Source: a virus. From it: DNA of 45,412 nt. The stretch covers positions 1 to 45,412 of the IMG/VR virus record IMGVR_UViG_3300042301_002222. The stretch is one strand, 5' to 3'. Below, in pieces: positions 1-45,412 of this stretch. Within the stretch, counting starts at the first letter, position 1. Each line of letters opens with the position of its first letter. The notes beneath the pieces were generated by a model that worked only from the letters and a program-made list of their open reading frames with translations, had not been told where the DNA came from and did not search any database. The position numbers and the translations under genes were made by a program.

Positions 1-1
1 G

Positions 2-991
2 ACAATTAACCCCAGCAACCAACAACTATATGAAGAACAGCCATACGTTGAGTTCCCTTCTCAAGTTGTTGTATACTCTGCCGACGACATCTCACCTGAG
101 CTCAACGGGTCCCGTTCAACCTTTGACTTGACTCGCAGTGGCTTAGCAATACCCCCAGATCAGCTTTCCGCAGAATCCTTATTTGTAACTCTCGGAGCTT
201 CTGTACAAAAGCCCTTTGTGAACTACTCTCTGATCGGGAACAGAATCCAATTCGCAGAATCCCCTCCAGCAGGCTTGTCCTGCAATATTCGGGTTGTAAC
301 CAGTGTTGACTCAAATCGAACTCTAACCGTTGCGTCTTTGAGCTTCGTTGAGCCCTTTGACGGAGCAAGAACGAACTTCACGGCCACCATTCCCTTAGAC
401 CCAAGCTTATTGGCCCCACTGGAAGTCACCGCCAACAACACGTTCGTATTTTTGGGTGGGGTGGAGCAAATACCCTTGTCCGCTGTCAACTCTTCTCTGC
501 CGTTCTCTTATTCTGTTGAGAGGACCTCTCCAACAACTGTTCGGTTTTCCTTCACAGGAGTTCCCCCCGAAGGAACTACCCTAGACATTAGATCTGTTTG
601 TTCGGGTTCGTACTGGTCTTTGCGTTCGACTTACCCTGTAGAAGTTTACTCACTTGACGACATTAGTGGGGAGTTTAACGGGGCTAGAACTTCATTCCCC
701 TTAAAGTACGGAGGTAAGGTGGTGAATGCTTCTGCTGTAACAGCGGAGAATATTATGCTCAGCTTGGGTGGTGCGTTGCAGTTACCTGGTGTATCCTACA
801 CTGTGGAAAATTCTGTTTTGACTTTCTTAGACCCGACTGACGCCCCTCTACCTAACACCGTAGCAAACCTACGAGTAGTGTCCAACGCAGAGTTTATTTT
901 CTGTCCAAACCAGGGTAAGTACGGGAGTAGTTTCTTAAGGTGGGGGCCGGGTATAGTCCTATCTCTGGCGAACGAGACGGGTGTGCTATGA
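2..991 (+). CDS. Tail fibre-like structural protein, 5' end outside the window
   Basis: The reading frame is open from base 2, so the gene begins upstream; no start is chosen. The protein is built from roughly 100-residue repeats. Each begins with a DDIS motif followed by a short NG-R/S-R and F element, and continues to a LGG..Q.P element and an I/L-R-V strand. About three units are visible and all look beta-rich. This pattern is typical of cyanophage fibre or baseplate-wedge accessory proteins, but I cannot name a family. The next gene begins 37 bases downstream behind a GGGTAAAA motif. A virion role is inferred from composition, repeats and location beside other fibre genes. Confidence 0.7.
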   Translation, partial: TINPSNQQLYEEQPYVEFPSQVVVYSADDISPELNGSRSTFDLTRSGLAIPPDQLSAESLFVTLGASVQKPFVNYSLIGNRIQFAESPPAGLSCNIRVVTSVDSNRTLTVASLSFVEPFDGARTNFTATIPLDPSLLAPLEVTANNTFVFLGGVEQIPLSAVNSSLPFSYSVERTSPTTVRFSFTGVPPEGTTLDIRSVCSGSYWSLRSTYPVEVYSLDDISGEFNGARTSFPLKYGGKVVNASAVTAENIMLSLGGALQLPGVSYTVENSVLTFLDPTDAPLPNTVANLRVVSNAEFIFCPNQGKYGSSFLRWGPGIVLSLANETGVL

Positions 992-994
992 CTA

Positions 995-1002
995 GGGTAA
1001 AA
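995..1002 (+). promoter_or_regulatory. GGGTAAAA putative late promoter element
   Basis: The octamer GGGTAAAA starts 34 bases before the GTG start of the large fibre gene. The same motif precedes several other structural and accessory genes in this window at close to 30 bases. Confidence 0.5.
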
Positions 1003-1028
1003 CTCTTTATATATGTTAGTTCTGAACA

Positions 1029-4000
1029 GTGGCATTAACAAGAGCTCAACTACTCATGGGAGACAGCGGCAAGGGCGCTGTTTTATCTGGTCAGCCCCAG
1101 GGGGTTAAGGAGGGGGCTGGCGTAACAATAGGGCTGGACGGGACTATTTCCTTCAATGCTTCGACCTCGTCAGGGGTGATTAAAACTAACAGCAATACAG
1201 CCTTTAACTCGTATGTTTGGCCCGCTGCCCCGGTGGTTGGTGGTCAGCTCACCGTTGGCACCAACGGGGTGCTTTCGTGGGTTGTTAGGAATCCGGGATT
1301 TGGCTTAAATTTAGTCGGCACGGCGATAAAAGTCTCGCTACCTTTCGGGACAGTTGAAAATGTCCCTGAAATTGGAACAAACGAAGACGAAGCCACAATC
1401 GGAAGTCTGTACTGGAACAGTGAAAGTGAGCGACTGTACATTTGCACAGGAACCTCTTGGGTTCCGGCATCTTATGGGCCACCGGACTTAAACCAGGCAC
1501 TTCTCACAGGGACTTACACCCTTTACGTTAACCCTCAGATTGGGAGTGACATTTTTGTCTCAGGAATTTATGATAACACCGTTTCACCGATTGTAACAAA
1601 TCAGATGGCTGTGTCAGGGTACACTCCTCAGAAGCCATTCAAGACAATTCAAAGAGCCGCTCTTGAGGTTGCTCGATTCCAGGTGGGAACACAACCGAAC
1701 CCGTTAGCATTTGACCGCTTTGTGATAAAATGCTCGGCAGGAGAGCACATCATTGATGGGACGCCAGGGAGCGCTACAGTTAGCCCGTGGGTTAGCGGCA
1801 CGACTCCAACGGAGTCCCAGTTAAGTGCAATGAACAGCAACTCTTACGCCGGGGTCATACTTCCCCGAGGGGTGTCTGTTATTGGTGCGGACTTGAGAAA
1901 AACCATAATTAGACCGAACTATGTTCCGGCCAAGACCGGGAACATTGACACGAACAGGGGTTCGATTCTTCGCGTTACAGGGGGAGGGTTCTTCTTCAAC
2001 TTTACTTTCAAGGACAAGCTGGGTTTAGCGGCTAGCCACCACTTGCTCGATTGCTTCTCGTTCGTCTCCGACACTGACCTAACTGCGTACTACGCTAAAG
2101 CTCAGACAATTTTCGCTCAACTCAGTCCAAACCTCATCACAAACCCAGGAGAGACCGAAATTGTTGCACCCCAACCCTCAGGGATTCCGGAGGAGACCAC
2201 TGACGGAATCACCGGCTCCTCTCCGTACATTTTTAACTGTTCCATAAGATCCAGCTATGGCCTCTGTGGCATAAACGCGGATGGGAATGATGTGACCGGG
2301 TTTAAGTCCATCGTAACATCTCAGTTCACTGGAGTTTCCCTGCAGAGAGACTTGTACTGTTGGCAGAGATATAACGCCTTCACGAACGTTTGGGGGAACA
2401 CGATTTCCAACTACAACACCTATATTACCCTAGACCCCAACAACCTGAGAATGGACCCTACTCGAAGGTCCTACCATATACGAGCTATTAACGACGCGTT
2501 CGTTCAGGAGGTTTCCGTGTTTGCCATTGGGCAAGGTGTGCACCACTGGGTGAAAAGCGGCGGAGAAATCTCAATAACTAACTCCAATAGTTCCTTCGGT
2601 GGCTGTGCTGCTTTAGCCGAAGGTTACAAGTCTGAGGCTTTTCCTCAAGATACGAATTGGGACGTTGCAACCATAAACGTTGCCACCAACTTAGCGGATC
2701 AGCAAACTGTCGTCAGAACCATTGAGATCGGCAAGGTCTCTTCCGGTCAGGTGAACAACTCGACTATTATAACTCTAGACAAACCACTTTTGGAGTCGGA
2801 AGTTTATTCAGGAGAGCCTCAAATTCTGGCTTCCAGAAATTACACGTTCAAAGCTGGAAGTTACCTTTGGATAGAAAACCCACGAGGTTTTTCCTGGAGA
2901 GCACCTTTAGCTACGGGCGCCTGGGATGCTGCAAACCCCGAGCAAATTAAGATATCTGCTGCAATGCAGAATCAGATCGGTGGTGTGCCTGGGGGTACGG
3001 GTAACCAGGCGAGCCTTTCAGGTAGTCGAGTGTTTATTCGTCGCCTAGTTGACACAAGGTCCCCGAGCCAGAGGCAGTTTAGCGTAAACATCACAAACAC
3101 GAACCCGAATGTTCGCTCTCCGATGAGAGACTACGTTCTACAAACCTCTCCTGGGGGACCTGTTCTAAGCCTCATGTCAGACTCGGACTTGGTTATTGTG
3201 AAAAAGTCGGACTTGGTTCCAATTGGCTCAGACGCTGTTGCTAAAAAGTCCAGAGTTGTTTTACAGCGGTCCAACGCAGTCAAAACTTGGACCCCTGGTG
3301 AGTACTACCGCAAGGGAGAAACAGTACGCCACCTGAATAAACACTATAGTTGTGTCCTTAAAAACTTCGACACTGTTTTCGACTTCGAGAAGTGGAAAGA
3401 GTCGTACGTTCACATGGAGTCTGACTACAATGCTTACGACTTCTTCCTGAACACCACTCCTGTAGTTGTCTTTGACAACGACACGGACGGTTTAGCCGGA
3501 ACTTCGAATTGTGGATACAACTTAACAACATGCTGGACGAACGACGAAGCAATTAAGGGCCAGTATACTACTGCTACTGACTACCGTGGTCTCTACCAGT
3601 TTCTAGTTGGCATCGGCTTTACTAATAGCCAAGCCAGAAGCTTATTGACTCCTACCACAACCCCTAACAGGGAGCTTGACACATCAAATAGTGAGGACAT
3701 GAAAGGGTATGCGCCGTCGGGAGTGGCGAATGCCTTGGCACACTGGTCTATTGACTTCCGTAGGCCATCCACAGTCCGCATGTTTGGCCATTCTTGGGAG
3801 TGGGCGGGTTTCTTAAACTACACGAAAGCTTTACCGTCTTATCAAGGGGACTTGTCAATTCAAAACCAGTTCACTTACTACTTCACCAACCAGCTTGGGG
3901 GCCGTGTTTACGCAACAGGCTCAAATCAGGAAGGTTATTTTGTAACTGCTGCAGGGTTAACTGACTTAAGCACGAATGAGACCCTGGGTGTAGCCGACCT

Positions 4001-4517
4001 TGGGAGCTACTTCCCCGAGAGCAACAACCAGAATATTTCCTCGGATATTACAGGGGGGTTGGGTATTGATGTCTCGGACTCGACAGTCAAGCTCAAAGTT
4101 CCCGCCCTTACCACTGCACCTTCGATTGGAAGTTCCCCCGAGGGGGCAATAGACGGGTCGTTGTACTGGAATCCTAACTCCGGAGCCCTCTTCATTCTGT
4201 ACAACGACGGAACATCGAGGCAGTGGGTTCAGACTTCAACCGGTGGAATTCCAGTTGTAGTAGTTAATGACAACTACACGGCTTCAGTACCCGACTACGT
4301 GGTTGTCACCGCCTCAGGAAAAACGATTACATTACCAGCAACACCCTCCCCTGGAGACGCCCTGACTGTAGTTGTTGCTGGCACTTGGTTGAATACTGTA
4401 GTTGGCCGCAACGGCTCAAACATAATGGGACTTTCACAAAACCTCACCCTTGACAAAAAGTATGCTGCTATGACCTTTACTTACATTGACTCTACAAACG
4501 GTTGGAGGCTTAGCTAA
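1029..4517 (+). CDS. Large tail fibre-like structural protein (1162 aa)
   Basis: Starts at GTG 1029 behind a GGGTAAAA element, with no strong Shine-Dalgarno. Residues about 165-330 contain a block (NPQIGSD, then TPQKPFKTIQRAALEVAR, then a PRGVSVIGADLRKTIIRP element) that reads like the parallel beta-helix proteins common in T4-like and other cyanophage fibres. A GSLYWN...W short repeat occurs near residues 120-150 and again near 1045-1065, bracketing the body. The C-terminal 80 residues are a small beta domain ending in NGWRLS. It probably forms a trimeric fibre or baseplate appendage that contacts the host outer membrane. Function is inferred from composition and context, not from a catalytic motif. 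Confidence 0.7.
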   Translation: MALTRAQLLMGDSGKGAVLSGQPQGVKEGAGVTIGLDGTISFNASTSSGVIKTNSNTAFNSYVWPAAPVVGGQLTVGTNGVLSWVVRNPGFGLNLVGTAIKVSLPFGTVENVPEIGTNEDEATIGSLYWNSESERLYICTGTSWVPASYGPPDLNQALLTGTYTLYVNPQIGSDIFVSGIYDNTVSPIVTNQMAVSGYTPQKPFKTIQRAALEVARFQVGTQPNPLAFDRFVIKCSAGEHIIDGTPGSATVSPWVSGTTPTESQLSAMNSNSYAGVILPRGVSVIGADLRKTIIRPNYVPAKTGNIDTNRGSILRVTGGGFFFNFTFKDKLGLAASHHLLDCFSFVSDTDLTAYYAKAQTIFAQLSPNLITNPGETEIVAPQPSGIPEETTDGITGSSPYIFNCSIRSSYGLCGINADGNDVTGFKSIVTSQFTGVSLQRDLYCWQRYNAFTNVWGNTISNYNTYITLDPNNLRMDPTRRSYHIRAINDAFVQEVSVFAIGQGVHHWVKSGGEISITNSNSSFGGCAALAEGYKSEAFPQDTNWDVATINVATNLADQQTVVRTIEIGKVSSGQVNNSTIITLDKPLLESEVYSGEPQILASRNYTFKAGSYLWIENPRGFSWRAPLATGAWDAANPEQIKISAAMQNQIGGVPGGTGNQASLSGSRVFIRRLVDTRSPSQRQFSVNITNTNPNVRSPMRDYVLQTSPGGPVLSLMSDSDLVIVKKSDLVPIGSDAVAKKSRVVLQRSNAVKTWTPGEYYRKGETVRHLNKHYSCVLKNFDTVFDFEKWKESYVHMESDYNAYDFFLNTTPVVVFDNDTDGLAGTSNCGYNLTTCWTNDEAIKGQYTTATDYRGLYQFLVGIGFTNSQARSLLTPTTTPNRELDTSNSEDMKGYAPSGVANALAHWSIDFRRPSTVRMFGHSWEWAGFLNYTKALPSYQGDLSIQNQFTYYFTNQLGGRVYATGSNQEGYFVTAAGLTDLSTNETLGVADLGSYFPESNNQNISSDITGGLGIDVSDSTVKLKVPALTTAPSIGSSPEGAIDGSLYWNPNSGALFILYNDGTSRQWVQTSTGGIPVVVVNDNYTASVPDYVVVTASGKTITLPATPSPGDALTVVVAGTWLNTVVGRNGSNIMGLSQNLTLDKKYAAMTFTYIDSTNGWRLS

Positions 4518-5137
4518 TGTCTTCACTTTCACAATTTTATGGTAATGATAGCAATATTGGGTCTTATCCCGGTATTTACGCATCCGACCCGGTGTCAGCT
4601 GTTTATCCTCCCATCCTTTTCCTGGGGTCGGATATTACCCCGAACGTGTCTTGTCCAGACCCCTATCGAACTGTAACTTTTAACTCATTTAGAATTCTCA
4701 CCCTGGGCGGCGGCGGTACGGTAAGCGGGTCATTTGTGACTAAAATGGTGGATGTTTGGTACTCTCCATATTATGGGGGGCCGGATTCTACATTTATAAT
4801 TAATGCAGAAAGATTGGAAAACATAGACGGGCTTAACATTGAAACTAATGGGGGAGTTGTAAGTATTGCCAACTGCCCCCTTCTAACGACCATCACGAGA
4901 ATAGGAATTATTAAAACGACCATTGCAGGCAACTTCATTCAATACTACTTTAACAATAATGCCTTAAATCAATCCTCAGTTGATGCTATTCTTGTTGCTA
5001 TTGCGGCTGGACGGGGCTCATCAACCGGAAATCGTTCAATAAACATTTCCGGTGGGACAAATTCCCCACCGGGACCAGCTGGTTTAGCGGCAAAAGCTAC
5101 TCTCGTTTCCTCCGGTTGGTTTGTAACTAACAACTAA
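4517..5137 (+). CDS. Hypothetical tail-region protein (206 aa)
   Basis: The ATG overlaps the previous TAA by one base, so it is probably translationally coupled. The product is rich in Gly, Ser, Asn and aromatic residues, has no Lys-rich or catalytic motif, and shows alternating hydrophobic strands in the middle (residues 85-140) like a beta-solenoid or leucine-rich-type receptor-binding protein. There is no signal peptide or membrane segment. I do not recognise the family. Position between fibre genes suggests a virion accessory or fibre-tip protein. Confidence 0.6.
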   Translation: MSSLSQFYGNDSNIGSYPGIYASDPVSAVYPPILFLGSDITPNVSCPDPYRTVTFNSFRILTLGGGGTVSGSFVTKMVDVWYSPYYGGPDSTFIINAERLENIDGLNIETNGGVVSIANCPLLTTITRIGIIKTTIAGNFIQYYFNNNALNQSSVDAILVAIAAGRGSSTGNRSINISGGTNSPPGPAGLAAKATLVSSGWFVTNN

Positions 5138-5141
5138 AATT

Positions 5142-5624
5142 ATGAAAAATTACACCGTGCAAACCCCCAACACTTGCGGGTTAGCTATTTTGCCCACTGG
5201 AGTCTCACTCATCCACATTGCTGGTGCCAACACCGGAGCCCCGGACGAATCCACGTTCGAGGAGTTTTTAACCTTGGAAGACGCCGTCAACCGTGCTCGT
5301 GAAATTGACCCATCTTTCACCACCAACGCCGTTCTCGGCTCCCCTAGTCTCACTCCCCTCAACATTAGCAACTCATTCCAACGAGCCCATGTTGGTAGCA
5401 ACATAGTTCTGAATTGCGAGTACTCGTCAAAGGAGTGTGAGGTTACGTACCAATGGGTGGGCTTAAGTGGGCTGGTAGTCCCCGACGCTACATCTAGTTC
5501 TTTGACTCTTGAAGATACTACGCAAGACTCCACGGGAACTTACACTTGCAGAGTCAATGCTTTTAACTCAGTTGGGCAAGTCAGCTCTACCTCCCAAAGC
5601 TTCACGGTCGAAGTTCACCTTTAA
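5142..5624 (+). CDS. Ig-like domain protein
   Basis: Residues about 70-158 form a recognisable immunoglobulin-like domain: a first Cys in a VLNCEYS strand, a YQW core tryptophan, an SLTLEDTTQDSTGTYTC segment containing the D-x-G-x-Y-x-C signature, and a final beta strand. The N-terminal 60 residues are a separate small unit of unknown fold. Ig-like domains on tailed-phage virion proteins are thought to bind host surface carbohydrate weakly. The complete Cys-Trp-DxGxYxC set is unusually close to the eukaryote-like I-set signature. It lies 4 bases after the preceding gene. Confidence 0.7.
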   Translation: MKNYTVQTPNTCGLAILPTGVSLIHIAGANTGAPDESTFEEFLTLEDAVNRAREIDPSFTTNAVLGSPSLTPLNISNSFQRAHVGSNIVLNCEYSSKECEVTYQWVGLSGLVVPDATSSSLTLEDTTQDSTGTYTCRVNAFNSVGQVSSTSQSFTVEVHL

Positions 5625-5648
5625 TTTCCCTTGAACGAGGGAGTACCC

Positions 5649-6626
5649 ATGACGACTCGAACAATTCAGATTCTTAGAAGCGGGGTAGAAAAGAAGCGTC
5701 CGAACCCTGAAACTCTTTTTCCAGGGCAGTTAGCAGTAAACATAGACCCTGCAGAGCCAGGTTTGTACTTTGCCGACACTGAGGGGAGTCTTCGAAAAGT
5801 TGGGCCGTGTCACGTTGGTCCAGAGCCACCAAACTCCGGTGTCCCCCAGTCTTACCACGGTGGAAACTGTGTCGGCGAAATGTGGTATGACACAACTGAA
5901 GGGGCACTCAATATCTGGGATGGCTTCTCGTGGTTTGCAATTCTTGGGGATGGCGGTCCGTCACCCGGTGCAACCGGTGTCACGGGGGCTACGGGTCCTG
6001 CTGGGGCGACCGGTGCGATTGGAGCTACGGGGGCTACGGGTCCTGTTGGGGCTACAGGTGTAGGAACTTCTGGTGCGATTGGAGCTACTGGGGCTACGGG
6101 CCCTGCTGGGGCTACAGGTGTAGGAACTTCTGGTGCGATTGGAGCTACTGGGGCTACGGGCCCTGCTGGGGCTACGGGTGTAGGTGTCATCGGGGCTACG
6201 GGTCCTGCGGGCGACATAGGAGCTACAGGTCCTGTGGGGGCCATGAGAGTAAACACCACCCACACCACCAGTTTGCTGTCCCAAGGGGACGAGGAAAACT
6301 TTACAATGAACTTAGGAAAACTTTCAGAACTAGTCGCCATTCAAGTTTCCGACCCAGCATGGGTCAGAATGTACAGGTCAAGTGCACAAAGATCGGCAGA
6401 CCCCCGATCAACGCCCGGCGGTCCTTTGCAGTCTATTATAAACCTCGGGGACAATAAGCCATACTCGGAAAATGTAACAACCCTGACACCCGAAACAATT
6501 ATTCAAAACCCTGTCCCACTTCTTCAGGGAGACTCAAACGGCCTTGTTTACGTTAGATTAGTCAAACGTAGCGAGGGGTCCAGCGCAATAACCTTAACCA
6601 CAACAACTCATCCTCAGGAGAACTAA
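5649..6626 (+). CDS. Collagen-like repeat tail protein 1
   Basis: I choose ATG 5649 rather than the upstream TTG at 5631 because a GAGG Shine-Dalgarno sits about 9 bases before it and the protein then begins [12 protein letters not shown], matching the start of its paralogue at 7944. Domains: residues 1-100 are a small head domain ([32 protein letters not shown], then W-F) shared with the paralogue; about 105-205 are Gly-X-Y collagen-like triplets ([10 protein letters not shown] type); about 205-325 are a beta-rich C-terminal domain. Collagen-like segments in phage form trimeric fibre shafts. The repeats contain a tandem 60-bp unit. Confidence 0.75.
6001..6180 (+). repeat. 60-bp tandem DNA repeat in collagen-like shaft
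   Basis: Bases 6061-6120 and 6121-6180 are identical except for one A/G change, and 6001-6060 is a more diverged third copy. Each unit encodes 20 residues of collagen-like triplets, so copy-number change keeps the frame and would shorten or lengthen the fibre shaft. Confidence 0.85.
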
Positions 6627-6631
6627 CAATT

Positions 6632-7609
6632 ATGGCCGTCACCAAACAATCATATGCCGCCGTTGCGCCTTGGACAATCATTCAAGTCACAGATGCAGTA
6701 CGAGATGCCTTTATTGGCGCCGGGTTAATGACAGCCTGGCACGACTCTTTTTCTTCTGGTGGCAGAGAACACCGGGTTTTAGAGATTACTTATGATGCCG
6801 CCAAAACTTACGGTAAAACATACTACTGGTTCTCGTTCGATGGAACTGGAGTCTGGGTTAGAACCAGTACAGGGTGGAATGTTACATCCAAGATTCCAGC
6901 AGGTGTTGGTGGTGCTGGTACGCAATATGTAGATTGGTTTAGCACTAATACTGCTAATCTTGACTCAGCGTTTGCACTTCTGGCGATTTCCACATCAATT
7001 AGCTTCTCAATTACCCGTTACACATCAAGTGGGCGAAGCTTTTTTGTACTCAGGACCGGTTCAACATATCAAACAATTACGATTGACCCTCCCGGTACAG
7101 CTTTTAGGGCGTTTTACAACTTAAACCTTGGATACCATAGCGGTATCTACAAGGTTTTTGCATCGGATAGGCGAGTTCGGGTAAACTCCATTCACCGTAA
7201 CAGACGGGAGCTTCTTATTGGTTCAAGTATAGGCACGTCTTCTCAGGGGCATTCTTTTGATGTAAACTGCACGGTGTATAGCATTCCAGTTAATTTTGGT
7301 TCAACTGGCATTGCAGAGTTTCCTCAAGAAGGTTTTGTCTTACCCGGTTGGACAACAGATGCAAATCCGAGTGCGGGCTCAAACTTTAACCCCGTGTTCA
7401 ATGGTATTCGGCTCACTAGCGCACATTCAACGGATTTACCAGCAGACTTCGGCATTTCTTCTATTAAAAATAGCAACATCTTGGCAATACAAGACAATGC
7501 CACGGTAACTGCCGGGGTAGAAGAATACGAGATATTAACGTTTGCAAACAGCGGGTCTATCGGAGGTATAACTAGCAACCCAGTATTCCTCGCACGGATA
7601 GTCGGATGA
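6632..7609 (+). CDS. Hypothetical tail/fibre protein (325 aa)
   Basis: ATG 6632 follows the preceding stop by 5 bases. The product is rich in Ser, Thr, Tyr and Gly, with many short predicted beta strands (for example the TYYWFSFDGTGVW and SGIYKVFASDRRVRV segments) and no catalytic motif, signal peptide or membrane span. The N-terminal 80 residues (PWTIIQVTDAVRDAFIGAG, then a Trp-rich strand pair) look like a compact head domain followed by a receptor-facing body. I do not recognise the family. A virion role is inferred from its place between the two collagen-like genes. Confidence 0.6.
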   Translation: MAVTKQSYAAVAPWTIIQVTDAVRDAFIGAGLMTAWHDSFSSGGREHRVLEITYDAAKTYGKTYYWFSFDGTGVWVRTSTGWNVTSKIPAGVGGAGTQYVDWFSTNTANLDSAFALLAISTSISFSITRYTSSGRSFFVLRTGSTYQTITIDPPGTAFRAFYNLNLGYHSGIYKVFASDRRVRVNSIHRNRRELLIGSSIGTSSQGHSFDVNCTVYSIPVNFGSTGIAEFPQEGFVLPGWTTDANPSAGSNFNPVFNGIRLTSAHSTDLPADFGISSIKNSNILAIQDNATVTAGVEEYEILTFANSGSIGGITSNPVFLARIVG

Positions 7610-7881
7610 GCATAACCACAGCACAGAGCATATCGGGAGCACTTTGGGATAGTGGATCTTTTGCGGGGTCAATTATTGCTCTGAGAGATCTTGGCCCACA
7701 ATCGAGAGTAGCTCCAGCGGGGTTTACCGTGCAAATTACCGGCGTTAACCCTGTGACACCTAGTATCGGAAATGCCGGGGGCATCAACTTTGTAACAGCC
7801 GGATTTGATCCAGTTGTTGTTGCCACCCTTCAAGTTGTACTAAGATCCACAGGTCAAATATGGCCAGTAGGCTTTAGTTAA
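7606..7881 (+). CDS. Small hypothetical tail-region protein (91 aa)
   Basis: The ATG overlaps the upstream stop in an ATGA arrangement, implying coupling. The protein is small, rich in Gly, Val, Thr and Ala, and probably all beta, with no Cys and no recognisable motif. It may be a fibre chaperone or tip protein given its coupling to the 325-residue protein, but nothing in the sequence proves this. Confidence 0.55.
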   Translation: MSITTAQSISGALWDSGSFAGSIIALRDLGPQSRVAPAGFTVQITGVNPVTPSIGNAGGINFVTAGFDPVVVATLQVVLRSTGQIWPVGFS

Positions 7882-7943
7882 CACTGCCCCGTTGTCCCAA
7901 AGGGTATAACTTTCAATAAGAGTCGAAAAACCCTAAGGAGAGT

Positions 7944-9260
7944 ATGTCTCAAACCACCTTGGTTCTACGAAGTACAGACGAGAAAAAAAGACCGAACCCC
8001 CTTACTTTACAGGACGGGCAGCTAGCTGCAAACATAGGTACTGAAGAACCTGGTTTATACTTCGCAGACACTGAGGGTAATCTCAGAAAGGTCGGTCCGT
8101 GCCATGTTGGCCCAGAACCCCCAAACTCTGGGGTTTCAGCCCCATACTTCTTGGGTCTGTGCCTAGGGGAGCTATGGTACGACACAACTGAAGGGTCTCT
8201 CAATGTTTGGAATGGCTTCTCATGGAACTCTATTCAACGGGACCCTCCCCAAGGTGCCACAGGAGTTTCGGGGGCAGTCGGGGCAACGGGTGCAGTCGGG
8301 GCAACGGGTGCGTCGGGTGTTGGAGTTGTAGGGGCGACAGGAGCCGTTGGTGCTACGGGCGTTGGAATAACCGGGGCGACAGGCGTTGGAGTAGCTGGGG
8401 CTACTGGAGCAACCGGTCCGATTGGGGTTACAGGGCCAACTGGCCCAGTCGGTGAAACCGGTCTAATTGGTGCGTCCGGGGCGACGGGAGCCGTTGGTGC
8501 GTCCGGGGCGACGGGAGCCGTTGGTGCAACCGGGGCGACGGGGGCGACAGGCGTTGGAGTAGCTGGGGCTACTGGAGCAACCGGTCCGATTGGGGTTACA
8601 GGGCCAACTGGCCCAGTCGGTGAAACCGGTCTAATTGGTGCGTCCGGGGCGACGGGGGTTGGAACAACTGGGGCCACGGGGGCGGTAGGCGCAACCGGGG
8701 CGGGGGCCACGGGGGCCACGGGAGCGACGGGAGTGGGGGCGGCGGGTGCGACTGGTGCCTCGGGAGTGAGTGGAAAAACTATACTCTCTGGGCCAGGGTC
8801 GCCAGGCTTAGCTCTTGGATTCGTGGGGGACTTCTATATTGATACAACCAATTCAACTTTCTATGGGCCAAAGACTGAAAGTACTTGGGGTACTTTCGTT
8901 TCTTTAGTTGGACCCGTGGGTCCCACTGGGCCACAGGCAACCGAAGACTCTCCAACTACCCTAACTTACGCGGCCACGGTGAACCTGGACATGGGTGTCT
9001 TAGCCGGTAAAATGGCCACCCTTGTCCTTGCTGGCCCAGTTACGTTTACGACAAGCAATCTCGAAGCCGGACGAGAAGTATCAATTCGGATCATTTGTGA
9101 CAGCACATCCCGTGCGTTCACCTTCCCGAGCTGGATATTCACTCAGTCACCGGCTACGGTGCCCTCAACTATTGCGGCAGGTAAAACAGCGATTCTCAGC
9201 GTGCGCTTCTGGGGGACGTCTAATGATGACGCTACGGCAGTTTACACGGTGCAGGGGTAA
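7944..9260 (+). CDS. Collagen-like repeat tail protein 2
   Basis: Starts at ATG 7944 with a strong AAGGAG Shine-Dalgarno. Residues 1-100 are paralogous to the head domain of the protein at 5649 (same [26 protein letters not shown] and [10 protein letters not shown] elements). Residues about 105-280 are collagen-like Gly-X-Y triplets. Residues about 285-330 ([25 protein letters not shown]) resemble a short fibre-tip module, and 345-438 are a final beta domain. A GGGTATAA element 42 bases upstream resembles the putative late promoter with one change. The collagen-coding stretch holds a 116-bp duplicated block. It is probably a trimeric adhesion fibre. Confidence 0.75.
8373..8656 (+). repeat. 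116-bp direct repeat inside collagen-like gene
   Basis: Bases 8373-8488 recur identically by eye at 8541-8656, an offset of 168 bases (56 codons, so the frame is kept). It encodes the [18 protein letters not shown] block twice. Identity at synonymous positions indicates a recent duplication or ongoing homogenisation. Confidence 0.8.
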
Positions 9261-9270
9261 GAGGACGAGA

Positions 9271-9429
9271 GGTTGGCTAAATAAAAACGCATTAACCAGC
9301 GATATCTACAACATTACCTTCGGAGCGTCAGGCAAGACCGGGACGTTGCAGTACACTGCGGCTACTGGTGTGCTGTCTGCGGGCAGCCAAATAAGCGGTG
9401 GGACGATCACGATTACCATCAATCAGTAG
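9271..9429 (+). pseudogene. Orphan fibre C-terminal fragment in a shifted frame
   Basis: After the stop at 9260 a different frame stays open for about 53 codons to TAG 9427-9429. It encodes a Gly/Thr-rich beta segment (NITFGASGKTGTLQYTAATG, then a final TITITINQ) that looks like the end of a fibre protein. It has no good start codon or Shine-Dalgarno. It is best read as the remnant of a fibre C-terminus displaced by a frameshift or recombination, possibly an alternative end of the collagen-like gene. Confidence 0.4.
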
Positions 9430-9492
9430 GGGCCGAACACTCACTTAGGATGCTTAAACTAAAAGTCAACGAAAACCAGGATTTGTACTATT

Positions 9493-10251
9493 TCAAAAAT
9501 CCAGAGAAAGATCCTCCGTGTCACATTTGGAGAAAGATCCAAGAACTTCCTCAGAAGTTTTATAACCCTCGCACCCTTTTGACCGATTAGCCGAGGAGCA
9601 CACCAAAGAAAAATTAGCCTTTGCAAGGTGATAGCTTTTCCAGTCTTTCCATAGGGCTTTGTCCTTAAACTCCTTCGCCGTGGGTGGGCCAACCAGAAAA
9701 ATATCTACGTAGGTTAACGAGTTTAGTTTAACGAACGAGTCTGCAATTTCAGCAAAAGACAAACCCACATGGTCCACGTCGGTTTTCATTCCCCTTCTTA
9801 GGTTCTTTCCCGTCAGGTAACAAGTTGCCGGAAGACATACAGAGTCTCGAAAGTCCCTCAGCTGTTGAGAAACCCCGCTCCTCATGGCCGCCTTCACAGC
9901 ATTAAAATGTTTCTCCTCTAAGCTTGCGCTTGTTGCGATTTTCTTCGGAGGGTACAAAAAGTCGATAAGTTTCTTCTTGGGTATCGGTTGCTTGGAGCCA
10001 CCTCTTTCGAGGCTTAGCATTTTCACTCTCATGCCGCCAGCGATATCAACATTCCTGAGATAGAGCTTAACTTCCGGGTCTGTAGACAACTTTTCCCAAG
10101 TAGGTGTGACTCGGCACGACCTTAGAACGAAGTCTTTTGGTTCACCGATAAGCTGGGAATTTACTCGGTGGTTCTCTATAATTCTACTCAGTTTATCTGT
10201 GTAATCTTTTTTGGTTAGTCCGAATGTTTGTTTGCCGAGTGTGTCGCTCAT
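9493..10251 (-). CDS. HNH-type endonuclease with DUF3223-like N-terminal domain
   Basis: This is the only minus-strand gene. The N-terminal part (residues 8-105) starts FGLTKKDYTDKLSRI and looks like the DUF3223/DCL-type domain often paired with HNH nucleases. The C-terminal part carries a CYLTGK element, a DVDHVG element around residue 163, and ANFSLVCSSANRSKG about residue 215, consistent with the first His, core and last Asn of an HNH fold. The probable role is free-standing homing or DNA nicking. The C-terminus ends LSLDF, close to the beta-clamp-binding hexapeptide. It has its own GGGTAAAG element at 10280-10273 (minus strand), 29 bases before the ATG. Orientation and family suggest a mobile insertion. 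Confidence 0.65.
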   Translation of the reverse strand: MSDTLGKQTFGLTKKDYTDKLSRIIENHRVNSQLIGEPKDFVLRSCRVTPTWEKLSTDPEVKLYLRNVDIAGGMRVKMLSLERGGSKQPIPKKKLIDFLYPPKKIATSASLEEKHFNAVKAAMRSGVSQQLRDFRDSVCLPATCYLTGKNLRRGMKTDVDHVGLSFAEIADSFVKLNSLTYVDIFLVGPPTAKEFKDKALWKDWKSYHLAKANFSLVCSSANRSKGCEGYKTSEEVLGSFSKCDTEDLSLDF

Positions 10252-10272
10252 CGAGTAGGTTCGTGTAAGAAG

Positions 10273-10301
10273 CTTTACCCTTGGCTTAACAGCGCTAAAC
10301 T
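10273..10301. promoter_or_regulatory. Overlapping divergent promoters
   Basis: On the minus strand GGGTAAAG (10280 to 10273) precedes the HNH gene by 29 bases. On the plus strand TTTACC (10274-10279), 16 bases and TAAACT (10296-10301) form a sigma70-like promoter 25 bases before GTG 10326. The -35 element of one overlaps the core block of the other, so the two are likely to compete. Confidence 0.5.
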
Positions 10302-10325
10302 CCAGGTAGAAACAACTAGCTAAAT

Positions 10326-10700
10326 GTGACCGAGGACACCTCCGTAATACGACAGCGAGGCGATCTAAAGTACTTAGTAGGAACTGAGGTTGAGTGCTCA
10401 GGTAGAGTGAAAGAGTTTCGACCCCATGTGAAGAGAAAAGATCTTGATTCTCTGTGCCTTGTCAACGTTTTTGTAACCCCTTTGCCCCTGGGGGAGTCTA
10501 TATACCTTGATCACTTATGGGTATTGAAAAAGCAGTTTAAAGTAGTGGGAAGTGTACCACAGAAAAACGAGCGTATACACTTCATCGGCAAAGTTTACTC
10601 CTACAAGAGGATAGGAGGGAAGTCAATTGACAGGGGCTTATTCGGACTCGAAGATTTCGGAATCCTCCCCGTAACTCTCACTGAAGACTATGAAAATTGA
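10326..10700 (+). CDS. Hypothetical protein, possible OB-fold (124 aa)
   Basis: Starts at GTG 10326, 25 bases after a TAAACT element. The product alternates beta strands: VGTEVECSGRVKEF, then LVNVFVTPL, then IHFIGKVYSYKRI, then a short FGLEDFGI end. Residues 18-118 have the strand order and basic surface expected of a nucleic-acid-binding OB fold, but no diagnostic motif is present. It is first in a run of coupled genes leading to a DnaQ-like exonuclease and ThyX, so a replication or recombination role is plausible. Family not recognised. Confidence 0.6.
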   Translation: MTEDTSVIRQRGDLKYLVGTEVECSGRVKEFRPHVKRKDLDSLCLVNVFVTPLPLGESIYLDHLWVLKKQFKVVGSVPQKNERIHFIGKVYSYKRIGGKSIDRGLFGLEDFGILPVTLTEDYEN

Positions 10701-10944
10701 AGTCGAAAGCCACGACCACGACGGACGAACTTACTTTGAGTTTATTCTGCAAGACGGACCGGGAAACCGAGAGAGAGTACGAGGCTACGCAACAGACCTA
10801 ATCGTTGCTTTCACGAAAGTGATAGAATGGCACGAAAGGATCGAGAGGGAGTACCGTGACGCCCATAGTTTACCTCTCTTAGAGGCAACCTACAATGAAG
10901 CTGAAGCGGACGACTCCGCCTTAGAAAACTTACCTAAACAGTGA
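10690..10944 (+). CDS. Small hypothetical protein (84 aa)
   Basis: The ATG lies inside the end of the preceding gene (11-base overlap) and its own stop overlaps the next GTG, so all three are probably co-translated. The product is acidic and soluble, with an N-terminal beta hairpin (residues 1-30) followed by a long amphipathic helix (35-60) rich in Glu and Arg. No family recognised. Codon use matches its neighbours. Confidence 0.55.
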   Translation: MKIEVESHDHDGRTYFEFILQDGPGNRERVRGYATDLIVAFTKVIEWHERIEREYRDAHSLPLLEATYNEAEADDSALENLPKQ

Positions 10945-11561
10945 AACCAACAGAGTTAGAGTTTAAAGAGCTCAAGCGAAAATCGTCAGAGTGGGCGAAA
11001 GATCGCCTTGCTGATACAAAAACGGTGGTCATTGACTGCGAAACCACAGGGATACTAAGAAACGACCCTACGACGGAAATTGTTCAGCTTACTGTAACAA
11101 ACACCGCTATGCGACCGTTGTTTTCCATGCTGATAAAACCCGCTCAGCCAATGAGCGACCAGCTTGTTGGAATACACGGAATATCCAACGACATGGTTAG
11201 TGAGAGCCCTGTCTTCCCTCAAGTTGCAAAGCTAATATCTTTCATCCTAGATGGTAAGCACGTTGTTGCGTACAACGCGGATTTTGACATCGCCCTTTTA
11301 GTGCACTTGTATAAGAAGTACAACATGGCGGTTCCCCAATTTTCGGGGGCGAGTTGCTGCATGGACAGGTACTCAGAGTGGAAGGGTGAGTGGAACGAAA
11401 GCAAGGGCAGTGTACGCTGGCAGAAACTTCCGAACCTGTCTGGAATGCCCGCACACGATGCCCTTGCAGATTGCATATCTACCGTCCGTATCATGGATCT
11501 CATGGCGAAAGGCTTAGATCTCGCCGCGTTAAGCTCTGACGAAATTTCTCTCGACTTTTGA
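10941..11561 (+). CDS. DnaQ-like 3'-5' exonuclease (DEDDh)
   Basis: Starts at GTG 10941, overlapping the upstream stop by 4 bases. Exo I is VVIDCETTG with D32 and E34. Exo II is AYNADFDIALL with Asp at about 114-116. Exo III is AHDALADC with H172 and D177, which places it in the DEDDh group with DnaQ/epsilon and T4 DexA-like enzymes. It hydrolyses 3' ends of DNA or RNA using two metal ions, for proofreading, repair or host-nucleic-acid turnover. The last residues EISLDF match the beta-clamp-binding hexapeptide pattern, at the end of the chain rather than internally as in E. coli epsilon. It ends in a TTGA overlap with the next frame. Confidence 0.85.
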   Translation: MKPTELEFKELKRKSSEWAKDRLADTKTVVIDCETTGILRNDPTTEIVQLTVTNTAMRPLFSMLIKPAQPMSDQLVGIHGISNDMVSESPVFPQVAKLISFILDGKHVVAYNADFDIALLVHLYKKYNMAVPQFSGASCCMDRYSEWKGEWNESKGSVRWQKLPNLSGMPAHDALADCISTVRIMDLMAKGLDLAALSSDEISLDF

Positions 11562-11566
11562 ACACA

Positions 11567-11929
11567 ATGTTTGGTACAATTACCTTCCTTTACGAGCCCT
11601 TCACCAAGGGATTCGACGCTGAAGACCCGTCCGACCCCCGAGTGTCTATACAGTTTTCGTCTGAGGCGGACCTTAGAGGAATGACTGAGAATTTTGAGCG
11701 GTTCTTGAGAGCAGTAGGCTACCCGTTAGATCACGATGAGTTTCTTGCGGTAACCTCTTGTGGAGAACCCCGAGAGGAGTGCGAGACCACGGAAAAGAAC
11801 AGAATCTATTTTCAACACCCTGAGATTAAGGTTCACGGGGAAGACCCCTCTTCGTCCTTGGCAAGTAACATCGCGAAAGCTGTTAATAAGTCTATAGAGG
11901 CTTTCACAATTTCACAGGGGGCTTCCTGA
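11567..11929 (+). CDS. Hypothetical protein (120 aa)
   Basis: I prefer ATG 11567 over the overlapping TTG at 11558; neither has a good Shine-Dalgarno. The protein starts MFGTITFLYEPF, is acidic, and shows an alpha/beta pattern with two helices (residues 35-50 and 100-118) around beta strands. It has two Cys (about residues 65 and 70) and no catalytic signature. It sits directly between the exonuclease and ThyX genes. Similar small proteins accompany nucleotide-metabolism clusters in cyanophages, but I cannot assign a function. Confidence 0.55.
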   Translation: MFGTITFLYEPFTKGFDAEDPSDPRVSIQFSSEADLRGMTENFERFLRAVGYPLDHDEFLAVTSCGEPREECETTEKNRIYFQHPEIKVHGEDPSSSLASNIAKAVNKSIEAFTISQGAS

Positions 11930-11930
11930 C

Positions 11931-12734
11931 ATGGAGAATAGCAATCCGTGGTTCATCGAAGGCTCCAGCAAATCTCGCCTTGTAAGCACCACTCCACAAG
12001 GAGAAGAGCTAATAGCCTACATCGCACGAGTAACGAGCAAAGACCAGAGCAACCCTAAAATTGAGCATCTGCTCAAGTACTGCGCGAAAGAGGGTCACTG
12101 GAGCGTGTTTGACCAGGCCGACCTCACTGTGGAAGTTGTAACACCGCTTGCAATTTCTGTTCAGGTTCTTAGGCATAGTTCGTTCAAGTTTCAGCAGTTC
12201 TCGGGACGATACGAGAACCAAGAAATGGTGTGTAAGCACACGGATGACTTACCGACGTACAAAGACCTTTTCTACATGCCTGAACAGGCGCGGTTGCAGG
12301 ACACCAAGAACCGGCAAAACAGCTTTTTAGCCGAGGACCCCAGCCTCACAGACTTCATGTTGGCTGAGTTTGAGTTTGCGTATAAGGCAGCGATTCAGTC
12401 CTATACGAACCTTCTGGACAAGGGCATCGCAAAAGAGATGGCCCGATTTGTGCTACCTGAAGGGGTCTACACTCGCATGTACCTGAAGGGAAGCGTCCGC
12501 TCCTTCATTCACTACATTAGAGTGAGAGACGATGAAGGTGTGGCACAGTGGGAGCACGTTGAGCTAGCACGGGCAGTTCGAACAATCTTCTCAACACAGT
12601 TCCCGACCATCTATCGCTCTCTGTTCGATGAGAAGACACAAAAGCCCTTATACGCTGAAGACGAGAAGGATCGTGAGATTTTGAAACTAAAGGCCGAAGT
12701 TGAGATCTTAAGAGCACAATTACCCACAACATGA
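11931..12734 (+). CDS. thyX: Flavin-dependent thymidylate synthase ThyX
   Basis: ThyX makes dTMP from dUMP using methylene-tetrahydrofolate, with FAD and NADPH, so it supplies thymidine without DHFR. The ThyX motif is clear: R81-H-S-S-F, then FQQFSGRYEN, matching the family pattern RHRxxSxNxxSxRY with local changes. The second half has the expected ARFVLPEGVYTRMYLKGSVR and FIHYIRVR elements that build the dUMP site. Length (267 aa) is normal for the family plus a short C-terminal charged helix. It begins 1 base after the upstream stop and overlaps the next ATG. It works with the dCMP deaminase and RNR further along. Confidence 0.93.
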   Translation: MENSNPWFIEGSSKSRLVSTTPQGEELIAYIARVTSKDQSNPKIEHLLKYCAKEGHWSVFDQADLTVEVVTPLAISVQVLRHSSFKFQQFSGRYENQEMVCKHTDDLPTYKDLFYMPEQARLQDTKNRQNSFLAEDPSLTDFMLAEFEFAYKAAIQSYTNLLDKGIAKEMARFVLPEGVYTRMYLKGSVRSFIHYIRVRDDEGVAQWEHVELARAVRTIFSTQFPTIYRSLFDEKTQKPLYAEDEKDREILKLKAEVEILRAQLPTT

Positions 12735-12964
12735 ATAATCAAATCGCAAAAGGATTCTGGAAGATTGCGGAGGATTCCCCCCCGGTCGACAAAGAATACT
12801 GGGTCGCATTCTCGGATAGGAGTGGGGACTTTCAAGTGTCAAATTGTGACGTGTGGCTCTTTAAATCAGGTGAATGGCACAGTTTATCTGACTCGCGATT
12901 TTCCGAGGAAGAAGTTGGCCTTCCGGCATACTACATAGACTTACCTATGCCGAAAACAATATAG
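12731..12964 (+). CDS. Small hypothetical protein, DUF551-like (77 aa)
   Basis: ATG overlaps the thyX stop in ATGA fashion. The product begins with a helix and a W-K-I-A-E-DSPPV element, then alternating strands (EYWVAFSD, CDVWLFKSGEWHSL), and ends in AYYIDLPMP. That arrangement resembles phage DUF551-type proteins, which have a W-x-x-x-x-D-x-P start and end in a W/Y-M-PLP motif. DUF551 function is unknown. Assignment is by pattern only. Confidence 0.5.
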   Translation: MNNQIAKGFWKIAEDSPPVDKEYWVAFSDRSGDFQVSNCDVWLFKSGEWHSLSDSRFSEEEVGLPAYYIDLPMPKTI

Positions 12965-13013
12965 TTTACGAATAGCGGTAGAACCTAGAATAAGGGTGCT
13001 ACCGCTGAATTAT

Positions 13014-13997
13014 ATGAGTGAAAGTGAAACGCCAAGACCAAAATTAGAGTCCTACTTTAAGCTCGATAGTAACCCCGCCCCACTCGTAGTTGTTGATTTC
13101 CACGTTTATTTACACGACGTGAAACGGTGGTTCGAAGATAAAGTCGAGGGGTCTGTAAATAAGGATGTAGAGGACAAACTGATAAAAGGGTGTTGGGCCC
13201 TAAAAATTAACCGGGGGCCAGATATGCTCCCGAGGCACCCCTACCGTATAGTCGTGGTTGCGGATAGTCGGTTCAAAGACACAGGGAACTACTGGCGCGA
13301 CCGGGTCATGATAGAGTCCACAGAAGTTCAGACCGCCTGGGTAGAATATGCCGAGAAGAAAGGAAAAAACATATCAGAAATTCCAACTAATTACAAAGGT
13401 ACTCGGGGGGACAAGACAGATACGTTTTGGCGCATCTTTGACATAGGGTGGGAATACGTCAACAAGTACTATCCGGTGTTCTCTCAGGAAGGTTTTGAGG
13501 CCGATGATATTGCCGGGGCCGTTTATCGGCTTTCTCGAGATAGCGAACCAGGGTCTGTTGTAAGAGACCGGCAAATTTTGCTATCCACCCTAGACAGAGA
13601 TTGGTCTCAACTTGTAGATGAAGACATTGGAGTGTATTTCGCAAACACTCGTGTCCCCTTCCCGAAAGAGAAAATTCAAGCAAGACTTGTAGACAATGCA
13701 GGCGTAATTGAGCATACTAAGTGGAGGATGGGTTTCGACTTAGACCACCCTAAAAATCTCGCCGACTGGAAGGTTAAATTTGGTGACATGGGAGATAATT
13801 TGCCACCCGGCAGCCCAAAATCCTTATTTGATTTGACCGAACCCAACCCTGACTACAATATAGAAAAGGACGCACCATGGTATGAAAACCTTGTAGAATG
13901 CTTAAATGAACCCGGAGTTAACCTTCGGAGTGACCACTTTGATCAAACCCTAGTTCAATTTGCTAAGGTAGGCTTGGAATCACCTACGAGACTTTAG
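13014..13997 (+). CDS. 5'-3' exonuclease / flap endonuclease (PIN-like)
   Basis: ATG 13014 is preferred to GTG 12996. Key motifs: VVVDFHVYLHD near the N-terminus (first metal Asp), VVVADSR around residues 80-90, a YKGTRGDKTDTFW segment equivalent to the phage and Pol I YKxxR arch element, FEADDIAGAVYRL with the paired acidic metal ligands, LSTLDRDWSQLVDE with further Asp residues, and GDMGDNLPPGSP, which matches the helix-hairpin-helix GDxxDNLPG motif. It would remove RNA primers and 5' flaps, like T4 RNase H and T5 D15. It follows a short non-coding gap with a GGTAGAA element. Confidence 0.85.
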   Translation: MSESETPRPKLESYFKLDSNPAPLVVVDFHVYLHDVKRWFEDKVEGSVNKDVEDKLIKGCWALKINRGPDMLPRHPYRIVVVADSRFKDTGNYWRDRVMIESTEVQTAWVEYAEKKGKNISEIPTNYKGTRGDKTDTFWRIFDIGWEYVNKYYPVFSQEGFEADDIAGAVYRLSRDSEPGSVVRDRQILLSTLDRDWSQLVDEDIGVYFANTRVPFPKEKIQARLVDNAGVIEHTKWRMGFDLDHPKNLADWKVKFGDMGDNLPPGSPKSLFDLTEPNPDYNIEKDAPWYENLVECLNEPGVNLRSDHFDQTLVQFAKVGLESPTRL

Positions 13998-14008
13998 GGC
14001 GGTAAAAC

Positions 14009-14016
14009 GGGTAAAA
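14009..14016 (+). promoter_or_regulatory. GGGTAAAA putative late promoter element
   Basis: GGGTAAAA starts 31 bases before ATG 14040. A related GCGGTAAAA block lies immediately upstream at about 13999-14007. It marks the switch from replication genes to tail-assembly genes. Confidence 0.5.
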
Positions 14017-14039
14017 CTAGGAAGAATGATTGTTCTTGG

Positions 14040-14711
14040 ATGCAGTCCGACTTATCCTACTTTGCTCATTGTAGCTCAATGGCGCACCTTCTTCTCGAAG
14101 CGTGCGGAGGAAATGTTGCGAGCATTCCTCAGAGTTACCTAGATAACTTTGCCCACGAATTCGCTGATGGAGACGTTTCACTAGTCTCTGCACTCTCTAA
14201 GGTTGAGGGGGTGGAAGACCTGAGTACTGAAGAAGTTGACGAGACCTTAGAGTTGCTACAAAAGGTAAACCCCGATCACTGGCCGTCTGCAGAGTCCATA
14301 GAGAATATTTCCCCCGAAAAGCTCTGGGATAGCGCAAGCGACCCTCAGAGTATTTCAGACGACTTCGTTGAGGATAACCTGGGAACTGCTGAAAAAGTTG
14401 AAAGGGTACTTACAAGCGTTATTGAGAGTGTTTTCGGGGACTCGGTAAACAGCATTCGTGATGCTAAGGGCAAGTACCCATCAAGTTCGAACGACTTTTT
14501 GCAAGTAGACGACGGAACGTTCGCAGGAACTTTTCAGTACGACAGTCACCGTTTCAACTTTGAGATTGCACCAACTGAGCGAGGGTGGATTTGCACATAT
14601 CGCCTAGACGAGTCCTCTCTGGATGCAATTCCCCAAATTGTGAAAGATGTGAAGAGGGACGATAAGAAGAACACTAACGTGAAGAAAACCCGTAGCCAAG
14701 GGTGGAAATAA
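14040..14711 (+). CDS. Hypothetical tail-module protein (223 aa)
   Basis: First gene of the tail block, 31 bases after a GGGTAAAA element and overlapping the next ATG by one base. Residues 1-120 are helical and acidic (DLSTEEVDETLELLQ and similar). Residues about 125-195 form an alpha/beta domain (VESVFGDSVNSIRDAKGKYP, then strands ending in ICTYRLDES). The C-terminal 25 residues are a basic tail. The position just before a tube/baseplate-like gene would suit a tail assembly chaperone or neck protein, but no frameshift product or motif supports this. Confidence 0.6.
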   Translation: MQSDLSYFAHCSSMAHLLLEACGGNVASIPQSYLDNFAHEFADGDVSLVSALSKVEGVEDLSTEEVDETLELLQKVNPDHWPSAESIENISPEKLWDSASDPQSISDDFVEDNLGTAEKVERVLTSVIESVFGDSVNSIRDAKGKYPSSSNDFLQVDDGTFAGTFQYDSHRFNFEIAPTERGWICTYRLDESSLDAIPQIVKDVKRDDKKNTNVKKTRSQGWK

Positions 14712-16234
14712 TGGCCTTTTCCGGAGTCATTCCTACAATCTCAGTAAGCTCAAACTCCCTTGTGAACGGTGTTGCAGGGGGTTTAATAAATAATCTCGCG
14801 TCTTCAGCGGTCCGAGTGGCTTTGAGCCCCAAATTGTCAGACCAGTGGGCGAGCACCGCAGGGTTAAGCCCGCAGTCACTCACTTCGTTTCTGAGTTCGG
14901 CAGTAACACCTGGGCTAATTTCAACTGGTAGTCAAGCCATATCCCAGTCCTTGACGGCTTCGATTGTCAACTCAAAAGCCCTTGGCCCCTTGGGTTCGTT
15001 GGTGCAAGACTTTGCGGGAAACGCGGTTAGTGACTTGTCGCGAGACATACTGGGTACGATGTTCCCAGCAACAGTAAGTAGCCCAACTAAATTCTTTCCA
15101 GGGGCAGGAAACGAGCCAGACGCGGATTACCAAGGGTACGCTTACAATCCCGGAACAAATGGCGCTGACGTGGTGTTTTCTATTAAGCCCGCAGTTTCTG
15201 GAGCCCAGGCGGAAATTACGGATCAAGTGTCGGGTAGGGGTGGGAGTGGTGTTCAAACATCTCTACCTGCAGGGCAAAGTGTTCCGTCTTCAGAGGGATT
15301 GCCCCCAACACCGAAGGCCGACTACTCAGCAGCATTTCAGAGTGCCTCTGGAGCTGTCCTCGGAGACTTGACAAAACAAGCCAACTTAGCGGGTTCCTTT
15401 CGTGGTGTTCCGTTTGGGAGCCCTGACGCATTTAAGGCAATATCGACGATCCCGCAGATTCTTACAAGCTCCACAGTAGGACAACCCTTCTCTCAAGATT
15501 CACAACAGTCCTCAGTGTGGAACTTTATCTGCGCACCTGAAGAAATTTCCTGGTCAACCGCCGTTCAGGTGGATAGAGTTCCAATTTTCGGCACAAACCT
15601 GCCACCCGTGATATCGGGCAGCCGGGGAATGAGGGAACTAAGTATGTCAAACGCTCTTGTGGAGGGTTTTACAAGGGGGAAGACCATTGAAGGGAAGGTT
15701 TCTGACTTGGAAAAACTCCTGAGTTTCACACTGGACACGCAAAACGGCTACGTTAAGGTGCCCGTTTATTGGGTCTATGCAAACAATAAGAGATATGGTG
15801 ATGTTGATGGTGGGTGCTTCCTTATTAAGGAAGTGAAGGTGAAGGAGGAAATGAGAGACTTGACTGGCCTTGCAACACGTGCCAAGGTTGACATTTCCTT
15901 TTCACAAGTTCCCTCGTACCAAGTTGATGACGGGAGAGACGTAGCAAGCAAAACAGTTTCCGGGACTACCTCGAATTTGGGTGCCGTTGCGAGTGTTCTG
16001 TCGACTCGTCCAGTAGTTGTAAATCAAACGACGACGAGTTCTTCTCGGGGGGGAGGGGGCGTGGCTGGACAGACTAATCAAGGTGTTTCGCCGACAACGA
16101 AAATTCCCGGAGTACCATCAGGAGCAACGAATGTGAGAGTCAATGTGAATAAAAAGGGAGAGAGTACCGTGAGTTACACTAACAATGGGGTTGAGGTTAG
16201 AAAGACACTGCCTCGGGGTCAAGGGCAGTTTTAG
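14711..16234 (+). CDS. Tail tube/baseplate-associated structural protein (507 aa)
   Basis: ATG 14711 overlaps the upstream TAA by one base and is chosen over ATG 14702, which lies inside the previous gene. Residues 1-130 are Ser, Ala and Leu rich and helical. Residues about 270-415 form a compact alpha/beta region with VWNFICAPEEISWSTAVQVD, IFGTNLPP, a GRGMREL-like strand and an ATRAKVDISFSQVPSY end. This order resembles the LysM-containing baseplate or tube-initiator proteins that sit next to tape-measure genes. The last 80 residues are a Gly/Ser/Thr-rich tail. It probably connects tube to baseplate; family assignment is tentative. Confidence 0.6.
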   Translation: MAFSGVIPTISVSSNSLVNGVAGGLINNLASSAVRVALSPKLSDQWASTAGLSPQSLTSFLSSAVTPGLISTGSQAISQSLTASIVNSKALGPLGSLVQDFAGNAVSDLSRDILGTMFPATVSSPTKFFPGAGNEPDADYQGYAYNPGTNGADVVFSIKPAVSGAQAEITDQVSGRGGSGVQTSLPAGQSVPSSEGLPPTPKADYSAAFQSASGAVLGDLTKQANLAGSFRGVPFGSPDAFKAISTIPQILTSSTVGQPFSQDSQQSSVWNFICAPEEISWSTAVQVDRVPIFGTNLPPVISGSRGMRELSMSNALVEGFTRGKTIEGKVSDLEKLLSFTLDTQNGYVKVPVYWVYANNKRYGDVDGGCFLIKEVKVKEEMRDLTGLATRAKVDISFSQVPSYQVDDGRDVASKTVSGTTSNLGAVASVLSTRPVVVNQTTTSSSRGGGGVAGQTNQGVSPTTKIPGVPSGATNVRVNVNKKGESTVSYTNNGVEVRKTLPRGQGQF

Positions 16235-16240
16235 TACTAA

Positions 16241-16248
16241 GGGTAAAG
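16241..16248 (+). promoter_or_regulatory. GGGTAAAG putative late promoter element
   Basis: GGGTAAAG lies 46 bases before ATG 16287, further than usual, in the gap before the tape-measure gene. Confidence 0.4.
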
Positions 16249-16286
16249 TCTATTAACACCCGGCTATTTCTGCACGAGAAAAGAGA

Positions 16287-19200
16287 ATGGCGGAGAATAA
16301 GACCTTTACACTGATTGGTAAGTTTGACGACCAAATTACCAAGAAGCTAAAGGATCTAAATAAAGAGTTTCAGAAGCTGAGCAAACCGCTCAGCAAAGAT
16401 AATGCTGCGGCGTCTCTGCGAGACGGGTTTAAGGCGGCTAACTCAGAGCTGAAGACTCTTCATGACGAAATGAAGACTCTAAACAAGCTTAAGTTTAAGT
16501 TCGACAAGTCCGGTATTCAAGCAGCTCGCGAAGAAGTTCAGATGCTTGGTAAAGACCTTGAGTCGGTGTCGAAGAAAGGGCTTCCCATCGATAAGTCTGG
16601 GTTAAAGGCGGCGCAGGAAGATGCAAAGATTCTGGGGAAAATTCTCGAGGCAAACGCACTTATAAAAGTAGGAGAAGGGTTTGCGAATGCTTTAACAGCG
16701 GGGGCCTCTTCCGCTGTAAACATCCTTCAGCAGGGTCTAGGGTTCGTAGGAAAGAGATACTCTGAGGCAGTTCAAGACCAGCTTGGAGATGTCATGGCTC
16801 GTGGTTCCTTGTTTGGATCCCTGAATAAAGAGGGAATGTTCAAAGAGGGACTGGCCGGCAAAGAGGGTCAGGCATTGAAGGACGCTTCGAACGATATGTA
16901 CCTTCAAACGAAAAACATTAGTCGCTCCATGGATAGCGCGATTAACGAGATTATTCGAACAAGTACAGTAAGCTCAAAAACCATACAAATTCTGTCAAGA
17001 CAGCTCGGCGACAACCTGCTCCCTGTGATGCTAAAGGAGAAAGGCATCACAGACCTTTCTATTGTAAGTAGGGAGAAACTAAATGAAGTGATGGGGGGAG
17101 AAAACGGCGTCGGCAAGAAACTCGCTATCTTGTACTCCCAAATCGGGTCTGTAATTACTAGTCCGGCGTACGCGCCCCAGGCTGCTATGGGAGTTACACA
17201 GTTCCTTGGGTCGGGGACAATCAACAGACAATTATCCGTCTTTGAAAACAACCCGATCCTCGTCTCATCCCTCAAAGAAGGTCTTAAAAAGTTCGGTAAC
17301 ACCGTCGAGGGAAGGATCAAGGCAGCCAGTTACGGTTTCTCGATCGCAATGCCTGAGGCTGCTCTTGAAGAAGCTAAGAATACGATTGCAGGTGGTATGC
17401 AGTCCGTAAACGACACCTTTCTCGGTCCGTCCGGTATTCTCACATTAACAGCAGACATTGGCAAACAGGGAGAGAAGACCTTAGCAATGATGACCTCAAG
17501 TGGTGCGAGAGACAAGCAAATAGCGAAGTACGATAGGCGAAACAAGGAAGTTTTAGAAGCACTTGCGAAACAAGGCAGGAAAGAGGCTGAGATACAGAAG
17601 ATTGAGGAACAACAGAAGAACAACAGGGTTCGATTTATAAAAAACCTCGATGACTTCTACAAGTCAGCAGACTCTCCGATCGAAGTGATAGCGACTCAAT
17701 TCGGGCCGCTGTTGCAAAGTTTTGCTAACATGATGAACTCAGCGGGGAACCTTTTGATAGGACCCGTCAACTCAATTATCGGGGCTCTTGCGAGACCTTT
17801 AACTGAACTGCAGGACAACTTTGAGAACTTAGGGTCTGATATAGCCTCAGGTAAGAAGAGCCTAGCTGAAGCACTCGGCAGGGGCTTAGCAGAGACTTTT
17901 AAGGCACTTGCGAGCTATTTCAACCCCGAACAGGCAGGAAAAGACGTTGGAACGGGTATCCAAAAATTCCTCTCAGACTTCATGAAAGGGTTTAAGGGTG
18001 GAGAAGTTGACGGTGAAAGGTACATGAAAATTGTACTCGACACCTTCAAGGATATTATCCTTAAGATGCTGTTCAACAACGGTAATGCACTCCAAGGTGT
18101 TACACCGCTCGGCGACGCCCTGGGAAAGGTTTTTCTGTTGTTGGCTGCTCCGGCTTTCATCAGTGCTGTAATAGCGGGGGTGGTTCCCCTCGCAATCATG
18201 GGATTCGGCAACATGCTGATGGGTGTTTTTGCTGGTTTGGCTGGAGGTGCTCTGGCGGGTGTGGCAGGGTTTGCCTTACCCATTGTGGCGCTCGTAGCGG
18301 GTTTTGTAATTTTCGAAGGTCCGTTGCGAATGCTCGCGGATTGGCTGAAGGACACGGGGGCCAAACTATCCGAGAGCACAAACTGGGTCGCTTCGGCAGC
18401 CGGACTGTTCTTGGGGGGCCTGGGTGACATACTTCGGGGACTTACGAATTTCTTCACAGGAATTTGGGATTTACTCGTGGGCATATTCACGGGAAATCAG
18501 CAATTGATAGTTCAGGGCGTTAAAAAAATCTTTAGCGGAATAATTGAAACTCTCATCGGAGCTGCGGAAAGCGTGGTGGGCTTAGGGGGCATAATCATCG
18601 GGGCAGTCGGAAATCTTTTTACGGCCATTGGACGTAAGATTAATGATATTGCAATTAGTGTTGGGGGTTGGATCAGTGACCGTGTGCCAGGGAGTAGCAA
18701 AGCGTCTCCGAGACCTGCTGCCGGTGCGTCTTCTGCAAGAGCTCCGAAGGCAAAGGCATCCGCGTTTGGGAGCGCAAACCCTTTCTCCGGGAGCTTGAGC
18801 CAAGCCATAGACTTTGAAATGGCAAACAAACCCGCAAACTCCAGCCTTGTAATAGCAAATAGCAGTGAGACGATTATACCTTCCGCCGGTAAGACACCTG
18901 AACGAGAGCCAAAGGCGAAAGCAGCCGCGTTTGGTAGTGCAAACCCTTTCTCCGGGAGTTTGGGACAAGCAATTAGCTTTGAAATGGCAAACAAACCTTC
19001 AAATTCTAGTCTCGTGATAGCAAACAGCAGTGAAACGGTTATACCTGCTGCGGGTGGTCTTGGAGTGGGCTCTTTCATGGAAACTCTCAAAGAGGGATTC
19101 GGTCAGCTCACGACCACAATGAACGAGAACAACCAAGTGTACACCGAAAACGGTAAGAGATTTACAGAGGGATTGTTCAAAGTTTCCGGCCAAGTTATTG

Positions 19201-19931
19201 AGTCTCAAACTCAAATAAACAGTCTTGGATCGGCCTTATCTAAAGCTCAGGAGCATAATAATAACATGTTCTCTAAGGTTCAAGAACAACTGAATAGCAA
19301 TCAAAACCAAACAGCATCAATGTTCTCAGCAATAGGAAAGCAAATCTCTCAAATTGCATCCTCCGCTGGGGGAATGTTTGGGGGGGCACTCGGAATGATG
19401 TCCGGGAGTTTGGGGGCGGCAAGTTCGCTGGCACAAAATCTAGGACTCACGATAACCTCAACAACGGGAGGGAAACACGCCCCTGGGTCGTATCATTACG
19501 CCGGACGAGCTATTGACGTAGCGGGCTCACCTGGCGCGATGCTCGCCTATGCTCAGCGACTGGCCTCTACTTCGGGGGGCAGAATGGCAGAGCTTTACTA
19601 CACGCCCCTGGGATTCAGCATAAAAAACGGTGTGAAGGTTCCATGGACAATTCCAAACCACATGGATCATGTTCACGTAGCGTACGCTCTCGGGAAGGGG
19701 ACCCCTGCGTTCTTCTCCAACCAAAAGGAAGCCGAGTCTTGGGAGAGAAAAATGATGCCACCGTCGGCGAAAGTCACTTCGATCACCTCAAACACGTCTG
19801 AAGGATTCGGTAGCTCAACGATTCACGCCCCAATAACAATTTATCAACAGCCGAATCAAGACCCAGAGGAACTCGCTTCTCTGGTTGCTATGCGAATTGG
19901 AATGGTTGTGGATGAGCTTAGGAACCATTAG
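16287..19931 (+). CDS. Tail tape measure protein with C-terminal M15-like peptidase domain
   Basis: This 1214-residue protein has the tape-measure layout. Coiled-coil segments occupy residues 5-110. A hydrophobic Gly/Ala-rich central block lies at about 610-790, where several potential membrane segments (GVVPLAIMGFGNMLMGVFAG) could line a DNA-injection pore. There is then a duplicated linker and another coiled coil (970-1040). Residues about 1050-1130 carry GSYHYAGRAIDVAG and HMDHVHVAYALG. The H-x-x-GRAIDV and H-x-DHVHV elements match the zinc site of peptidase M15/VanY-type cell-wall peptidases. The last 60 residues are a short helical end. Tape length implies a long tail. Confidence 0.88.
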   Translation: MAENKTFTLIGKFDDQITKKLKDLNKEFQKLSKPLSKDNAAASLRDGFKAANSELKTLHDEMKTLNKLKFKFDKSGIQAAREEVQMLGKDLESVSKKGLPIDKSGLKAAQEDAKILGKILEANALIKVGEGFANALTAGASSAVNILQQGLGFVGKRYSEAVQDQLGDVMARGSLFGSLNKEGMFKEGLAGKEGQALKDASNDMYLQTKNISRSMDSAINEIIRTSTVSSKTIQILSRQLGDNLLPVMLKEKGITDLSIVSREKLNEVMGGENGVGKKLAILYSQIGSVITSPAYAPQAAMGVTQFLGSGTINRQLSVFENNPILVSSLKEGLKKFGNTVEGRIKAASYGFSIAMPEAALEEAKNTIAGGMQSVNDTFLGPSGILTLTADIGKQGEKTLAMMTSSGARDKQIAKYDRRNKEVLEALAKQGRKEAEIQKIEEQQKNNRVRFIKNLDDFYKSADSPIEVIATQFGPLLQSFANMMNSAGNLLIGPVNSIIGALARPLTELQDNFENLGSDIASGKKSLAEALGRGLAETFKALASYFNPEQAGKDVGTGIQKFLSDFMKGFKGGEVDGERYMKIVLDTFKDIILKMLFNNGNALQGVTPLGDALGKVFLLLAAPAFISAVIAGVVPLAIMGFGNMLMGVFAGLAGGALAGVAGFALPIVALVAGFVIFEGPLRMLADWLKDTGAKLSESTNWVASAAGLFLGGLGDILRGLTNFFTGIWDLLVGIFTGNQQLIVQGVKKIFSGIIETLIGAAESVVGLGGIIIGAVGNLFTAIGRKINDIAISVGGWISDRVPGSSKASPRPAAGASSARAPKAKASAFGSANPFSGSLSQAIDFEMANKPANSSLVIANSSETIIPSAGKTPEREPKAKAAAFGSANPFSGSLGQAISFEMANKPSNSSLVIANSSETVIPAAGGLGVGSFMETLKEGFGQLTTTMNENNQVYTENGKRFTEGLFKVSGQVIESQTQINSLGSALSKAQEHNNNMFSKVQEQLNSNQNQTASMFSAIGKQISQIASSAGGMFGGALGMMSGSLGAASSLAQNLGLTITSTTGGKHAPGSYHYAGRAIDVAGSPGAMLAYAQRLASTSGGRMAELYYTPLGFSIKNGVKVPWTIPNHMDHVHVAYALGKGTPAFFSNQKEAESWERKMMPPSAKVTSITSNTSEGFGSSTIHAPITIYQQPNQDPEELASLVAMRIGMVVDELRNH
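18741..19049 (+). repeat. Duplicated 165-bp block in tape measure gene
   Basis: Two copies (about 18741-18887 and 18905-19049, offset 165 bases, 55 codons) encode the same module: KAKA.AFGSANPFSGSL, then FEMANKP.NSSLVIANSS, then ETIIP or ETVIP. They differ at scattered synonymous and a few amino-acid positions, so the duplication is older than the collagen repeats. Confidence 0.75.
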
Positions 19932-19932
19932 T

Positions 19933-21537
19933 ATGGCAAACAGTTTGATAATCCCTCGCTGTGAAGTTGTTTGGGGGGACGTGAACCTGATAAACCACAA
20001 CTTCGACGGTAGCACAACGGGGCTAACGAACCAGCCACTGGTGTACAATGTGAGGGTGTCTTTACAAGACTCAGGGCAAACCCCGACTGGCTCAATGAGA
20101 TGGAATCCGACTGGCGCCGCATTCAGCGTCTACGAAAAACTACTGGAAACTGCGCTCAACCGCACAATTACGGTTCGGTACTACTACTTGAACGGACGCT
20201 CCATCACCTTTTCGTTCGTTTGGTCTGGACAGACAGAGGTATACGGGAAGGAAATGTCGCTGGAAGTGAAACTCGCGTCTGAACTCGACGGGCTCGTGAA
20301 TGCAAATATAAAGAGTACGGCGCAAGCTAGCGACCAGGGAACGTCGCCTCTTGCAAATTTATCGCAGCTTGACTACACGTTCGGGGTCGAAAAGTATGAT
20401 CTTGTGAAAGTCACGAAGCAGATGCAAGAAAGTCTGAAAACAACAAAAGTTCTGTCAAACTACTCAGAGGGGTCCAATTACCTTGACAGTGTGAAAAATC
20501 TCGTTGAGCAAACGGGTGGGCTCGTTATGGCGACGAACATTGTTTCTCCGGGAACTTCTCAAAAACTTTCTGCAAGTTGCGTGGTGCTGGGTCCGTACCT
20601 GTCAGATAAGACCACGGTGGAAGAACTCGCACCGCAGAGCCAGTTCCCCGACCCTACCGTCCGGTATGGGTACTTCCTTGGCCCAGGGATCATAAACACA
20701 ATTACAAAAACGTCTGAGTGGCAGCCCCCTCAAAAGACTCAAACAAGCTTGGAAAGCACGCAAGAAAAAGTTCAACCTGCGCAGCCGGGGACACAGGGGC
20801 AACCTGCGACGACAACTCCTCAAAGCCAGCAAGCAGTTGCGGCTCAACAGTCCCAGAGCAAGAGTGGGGCAGGAAACACGGCCAACTCTCGTGCCAGACC
20901 AGGGGTGCGCCTAAAGGAAAATCAAGACGGGGAGAAGCGAAAACTGGAGATACAGCAAGAGCGCAGTTCCAAGCTAAGTGCGTCTGTTTTTATGTGTCCT
21001 GCCCTTACCGGTGTGAAGCCGAACGATGTCATATTTATTCCAAACTTCAGTGGAACTTTCATAGAAGACTGGATTGTTAATGGCATTGAGTACACTCAGA
21101 CGGATGGCGGAGTGGAAGTTTCCATTCAAGCTAGTCGTCAATATGGCCTCGGGAATCTCATGAATAAGGCACTCGGCGAGACCTGGCTCGGCAAAGCCAA
21201 AGAGAAAAACTTGATTGGAAGCACAGGAACTCTGGAGAGTTGGCACAATTACGCTTGGGGTTCTCTAGGGTTTAACAACCCTGCGCAAACCTACTCCGAG
21301 CCATCGAGCGGACAAGTTGCACCGAACGCTTCAGGCTCGACCACATCGGCAGTCTCAGACTCCTTTCATCTTTTAGCAAAACTTTTTGGAACTTCTCAGA
21401 CTTTAGTGACAGACCGGGGCTTGTACGATTATTTGACAAAGGAGCTGGGCATCAAGTTTGTGAACGGAAGCGGTGTTGTTGATCTACCGTTCGAGAAGGT
21501 CAGGCAGTTGAATCTTCGTCGCATTGGCAAAACGTAG
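19933..21537 (+). CDS. Baseplate hub-like tail protein (534 aa)
   Basis: ATG 19933 follows the tape-measure stop by 1 base; the upstream in-frame ATG at 19885 lies inside that gene and is rejected. Residues 1-130 are a beta-rich domain (LIIPRCEVVWGDVNLI, then YNVRVSLQDSG), residues 170-270 are mixed, 275-350 are a Gln/Pro/Ser linker, and 360-440 form a second beta domain (FMCPALTGVKPNDVIFIPNFSG). The arrangement resembles gp27/gpD-type hub proteins encoded immediately after tape-measure genes, with the linker variable. A catalytic motif is absent. Function is by position and overall pattern. Confidence 0.6.
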   Translation: MANSLIIPRCEVVWGDVNLINHNFDGSTTGLTNQPLVYNVRVSLQDSGQTPTGSMRWNPTGAAFSVYEKLLETALNRTITVRYYYLNGRSITFSFVWSGQTEVYGKEMSLEVKLASELDGLVNANIKSTAQASDQGTSPLANLSQLDYTFGVEKYDLVKVTKQMQESLKTTKVLSNYSEGSNYLDSVKNLVEQTGGLVMATNIVSPGTSQKLSASCVVLGPYLSDKTTVEELAPQSQFPDPTVRYGYFLGPGIINTITKTSEWQPPQKTQTSLESTQEKVQPAQPGTQGQPATTTPQSQQAVAAQQSQSKSGAGNTANSRARPGVRLKENQDGEKRKLEIQQERSSKLSASVFMCPALTGVKPNDVIFIPNFSGTFIEDWIVNGIEYTQTDGGVEVSIQASRQYGLGNLMNKALGETWLGKAKEKNLIGSTGTLESWHNYAWGSLGFNNPAQTYSEPSSGQVAPNASGSTTSAVSDSFHLLAKLFGTSQTLVTDRGLYDYLTKELGIKFVNGSGVVDLPFEKVRQLNLRRIGKT

Positions 21538-21552
21538 GGGGCAACACTGGAG

Positions 21553-21579
21553 TTTACTAGTCCAGGGCAAGCCTATACT
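21553..21579 (+). promoter_or_regulatory. Sigma70-like promoter TTTACT-N15-TATACT
   Basis: TTTACT at 21553-21558 and TATACT at 21574-21579 lie in the 100-base gap before the gene at 21638. The pattern matches other promoters in this half of the window. Confidence 0.45.
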
Positions 21580-21637
21580 TGTGTTGAACGTGCTGGGCAA
21601 TAGGGCTCAGTTTTTCGCGTTCTTTACAAGTAACACA

Positions 21638-22609
21638 ATGGCTGTAACTACATTCAAAATTCTGCCCCAACTCGATGACAAAAACCGCGCAAGGTTAGAG
21701 TCAAAGAGCTACACAAGGGCATACACCGACATTCCAAACAAGGCTCTGCCCGAGTCTTACCGCATTGGATTGTCAACCATCTTTCGTGCGCTAACTGGCG
21801 AGGATTTCGATCCCGAGGCGTCTACCTTTACTGTGAAGGCTGACCCGAATGGGACATTTCAACGTCTTTACTCTCCCACAATCTTCTCTACGGAGGTAGG
21901 TGGCCTTGTAATTCGTTGGGGTGATCGGGATATTCCCCTTCTGTTGGCTCCTGGCAAGGTCGGAGTGGCTAACGCCCCGAAAGGACTAAAGTTCGCCTTT
22001 AAGGATGAGCAGATCGGCAAATACACCGAGCCCGTTCTTTCTGTGTCCGTACAAGGAGACGGTACTCTTTACACTCTTCCTATTACAATTCGAAAGAAGG
22101 AAATTAAGGAAGAACTTCCCGCAGATCTTCTCGAACTCTTGCTCGATGAAAATCCCGAAGCGATTGCTGAAAAGGTTTATGCCGCACCGGATCTATCCAA
22201 GCGTGGTGAAAACACAGGGGGAGAGCGTCTTGTTGGTCCGTTCGTCAAAGTCGCGAGTCTACCTTTAGGCGAATACACAATCACTTCTTATCGAGTCAAG
22301 GAAGGTGGTGCTTACGGTACCGACTACTTCCTGCAAGCGAAAGTGACTGAGCCATTCGTGGCACCAGTTCGCGTTCAAGTCGAGGGAGAGTGGATAGACC
22401 AAGAAACCGAAGTCTCCGACTGGGTGATTGTCAAGCCGAACTCCGCGATGAAGAAGATTCTTGCTGCTGAGCCCTTGATTACTCCTGACGCTCCCGCAAC
22501 TCTAAAGGTTCTTGAGCACTTCGAGTACAACGGCAACGCTGCAGCGAAAGTGACACTGAAGTGTCCGAACTTTGTTCAGAACCCTGAGAGCTTTGCTCTG
22601 GACTTTTGA
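21638..22609 (+). CDS. Possible ssDNA-binding or replication accessory protein (323 aa)
   Basis: ATG 21638 gives a start of MAVTTFKILPQ; the longer frame from 21524 overlaps the tail gene and is not used. The protein is beta-rich with alternating charge, has an acidic helix at about residues 145-170 (ELPADLLELLLDENPEAI), and ends in FALDF. No catalytic motif is seen. It stands alone between a candidate promoter and a strong terminator, immediately before the primase/helicase gene. A single-stranded-DNA-binding role would fit that position and the short acidic-aromatic C-terminus, but this is inference. An alternative is a clamp-binding accessory factor. Confidence 0.5.
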   Translation: MAVTTFKILPQLDDKNRARLESKSYTRAYTDIPNKALPESYRIGLSTIFRALTGEDFDPEASTFTVKADPNGTFQRLYSPTIFSTEVGGLVIRWGDRDIPLLLAPGKVGVANAPKGLKFAFKDEQIGKYTEPVLSVSVQGDGTLYTLPITIRKKEIKEELPADLLELLLDENPEAIAEKVYAAPDLSKRGENTGGERLVGPFVKVASLPLGEYTITSYRVKEGGAYGTDYFLQAKVTEPFVAPVRVQVEGEWIDQETEVSDWVIVKPNSAMKKILAAEPLITPDAPATLKVLEHFEYNGNAAAKVTLKCPNFVQNPESFALDF

Positions 22610-22648
22610 CCAACAGTTTAAGTCCCTGAGTTAAACTCTTGGGACAAC

Positions 22649-22677
22649 AAGACCCTGGCTTACCGCTGGGGTCTTTT
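22649..22677 (+). terminator. Rho-independent terminator
   Basis: AAGACCCTGGC (22649-22659), loop TTACC, and GCTGGGGTCTT (22665-22675) make an 11-bp stem with two G-U pairs, followed by a T run. A smaller hairpin (GTCCC/GGGAC with inner GAGT/ACTC) sits just upstream at about 22622-22644. Confidence 0.8.
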
Positions 22678-22685
22678 GCTATACT
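22659..22685 (+). promoter_or_regulatory. Promoter CTTACC-N15-TATACT for helicase gene
   Basis: TATACT at 22680-22685 with CTTACC 15 bases upstream (22659-22664). It overlaps the terminator hairpin. ATG 22717 follows 31 bases after the -10 element, with an AAGAGGA Shine-Dalgarno. Confidence 0.5.
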
Positions 22686-22716
22686 ACACCGTCAAACCTA
22701 AACAACAAGAGGATAC

Positions 22717-25007
22717 ATGGCAGATCCCTTTTCCGGGGGACTCGGAAGTACGAAACAAGAGATTGGAATACTAACCGAGGCGAAAGAGCGAAACAAGGCA
22801 GCGTCCTTCCGGTCGAAGAAAGACGGAGAGGAAAAACAAGAGAAGAAAAAGAGAGCCCCCACAAAAGTGTCCGAGCTTTACAACTCAGGCATTACCCTAC
22901 TGAAAGCGAAAGGTTTCGTTGTTGAGATCGATGAGTCAGGTGATCACTGTAGGCACCGCATTCTGAAGCCCACGCCACCGGTAATGGTAAGGGGAATTCA
23001 GTACCCGGCAGACTTCAACCCCTTGCAGGATATCTCAGTTTACGACGACTTTGAAAAGGTCGAGTCATGCTTCCATCCTGACTTGTGTCCAGACGACGTA
23101 AGAACTTTCTGGGAACCTTTATTCAAACCGAAAGCCGGTGACTCAGATCTCGTCTCTTTCACAGAGCGGCTGCTGAAGATGAAGAGAATAAACATGAGCA
23201 AGAGTATTCATGACACGCTAAGTTACGGTCATACGTTTGACCCTGCGGCTCGGTGGGGTGGAGTTCCTGTTTCTAATCCAAGGTCGTGGGTACCCGACAG
23301 AGACTGGTTTAACCCGGTTCTTCAACTGGTCACCCTGGCTGACGTTTTCTCGATCTTTCCTGAAGCCGAGAGGGAAATGCTTAGACTAATTATTGGGCGA
23401 ATCGGGGTCGGCAGGTCAAATCACTTGCCACCGGGAAAGGACCAGCCTGTAGATCACACTGCTCGTATGGCGGGGGTGATTGTGGGTAAGGATGCTGGAT
23501 TAGGAAAGTCGACTCTCTTCAATGGAATGACCGCAGCTTTTTCCAAGTGCGGTTTTGTAACTCACACGTTTAAATCGACTGAGGATCGCTTCGGCCTTAA
23601 AGCTGCTGCTCTTAGTGACATAGCATATAAGGATGATACTTCCTTGGCATCCCTCAAGAAGTTCCTTGCTTCTGAGGAGACCAAGATTCTGATTACGAAT
23701 GGGTTAGCTTGACGGTATAGCCCCCTCTGGTGGAAACACCGGAGAGCAAACTTCCCTAAACGGGGGAACCCCGTGTGTACCACGGGCAATCTACCGTGCT
23801 AAACAAACCGAAAGGTTTGAAAGCCTAACGACTATCTCGAAAGAGAGTAGAGCCAAGCGGTTCGAAACGGGAAGACTCCCTCATGGGAGTAAGATATAGT
23901 CTGCTCTGAATGGTAACATTCAGCTGGGTGAGACCCGAGACAACCATAGCGAAGTTGTCTGAACACATGGTATTTCAAGTAGAAGAAAAGTTCGAAAAAG
24001 CCGAGCAAATTTGGCCAAAGACCGTCATATTGGTTAACTCCAATGACTGGAACAGTAAGTTTGCCTACGATCTCGACCCTGGGATCATAGATCGAATCAA
24101 GCTCATTAGCACATATAGGGAGTACGAGGTAACAAAAAACATCGAGAACACGAAAGGGACAGTGTCAGAAGGGTCTCCCGACCTTCGCCCACGAGCACAC
24201 ATTCCTTACCTCGCTAATAAGCTAGGTGTGAGTGCTGACGCGTTGTATCTTTGGTGTCTTCGCCTCGCTACCGATCGGTTCTGGGAAATTATTAACGATG
24301 TAGCTGATCCCCGCATCAATCGCCTTCAGGTTGAAGTGCGCTATTGGACCACACGACAAAGGATCCGATTCAAAGCCGATGTCACACAGGCACTCGTTAA
24401 TGCCATGGCGTTCGCACACTCGGTTCGAACGGGGTCAGACCTTAGCTTCATGCCCGAGCTGACGCCGGATGTTCTCTACGAGTATCTCAGTTCTCTTTAC
24501 TTTGTGGGTGTGGACCCGTCGTGCCAACACTTAACTGCGAGCATGAAAAAAGAGTGGGAGAACGCAGGGCGTCCGTCGACACATTACTACCAAGGTTTCC
24601 GAGAGCTAAGGTGGGAATCTGTGAGAAAGGCAATTTCCCTCGCAAGAGAGTTTCTGTTCGACGAAACGACGGGTCAGCGGCAAGAGACCAAGGACAAAAC
24701 AGCTCTGACGTTAATTCGAGAGATAATGGAAAAGCTGGTGATGAGGGATGGTTTTAAGATTGGTGGCGAGGCGAACTACGTCATTGAAAACTGGAACAAC
24801 TGCCGCCACGCTCAAGAGGAACTTGTTTTGGAAGGGAAAAAGCTAGTTGAGTCCATGGAAGACATGGACAAACAAAGACTACTCAATCCTAAGACAAATT
24901 GCTGTGACGATTGGCTCCTTGACAAGAACTACTCACCCGATGTTGCTGAAAGGTTCCGAGAATCCGCACGTAAAAAACTCTACGAGGTTAAAGGGGTAAA
25001 AGTATGA
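22717..25007 (+). CDS. Phage P-loop replicative helicase (possible primase-helicase), split by a group I intron
   Basis: Two exons: 22717-23704 and 23929-25007. Joining after GGG-T restores one frame and gives about 688 residues; unspliced RNA stops at TGA 23710. Exon 1 holds a charged N-terminus, a middle domain, and the ATPase core: GKDAGLGKST (Walker A, about residues 257-266), an IAYKDD Walker B-like element about residue 308, and ILITNG ending in the sensor Asn of a D5/SF3-type helicase. Exon 2 continues RPETTIAKLSEHMVF and VILVNSND, then a helical C-terminal part. No TOPRIM or zinc finger is obvious, so primase activity is uncertain. It unwinds DNA at the phage fork. Confidence 0.75.
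23705..23928 (+). ncRNA. Group I self-splicing intron, no internal ORF
   Basis: The 224-base element has the group I hallmarks. P1 pairs exon GGGT plus intron TA (23701-23706) with TAGCCC (23718-23723), giving a U-G pair at the 5' splice site. P2 is CTCTGGTG-GAAA-CACCGGAG (23725-23744). A GAAA-capped stem sits at 23805-23818. P7 is GACTAT (23830-23835) with ATAGTC (23896-23901), within the typical AAGATATAGTC. P8 is ACTCCC-TCAT-GGGAGT (23875-23890). P9 is CTGAATG-GTAA-CATTCAG (23906-23923). G23928 is the best terminal G because it restores the frame. It removes itself using a guanosine cofactor. Confidence 0.85.
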
Positions 25008-25384
25008 ACATACAAAACTCTGAACAAACCCTTGTGGATTCTTTTACATACGAATGCCAAAAGCAACTTAGGCTCAAGGAGCAACTAGAATCTGAGGGTT
25101 TTGTCTTAGCAGATGATCCCGCAGGGTTGTACGACAAGATTGGAACGGTTCAGGAACTGAGTTGTCTCTGTGAGTTGTACACTCCTCGCCTCCTTGTGAA
25201 GACCTTTATAGAGGGGACAGAGAATCTTGATTACTCCTTTCACCTTGTGTCACTGTGGCAAATCGTAAAGTTTGGCTACTTGGTACCTGAACCGGGGCAG
25301 TATTTTACGACTCGGTATATTGTCGGTGTTCGCAAAGTGAGTGAGAACTCTTTCGTACCTTCCTTGCGCTTACCTCTGAACTGA
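25004..25384 (+). CDS. Hypothetical protein (126 aa)
   Basis: ATGA overlap with the helicase stop and a one-base overlap with the next gene show coupling. The protein is a soluble alpha/beta chain with an N-terminal amphipathic helix (residues 5-35), LYDKIGTVQELSCLCELYTP, and a C-terminal strand pair (YFTTRYIVGVRKVS). Two close Cys (C51 and C53) are not in a zinc-site arrangement. It is probably a replication accessory protein by position. Family not recognised. Confidence 0.55.
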   Translation: MNIQNSEQTLVDSFTYECQKQLRLKEQLESEGFVLADDPAGLYDKIGTVQELSCLCELYTPRLLVKTFIEGTENLDYSFHLVSLWQIVKFGYLVPEPGQYFTTRYIVGVRKVSENSFVPSLRLPLN

Positions 25385-25836
25385 TGGACGAACTTTTTCA
25401 AAATCCGAAAGAGTCTCAACCCGACCTACCCACTCCGATAAACTCTCAGGGCGGGTATGGTAATGGGTCGGGTACTTTCGGCTTGAAGAGATCTTTAAGT
25501 CGTAAAGTGAAGTCGCGAGACGACCTCTCTCAGCCCCGAGAGAAGACGTTTTCAGAAGCCAACCCCCTGAGAACAACATCAGGGTCTGAAAACAACGCTG
25601 TTGACCGCTACTTTGGGTCTTTCAGCATTGAGTCAAAGCGACACGTCTGGGACCTGCTCGGAAAGCACCCTCAGTTCGGCGATGAGGGGAGTTTACGAAA
25701 GAACCGCATTCGCAATAATACAGCGGAAGTGCTCCCAAACGACCCTTTCCGAAACGTCACAAACGGCGGCTACGTAGTTTACGAACATCCTGAACCAAAT
25801 GGCACAAACTTACAAGGACCCCCACAGCTACCTTAA
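25384..25836 (+). CDS. Hypothetical protein with disordered N-terminus (150 aa)
   Basis: Coupled to the previous stop by a one-base overlap. Residues 1-75 are Pro, Ser, Gly and Gln rich and probably disordered; residues 75-150 contain a helix (VDRYFGSFSIESKRHVWDLL) and a basic loop (KNRIRNN). No motif identifies it. The end overlaps the next gene by 38 bases in another frame. Confidence 0.5.
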   Translation: MDELFQNPKESQPDLPTPINSQGGYGNGSGTFGLKRSLSRKVKSRDDLSQPREKTFSEANPLRTTSGSENNAVDRYFGSFSIESKRHVWDLLGKHPQFGDEGSLRKNRIRNNTAEVLPNDPFRNVTNGGYVVYEHPEPNGTNLQGPPQLP

Positions 25837-26299
25837 CGAGAGCCTCGTTAAAAGAGGAAAGTCCGGTCACTACGGAGTTCATCTGAGCCACGTTGCAGTG
25901 GTGGCGGAGTCTGAAGCTGACTACGGCTACCGGGTTTCACCTTCGACCTTCGACCTTCTATCTCCGTTTGAGGGGAACTATAATAATGTTGAGTGGGTGG
26001 TACTGCTAGTAACCTTGCGCTCCCAGCTGAACGATAACCAAGGGGCTATAGTTGTCGGACAGACCACTTACCAGTTTCTTCCTGATGGTGGCCACTTGAG
26101 CCTTAATGTCTTTCTCCCTGAGACTAGCGTTGAGACGTTCGACTACGAAATTCTTTCAGCTCAGAGCATACTGAAGGGTGTGGCCAAGTTTGTGGGGAAA
26201 ATCCCTACAACAATTCGCTTTAACCTCGGGCTCGTTTTCAAATCTTACGGAACAATGGCTGAGCAAGGCGAAGTCCAGGAAATTGAGTTTAGTTACTAA
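25799..26299 (+). CDS. Hypothetical protein (166 aa)
   Basis: ATG 25799 lies within the end of the upstream gene. The chain is beta-rich (HYGVHLSHVAVVAESEADYG, VEWVVLLVTLRSQL, AIVVGQTTYQFLPDGGHLSL) with a C-terminal helix-strand unit and an acidic end. It has no Cys, membrane segment or catalytic signature. The last gene before mazG; function unknown. A later start within the frame is possible because the overlap is long. Confidence 0.55.
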   Translation: MAQTYKDPHSYLNESLVKRGKSGHYGVHLSHVAVVAESEADYGYRVSPSTFDLLSPFEGNYNNVEWVVLLVTLRSQLNDNQGAIVVGQTTYQFLPDGGHLSLNVFLPETSVETFDYEILSAQSILKGVAKFVGKIPTTIRFNLGLVFKSYGTMAEQGEVQEIEFSY

Positions 26300-26342
26300 C
26301 CCTTCCCAAACAATCAAACACATTTCAACAAGCTGAAACAAA

Positions 26343-26672
26343 ATGGATCTAAACACTTACCAAGAAAAATCACGAGCCACTGCAGTTTATCCTAATCTAG
26401 GGTCGAATTTCGTGTACCCGACACTGGGATTGAGTGGGGAAACTGGAGAGATAGCGGAGAAAGTTAAGAAGATTATTCGAGACGACCAGGGAGTTATCAC
26501 GGATGAAAAGAGAGACCAAATTGCGAAAGAAGCTGGAGACGTGCTTTGGTATTTGTCGCAACTCGCGACAGAAATTGACTATTCCCTTGAGGATATTGCA
26601 CAAATGAACTTGGACAAGCTAGCCTCTCGAGCCGCACGTGGTGTTCTTTCAGGAAGCGGTGACAATCGCTGA
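26343..26672 (+). CDS. mazG: MazG-type nucleotide pyrophosphohydrolase
   Basis: The product is a single MazG domain of 109 residues. The four acidic ligands are in the family order: E33 and E36 in GETGEIAEK, and E63 and D66 in KEAGDVLWYL. It hydrolyses dNTPs to dNMP and pyrophosphate; in cyanophages it has been proposed to recycle nucleotides from degraded host DNA, with reported preference for dGTP and dCTP. The end overlaps the dCMP deaminase gene by 35 bases. The following VFFQEA frame is a separate gene, not a fusion. ATG 26343 is the only good start. Confidence 0.9.
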   Translation: MDLNTYQEKSRATAVYPNLGSNFVYPTLGLSGETGEIAEKVKKIIRDDQGVITDEKRDQIAKEAGDVLWYLSQLATEIDYSLEDIAQMNLDKLASRAARGVLSGSGDNR

Positions 26673-27147
26673 TTTCACACCGGACATCAACCCTTTTTTG
26701 TCTGTGTGGGACCGAAGATTTATTCGCCGGGCCCAGGAAATTTCCTCCTGGAGTAAAGACCCGAAGCAAAAAGTTGGGTGTGTAATGGTTAAGGACAAAA
26801 GGGCAATCTGCGAGGGATTCAACGGTTTTCCTGAAGGACTGTCTGATGATCTTCACCGCCTAAAAGACTCAGATTACAAGAACAAGGTGATTATTCATGC
26901 CGAACGGAATGCGATAATCGACGCCACACGCAGGGGATCCACTCTGCTCGGGGCTACAGCCTACATAACTCGCCATCCGTGTTCGCCTTGCGCAAGCATG
27001 CTCGCTCAGGCAGGTGTTAAGAAGATTATCTGCCCAGCACCAGTTCTGTCCGGGTCCAAGTGGTCCGACAGTTTCAAAATTGCAAGCGACCTTCTTTGTG
27101 AGGTTCGTGTTCAAGTTATTTACTTTGACGAAAACCATGAGTTCTGA
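26638..27147 (+). CDS. dCMP deaminase (ComEB/Cda family)
   Basis: It deaminates dCMP to dUMP, the ThyX substrate. The zinc site is intact: H87-A-E89 in IIHAERNAI, and C115-S-P-C118 in HPCSPCASM. An SWSKDPKQKVGCVMV segment at about residues 37-51 is the usual N-terminal signature of phage dCMP deaminases. GTG 26638 (or the adjacent GTG 26641) is used because no ATG precedes the signature; a start near 26690 would also keep it. The gene overlaps mazG at its start and a small downstream gene at its end. Family regulation by dCTP cannot be judged here. Confidence 0.88.
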   Translation: MVFFQEAVTIADFTPDINPFLSVWDRRFIRRAQEISSWSKDPKQKVGCVMVKDKRAICEGFNGFPEGLSDDLHRLKDSDYKNKVIIHAERNAIIDATRRGSTLLGATAYITRHPCSPCASMLAQAGVKKIICPAPVLSGSKWSDSFKIASDLLCEVRVQVIYFDENHEF

Positions 27148-27364
27148 TGCCATCTCCCTGACTTTAACCCAAACATTTGAGATGGAGAGGTTTCACAGGG
27201 ACATTGATTCTTGTACTAACCTTGAAGAGCTGAAGGTACTGACTAAGCAGCTCTACACGGCTTGGGTCACTCAGAAAGCAGCTTGCGTTTGGGTAATGCG
27301 GCAAAACCACGAAAGATTGCCTTCCGAAGACCTTTTGGAAGAATATCACAATTCACAAGCGTGA
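27137..27364 (+). CDS. Small helical protein, NblA-like (75 aa)
   Basis: ATG 27137 overlaps the deaminase end by 11 bases. The protein begins MSSDAISLTLTQTFEMERF and forms two helices (residues 7-28 and 32-60) with SCTNLEELKVLTKQLYTAW between. The leading LTL-x-Q-x-F element and two-helix length resemble NblA, the phycobilisome degradation adaptor, and also resemble small conserved picocyanobacterial proteins of unknown role. If NblA-like it would help dismantle phycobilisomes during infection. The similarity is by eye and weak in the C-terminal half. Confidence 0.5.
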   Translation: MSSDAISLTLTQTFEMERFHRDIDSCTNLEELKVLTKQLYTAWVTQKAACVWVMRQNHERLPSEDLLEEYHNSQA

Positions 27365-27369
27365 GGGAT

Positions 27370-27410
27370 GGCGGATACCCGCCTAAAAACGCCGGGATAC
27401 CGGCTTTGCC
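27370..27410 (+). terminator. Candidate double-hairpin terminator
   Basis: GGCGG-ATAC-CCGCC (27370-27383) is followed by GCCGG-GATA-CCGGC (27391-27404) and a short TTTG. The T run is weak, so termination may be partial. Confidence 0.45.
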
Positions 27411-27433
27411 TTTCCCCTCAGAGGCGCTATACT
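27406..27433 (+). promoter_or_regulatory. Promoter TTGCCT-N16-TATACT for sigma factor gene
   Basis: TTGCCT at 27406-27411 and TATACT at 27428-27433, with ATG 27454 some 20 bases after the -10. It is the closest to a host sigma70 consensus in the window. Confidence 0.55.
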
Positions 27434-27453
27434 TATTGTAGTTGAAAAACACC

Positions 27454-28056
27454 ATGTACACAGACGAAACCTTTTACAACGCAGTTCGAGGAGATTCTCT
27501 AGCGGTCACAGAGACTCTGAAGCAGTTCACACCCCTTGTTCATAAGTTTGCTATAAGGTACAAATTTATGGGTCACGATTATATCTACGATGATCTTGTT
27601 CAAGAGGGTTTACTTGGCATCGTAAAGGCTATCAAAACGTTTGACCTTAACTACAGGGTCAACGGGCGAGGTATTCGCCCAATGACGTGGATCTACCCTA
27701 ATGTTCGTGGTGCGGTTCAAGGTGCTGCACGAAAAGAGAAAAAGAACCCCAAATTTGCGCTATCCTTAGAGCAGTCAGACTGGTCGAACAACCTTGAAGA
27801 CCCGAACGCTTACGAGCTGAAAGAAGAGTTTGCTCGCATAGACATTGCAGACATTATAAAGAAGGGTTGTGGTTCTCTTGACAGCAAGAGAGCACAAATC
27901 GTCTGCGACCGTTTCGGACTACTTGGCAGAAAGGCAATGCGACAGGGGGAAGTTGCTCAAAAGTATGGGCTTACGAAACAGGCTACAAACGGCCACATTT
28001 CACGTTTCACCAAAAAAGTGCGTGAGGTTAGTCCCGAACTTCGAAACTTTATTTGA
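27454..28056 (+). CDS. Phage RNA polymerase sigma factor 1
   Basis: I use ATG 27454; the TTG at 27442 would leave almost no leader after the promoter. A region 2-like segment, LVQEGLLGIVKAIKTFDLNY (about residues 45-65), is followed by a WIYPNVRGAVQGAARKEKK segment that fits the 2.3/2.4 DNA-contacting helix. The C-terminal part, about 145-190, contains a DRFGLLGRKAMRQGEVAQKY helix-turn-helix typical of region 4. At 200 residues it is a small sigma70-family protein. It likely redirects host RNA polymerase, possibly to the GGGTAAAA promoters. Preceded by a sigma70-like promoter, so it can be made early. Confidence 0.85.
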   Translation: MYTDETFYNAVRGDSLAVTETLKQFTPLVHKFAIRYKFMGHDYIYDDLVQEGLLGIVKAIKTFDLNYRVNGRGIRPMTWIYPNVRGAVQGAARKEKKNPKFALSLEQSDWSNNLEDPNAYELKEEFARIDIADIIKKGCGSLDSKRAQIVCDRFGLLGRKAMRQGEVAQKYGLTKQATNGHISRFTKKVREVSPELRNFI

Positions 28057-28065
28057 GGCGGGATA

Positions 28066-28422
28066 ATGACAGAAAATAAGCCTAACGCAGCGGTTGTTGT
28101 AACCAAGGTGTTCGACCTTGGATGTCCAGTCTGTGACACGATGTCCCGGTTCGACAAGTCCATGTTTGAGGGGTTTCCCGAAGTTTCTTTTCAAGAGATA
28201 CCCTTTGACACCCTTCGAGACTTTAATGGGAACGCAACACGGACTCGAATCTACCAGTGTCTCGAACGCTACGCAGTTTCAGACACCTACGAGATAGACT
28301 TCCCTACTTACCTCTTCCTGAGTTCAACGGGAAAGTACCTAGGATTCTTGCAAGGTGCCCTGTCTCTAAGGGAACTAAGAGGGGGGGTAAAACAAATTTT
28401 AGAACAGCACACTTCTGAATAA
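28066..28422 (+). CDS. Thioredoxin-like protein with CPVC motif
   Basis: The gene follows the sigma factor by 9 bases, with a GAGGCGGG Shine-Dalgarno. The chain has the thioredoxin pattern: VVVTKVFDLGCPVCDTMSRF puts the CxxC (CPVC, about residues 20-23) after the first strand, IDFPTYLFLSSTGKYLG has the cis-Pro strand, and a helix ends the protein. The middle holds an insertion with a Cys. It probably reduces disulfides, and by location may feed ribonucleotide reductase. CPVC is not the classical CGPC, so redox potential could differ. Confidence 0.8.
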   Translation: MTENKPNAAVVVTKVFDLGCPVCDTMSRFDKSMFEGFPEVSFQEIPFDTLRDFNGNATRTRIYQCLERYAVSDTYEIDFPTYLFLSSTGKYLGFLQGALSLRELRGGVKQILEQHTSE

Positions 28423-28438
28423 TTGAGGTATTTATGAA

Positions 28439-28777
28439 TTGGAAAGTCTTGGAACTCATGCTCTAGTTCGCATTTTCGACGCTGACTTCGACAAGCTAAA
28501 TTGCATCGATCGGCTTCGAGATGCGTTCAGACTCACAGTGCTCCAACACGAGTTGGTGGCCCTTAGCGAGCCGATCCTTCATCAGTTTGACCCGCAAGGT
28601 TTGACAGGCATTATCTTGCTTGCTGAGAGTCATATTTCGATTCACACGTGGCCTGAGAAAGGCCAGGCAGCTGTGGACGTGTTCACCTGCGGCGGGCGGT
28701 CCTCGTCGGAAATTGCACAAACCTTTTGCATGCACCTCGGGTGCACTTTCTTCACTGTTCAGGAGATTAAACGATGA
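28439..28777 (+). CDS. speD: S-adenosylmethionine decarboxylase, SpeD type
   Basis: SpeD decarboxylates S-adenosylmethionine for spermidine synthesis, after self-cleavage to create a pyruvoyl group. The cleavage site is intact: AESHISIHTWPE, with E63-S64 as the scissile bond. AVDVFTCGG supplies the catalytic Cys about residue 82. Length (112 aa) is typical of the single-domain bacterial form. The frame has no ATG at the start; TTG 28439 is used. A GAGG lies well placed for ATG 28434 in another frame, which encodes only MNWKVLELML and stops, so initiation may be coupled to this mini-ORF. speD is a known cyanophage auxiliary metabolic gene. Confidence 0.88.
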   Translation: MESLGTHALVRIFDADFDKLNCIDRLRDAFRLTVLQHELVALSEPILHQFDPQGLTGIILLAESHISIHTWPEKGQAAVDVFTCGGRSSSEIAQTFCMHLGCTFFTVQEIKR

Positions 28778-29025
28778 CAAAAGCAAAAAAGCTTGTAAAA
28801 GAAGCACTGAAGCACCCTGAGCTTCACACTCCCGGTGAACTTGCTTACATGCAACTGTGGTTGAATGAGCGTAAGCGCAGAAAAGCCGAGAGAAAAGGGC
28901 AGAGCGTGGGTGAAGACTACGAAAATCTCACCACGGGCCTAGCTGCTTTGGGCCAGCACCAGCAGTCCGGCGAGGTGACCCTTCCTTTGGAGCAAGTTGT
29001 CTCGAATTCGGGGTCCACTCTGTGA
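28774..29025 (+). CDS. Conserved small cyanophage-type protein (83 aa)
   Basis: ATGA overlap with speD. Residues 1-45 form a Lys/Arg-rich helical region beginning TKAKKLVKEALKHPELHTPG, with the HPEL...EL-Y-M pattern seen in small conserved proteins of cyanophages. The rest is Gln/Gly-rich and looks disordered. No catalytic motif. Co-translation with speD suggests a shared timing rather than a known joint role. Confidence 0.6.
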   Translation: MTKAKKLVKEALKHPELHTPGELAYMQLWLNERKRRKAERKGQSVGEDYENLTTGLAALGQHQQSGEVTLPLEQVVSNSGSTL

Positions 29026-29041
29026 CCGTACGACAAAGCTG

Positions 29042-29069
29042 TTTCACCTCTTCTAGCAACCACTAAACT
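29042..29069 (+). promoter_or_regulatory. Promoter TTTCAC-N16-TAAACT for hli gene
   Basis: TTTCAC at 29042-29047 and TAAACT at 29064-29069, 20 bases before ATG 29089. It gives hli its own transcript, which ends at the strong terminator at 29315. Confidence 0.5.
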
Positions 29070-29088
29070 TAAACACTGAACAAACAAA

Positions 29089-29292
29089 ATGACAGTCACT
29101 TCTGATGAAAAGGGTCGGCTCAACAACTTTGCAATTGAGCCCCCGATTACTCCCGTAGACTCAAACTACCGGCCTATGATAGACTGGGACTTTTTAGGAG
29201 AAAGGATGAATGGGAGAGCGGCGATGATTGGAATAGTCGCTGCACTTGGGTCTTACGCAGTCACTGGGCAAATTATACCAGGAATTTGGTGA
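29089..29292 (+). CDS. hli: High-light-inducible protein (Hli)
   Basis: A 67-residue single-helix light-harvesting-like protein. The chlorophyll-binding signature E-R-M-NGRAAMIG (about residues 38-47) is complete and is followed by the hydrophobic helix IVAALGSYAVTGQI. It inserts in the thylakoid membrane and is thought to protect photosystem II and bind chlorophyll during assembly or stress. A phage copy helps keep photosynthesis running in infection. The first 30 residues are a soluble leader with paired Pro. It has its own promoter and terminator, so it can be expressed separately from its neighbours. Confidence 0.93.
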   Translation: MTVTSDEKGRLNNFAIEPPITPVDSNYRPMIDWDFLGERMNGRAAMIGIVAALGSYAVTGQIIPGIW

Positions 29293-29314
29293 GATCTTTA
29301 CAAGAGATCGAGTG

Positions 29315-29345
29315 ACCGCCTTCGGGATAACCGGGGGTGGTTTTT
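29315..29345 (+). terminator. Rho-independent terminator after hli
   Basis: ACCGCCTTCGG (29315-29325), loop GATAA, and CCGGGGGTGGT (29331-29341) form an 11-bp stem with three G-U pairs followed by TTTTT. Confidence 0.8.
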
Positions 29346-29385
29346 CTTTGGTTGAAACAAATTCGGAAGAGTTTACCTTTTTCAC

Positions 29386-29393
29386 GCTAAACT
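29386..29393 (+). promoter_or_regulatory. Candidate -10 element GCTAAACT
   Basis: GCTAAACT lies 29 bases before ATG 29415, the same extended -10 as before the gene at 10326. A TTTACC at 29372 is too close to serve as a -35, so this is a weaker call. Confidence 0.35.
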
Positions 29394-29414
29394 AAACTAC
29401 TTCGTTCGAAACAA

Positions 29415-30053
29415 ATGAACATCTTTGCAGTGCATGAAGACCCGCAAATCGCGGGGGCATCCCTGCCTGACAAGCTCGTCGTAAAAATGACGACTGAGAG
29501 CTTGCAGTTACTCACACCTTGGGCGTTTAACACCTTTGGGGTGAAAATCGTAAAGCCCGGACTCAGTGGGCAACTAGCTCTCCTGGAGTCTGAAAAGCTG
29601 TTCTACGGAACAAAAGGCTTCGCCCACCACCCTTGTTCAAAGTGGCTGTACGAAACGCCAGCCAATGTTCACTGGGTCGTAGAGCACGCTTTCGGTATGG
29701 CTCAGGAGTACTGGGAACGATACAACAAACACCACGGTGCTTTGTTCGGCTTAAATGAAGTTCGGACCTTGCTCTACAGAAACTTCAACGCGGCGAGTTC
29801 GAGAGACCACTCACCGTTCGTTCAAGCTATGCCGGACCAGTACAAAGACCCAGAAAACCCGGTTCAAGCGTACCGAAATTACCTAATGGGTGAGAAAGGG
29901 TACGCTGTTTGGAAACACGGGAACCAACCCGAGTGGTGGAGCCATGAAAAACACAAACCTGCACGAGACAGATATCTCGCAGAAAAAGAACGCAAACGCT
30001 TAGAACGACTAAATGCCAAGCATCACTCAGTATCGAGAAGCCTACAAACTTAA
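29415..30053 (+). CDS. Pyrimidine-dimer glycosylase-like protein (212 aa)
   Basis: The chain begins MNIFAVHEDPQIAGASLPDK and continues LVVKMTTESLQLL. This D-P...A...DK-x-VVKM-x-x-E-x-x-QLL pattern is seen in phage proteins often related to T4 endonuclease V/pyrimidine dimer glycosylases. A His/Lys/Trp-rich middle (HHPCSKWLYETPANVHWVVE) and YRNYLMGEKGYAVWKHGNQ follow. The true catalytic role is unproven. UV-damage repair would suit a phage of sunlit water. The last 41 bases overlap nrdB. Confidence 0.55.
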   Translation: MNIFAVHEDPQIAGASLPDKLVVKMTTESLQLLTPWAFNTFGVKIVKPGLSGQLALLESEKLFYGTKGFAHHPCSKWLYETPANVHWVVEHAFGMAQEYWERYNKHHGALFGLNEVRTLLYRNFNAASSRDHSPFVQAMPDQYKDPENPVQAYRNYLMGEKGYAVWKHGNQPEWWSHEKHKPARDRYLAEKERKRLERLNAKHHSVSRSLQT

Positions 30054-30993
30054 CGGGGAATTTGAATACCCTGAGTTTTTCAAAACTTATCAGAAAGCTC
30101 GCCTTTCTCTTTGGGGTCCTGAAGAAGCACAATTTGAAAGTGATGTTCGAGATTGGCAAAGTGCAACTCAGAGCGAACGTGAGATTGTTGGGGGCATTTT
30201 GCGTGGTTTCACCATTCTTGAGACACACATTGGGGACTACTGGTCAAAGATTCCGGAGTGGTTTCCTAAGCATGAGATTGCGGCAGTGGCCCGAACCTTT
30301 GCTTTCTCTGAAGTTGTTCACGCCGAAGCATATAATCTCTTATCGGACACCCTGGGTCTAGACGAATTTGAGGCTTTCCTTGGTGACCCCATAGCCCGTC
30401 AAAAGATTGGGTACTTTCTCGGAAAGAAAAACATTAAGGAGTCCCTCGCGGTATTCAGTGGCGCTGCCGAGGGTGTCTCGCTGTTTTCTTCCTTCGCAGT
30501 CCTTCTTTCCTTGAATCTCAACGGAAGGTACAGAGGACTATCGCAAATTATTTCATGGTCAATTCAAGACGAGCAGCAGCACAGCGATACCGGAATACAA
30601 CTCTTTCGTGAGCTTATCAAGGAAGACCCTCTAACCCTGATTGAAGCAGAAGCGATTTTCCAAGGGTTTGACGCGGTACTCCGAAATGAGGACGCGTTCC
30701 TTAACCAGATCTTTGAAGGACGTACTCTCGACACCATTACTCTGCAGGACACGAAGCATTATCTTCGCTGGCGAGCAAACGACAGGTTGAATAAACTAAG
30801 AATATCTGTACCTATGTTCCACGTCGACATGGAGTCTGCGAACAGGATTAAACAGTGGTTCGACCCTATTGCTGCAGGCGCGACAAGTACAGACGTTTTC
30901 GCTCAAGCAAAGTCGGGGGACGCCTACGTTGCAAAACCGACTCAGGACTTTTTGAGAGTTAACTTAAAGGATCTGGTTCTAGACTTGGTGTAA
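30013..30993 (+). CDS. nrdB: Ribonucleotide reductase class I beta subunit
   Basis: NrdB carries the metal cofactor and starts the radical transfer to NrdA. Metal ligands can be traced: E70 (TILETHIG, the equivalent of E. coli D84), E100 and H103 (SEVVH), E153 (AAEGVS), and E187 and H190 (DEQQH). Y107 stands seven residues after E100, the place of the radical tyrosine. At 326 aa it is a short, compact version. The C-terminus (NLKDLVLDLV) likely docks on NrdA. It starts within the end of the upstream gene and is followed 36 bases later by nrdA. Cyanopodo- and cyanosiphovirus RNRs form their own class I group in published analyses. Confidence 0.92.
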   Translation: MPSITQYREAYKLNGEFEYPEFFKTYQKARLSLWGPEEAQFESDVRDWQSATQSEREIVGGILRGFTILETHIGDYWSKIPEWFPKHEIAAVARTFAFSEVVHAEAYNLLSDTLGLDEFEAFLGDPIARQKIGYFLGKKNIKESLAVFSGAAEGVSLFSSFAVLLSLNLNGRYRGLSQIISWSIQDEQQHSDTGIQLFRELIKEDPLTLIEAEAIFQGFDAVLRNEDAFLNQIFEGRTLDTITLQDTKHYLRWRANDRLNKLRISVPMFHVDMESANRIKQWFDPIAAGATSTDVFAQAKSGDAYVAKPTQDFLRVNLKDLVLDLV

Positions 30994-31029
30994 TACGCTA
31001 CAACCACATTCTTAACTCTTGAAATCACT

Positions 31030-32973
31030 ATGAATACAGAACTTACCCACCCACATTGGATGAATGAAGAGGCCCTTCATACTCTCTCTAATGGCTACTT
31101 ATTAGTAGGTGAGACTCCGAAGGATATGTTTAGCCGTCTCGCAAAAACGGCGTCAAAGATAAACGAAGATCCGACACTAGACGAAGACTTGTTCCACTGC
31201 CTATGGTCCGGATGGATCGGCGCGGCTAGTCCGGTGGCTTCCAATTTTGGTACAAACCGGGGTCAGCCTATATCCTGCTTTTCTGTTCACCCTTCGGATA
31301 GCATTTCCTCTATCTACTCACACCTAAAAGAAGTAGCTCAACTCAGCAAGAGTGGGGGTGGAGTGGGCAACTACTTCGGGGAAATTCGTCCTGCAGGGTC
31401 TCCTATAACTGGGGGAGGAAAATCAATTGGCGCTGTACCCTGGATGCAGCAATACGATATTTGTGCGAGAGTCGTGAGCCAAGGGGGAGTTCGAAGGGGC
31501 TCGTTTGCATTTTACCTCCCAATAGACCACCCCGATGTGCCTGAGCTTCTGCGTGCTAAAGATCACACAAAAGGAGATCCAAGGACCTGGGTGGATTCGA
31601 ACATAGCACTCACCATAACTGATGAGTGGATAGAGTCTATGATTAAAGGAGATAAACAAAAGCATGAGTTGTTCGCAGAGGTTTTGAGAACAAGGATGAT
31701 TTCAGGTACTCCTTACCTGATCTTCATTGACAATGCTAATAACCAGAACCCGGACTGCTACAAAGAAAGGGGATTGACTGTGAAGACCAGTAATCTCTGC
31801 AGCGAAATCTTCCTTCACACCGATGAAAACCACTCCTTCGTTTGCGTCCTTAGTAGCTTAAACCTGAGTCGCTACGACGAGTTTAAGGACTGGAAGTCCC
31901 CTGTCTCATGCCGCACTGTTCCTCAAATTGGGATTCACTTCCTTGAGGCAGTCGTTAGTGAGTTCATACGCAAAGCCAAAGACAAGGTTGGTATGGGTCG
32001 GTCCGTTCGTTTCGCAGAGAAGAGCCGTGCTCTTGGTTTGGGGGTCATGGGTCTTCACTCTCTTTACCAACTACACGGGTTACCTGTGAAGTCACAAGGG
32101 GCACGAGCATTAAACATTGAAACAATTCGATGGATGAAGGAGGAAGCTGTTAAGGCTTCGAAAGAGTTGGCCGAAAGGTTTGGGGAACCGGAATGGTGCA
32201 AAGGTACCGGAATGCGCCATACGCACTTAATTGCGATTGCACCAACTAAAACAAATAGTGTAATTTGCGGAGCCGGCACTGAAGGTATAGAGCCACGAGA
32301 CCGAAACTACTACGTCGCCAAACAAGCCAAGGGCACATATGTTCGAAAGAACCAGTACCTTGAAAAAATCTTCTGCGATAGAGGCGTAGGTTCGGACGTC
32401 TGGGACCAAATTCTAGTGGCCAAGGGAAGTGTGCAGAACATTGAATGCTTGACTGAGCACGAAAAAGAAGTGTTCAAGACTGCACGAGAGGTAGACCAGT
32501 TTGAGCTTATTAAGCAGGCGGCAGATCGGCAACCCTACGTGTGTCAGGGTCAATCGCTAAATCTGTTTCCCGACCCGAAGTCGGATGCATCGTATATTAC
32601 TCGTCTGCACCTAGCGGCATGGAAAATGAAGCTAAAGTCGCTTTATTACCTAAAGTCAAGCAGCCTTCTTACGAATAAAGAAGTTGTTCCTGCTTTGATT
32701 GTGACGCGCGAGGGTTGTCCGTGGTGTATGAAGCTTAAGAACGAACTATCTATGGAGGGGGTTCGGTACGAGGAAATTACCAAAACAGAAGCAGAGGAGA
32801 AAGGTTTCTGGAACCCTGTCTGGACGACTGTACCCCAATTGTGGCTTTACAAGAAACACATTGGGGGTTACACCGACTACATAGCTTATAAACAATCGGA
32901 TAACACCGAGACGGTAAGCTCCTATGACGATTCAGACGGCACTTACAACGAATGCAAAAGCTGCGAGGCTTAA
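31030..32973 (+). CDS. nrdA: Ribonucleotide reductase class I alpha subunit with inserted glutaredoxin
   Basis: The alpha subunit reduces ribonucleotides to deoxyribonucleotides. Residues 1-540 are the catalytic barrel, with no N-terminal ATP cone. Catalytic residues: C83 and C272 as the redox pair, N255-L-C257-S-E259 as the thiyl-radical loop, and paired Tyr in LYYLKSS (about residues 539-541) for radical transfer. Residues about 550-625 are a glutaredoxin domain with C563-P-W-C566 and the TVPQ motif near 600. The chain ends in ECKSCEA, with C642 and C645 as the redox tail. So barrel, glutaredoxin and Cys tail are in one protein. The missing cone implies no dATP activity switch. Confidence 0.93.
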   Translation: MNTELTHPHWMNEEALHTLSNGYLLVGETPKDMFSRLAKTASKINEDPTLDEDLFHCLWSGWIGAASPVASNFGTNRGQPISCFSVHPSDSISSIYSHLKEVAQLSKSGGGVGNYFGEIRPAGSPITGGGKSIGAVPWMQQYDICARVVSQGGVRRGSFAFYLPIDHPDVPELLRAKDHTKGDPRTWVDSNIALTITDEWIESMIKGDKQKHELFAEVLRTRMISGTPYLIFIDNANNQNPDCYKERGLTVKTSNLCSEIFLHTDENHSFVCVLSSLNLSRYDEFKDWKSPVSCRTVPQIGIHFLEAVVSEFIRKAKDKVGMGRSVRFAEKSRALGLGVMGLHSLYQLHGLPVKSQGARALNIETIRWMKEEAVKASKELAERFGEPEWCKGTGMRHTHLIAIAPTKTNSVICGAGTEGIEPRDRNYYVAKQAKGTYVRKNQYLEKIFCDRGVGSDVWDQILVAKGSVQNIECLTEHEKEVFKTAREVDQFELIKQAADRQPYVCQGQSLNLFPDPKSDASYITRLHLAAWKMKLKSLYYLKSSSLLTNKEVVPALIVTREGCPWCMKLKNELSMEGVRYEEITKTEAEEKGFWNPVWTTVPQLWLYKKHIGGYTDYIAYKQSDNTETVSSYDDSDGTYNECKSCEA

Positions 32974-32974
32974 T

Positions 32975-33652
32975 ATGGCAAAAAGACGCTACAGGCGCTA
33001 CCCCGAGCTCACAAAAGAGCAACAGTGTTTGGTAAGAGATCATAAATGGATCGCTGGAAGACTCGCCTACGGTGCCAAGTGCTCGACGGGAGGGTACACC
33101 GGCTCTCTCACAAGAGAGGACCTTGAGTCGATAGCAAACTTTGCCTTGTGCGTAGCTGCAACTCGGTATGATCCTGATAAAAAGGTTCAGTTTAGCACCT
33201 TTGCTTGGAGAACCGCCAGAGGCTATATCCAGCACGCTTTGCGGGACTACTCCCGAATGGTGAAAACTCCGCGATGGGTTGCGACGTATAAGACCAAGGT
33301 AGACGAGCTACTGAAGCAAAAGAAGACTTACACCGAAATTGCGACAGAGTTGGGATTACCTGAATCGAAAGTAATTATGGTTGATATGACAACTCATAAC
33401 TACCATGTTTCCTACGACTCTAACCCTGAAGATTGGACCACACGAGAGTTTATTTTTAACGACGACGATGTTAAGCCCTACGTGGCTTCTCCCGAACTTG
33501 TAAGGTCTATGAAAGAACTTTCAGAGTCCGAACTCAATACTGTTGTCAAGTATGCTGAGGAAAAAGACTTGTCGCCTGAAGAGAGAGAGTGGGCCGCAGA
33601 TAAATTCTACAAATTGCAGGCAATTGCACATGGATTCACCGAGGACATTTAG
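32975..33652 (+). CDS. Phage sigma factor 2
   Basis: ATG 32975 follows the nrdA stop by one base, with a GAGG sequence before it. Residues 45-90 include LTREDLESIANFALCVAATR, YDPDKKVQFSTFAWRTARGY and then RDYSRMVKTPRW. This order (DL..A..AL..A...YDP....FSTFAW...G.I...LRD.SR.V..P) is region 2 of a sigma70-family factor running into region 3. A KTYTEIATELGLPESKV helix-turn-helix follows at about 115-131. No classical region 4 was found in the acidic C-terminal third. The protein may direct late transcription; its gene lies just before the first GGGTAAAA-driven accessory gene. Confidence 0.8.
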   Translation: MAKRRYRRYPELTKEQQCLVRDHKWIAGRLAYGAKCSTGGYTGSLTREDLESIANFALCVAATRYDPDKKVQFSTFAWRTARGYIQHALRDYSRMVKTPRWVATYKTKVDELLKQKKTYTEIATELGLPESKVIMVDMTTHNYHVSYDSNPEDWTTREFIFNDDDVKPYVASPELVRSMKELSESELNTVVKYAEEKDLSPEEREWAADKFYKLQAIAHGFTEDI

Positions 33653-33839
33653 CGTAACACCGCTTCCCCTGGAGATTGAGTTCCGCGCCCAATCTGTGCG
33701 AAAGAGACTCAAGGAGTTGTCTCGTGACGAACTCGAAGAGTTCCTGGCGGACTCCATTTTGCTTCTTTCACGGTTGTCTCACCAGACGCGGCAGCTTCGA
33801 GACTTTCTCGAAGAGCTGGAGGTTGATGTCGAAGGGTAA
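33630..33839 (+). CDS. Small coiled-coil protein (69 aa)
   Basis: ATG 33630 is used because the open frame upstream lies within the sigma-factor gene. The product starts MDSPRTFSVTPLPLEIEFRA, then a long helix LKELSRDELEEFLADSILLL with heptad-like Leu, ending acidic. Small proteins with the L-SRDELEEFL pattern are common in cyanophages. The gene end overlaps the GGGTAAAA element of the following gene. Role unknown. Confidence 0.6.
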   Translation: MDSPRTFSVTPLPLEIEFRAQSVRKRLKELSRDELEEFLADSILLLSRLSHQTRQLRDFLEELEVDVEG

Positions 33840-33841
33840 AA
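33834..33841 (+). promoter_or_regulatory. GGGTAAAA putative late promoter element
   Basis: GGGTAAAA starts 32 bases before the GTG start at 33866 and supports that start over the TTG at 33842. Confidence 0.55.
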
Positions 33842-33865
33842 TTGTGTAGGTATAGATTCTGCACA

Positions 33866-35434
33866 GTGCAAGGTTCCTTCTCATCCGATGCTCTCCAGGC
33901 GTACAAAACACTGATTGCCGAACAGCACCCCTCGGACTTTTCTGAGGAGGGAATGTACGACTTTACTCGTTGTGTAAGGAAAGACGGCACTGTGTATGGG
34001 ACGGCGGGACAGTGCAGGAAGGGTACAGAGGAGGTTAAGGAAGACGCTCCAGGGAAAAAAGGGAAGAAGACAAAGACCGAAAGGACTAAGAAGGCGGTAA
34101 AGCCAACGCCACCAGGGAAACCCCTCCATCCAGAGCTCCATTCGTCACTCACAAAACTCTCAGAGAAGCTATCGAGTAAGAAAGCGGTACTGGACACATC
34201 AAAGGGGGCCGTAACGCAGGGAAAAATGCGTTTGACCGCCAAAGTCAAGGCGCTACCCGCTGAAGAACTGAAGAAGGTTCTGAATGACCCGAGGCTGAAC
34301 GACAAACAGAGAGAGCAGGTTACTAAGCTGGTGGCCGAACGGCAACTTTTACCGGTGAGCGCCACAAAAGTTTCGGCTGTGACACAACCAAGAGCGTCAG
34401 GGGCAGGGGCAGGACCCAGTAAGGATGAAAGCGGCGGAGCAAAAGCGACGAAGAAAGAAGTTCTGGACGACATTAAGAGCATTCTTGAGGAGAATCGGGG
34501 TCCAAGAGAAGTAACCAAGAAAGTAAACTCAGCTGGTCTAACCTACGAAGAAGAAATAGCCGCGATCATGGACTCTAAGATCGAAAAGAGCAACCATGTG
34601 AGACAGGGGGACCCGAAGTACGACGGTTGGAGTCGCACCTTTGGTGAAAAGGCTAAGATGCTGGGGTCGGGTATGTTCGGCACTGCGATTCTAAGCCCGG
34701 ACGGCGAAGTTGTTAAACGAGGTGTAATTAGTCGCACAGAGGCGGCTATCGTCGACAAAATTGGTAGAGCGGACTTGGGGCCGAGGTTGATTGCTGCAGA
34801 TATCGGCGGACCCGCTGGACCTAAGGGAACGGGGGTAGACCTAAGGAACGGTCGTATCGCTATGTCAAAAGTTCAAGGGACCCCTCTAGATATGAATCCG
34901 AGTAGAGATTCCAGTAAAGCGAACACCGACGCCTATTGGAAGGCTCGTGCAGATCTGCACAGGATGGGGGTCGCACACAATGATATGCATGGGGGCAATG
35001 TTTTGGTGGATGAGAAGGGTAAAGGGCGATTCGTTGATATGGGGCTGGCACAAGACAATCCGAAAGCTGCTCTTGTGGAGGCACTAGGTGCCTTTCCGGG
35101 ACCCAGAGGAAAAAGCGGGGACTCACAGTTTTCCACCTGGGGGCCCGGTGCGGACCTAATTTACTATGCAGGAAGAAAAGATATCTCGACAAGCAAGAGG
35201 GAAGGCTTCTTGGAGGACTTAAAAGAAGGCGCACCCATCGCCTACAAAGCGTTCACAAATAAAAGCAAGGCTGTAGAAAAACTCCGACGTTTCGGGATTG
35301 ACGGGAGAGACCTAACCAAAGTCCTCACCACTAAGTGTCGCACTCCCGAAAAGAAGTACAAGGAGGGACCTTGGGCTAAGCTAAGCGACAAGCAAGCGAT
35401 GGAAGTGATCAACACGCTCTACGAGGGTATCTAG
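33866..35434 (+). CDS. Tagged effector 1: protein-kinase-like
   Basis: I choose GTG 33866, giving VQGSFSSDALQAY, which aligns with MQGSF at 40544. Module A (about residues 1-58) ends in YDFTRCVRKDGTVYGTAGQ and CRKGTE. Module B (about 120-160) is the MRLTAKVKALPAEELKKVLN helical linker. The C-terminal part, from about 255, is kinase-like: a GSGMFGTAI nucleotide loop, a VVKRG lysine, H371-N-D373-M-H-G-G-N378 as catalytic loop, and D391-M-G in place of DFG. The chain is 522 residues and strongly basic between modules. It may phosphorylate host targets. The HxDxxxxN and DxG elements are visible; substrate is unknown. Confidence 0.75.
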   Translation: MQGSFSSDALQAYKTLIAEQHPSDFSEEGMYDFTRCVRKDGTVYGTAGQCRKGTEEVKEDAPGKKGKKTKTERTKKAVKPTPPGKPLHPELHSSLTKLSEKLSSKKAVLDTSKGAVTQGKMRLTAKVKALPAEELKKVLNDPRLNDKQREQVTKLVAERQLLPVSATKVSAVTQPRASGAGAGPSKDESGGAKATKKEVLDDIKSILEENRGPREVTKKVNSAGLTYEEEIAAIMDSKIEKSNHVRQGDPKYDGWSRTFGEKAKMLGSGMFGTAILSPDGEVVKRGVISRTEAAIVDKIGRADLGPRLIAADIGGPAGPKGTGVDLRNGRIAMSKVQGTPLDMNPSRDSSKANTDAYWKARADLHRMGVAHNDMHGGNVLVDEKGKGRFVDMGLAQDNPKAALVEALGAFPGPRGKSGDSQFSTWGPGADLIYYAGRKDISTSKREGFLEDLKEGAPIAYKAFTNKSKAVEKLRRFGIDGRDLTKVLTTKCRTPEKKYKEGPWAKLSDKQAMEVINTLYEGI

Positions 35435-35607
35435 TGAAAAGGACTACAGGAAAAAACGACGCGCAGTATATCGCACTCATGTCTCGTTACAAGGAAAGAC
35501 GCGGCGAGCTTGGTGACGGTGCGAATCCGTACCTTGAAGCTGCAATGAAGCTGCGAGAGAAGGGGGATGTAAGTGAGGATGCGCTCTTGGGTGGGGCTTA
35601 CCTCTAA
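35434..35607 (+). CDS. Small hypothetical protein (57 aa)
   Basis: GTG 35434 overlaps the previous stop (TAGTG). The frame encodes a Lys/Arg-rich start, a NPYLEAAMKLREKGDVSEDA helix and an ALLGGAYL end. The EA-x-KLR-x-KGDVS-x-x-AL-x-GAY pattern looks conserved in phage rather than random. It is soluble with no Cys. Probably a small structural or accessory protein; no function assigned. Confidence 0.55.
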   Translation: MKRTTGKNDAQYIALMSRYKERRGELGDGANPYLEAAMKLREKGDVSEDALLGGAYL

Positions 35608-35671
35608 CCCCACGGGTGGGATCCCCCTCTGTTCATACGGGTAAGTCCTCCCATAACAAAGAGAGTAAGCA

Positions 35672-35679
35672 GGGTAAAA
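35672..35679 (+). promoter_or_regulatory. GGGTAAAA putative late promoter element
   Basis: GGGTAAAA starts 32 bases before ATG 35704, in the 96-base gap after the small gene at 35434. Confidence 0.55.
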
Positions 35680-35703
35680 TATCTGTAAGTCCGTTTCACG
35701 TAA

Positions 35704-36027
35704 ATGCCGAAGCTTCCTGACGACCACTCGATGTCGGCCCACAAGGACGAAGTGGGGCAAGTGATGCACCGGTGGAAGCATCACGACCCGAAACCACTGC
35801 ACTCTGGACGTGGAAAGAAGGGGAAAGAAGGTAAGGTTGTGACTCACCCTAAACAAGCCATTGCGATTGCGCTATCCATGGCAGGTAAGTCGAAGGATCA
35901 TGCAGAGCGGCTAATGTCAATGGGTTATTCCGAGGAGGTTGCTCAGGAGGTTGCTTCGATGCTTGGCGGTGCCTTGGACTTTGTAACTTGTGGACGTCCC
36001 GACGGTTCTTACCAGGAGCAGGAATGA
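35704..36027 (+). CDS. DUF6496-like small protein with partial effector tag
   Basis: The body (residues 15-60) has VMHRWKHHDPKPLHSGRGKK and then VTHPKQAIAIALSMAGKS, matching the pattern of DUF6496-type phage proteins (VMHEFK...SG...V...KQAIAIALSEA). A UBA-like helix pair (RLMSMGYSEEVAQEVASML) follows. The last residues, LDFVTCGRPDGSY, resemble half of the effector tag DFTRC-x-x-PDGTVYG. DUF6496 function is not known to me. The stop overlaps the next ATG (ATGA). Confidence 0.65.
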   Translation: MPKLPDDHSMSAHKDEVGQVMHRWKHHDPKPLHSGRGKKGKEGKVVTHPKQAIAIALSMAGKSKDHAERLMSMGYSEEVAQEVASMLGGALDFVTCGRPDGSYQEQE

Positions 36028-36560
36028 ACGTTCCCGGATTTACAACTGAATCTTTAACTGCTGTACAAGAAATGCTGTACGGTGAGTCTCCGTGGGAGCA
36101 GCAGTTTTTGACGGGCAAGACCACAGAGAAGCTTCCGAGAGAGAACAAAACTACGCACGCCCAAAGTTTACAAGGCATGGACATTGACAACCGTCCGGGC
36201 AAACAAAAGGGGAGTGAGGGTAAGCAAAAGGAGCAAAGCTCAGAGTCAATCTTCCCTGTTTCCATTCCAAAAGGAAACCCTCAACAAGGACCAAGATCGC
36301 GTAGCGATCTTAAAGGACTCGCAATGTTTGATGAGTTGGGGCAAAAGGGAAAGGAACTTTCGGCAAGCTATGAGGAAAACTGCCGTCCGAGGCCCCAGCC
36401 TCGAAGCACAGAGCAGCGCCAGGCCACACAACAAGCGCAACAAGCGGCACAGCAGCAAGGTCAAACGTTCGACCAGCAGCCTCAGCAGCAAGTTCAAGAG
36501 ATGGGGCGGCAAGGCGGCCAAGCTGAAAGGAAGCCAACATTGCCTACTTGCAACGAATGA
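36024..36560 (+). CDS. Gln-rich hypothetical protein (178 aa)
   Basis: ATG 36024 overlaps the upstream stop; the earlier start at 35988 is inside that gene. Residues 1-40 include a helix-forming MNVPGFTTESLTAVQEMLYG and an SPWEQQF element. The middle is polar and the C-terminal 60 residues are Gln/Ala/Arg-rich low complexity. This looks like a disordered virion or scaffold-type protein. No motif identified. Its end overlaps the open frame preceding the next tagged gene. Confidence 0.55.
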   Translation: MNVPGFTTESLTAVQEMLYGESPWEQQFLTGKTTEKLPRENKTTHAQSLQGMDIDNRPGKQKGSEGKQKEQSSESIFPVSIPKGNPQQGPRSRSDLKGLAMFDELGQKGKELSASYEENCRPRPQPRSTEQRQATQQAQQAAQQQGQTFDQQPQQQVQEMGRQGGQAERKPTLPTCNE

Positions 36561-36577
36561 TCTCACCAGCTATAAGC

Positions 36578-36769
36578 ATGACACACGGTTCTTTTTCTCT
36601 TGAAGCCCTCCAAGCGTACGAAGCTCTCGTCGCCGAGACACACCCTTTGAACTTCTCGCAAGGAGAAGTCTACGACTTCACTCGCTGTTTAAGGCCGGAC
36701 GGTACTATCTACGGTAGCCGAGGAAAGTGTAAGCAGGGTACAGAAATTGGGGCGAAAGAGGAGAGTTAA
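36578..36769 (+). CDS. Tagged effector 2, part A: N-terminal tag cut by an in-frame stop
   Basis: From ATG 36578 the frame encodes MTHGSFSLEALQAYEALVAE and then YDFTRCLRPDGTIYGSRGKC and KQGTE, a full copy of module A. TAA at 36767-36769 stops it after 63 residues. Reading on in the same frame gives VKGKRGPKAGG and then the Met that begins the next ORF at 36803. So a single base change or stop readthrough separates the tag from its ADP-ribosyltransferase-like partner. No GGGTAAAA element is seen upstream. Confidence 0.65.
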   Translation: MTHGSFSLEALQAYEALVAETHPLNFSQGEVYDFTRCLRPDGTIYGSRGKCKQGTEIGAKEES

Positions 36770-36802
36770 GTAAAAGGCAAGCGTGGCCCTAAGGCAGGGG
36801 GA

Positions 36803-37954
36803 ATGAGGCTCACCGAAAAAATAAAAGGGTTGGGAGCTGAAGACCTTAAGAAGGTTCTCCAGGACCCTCGCGTAACCCCAAAGCAAAGGGCAGTTTTAGA
36901 GGGTTTACTCAAGAGCAAAAAGGGGGTGAAAGCTCCTGAGGGCCAGATGTCCAAGAAGGGTAGCGGGCGAGATAGGAAAACCAGCAGGGAAGAGCTGAGG
37001 AAAGCAGTCTCAGAAAACAACCCTAAGGTGCAGGATGAATACGATTGGGTTGGGTCAGGTCCCAAAGCAGTGGCGGAAATAAAAAGAAGTTACAGGATGA
37101 TGCAAAATCTGGTTAAGTTGCCGGAGTTGGACACGGTTGCAAATAAAGCCCGATTGATTAATCTTCGACTGTTGATTTATCAGAAGGAAAAGGAGCTGAG
37201 AGAGAGGAGGCTGCCGGGTAGAGACCCGAAGACGTACGAAGCGGCACTGAGAGAGTCTCCTAAGTATGACAAGACTCCGGGAAGTAGCTCCCCAATTCCT
37301 AAACGAGTCCCGAAAGATTCCGGTGAAACAGAATTACCGTGGTCGCCAAGTTTAAAGTCCCTTTACGAGAAGCAGGGATTCAATGCCAAGCCCGAACTGG
37401 TCGCAACGGTTGACGATTTACGAAAACGAAAGGACATTGTAACAAACTCTGACGGATCTCCCCGAATCTTCTATCGTGGTGTTACGATCGGGGAATTTGC
37501 GGATCAGTTTAAAGGGTTGGGAAGCGAGGGGGGTAGTCACTACCCCGGCAAGGGAATGTTCGGCAATGGGTCCTACGCCGCAGCACCTTCCTACAATGAC
37601 CCTGAGGCGACTGCAGGTAACGTCATTGGGATAGCAAAAGCGTATGCAGGGGAGAGGAATAATCTTTCTTCAAAAGTTACGGCTTTTGCACTTAGAAAAG
37701 ACGCAAATGTGGTGGAGTTTAACGGTAAAACAACGGAAGAGAGGATGGAGCAACACATGTGGTGGGGGGAAGAGACCGTTAGGGATGCGGAGAAAAAGAC
37801 TGGGTACCGCTTCACTGACTTGGGCGAAGCTGCAGCGGCACTCGGGATTCACGCCTTCACAGTTCCCCAGAGGGACGGAGACTACCTAGTCCCCCTTAAC
37901 CGTGGAGCAATCATCGCAGCCATGGACTCACAAATCCCCGACGAAAACGAATGA
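36803..37954 (+). CDS. Tagged effector 2, part B: ADP-ribosyltransferase-like
   Basis: Same frame as 36578-36769, separated by TAA 36767 and 11 codons. It begins with module B (MRLTEKIKGLGAEDLKKVLQ). The C-terminal domain, about residues 195-380, has IFYRGVTIGEFADQF, then GKGMFGNGSYAAAPS, then KAYAGERN with VTAFALRKDANVVEF. The Y-R-G, G-x-G-x-Y-A and following strand pattern resembles the NAD-binding core of ADP-ribosyltransferases. The final (Q/E)-x-E catalytic motif is not clear, so activity is uncertain. Translation alone could start at this ATG behind an AGGGGG run, though spacing is tight. T4 Alt is a packaged ADP-ribosyltransferase and is the precedent. Confidence 0.65.
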   Translation: MRLTEKIKGLGAEDLKKVLQDPRVTPKQRAVLEGLLKSKKGVKAPEGQMSKKGSGRDRKTSREELRKAVSENNPKVQDEYDWVGSGPKAVAEIKRSYRMMQNLVKLPELDTVANKARLINLRLLIYQKEKELRERRLPGRDPKTYEAALRESPKYDKTPGSSSPIPKRVPKDSGETELPWSPSLKSLYEKQGFNAKPELVATVDDLRKRKDIVTNSDGSPRIFYRGVTIGEFADQFKGLGSEGGSHYPGKGMFGNGSYAAAPSYNDPEATAGNVIGIAKAYAGERNNLSSKVTAFALRKDANVVEFNGKTTEERMEQHMWWGEETVRDAEKKTGYRFTDLGEAAAALGIHAFTVPQRDGDYLVPLNRGAIIAAMDSQIPDENE

Positions 37955-38106
37955 ACATCAACGACCCCACAATCAGCCGCATTCTCGCTGTTCTTATTCA
38001 ACCGGTCCTTTTCGAGGATAGGAGCAAGTTCATAGAAGATGCCGAGAAAGCAACCAACATGGACTCTTTCATCAGGGGCATTAACAGGTACAAGACATAC
38101 TACTGA
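37951..38106 (+). CDS. Small hypothetical protein (51 aa)
   Basis: ATGA overlap with the previous stop. The frame encodes a soluble helical peptide, MNINDPTISRILAVLIQPVL followed by EDRSKFIEDAEKA and a Lys/Tyr-rich end. Coupled start and normal codon use favour a real gene. No family recognised. The 115 bases after it hold a GGGTAAAA element but no other gene. Confidence 0.45.
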   Translation: MNINDPTISRILAVLIQPVLFEDRSKFIEDAEKATNMDSFIRGINRYKTYY

Positions 38107-38163
38107 GACATAGGCCGGGGGAACCTTTCCTTGTGCTCTTAGGGATTCCTCTTACGGGGCCGA

Positions 38164-38171
38164 GGGTAAAA
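38164..38171 (+). promoter_or_regulatory. GGGTAAAA putative late promoter element
   Basis: GGGTAAAA lies 58 bases before the methyltransferase ATG 38222, longer than the usual 30 bases, which may mean the methyltransferase gene was inserted behind an existing promoter. Confidence 0.4.
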
Positions 38172-38221
38172 CCGTATGCCCCTCAAAGGCTCAAAACGAA
38201 TCACACATACTCAACTAAAGA

Positions 38222-39280
38222 ATGACTCTCTTACTTGGCGACTGCCTTGACGTGCTGCGAACCATTCCCGATAGTAGTGTGGATTCAGTGGTGACTGATC
38301 CGCCCTACGGCCTAAAATTCATGGGAAAGAAATGGGACTATAACGTGCCCACGGTTGAGGTGTGGACCGAGTGCCTGCGGGTGCTGAAACCTGGCGGGCA
38401 CATGCTGGCCTTTGCTGGCACACGCACGCAGCACCGAATGGCGGTTCGGATTGAGGACGCAGGCTTTGAGATCCGTGACATGATCGCATGGGTATATGGA
38501 TCAGGTTTTCCGAAATCGCTGGACGTGAGCAAGGCGATAGATAAGGCGACGGGGGCTGAGCGGGAGGTGGTGGGGCAACGCAGAGGGGCGGTAAATCCTA
38601 AGGGGTACAAAACCGATGGGAACTCGCAAAGCGGTGGGGCGTTTGCCGATGGGGAGTTCGACATCACCGCCCCCGCCACCCCCGAAGCCCAGCAGTGGGC
38701 CGGCTGGGGCACCGCTCTGAAGCCCGCCCTGGAGCCGATCACCATGGCCCGCAAGCCGCTGGCCGGCACCGTGGCCGCAAACGTGCTGGAGCACGGCACC
38801 GGGGCGCTGAATGTGGATGGGTGCAGGGTGGGCGAGGACACAATCAAAACATACGGAGTCCGAAAAGGCACTGGAAACGCGCTTGGATGGTCAAAATACA
38901 TTTCCCCTGAAGACTATGTGGGTGTCGCACACAATGGTCGCTGGCCCGCGAACCTGATCCACGACGGCACCGACGAGGTGGTGGGGTTGTTCCCGTCAGG
39001 CAGTACCGGCAGCGCCGCTCGATTCTTTTACTGTCCCAAAGCGAGTAAACGCGAAAGGGGAGAGGGTAACATCCACCCCACAGTGAAACCGGTAGAACTG
39101 ATGCGCTACCTGTGCCGCCTTGTCACCCCACCCGGCGGCGTGGTGCTTGATCCATTCATGGGGTCAGGCTCTACGGGTATGGCGTGTGAACTAGAGGGTT
39201 TTGACTTCATTGGTATTGAACGTGAGTCCGAGTACCTAGAAATTGCAACACAACGGATCCGTAGAGCACAGTCCCAGTGA
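38222..39280 (+). CDS. DNA methyltransferase (beta-class, N6-adenine or N4-cytosine)
   Basis: It transfers a methyl group from S-adenosylmethionine to an exocyclic amino group in DNA. D26-P-P-Y29 (motif IV) comes first, followed by KPGGHMLAFAGTRTQHRM, and the SAM-binding VLDPFMGSGSTGMAC (motif I) is near residue 310. The order IV then I marks the beta class. Length 352 aa is normal. The middle (about 38640-38830) is noticeably richer in G and C than neighbouring genes, so it may be a recent transfer. No cognate restriction enzyme is seen; an orphan enzyme that protects phage DNA is likely. Confidence 0.92.
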   Translation: MTLLLGDCLDVLRTIPDSSVDSVVTDPPYGLKFMGKKWDYNVPTVEVWTECLRVLKPGGHMLAFAGTRTQHRMAVRIEDAGFEIRDMIAWVYGSGFPKSLDVSKAIDKATGAEREVVGQRRGAVNPKGYKTDGNSQSGGAFADGEFDITAPATPEAQQWAGWGTALKPALEPITMARKPLAGTVAANVLEHGTGALNVDGCRVGEDTIKTYGVRKGTGNALGWSKYISPEDYVGVAHNGRWPANLIHDGTDEVVGLFPSGSTGSAARFFYCPKASKRERGEGNIHPTVKPVELMRYLCRLVTPPGGVVLDPFMGSGSTGMACELEGFDFIGIERESEYLEIATQRIRRAQSQ

Positions 39281-39299
39281 AACAGCTATTTGGGGCCTG

Positions 39300-39307
39300 G
39301 GGTAAAA
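39300..39307 (+). promoter_or_regulatory. GGGTAAAA putative late promoter element
   Basis: GGGTAAAA starts 35 bases before the endolysin ATG at 39335. Confidence 0.55.
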
Positions 39308-39334
39308 CCTTAGTAGCCAAGTAGCCAAAGAACA

Positions 39335-40063
39335 ATGCCACAATTCACACCGGAAAAGTTTCTCGATTTCGTTAGCAACCGCAGAAGCGACAACCCTAAC
39401 CAAGAAGCTGCTTTCCTTGACTTTGCTAAGCAAGTTTTTGCAAAGCAACCCGAGCTACTCACTGACGAAGCAACGTGGGTGCGAAAATACCGCACTCCCT
39501 ACACTCCGCCAACTCAACCTGTGGCCCCCTCACCGAAGCAGTATGTTTCCAAGGAAACCCTAGCCTACGTGTGGCAATGCTCCCCTACCCTAATTACTGA
39601 CTCCGAAGTTTCCGAGCTGAACAAGTGCCTCGGGGACTTCGGTATAACAACACCGTCCCGAATCCGCCATTTTCTCAGTCAGACTGCGCATGAGTCCGGC
39701 GGTGGCCGCTGGAAGAAAGAACTTGCTTCGGGGTGGGACTATGAAGGTAGGAGAGACCTGGGAAATACGCAACCGGGCGATGGCCCCCGTTTCAAGGGTG
39801 CGGGCTACATACAATTGACAGGGCGAGCGAATTACCAAGACTTTGCCAACTTTATTAAAGACCCTCAAGTAATGCAAGGTGTGTACTACGTTGCGGACAA
39901 TTACCCGTTCTCCTCAGCGGGATTCTGGTGGTTTAACAACGGAATGAATGCCCTTTGTGATAAGAACCCCTCTGTGGAGCAGGTTACAAGGAGAGTTAAC
40001 GGCGGTTACAATGGACTAGAGGACCGCAAAATGTACTACAATCGCACACTCCAGGTTGTTTGA
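39335..40063 (+). CDS. Endolysin, glycoside hydrolase family 19
   Basis: Residues 1-70 are an N-terminal helical segment ([20 protein letters not shown]) with a Pro-rich linker, and may bind the wall. Residues 75-242 are a family 19 chitinase/lysozyme domain: [11 protein letters not shown] with the catalytic Glu, then [30 protein letters not shown], and [16 protein letters not shown] at the end. It would hydrolyse the glycan of peptidoglycan to release progeny. No signal peptide is visible, so it needs a holin, which may be the small gene that follows or may lie elsewhere. A GGGTAAAA element precedes it. Confidence 0.9.
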
Positions 40064-40229
40064 TGGTGCGTTGCAGTGAAATAACCAGGCTCTTTGCGCT
40101 CCCATTCCTTATTTGTGTACGAATTCTGGCAAATGACGGACTATTTGTGACTGTTCGGAGCCCGAAACCAAAGGTCGCACCCTTGGAAATTTTCTGCTTC
40201 ACAAAGCGGATTCCCACCCTGAGCACGTA
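40062..40229 (+). CDS. Small hypothetical protein (55 aa), possible membrane peptide
   Basis: The ATG overlaps the endolysin TGA. The frame reads [20 protein letters not shown] and goes on to a basic tail. A short hydrophobic stretch (LFALPFLICV) could be a membrane anchor, so a holin or regulatory lysis peptide is conceivable after an endolysin gene, but a stretch of ten residues is too short for a standard span. Low confidence that it is expressed. Confidence 0.35.
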
Positions 40230-40241
40230 GCTCCCGAGACA

Positions 40242-40484
40242 ATGGAAAACTTTGACGAGACGAAAAGAACATACAACACGAAAGTCAGGGAACCGTGGAA
40301 CCCTGTTATCAAAACATGCCTAGATGCAATAGACCGACACATGTCCTTGTACCTTGACTCAGGATGTATTCGGCACTTGCAACAAGCCGAGCTGCTAAGG
40401 GAGTACGTTGCGGGGTTGAAGGAGTGGGTGCGGTCCGAGGAAATTAAGGGTGGTTGCGGAGGGGGGAATCAAGGTGAGGGGTAA
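40242..40484 (+). CDS. Small hypothetical protein (80 aa)
   Basis: ATG 40242. The chain is helical: TYNTKVREPWNPVIKTCLDA, then CIRHLQQAELLREYVAGLKEW and a Gly-rich end. Heptad-like Leu spacing suggests a coiled coil or adaptor. No motif. It ends 30 bases before the GGGTAAAA element of the next gene. Confidence 0.5.
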   Translation: MENFDETKRTYNTKVREPWNPVIKTCLDAIDRHMSLYLDSGCIRHLQQAELLREYVAGLKEWVRSEEIKGGCGGGNQGEG

Positions 40485-40513
40485 ACCGCCCCTTTACGCC
40501 TGCGAAGCAAACA

Positions 40514-40521
40514 GGGTAAAA
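40514..40521 (+). promoter_or_regulatory. GGGTAAAA putative late promoter element
   Basis: GGGTAAAA starts 30 bases before ATG 40544. Confidence 0.55.
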
Positions 40522-40543
40522 TAAGGCATACACGGTAAATCGT

Positions 40544-42148
40544 ATGCAAGGATCCTTCACCCCTGACTCCGCCGAAAAGTTTCTCGCGCTGATGCGTGAG
40601 GCAGGTTACGAAGCGTCCGCCATCTCAAGTGTAGGGGGACTTCAAGATTTCTCTGAAGGGGCTAGGAGTCGCGGAGAGCAGCAATTTGTTGCAAAATCCG
40701 GTGAGGCTCGCGGAGAATACATAGAGAACTACGACTACACTCGCTGCGTAAAACCGGACGGGGGAGTGTATGGGACGGCGGGGCAATGCCGCAAGGGGGT
40801 TCAGGAAGACAAGGAAGAAAACGACGCAATGGGCCAACTTGCAAGGATGCTCCCGAAAGGGTCGAAGATTGTAGGGAGTTCTGGACGGACTCAAACGGTG
40901 GGTGCAAAAGGCAAAGTCAAAGCGGGGTTAACCGACGAGCACTGGGTTGTAATTAACGAGAAATGGAAAGAAGTGGGAGAGAAACTAAGTCGCCAGATGG
41001 GGTTGCTGAAGCGCATGTCAGACTCACCGAAGTTTGATGACTTAAGGAAAACCACACAGGATAAGATTGAGAAACTAAACAGAGCTTTTACAAAGCTGAA
41101 CGACACGAAGGCAAAGATTCGGGACTCTCTTGAAAGGGGGAGGACTGAAACAGGAAGGATGAGACCACTTGTAGCCTCAAATCTGACTCCGAAGGGTGTT
41201 GAGAAATTACCCCCTAAGGCCCGAATTTCTCAGCCTACGGACCCCACTCCAAGCAAGGAGATGGTGTTGGACAAGAAGAAGAGGGGGGCGAAGCCGGGTG
41301 GAATGCGGGTTACGGAGAAGATTAAGGCCCTGGGTGCTGAGGACCTCAGAAAGGTTCTGAATGACCCGAGGTTGAACGACAGGCAAAGGGGGCAGCTGAA
41401 TAAGTTGTTGGAGGAGAAGCAGGGTGAGGGGTTAAAGGGACCTCAAGCGGCAACTTCCAAGGGGGGTACATTACCACACTCAGTTGCAATGGCAAGAAGA
41501 ACTGAAGCTATGTTCAAAAGGGGCGAACAGATAGGCGCTAAAGCACAAGACTACCTTAGAGACCGTGGTGCGCTTCAGGCACCTTTGGGGAGCAGGTTAT
41601 CCAACGCAGAAGGGCGAGCAGGGCGAGTTGTGTACGCTAACAGAAATCGCCTGGCCCAAATACGGATGCGACGTGTTAACGCTGCGATGGACGATCGGAG
41701 CCCAGGAGGGGCAAAGAAAGATACGACGATCGGGGACCTTTCTCCCGCCAAGATAGCGGCGATGGAAAACAAAGCTAAACGAATGGCTAGAAAAAACCGT
41801 CAAGCAGATCGAGCAGCACTAGCTAGAAAATTAGCGAAAGAAATGGGCGGGGATGATAGAGACCCTTCCAAGAACAAAACAGCTTTAAGGTTGGTTCAAG
41901 AGAAAGTCGCGAAAGAAGGTCAAAGGCGCCAGGAACCCGCACCGAAGAGGGAGTTAAGGGGGCAGGAGCTTGGAAACGCAATGGTGCTCCATGCTAACAT
42001 TGCCGAGCGTGTACGGGCAAATTACGGGGGCAGTCTGGCGACGAAAAAAGCCAGAGCTGAGCTGCAAGCGGAACTCGACAAAGAAGGAGCACTCAACCGT
42101 GATGAAATTTCAAGGATGCTTAAGGCAGATAGGGCGGAGAGACGCTGA
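40544..42148 (+). CDS. Tagged effector 3: basic protein with no recognised domain
   Basis: ATG 40544 gives MQGSFTPDSAEKFLALM, and the module A signature YDYTRCVKPDGGVYGTAGQC with RKG at about residues 65-87. Module B is MRVTEKIKALGAEDLRKVLN with a NDPRLNDRQRGQL tail about residues 252-285. Residues 285-534 are highly basic and helical (RRVNAAMDDRSPGGAKK, MARKNRQADRAALARKLAKE), resembling a nucleic-acid-binding or condensed-DNA protein. Another helical part lies between modules (DSPKFDDLRKTTQDKIEKLN). No enzyme motif seen. By architecture it belongs with the kinase-like and ADP-ribosyltransferase-like members. Confidence 0.7.
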   Translation: MQGSFTPDSAEKFLALMREAGYEASAISSVGGLQDFSEGARSRGEQQFVAKSGEARGEYIENYDYTRCVKPDGGVYGTAGQCRKGVQEDKEENDAMGQLARMLPKGSKIVGSSGRTQTVGAKGKVKAGLTDEHWVVINEKWKEVGEKLSRQMGLLKRMSDSPKFDDLRKTTQDKIEKLNRAFTKLNDTKAKIRDSLERGRTETGRMRPLVASNLTPKGVEKLPPKARISQPTDPTPSKEMVLDKKKRGAKPGGMRVTEKIKALGAEDLRKVLNDPRLNDRQRGQLNKLLEEKQGEGLKGPQAATSKGGTLPHSVAMARRTEAMFKRGEQIGAKAQDYLRDRGALQAPLGSRLSNAEGRAGRVVYANRNRLAQIRMRRVNAAMDDRSPGGAKKDTTIGDLSPAKIAAMENKAKRMARKNRQADRAALARKLAKEMGGDDRDPSKNKTALRLVQEKVAKEGQRRQEPAPKRELRGQELGNAMVLHANIAERVRANYGGSLATKKARAELQAELDKEGALNRDEISRMLKADRAERR

Positions 42149-42163
42149 GTAGTACCACCCCAA

Positions 42164-42213
42164 AAGGGAAAGGGCGGTAAACCGCCTTTCCTTGGCCGGT
42201 TCTCCGGCCTGTT
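42164..42213 (+). terminator. Double-hairpin terminator
   Basis: First hairpin: AAA-G-GGCGG, loop TAAA, CCGCC-TTT (about 42170-42189) with one bulged G. Second: GGCCGG-TTCT-CCGGCC (42194-42209) followed by TGTTT. Confidence 0.65.
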
Positions 42214-42231
42214 TCTGCGGGGTAGAAACGG

Positions 42232-42237
42232 TATAAT
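42232..42237 (+). promoter_or_regulatory. Candidate -10 TATAAT
   Basis: A perfect TATAAT 26 bases before ATG 42258, with a GGGTAGAA variant just upstream at 42220-42227. The -35 is weak. It gives the helicase gene its own promoter after the double terminator. Confidence 0.5.
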
Positions 42238-42257
42238 TAATTCATTGAAGCCCATTC

Positions 42258-43742
42258 ATGAAAACCACCCTTTCCCTGTCTCCCCAACAGCAAGCCGCCA
42301 AAGGGTGGGTCCGAACCGGGTCTGGTAACCTCCTCGTAAAGTCCGTGGCAGGGTCTGGAAAGACCACTTTGCTGGTGGTAATGCTTCCCGAGACGGAAGG
42401 AGAAGTGGCATTCTGCGCATACAACAAGGCAATTTCCGTGGAGATCGCTCATCGAGTTGAACCCCTCGGACTGCAGAGCCGAGTGCGAACCGGGACGTGC
42501 CACTCGTTCGGCTTCGCTGCGCTGCGAGCTGCATACAAAAACATTAAGGTTGACGGGAAGAAACTGGGGAACATTGCGGAGGATACGATAGAAAACTGGG
42601 GAATTCGCCGGTTTTGTGTCGCCACAGCGGCAATGGCAAAGCAACTCGGCTACCTAGTTGATCCGAACTTCAGCTGGGATGCGATGGTTAGCCACTTTTC
42701 TCTCGGAGATTTGCTCCCTGAAGACGCCTCTTACGACGATGCCATTCGTGAAACGGCTAAATTAGTGCGCAAAAGCAACTCCATGCTGAGCAAAGTCGTG
42801 GACTTTGACGACATGATTTATGGACCGCTGGTGAAGAACCTTCCATTTCGTCAGTACGACTGGTGCTTTCTAGACGAGGCGCAAGACGCGAACTTCGTCC
42901 GTCGAGCAATGATGAAGAAAATGCTGAAGCCGACTGGGCGTTTTGTCGCCGTGGGTGACGAGCACCAGGCGATCTACGGATTCACCGGTGCGGATCACGC
43001 CTCCTTAGAAAATATTGCCACAGAGTTTCAAACCACGGAGCTTCCTCTCACGGTAACCTACCGCTGCCCCAAGAAGATTGTTGCAAAGGCCCAGGAGTGG
43101 GTCGGCCACATTGAAGCACACGAAAGTGCTCCAGAGGGAATTGTGGATAGCGCCACGGTTAAGAAAGCCATAGGCAAAGGGGAATTTGGTGCGTCGGACG
43201 CCATCCTGTGCCGGACCACAAAGCCCCTTATCGAACTCGCCTACAAACTGCTGCGTGAGGGCACAGCTTGCAGAGTCGAAGGGCGGGCCATCGGGGAGGG
43301 CCTAATCAAGCTGGCAAAGCGATGGAAAAAAGTTACCACGGTTGCTCAGCTTGAAGAGAGGCTGGAGCAGTGGGAAGGTGCCGAAATGACCAAAGCCCAG
43401 GCGAAGGGCAACAACGACCGGTGCTCCACGGTAGAAGACCAGGTGGGGACGCTTCGTGTTCTGATTGAAAACTGCGATCCTGGCGACTCGATTGAGGTTC
43501 TTGTGAACAACATTCGAGAGCTTTTCTCGGACAGCGAAGGAAACCAGAGAAAGGTCCTCACACTGTCTACCATTCACCGGGCCAAGGGGCGAGAGTGGGA
43601 CCGCGTGTTTGCACTGGATATGGACCGCCTGAGCCCGAGCCGCTGGGCGAAGAAGCCGTGGGAGCTTGCTCAGGAAAGCAATCTGTGCTATGTACAGGTT
43701 ACTCGGGCGAAGAAACACCTTACACTGCTTTCATCCGTCTGA
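42258..43742 (+). CDS. UvrD/Rep-like superfamily 1 helicase
   Basis: The chain carries the SF1A set in order: VKSVAGSGKTTLLVV (Walker A, K34), CAYNKAISVEIAHRV (motif Ia), CFLDEAQDANFVR (Walker B, about residue 205), FVAVGDEHQAIYGFTGAD (motif III), TVTYRCPKKIV (motif IV), LSTIHRAKGREWDRVFALD (motif V) and LCYVQVTRAKKHLTLL (motif VI). At 494 residues it lacks the long 1B/2B insertions of UvrD, like phage Dda-type or small Rep-like helicases. It translocates on single-stranded DNA 3' to 5' by homology. Codon use is higher in G and C than the flanking effectors. It sits between two tagged effector genes. Confidence 0.9.
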   Translation: MKTTLSLSPQQQAAKGWVRTGSGNLLVKSVAGSGKTTLLVVMLPETEGEVAFCAYNKAISVEIAHRVEPLGLQSRVRTGTCHSFGFAALRAAYKNIKVDGKKLGNIAEDTIENWGIRRFCVATAAMAKQLGYLVDPNFSWDAMVSHFSLGDLLPEDASYDDAIRETAKLVRKSNSMLSKVVDFDDMIYGPLVKNLPFRQYDWCFLDEAQDANFVRRAMMKKMLKPTGRFVAVGDEHQAIYGFTGADHASLENIATEFQTTELPLTVTYRCPKKIVAKAQEWVGHIEAHESAPEGIVDSATVKKAIGKGEFGASDAILCRTTKPLIELAYKLLREGTACRVEGRAIGEGLIKLAKRWKKVTTVAQLEERLEQWEGAEMTKAQAKGNNDRCSTVEDQVGTLRVLIENCDPGDSIEVLVNNIRELFSDSEGNQRKVLTLSTIHRAKGREWDRVFALDMDRLSPSRWAKKPWELAQESNLCYVQVTRAKKHLTLLSSV

Positions 43743-43749
43743 GGTCGTA

Positions 43750-43757
43750 GGGTAAAA
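43750..43757 (+). promoter_or_regulatory. GGGTAAAA putative late promoter element
   Basis: GGGTAAAA starts 30 bases before ATG 43780. Confidence 0.55.
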
Positions 43758-43779
43758 GTTGGTACTTGACTCTGTATAG

Positions 43780-44934
43780 ATGGGCGGTTACTTCTCAGAC
43801 ATGGCACTGGATTCGTACCGGAGTCTTGTGATTGAACTGCAAGGTGCGGATTTCGCTGAGGGTGCCTATGACTTTACACGCTGTGTGAAACCGGACGGTA
43901 CTGTGTATGGGACGGCGGGGCAGTGTAGGAAGGGTACGGAAGAGGCCAAGGTTGAAGCCCCCCCGAAGGTTCGAGGAATGCGCGCAGGAAAGACGGTTAA
44001 GAGCCTTTCCGTCGGGGACCTGGAAAAGCTTCTAATGGGCCCTAGGGTAAAGCCTCACCAGGCCGCCAAGATTCAGAAGCCAATTGACGAGAAGAAAGGT
44101 TCAGAGATACCTCCCAAGCCAAAGGAACCAACTAAGCCCAAAATCGGAGGTGAGTTGGTAGGTGATACCACTAAGCTAACAGGGGGTTTGCCCAGGAAGA
44201 GTATAGAGGAGAAGATAAAAGAACTAAATGAGTATAAGAAGAAGCACCCCAAACCTGACGAATACCTAGACTTTGAGCTGGAAAGGCTCAACAAGGAACT
44301 AAACAAATTTAAGACTAACGAAAAAATCCTAAGCGGTATGGTGGACAACGTTCCGGCGGGAACCAAAGTCTTCGTTTCGTCCCCCTTTGCGAGCATCGTC
44401 ACTGAAGTCACAACAAAGTCAGGACATCGTGTGAAGACGGAGTTTGGGCGAAAACACTTCGACTTTAAGGTTAACGGAAAGTATGACGCGGGTACAGTAA
44501 CGCAGAGAGGGGAGCAAATTGAAGTGGCAAACACCGTCCGTCGTACGTACGAAGCTCTTGTTAAGTCTCTTCCAGAGGGCGCCGTAGTGACGACGAAAGC
44601 TTGGACGGAAGACGGTAGGGGTCAGAGTAGAATGGACGCTTATGTTAAGATGGGATTTTCCAGACCAAAAACGACGAAGGACGGGGAAGAAATTGATGGA
44701 CCGCCAGGGATGAACCAGTATGCCAAGAAAAGTAACGGGAAAATGGTCCCCTCCACCTCTTCCGAGGCGAGTCTGGATCAAACTTACATGTTTAAAGAAA
44801 GCTATAGAGAGATATCCCTTTGGCATACGGTTATTTTTGGGGCAGGGCTTAAGACAAACAAACCCGGATTCTTCGAAGAGTCTCTGAAAGCTACCCCTTA
44901 TACGACTCATAGGACCTTTAACTCCACTACCTGA
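43780..44934 (+). CDS. Tagged effector 4: possible acetyltransferase-like
   Basis: ATG 43780 yields MGGYFSDMALDSYRSLVIEL, then AYDFTRCVKPDGTVYGTAGQ and CRKGTEEAK, a full module A. A shortened module B, MRAGKTVKSLSVGDLEKLL, follows at about residue 68. Residues 90-185 are a Lys/Pro-rich linker and coiled coil. The C-terminal domain (190-345) has GTKVFVSSPFASIVTEV strands, then VRRTYEALVKSLPEGAVVTT, then SRMDAYVKMGFS. The Y-x-KMGF element after a helix recalls the end of GNAT acetyltransferases, but the acetyl-CoA loop is not clear. This is the last intact member of the family. Confidence 0.7.
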   Translation: MGGYFSDMALDSYRSLVIELQGADFAEGAYDFTRCVKPDGTVYGTAGQCRKGTEEAKVEAPPKVRGMRAGKTVKSLSVGDLEKLLMGPRVKPHQAAKIQKPIDEKKGSEIPPKPKEPTKPKIGGELVGDTTKLTGGLPRKSIEEKIKELNEYKKKHPKPDEYLDFELERLNKELNKFKTNEKILSGMVDNVPAGTKVFVSSPFASIVTEVTTKSGHRVKTEFGRKHFDFKVNGKYDAGTVTQRGEQIEVANTVRRTYEALVKSLPEGAVVTTKAWTEDGRGQSRMDAYVKMGFSRPKTTKDGEEIDGPPGMNQYAKKSNGKMVPSTSSEASLDQTYMFKESYREISLWHTVIFGAGLKTNKPGFFEESLKATPYTTHRTFNSTT

Positions 44935-45027
44935 ATGAGCCTTGGCACTTAACCTGGGAGGAGATTCTGAGGGGTGCGTACCAGACTTAGAGAAGGTGGT
45001 ATAAGCGGGTATAGAAACAAATTACCC

Positions 45028-45207
45028 CTGCAAGGGTCTTTTTCCGAAACCGTACTTGAGCAGTTTGCTCAGCTTGCAACTCATACTTAGTCTGTAAACT
45101 TTACTGAAGGTGGTGAGTATGTCTTTACACGGCGTGTGAGACCGGACGGTACAGCAGTAAAGTTTTCCTCCAGCAAAGTTTTGGAACCAACGTTTACCGA
45201 TCGCTAA
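45028..45207 (+). pseudogene. Degenerate copy of the effector tag
   Basis: In frame from CTG 45028 the sequence reads LQGSFSETVLEQFAQLATHT, a TAG stop at 45088, then SVNFTEGGEYVFTRRVRPDG. It aligns end to end with module A of the intact genes (QGSFSSDALQAY..., DFTRCVRKDGTVYG), but the first Cys is Arg, the start ATG is CTG and the frame has a stop. There is no module B. It is a decayed fifth copy, or the stub left after an effector domain was lost. Confidence 0.6.
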
Positions 45208-45219
45208 GCACCCTATACT
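45193..45219 (+). promoter_or_regulatory. Promoter TTTACC-N15-TATACT
   Basis: TTTACC at 45193-45198 and TATACT at 45214-45219, with no start codon for 140 bases downstream. It may drive the structured RNA that follows. Confidence 0.45.
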
Positions 45220-45225
45220 ACCTGT

Positions 45226-45320
45226 GTCGCGGTTGATTCTTTCAACCGCCTTGCCGCTACCGGGACTAGGCAAGTCAATCCGTCTCTCATTCTGCCTCAC
45301 CTTAGGGTAGTGAGGTTTTG
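45226..45320 (+). ncRNA. Candidate small structured RNA
   Basis: Downstream of a TATACT element lie three hairpins: GCGGTTGA-TTCTT-TCAACCGC (45229-45249, 8 bp), CTTGCC...GGCAAG (45250-45274, 6 bp) and CCTCAC-CTTAGGGTA-GTGAGG (45295-45315) followed by TTTTG. No ORF with a start covers it on this strand. A transcript of about 95 bases is predicted. An mRNA leader with a terminator or attenuator is the alternative. Confidence 0.4.
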
Positions 45321-45361
45321 TAACAGATCTTTCCCTAAGATCACTTACTTAATCATGCTAA

Positions 45362-45412
45362 ATGGCTAGTTCAGTTTTACAACGTCCTCAGAGTAATCTT
45401 TGGGAGCGTTTC
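45362..45412 (+). CDS. Start of a new gene, cut by the window end
   Basis: ATG 45362 opens a frame of 17 codons to the last base (MASSVLQRPQSNLWERF). The gene follows a hairpin with a T run. The protein could be a packaging or head gene by location, because effectors of this type are next to head genes in some phages, but the fragment is too short to identify. Confidence 0.4.
   Translation, partial: MASSVLQRPQSNLWERF

Follow-up and report, generated by a model that had tools for sequence, protein, structure and literature searches.

A phage class I ribonucleotide reductase with a glutaredoxin domain inserted ahead of its C-terminal cysteine tail

Among the closest described systems is the ribonucleotide reductase (RNR) of Facklamia ignava, where, according to the available part of PMC6187632, a glutaredoxin (Grx) at the N-terminus of the radical-generating subunit NrdB was shown to be the glutathione (GSH)-dependent reductant of the enzyme, the first Grx cysteine being essential and the second needed for the full rate. 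That protein, ordered Grx-ATP cone-NrdB, carries its Grx on a class Id RNR (same source), as does the locus described here. However, the F. ignava Grx opens the radical subunit and is accompanied by an ATP cone, whereas in our locus the catalytic subunit carries it, within the tail, and Pfam matched no cone. A Grx-like N-terminus on NrdB is also reported for Francisella and viral sequences (PMC3019208, available part). As for the catalytic subunit NrdA, a single viral chain with Grx and NrdA, very probably of the kind analysed here, is already in print for two viruses (PMC6187632), and in the accessible part of that source the account is one sentence that discusses neither these viruses nor the position in the chain nor a function. 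The RNR of cyanophage S-TIM5 has been called subclass Id in PMC6370689, the available text of which mentions fused Grx on beta subunits only and none for S-TIM5 NrdA, and neither 'fused' nor 'fusion' occurs in the main text of PMC3653736. In a literature search that covered few subscription papers we found no description of where in the NrdA tail the Grx sits or of its having been gained repeatedly, and no biochemistry on any enzyme with Grx in NrdA. Grx-RNR fusions are already published, and our locus is a member of a widespread phage family.

The window, that is, the whole stretch of viral DNA analysed here (45,412 nucleotides, IMG/VR record IMGVR_UViG_3300042301_002222), has the RNR genes and features listed below. 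Some contigs had been fetched twice under two locus ids. Motif conservation was counted over 127 distinct post-barrel fused sequences with a tail, the window included, and tail conservation over 177 stop-ended fused ORFs, a figure that takes in four refetched stretches; both counts are among the matches listed.

30013..30993, + strand: nrdB, radical-generating subunit of NrdBi (class Id) type, with E70, E100, H103, E153, E187, H190, Y107, W77 and G74
31030..32973, + strand: nrdA, RNR large subunit with internal glutaredoxin, 647 aa, ATG start
31030..32664, + strand: RNR all-alpha and barrel domains, residues 1-545, with C83, C257, C272 and Y539/Y540
32683..32895, + strand: glutaredoxin domain, residues 552-622, from Pfam, the AlphaFold2 model and dN/dS
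32716..32727, + strand: Grx active site CPWC, residues 563-566; CPxC in 127 of 127 distinct fused sequences
32827..32838, + strand: TVPQ, cis-Pro loop, residues 600-603; [TS]VPQ in 126 of 127
32863..32871, + strand: GGY, residues 612-614; GG by pattern in 120 of 127
32896..32949, + strand: variable linker, residues 623-640; pLDDT below 50 at 626-641, dN/dS 1.07 and 1.41
32953..32964, + strand: CKSC redox tail, residues 642-645; C..C tail in 177 of 177 stop-ended fused ORFs
32975..33652, + strand: sigma-70-like gene directly 3' of nrdA, possible ATG at 32975; nrdB-nrdA-sigma order as in S-CBWM1

The window NrdA combines all-alpha and barrel domains, three active-site cysteines, a tyrosine pair, a C-terminal CxxC and an nrdB partner, which together mark a class I NrdA. 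Pfam placed Ribonuc_red_lgN at residues 14-78 and Ribonuc_red_lgC on three stretches, the best being 391-541, and a direct read found C83, C257, C272, Y539, Y540, C563, C566, C642 and C645 all present, with the chain ending in NECKSCEA. From the roles in E. coli NrdA we take C83, C257 and C272 to be the active site and Y539/Y540 the radical path. With NCBIfam the protein scored above the cut-off of TIGR02506 NrdE_NrdA (358.1 against 341.05) and below those of its two best-scoring models, NrdE-prime TIGR02510 (535.4 against 602.25) and PRK09102 (583.6 against 620), scores by which it appears related to these two families but diverged. The closest solved structures by sequence were 6DQW and 6DQX (class Id alpha according to the fold search), and the top fold match was also 6dqw, with a TM-score of 0.98 by target length; the sequence match to the two structures ends at residues 557 and 545 of the window NrdA, leaving the Grx unaligned. 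The AlphaFold2 model, built from 42 sequences (mean pLDDT 87.7), has a Grx-like order of strands and helices at residues 555-622, flanked by stretches with pLDDT below 50 at 547-551 and 626-641.

Pfam found no match to any ATP-cone family in the window NrdA or NrdB, an absence that the first-pass annotation had already reported and had taken to mean that dATP inhibition may be lost. The absence holds and agrees with the NrdAi trait of an NrdA without ATP cone, but it is no special loss in this phage, because NrdAi and NrdAk as a group are without the cone (PMC6370689, available part). Loss of dATP inhibition is likely for the window enzyme.

The Grx domain was matched by PF00462 at residues 557-611 with a modest score (28.7 bits against a cut-off of 22.9) and is the sole match to this family within the 45 kb record. 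CPxC, [TS]VP, the GG motif and the Grx-like order of elements identify it as a dithiol glutaredoxin, the monothiol form occurring in none of the 127 distinct fused sequences among the matches listed; the glycines of GGY presumably form the GSH site. Since a single chain joins the Grx to an RNR subunit, the protein is a Grx-RNR fusion. Pfam, the residue read and the AlphaFold2 model therefore agree with the earlier proposal that a complete Grx (CPWC, TVPQ) lies between the barrel and the terminal CKSC, and barrel, Grx and cysteine tail do share one chain, as had also been proposed, the positions given for C563, C566, C642 and C645 being correct and the relay cysteines conserved.

In the two pairs scored, purifying selection acts on the domain but not on the linker behind it. 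Against the window sequence, Grx dN/dS was 0.076 for L008 and 0.029 for L010, with barrel values of 0.025-0.032 for the same pairs; four of the six pairs run were saturated for synonymous change in both of these domains. The linker gave 1.07 (L008) and 1.41 (L010) and the tail codons were identical in both pairs, linker and tail being a rough guide given their few codons. L054 is 49% identical to the window in the Grx and 76% in the barrel. The architecture is not a product of chance, because 23 aligned clade-mates, with 53-97% identity to the window NrdA, keep it and because the Grx is under purifying selection in those two pairs.

Comparison with unfused relatives locates the insertion. In these, LYY closes the barrel and a short arm with the CxxC follows, the arm of phage Mx1 ending in ASRSKDECAACEG. 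In S-TIM5 a Grx separates ILVKK from YNECAACEG, which places the domain within the redox-tail arm and ahead of the CxxC. The distance from LYY to the end is 18-51 residues in unfused phage proteins and 21-68 in bacterial ones, against 92-127 in fused proteins.

The partner subunit bears on the class of the enzyme. NrdBi is defined by Glu in place of Asp as first ligand and Trp in place of Tyr seven residues on, and a Lys marks only the NrdBi subgroup that holds the three characterised members (PMC6754362, available part). The window NrdB has the Glu and the Trp (E70, W77), and the stretch concerned, 30220-30243 (NrdB residues 70-77), has a Gly, G74, where the characterised enzymes have their near-metal Lys; by these residues it is an NrdBi outside the Lys subgroup. 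Its second-sphere S99 and D186 also fit the NrdBi row of the table in the available part of PMC6370689. Only Ribonuc_red_sm was matched in this protein by Pfam, with no Grx at the N-terminus of the Facklamia, Francisella or vibrio-phage type. Its best solved relatives include 6cwo, as well as 5olk and 6sf4, which are class Id NrdB of L. blandensis (PMC6754362, available part). The fused clade of the window (clade A) comprises 42 loci, with 33 NrdB partners scored, five not scored and four loci without NrdB in the flank; among the matches listed, all 33 scored partners have Glu and Trp and none has the Lys, against 12 of 14 unfused phage and 22 of 22 bacterial scored partners nearest clade A that do. 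Judged by sequence, the window enzyme is best classed as a class I, NrdAi, class Id-like RNR, whose NrdB has the ligands for a putative radical-bearing Mn(III)/Mn(IV) cofactor.

The window is not alone in having the insertion, and cyanophages are not its only carriers. It is present in cyanophages S-TIM5 and S-CBWM1, and it occurs also in other phages and in many uncultivated virus contigs. S-TIM5 NrdA is 62% identical to the window NrdA with the same domain order and tail, an HNH gene lying between its nrdB and nrdA, and S-CBWM1 has the same NrdA fusion and the same nrdB-nrdA-sigma order, its NrdA barrel being interrupted by an intein with an HNH match. C48C1, Delftia phage PhiW-14 and the Acinetobacter phages nACB2 and SH-Ab 15599 likewise have a Grx between barrel and CxxC tail, but their NrdB has Asp/Tyr (the NrdBk pattern) and their barrels fall outside the clade of the window. 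Twelve phage records match at least 80% of the C48C1 Grx-plus-tail query, representing nine named phages (S-TIM5, S-TIM54, S-TIM61, S-TIM66, S-CBWM1, C48C1, PhiW-14, nACB2 and SH-Ab 15599), seven of which were fetched and read, S-TIM61 and S-TIM66 being search matches only.

Overall we examined 303 sequences (the window and 302 loci), 302 of them with the barrel C-terminus. The fusion was present in 170 of 197 viral loci among the matches listed (three of the 170 being refetched stretches) and in 7 of the 23 phage records; the window and its refetch also carry it. Because the viral scans used fused queries, these shares do not measure prevalence. None of the best 80 bacterial NrdA among the matches listed carries the insertion, a figure that does not show absence from bacteria. 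The C-terminal 169 aa matched 29 plasmid records, none over more than 80%, and no fused plasmid copy was seen. A near-identity DNA search of phage records with window positions 20500-45400 picked up three short stretches that fall in methylase genes. Among the fused relatives, L003, L012, L013 and L288 have long NrdA ORFs (about 870-1000 aa), with Pfam intein matches in L003 and L288, the L003 intein lying at the active-site NLC.

The window phage probably infects cyanobacteria. A photosystem reaction-centre gene is present in two of the four related contigs tested, including that of L012 (94% NrdA identity to the window); this supports a cyanobacterial host for the group and is not proof for the window itself. 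Class II RNRs have been reported in the hosts of S-TIM5 and of other marine cyanophages (PMC6370689, available part), so such a phage may lack a host redoxin fitted to a class I enzyme.

The distribution of the fusion on the barrel tree points to more than one origin. A first quick barrel tree left out PhiW-14 and the Acinetobacter phages, which had been taken as partial. The careful barrel-only tree has 54 rows, 22 of them fused; they were obtained by identity thinning of the 281 rows left once four refetched stretches and 17 partial-barrel loci had been removed. On this tree the fused state requires three changes, two of them forced by supported branches, and a single clade for the 22 fused rows is rejected (delta lnL 285, AU p 3e-39); the insertion therefore arose at least twice, or the module moved. 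The partners tell the lineages apart as well: Asp/Tyr is found in 125 of 125 scored NrdB partners of 130 C48C1-type loci among the matches listed, and in three of three PhiW-14-type partners, and since Glu/Trp is the NrdBi and Asp/Tyr the NrdBk signature (PMC6754362, available part), the insertion is present in both lineages. Lineages separated by the barrel tree carry it at one and the same tail position.

It thus seems that the same insertion arose at least twice in this phage family, independent insertion being the simplest reading. The Grx tree, which bears on one versus two Grx sources, is weak (69 columns, four of 32 starred forks; A-type Grx lie on one side of a branch with support 82/81, B-type Grx do not), so transfer of a Grx-plus-tail module between barrels is a possible alternative. 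A third independent insertion, separating PhiW-14 and the Acinetobacter phages from C48C1, is suggested by the tree, but we do not adopt it because the AU test does not reject one shared clade for them (p 0.279).

Other redoxin genes were sought around nrdA, counting, among the matches listed, loci that had 1.5 kb or more of flank in each direction. A further Grx lies near one of 111 fused NrdAs (L207) versus 10 of 33 unfused phage NrdAs; the other 23 unfused relatives have no Grx in their fetched flanks. By source, a separate or NrdB-fused Grx was found in 4 of 14 unfused and 0 of 5 fused phage records, in 6 of 19 unfused and 1 of 105 fused viral loci, in none of 61 bacterial loci, and not in the window. 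Four of the six unfused viral loci are L023-L026, with near-identical NrdA tails. The contrast hints that the fused domain stands in for a separate Grx gene, and is only a hint because the loci are related and the flanks short. A Grx-like ORF lies directly 3' of nrdA in Atu_ph07, SCTP-2 and five unfused viral loci, while Melnitz-1, an unfused relative of C48C1 with 67.8% barrel identity, has its Grx on NrdB instead. In four of four related contigs, which may be fragments and include L008 (189.9 kb) and L012 (277.2 kb), the NrdA Grx is the sole PF00462 match; thioredoxin (PF00085) had no match in any of four related contigs, again with L008 and L012 among them. In Methylophilales phage Melnitz-1 the "hypothetical protein" at L297 3967-5175 is a Grx-NrdB fusion (Pfam Grx 3-62, small chain 89-361), and the NrdA before it is annotated as B12-dependent.

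Re-reduction of RNR can limit the speed of phage DNA synthesis. We consider it probable, with some assurance, that the window NrdA is a phage class I RNR with its own reductant in the tail. Each turnover would leave the active-site pair C83/C272 as a disulfide, which the C-terminal C642/C645 pair would reduce; the tail disulfide would in turn be reduced by the neighbouring Grx (C563/C566) through a dithiol mechanism, and host GSH would recharge the Grx. Thanks to two flexible linkers, which in the window NrdA measure about 10 and 18 residues, the Grx may face its own tail, favouring transfer in cis, and the tail could reach an active site, probably that of the partner subunit. Constraint on the Grx and conservation of CPxC and tail, taken with the demonstrated role of the Grx on F. 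ignava NrdB, make this relay the best explanation. The arrangement had been thought to make the enzyme partly independent of a host reductant; a host thioredoxin or glutaredoxin protein may indeed be dispensable, but host GSH and its reduction would still be needed.

Grx domains commonly act on glutathione mixed disulfides. The fused Grx might be an aid only, host thioredoxin or glutaredoxin still reducing the tail in vivo and the fusion mainly raising local concentration; a tail CxxC in 177 of 177 complete fused ORFs could serve outside redoxins, and 23 of 33 unfused phage relatives do without a Grx gene in the fetched flanks (both among the matches listed), yet the domain is strongly constrained and occurs in separate barrel lineages, which suggests that its benefit is more than marginal, and we regard this alternative as possible but doubtful. 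That same habit of Grx domains, together with the monothiol side activity of the F. ignava Grx (PMC6187632, available part), would suit a domain acting chiefly as a sensor or deglutathionylase, placing glutathione on RNR cysteines or taking it off and so switching the enzyme with the GSH/GSSG ratio. A second Grx cysteine in 127 of 127 distinct fused sequences among the matches listed, as dithiol tail reduction requires, makes that role unlikely. Finally the Grx, set on a low-confidence and probably flexible linker beside the barrel in the AlphaFold2 model, could itself reach the active site with the terminal CxxC as a leftover, but the C..C tail persists in 177 of 177 complete fused ORFs among the matches listed despite a freely drifting linker, and we find this most improbable.

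Taking the relay together with the barrel tree, we are evenly divided on a broader reading, in which at least two phage Grx insertions before the NrdA CxxC, in NrdAi and NrdAk, would each yield a single-chain three-disulfide relay driven by GSH only, a widespread bypass of host thioredoxin, with the metal site of the NrdAi-fused clade perhaps differing from that of Lys-bearing class Id enzymes. The fusion in separate phage lineages would suggest selection to escape the limits of host protein redoxins. In a catalytic subunit that bears its Grx, the electron order of GSH, Grx, tail and active site can be studied within one protein, and transfer in cis versus in trans in the dimer can be addressed as well.

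Other genes of the window also deserve mention. The ORF just before nrdB (29415-30053), which overlaps the nrdB start, matches pyrimidine dimer DNA glycosylase (PF03013, 26.5 bits, cut-off 23). Of two neighbouring ORFs, 22717-23712 matches the first half of primase family phrog_25243 (9-303 of 610) and 23910-25007 the second (304-608); the pair may be a split primase or an interrupted gene. A 530-aa ORF at 33842-35434 has a weak protein kinase match under the Pfam cut-off (20.6 against 31.7), and a 438-aa ORF at 7944-9260 contains collagen-like repeats (PF01391, residues 149-203).
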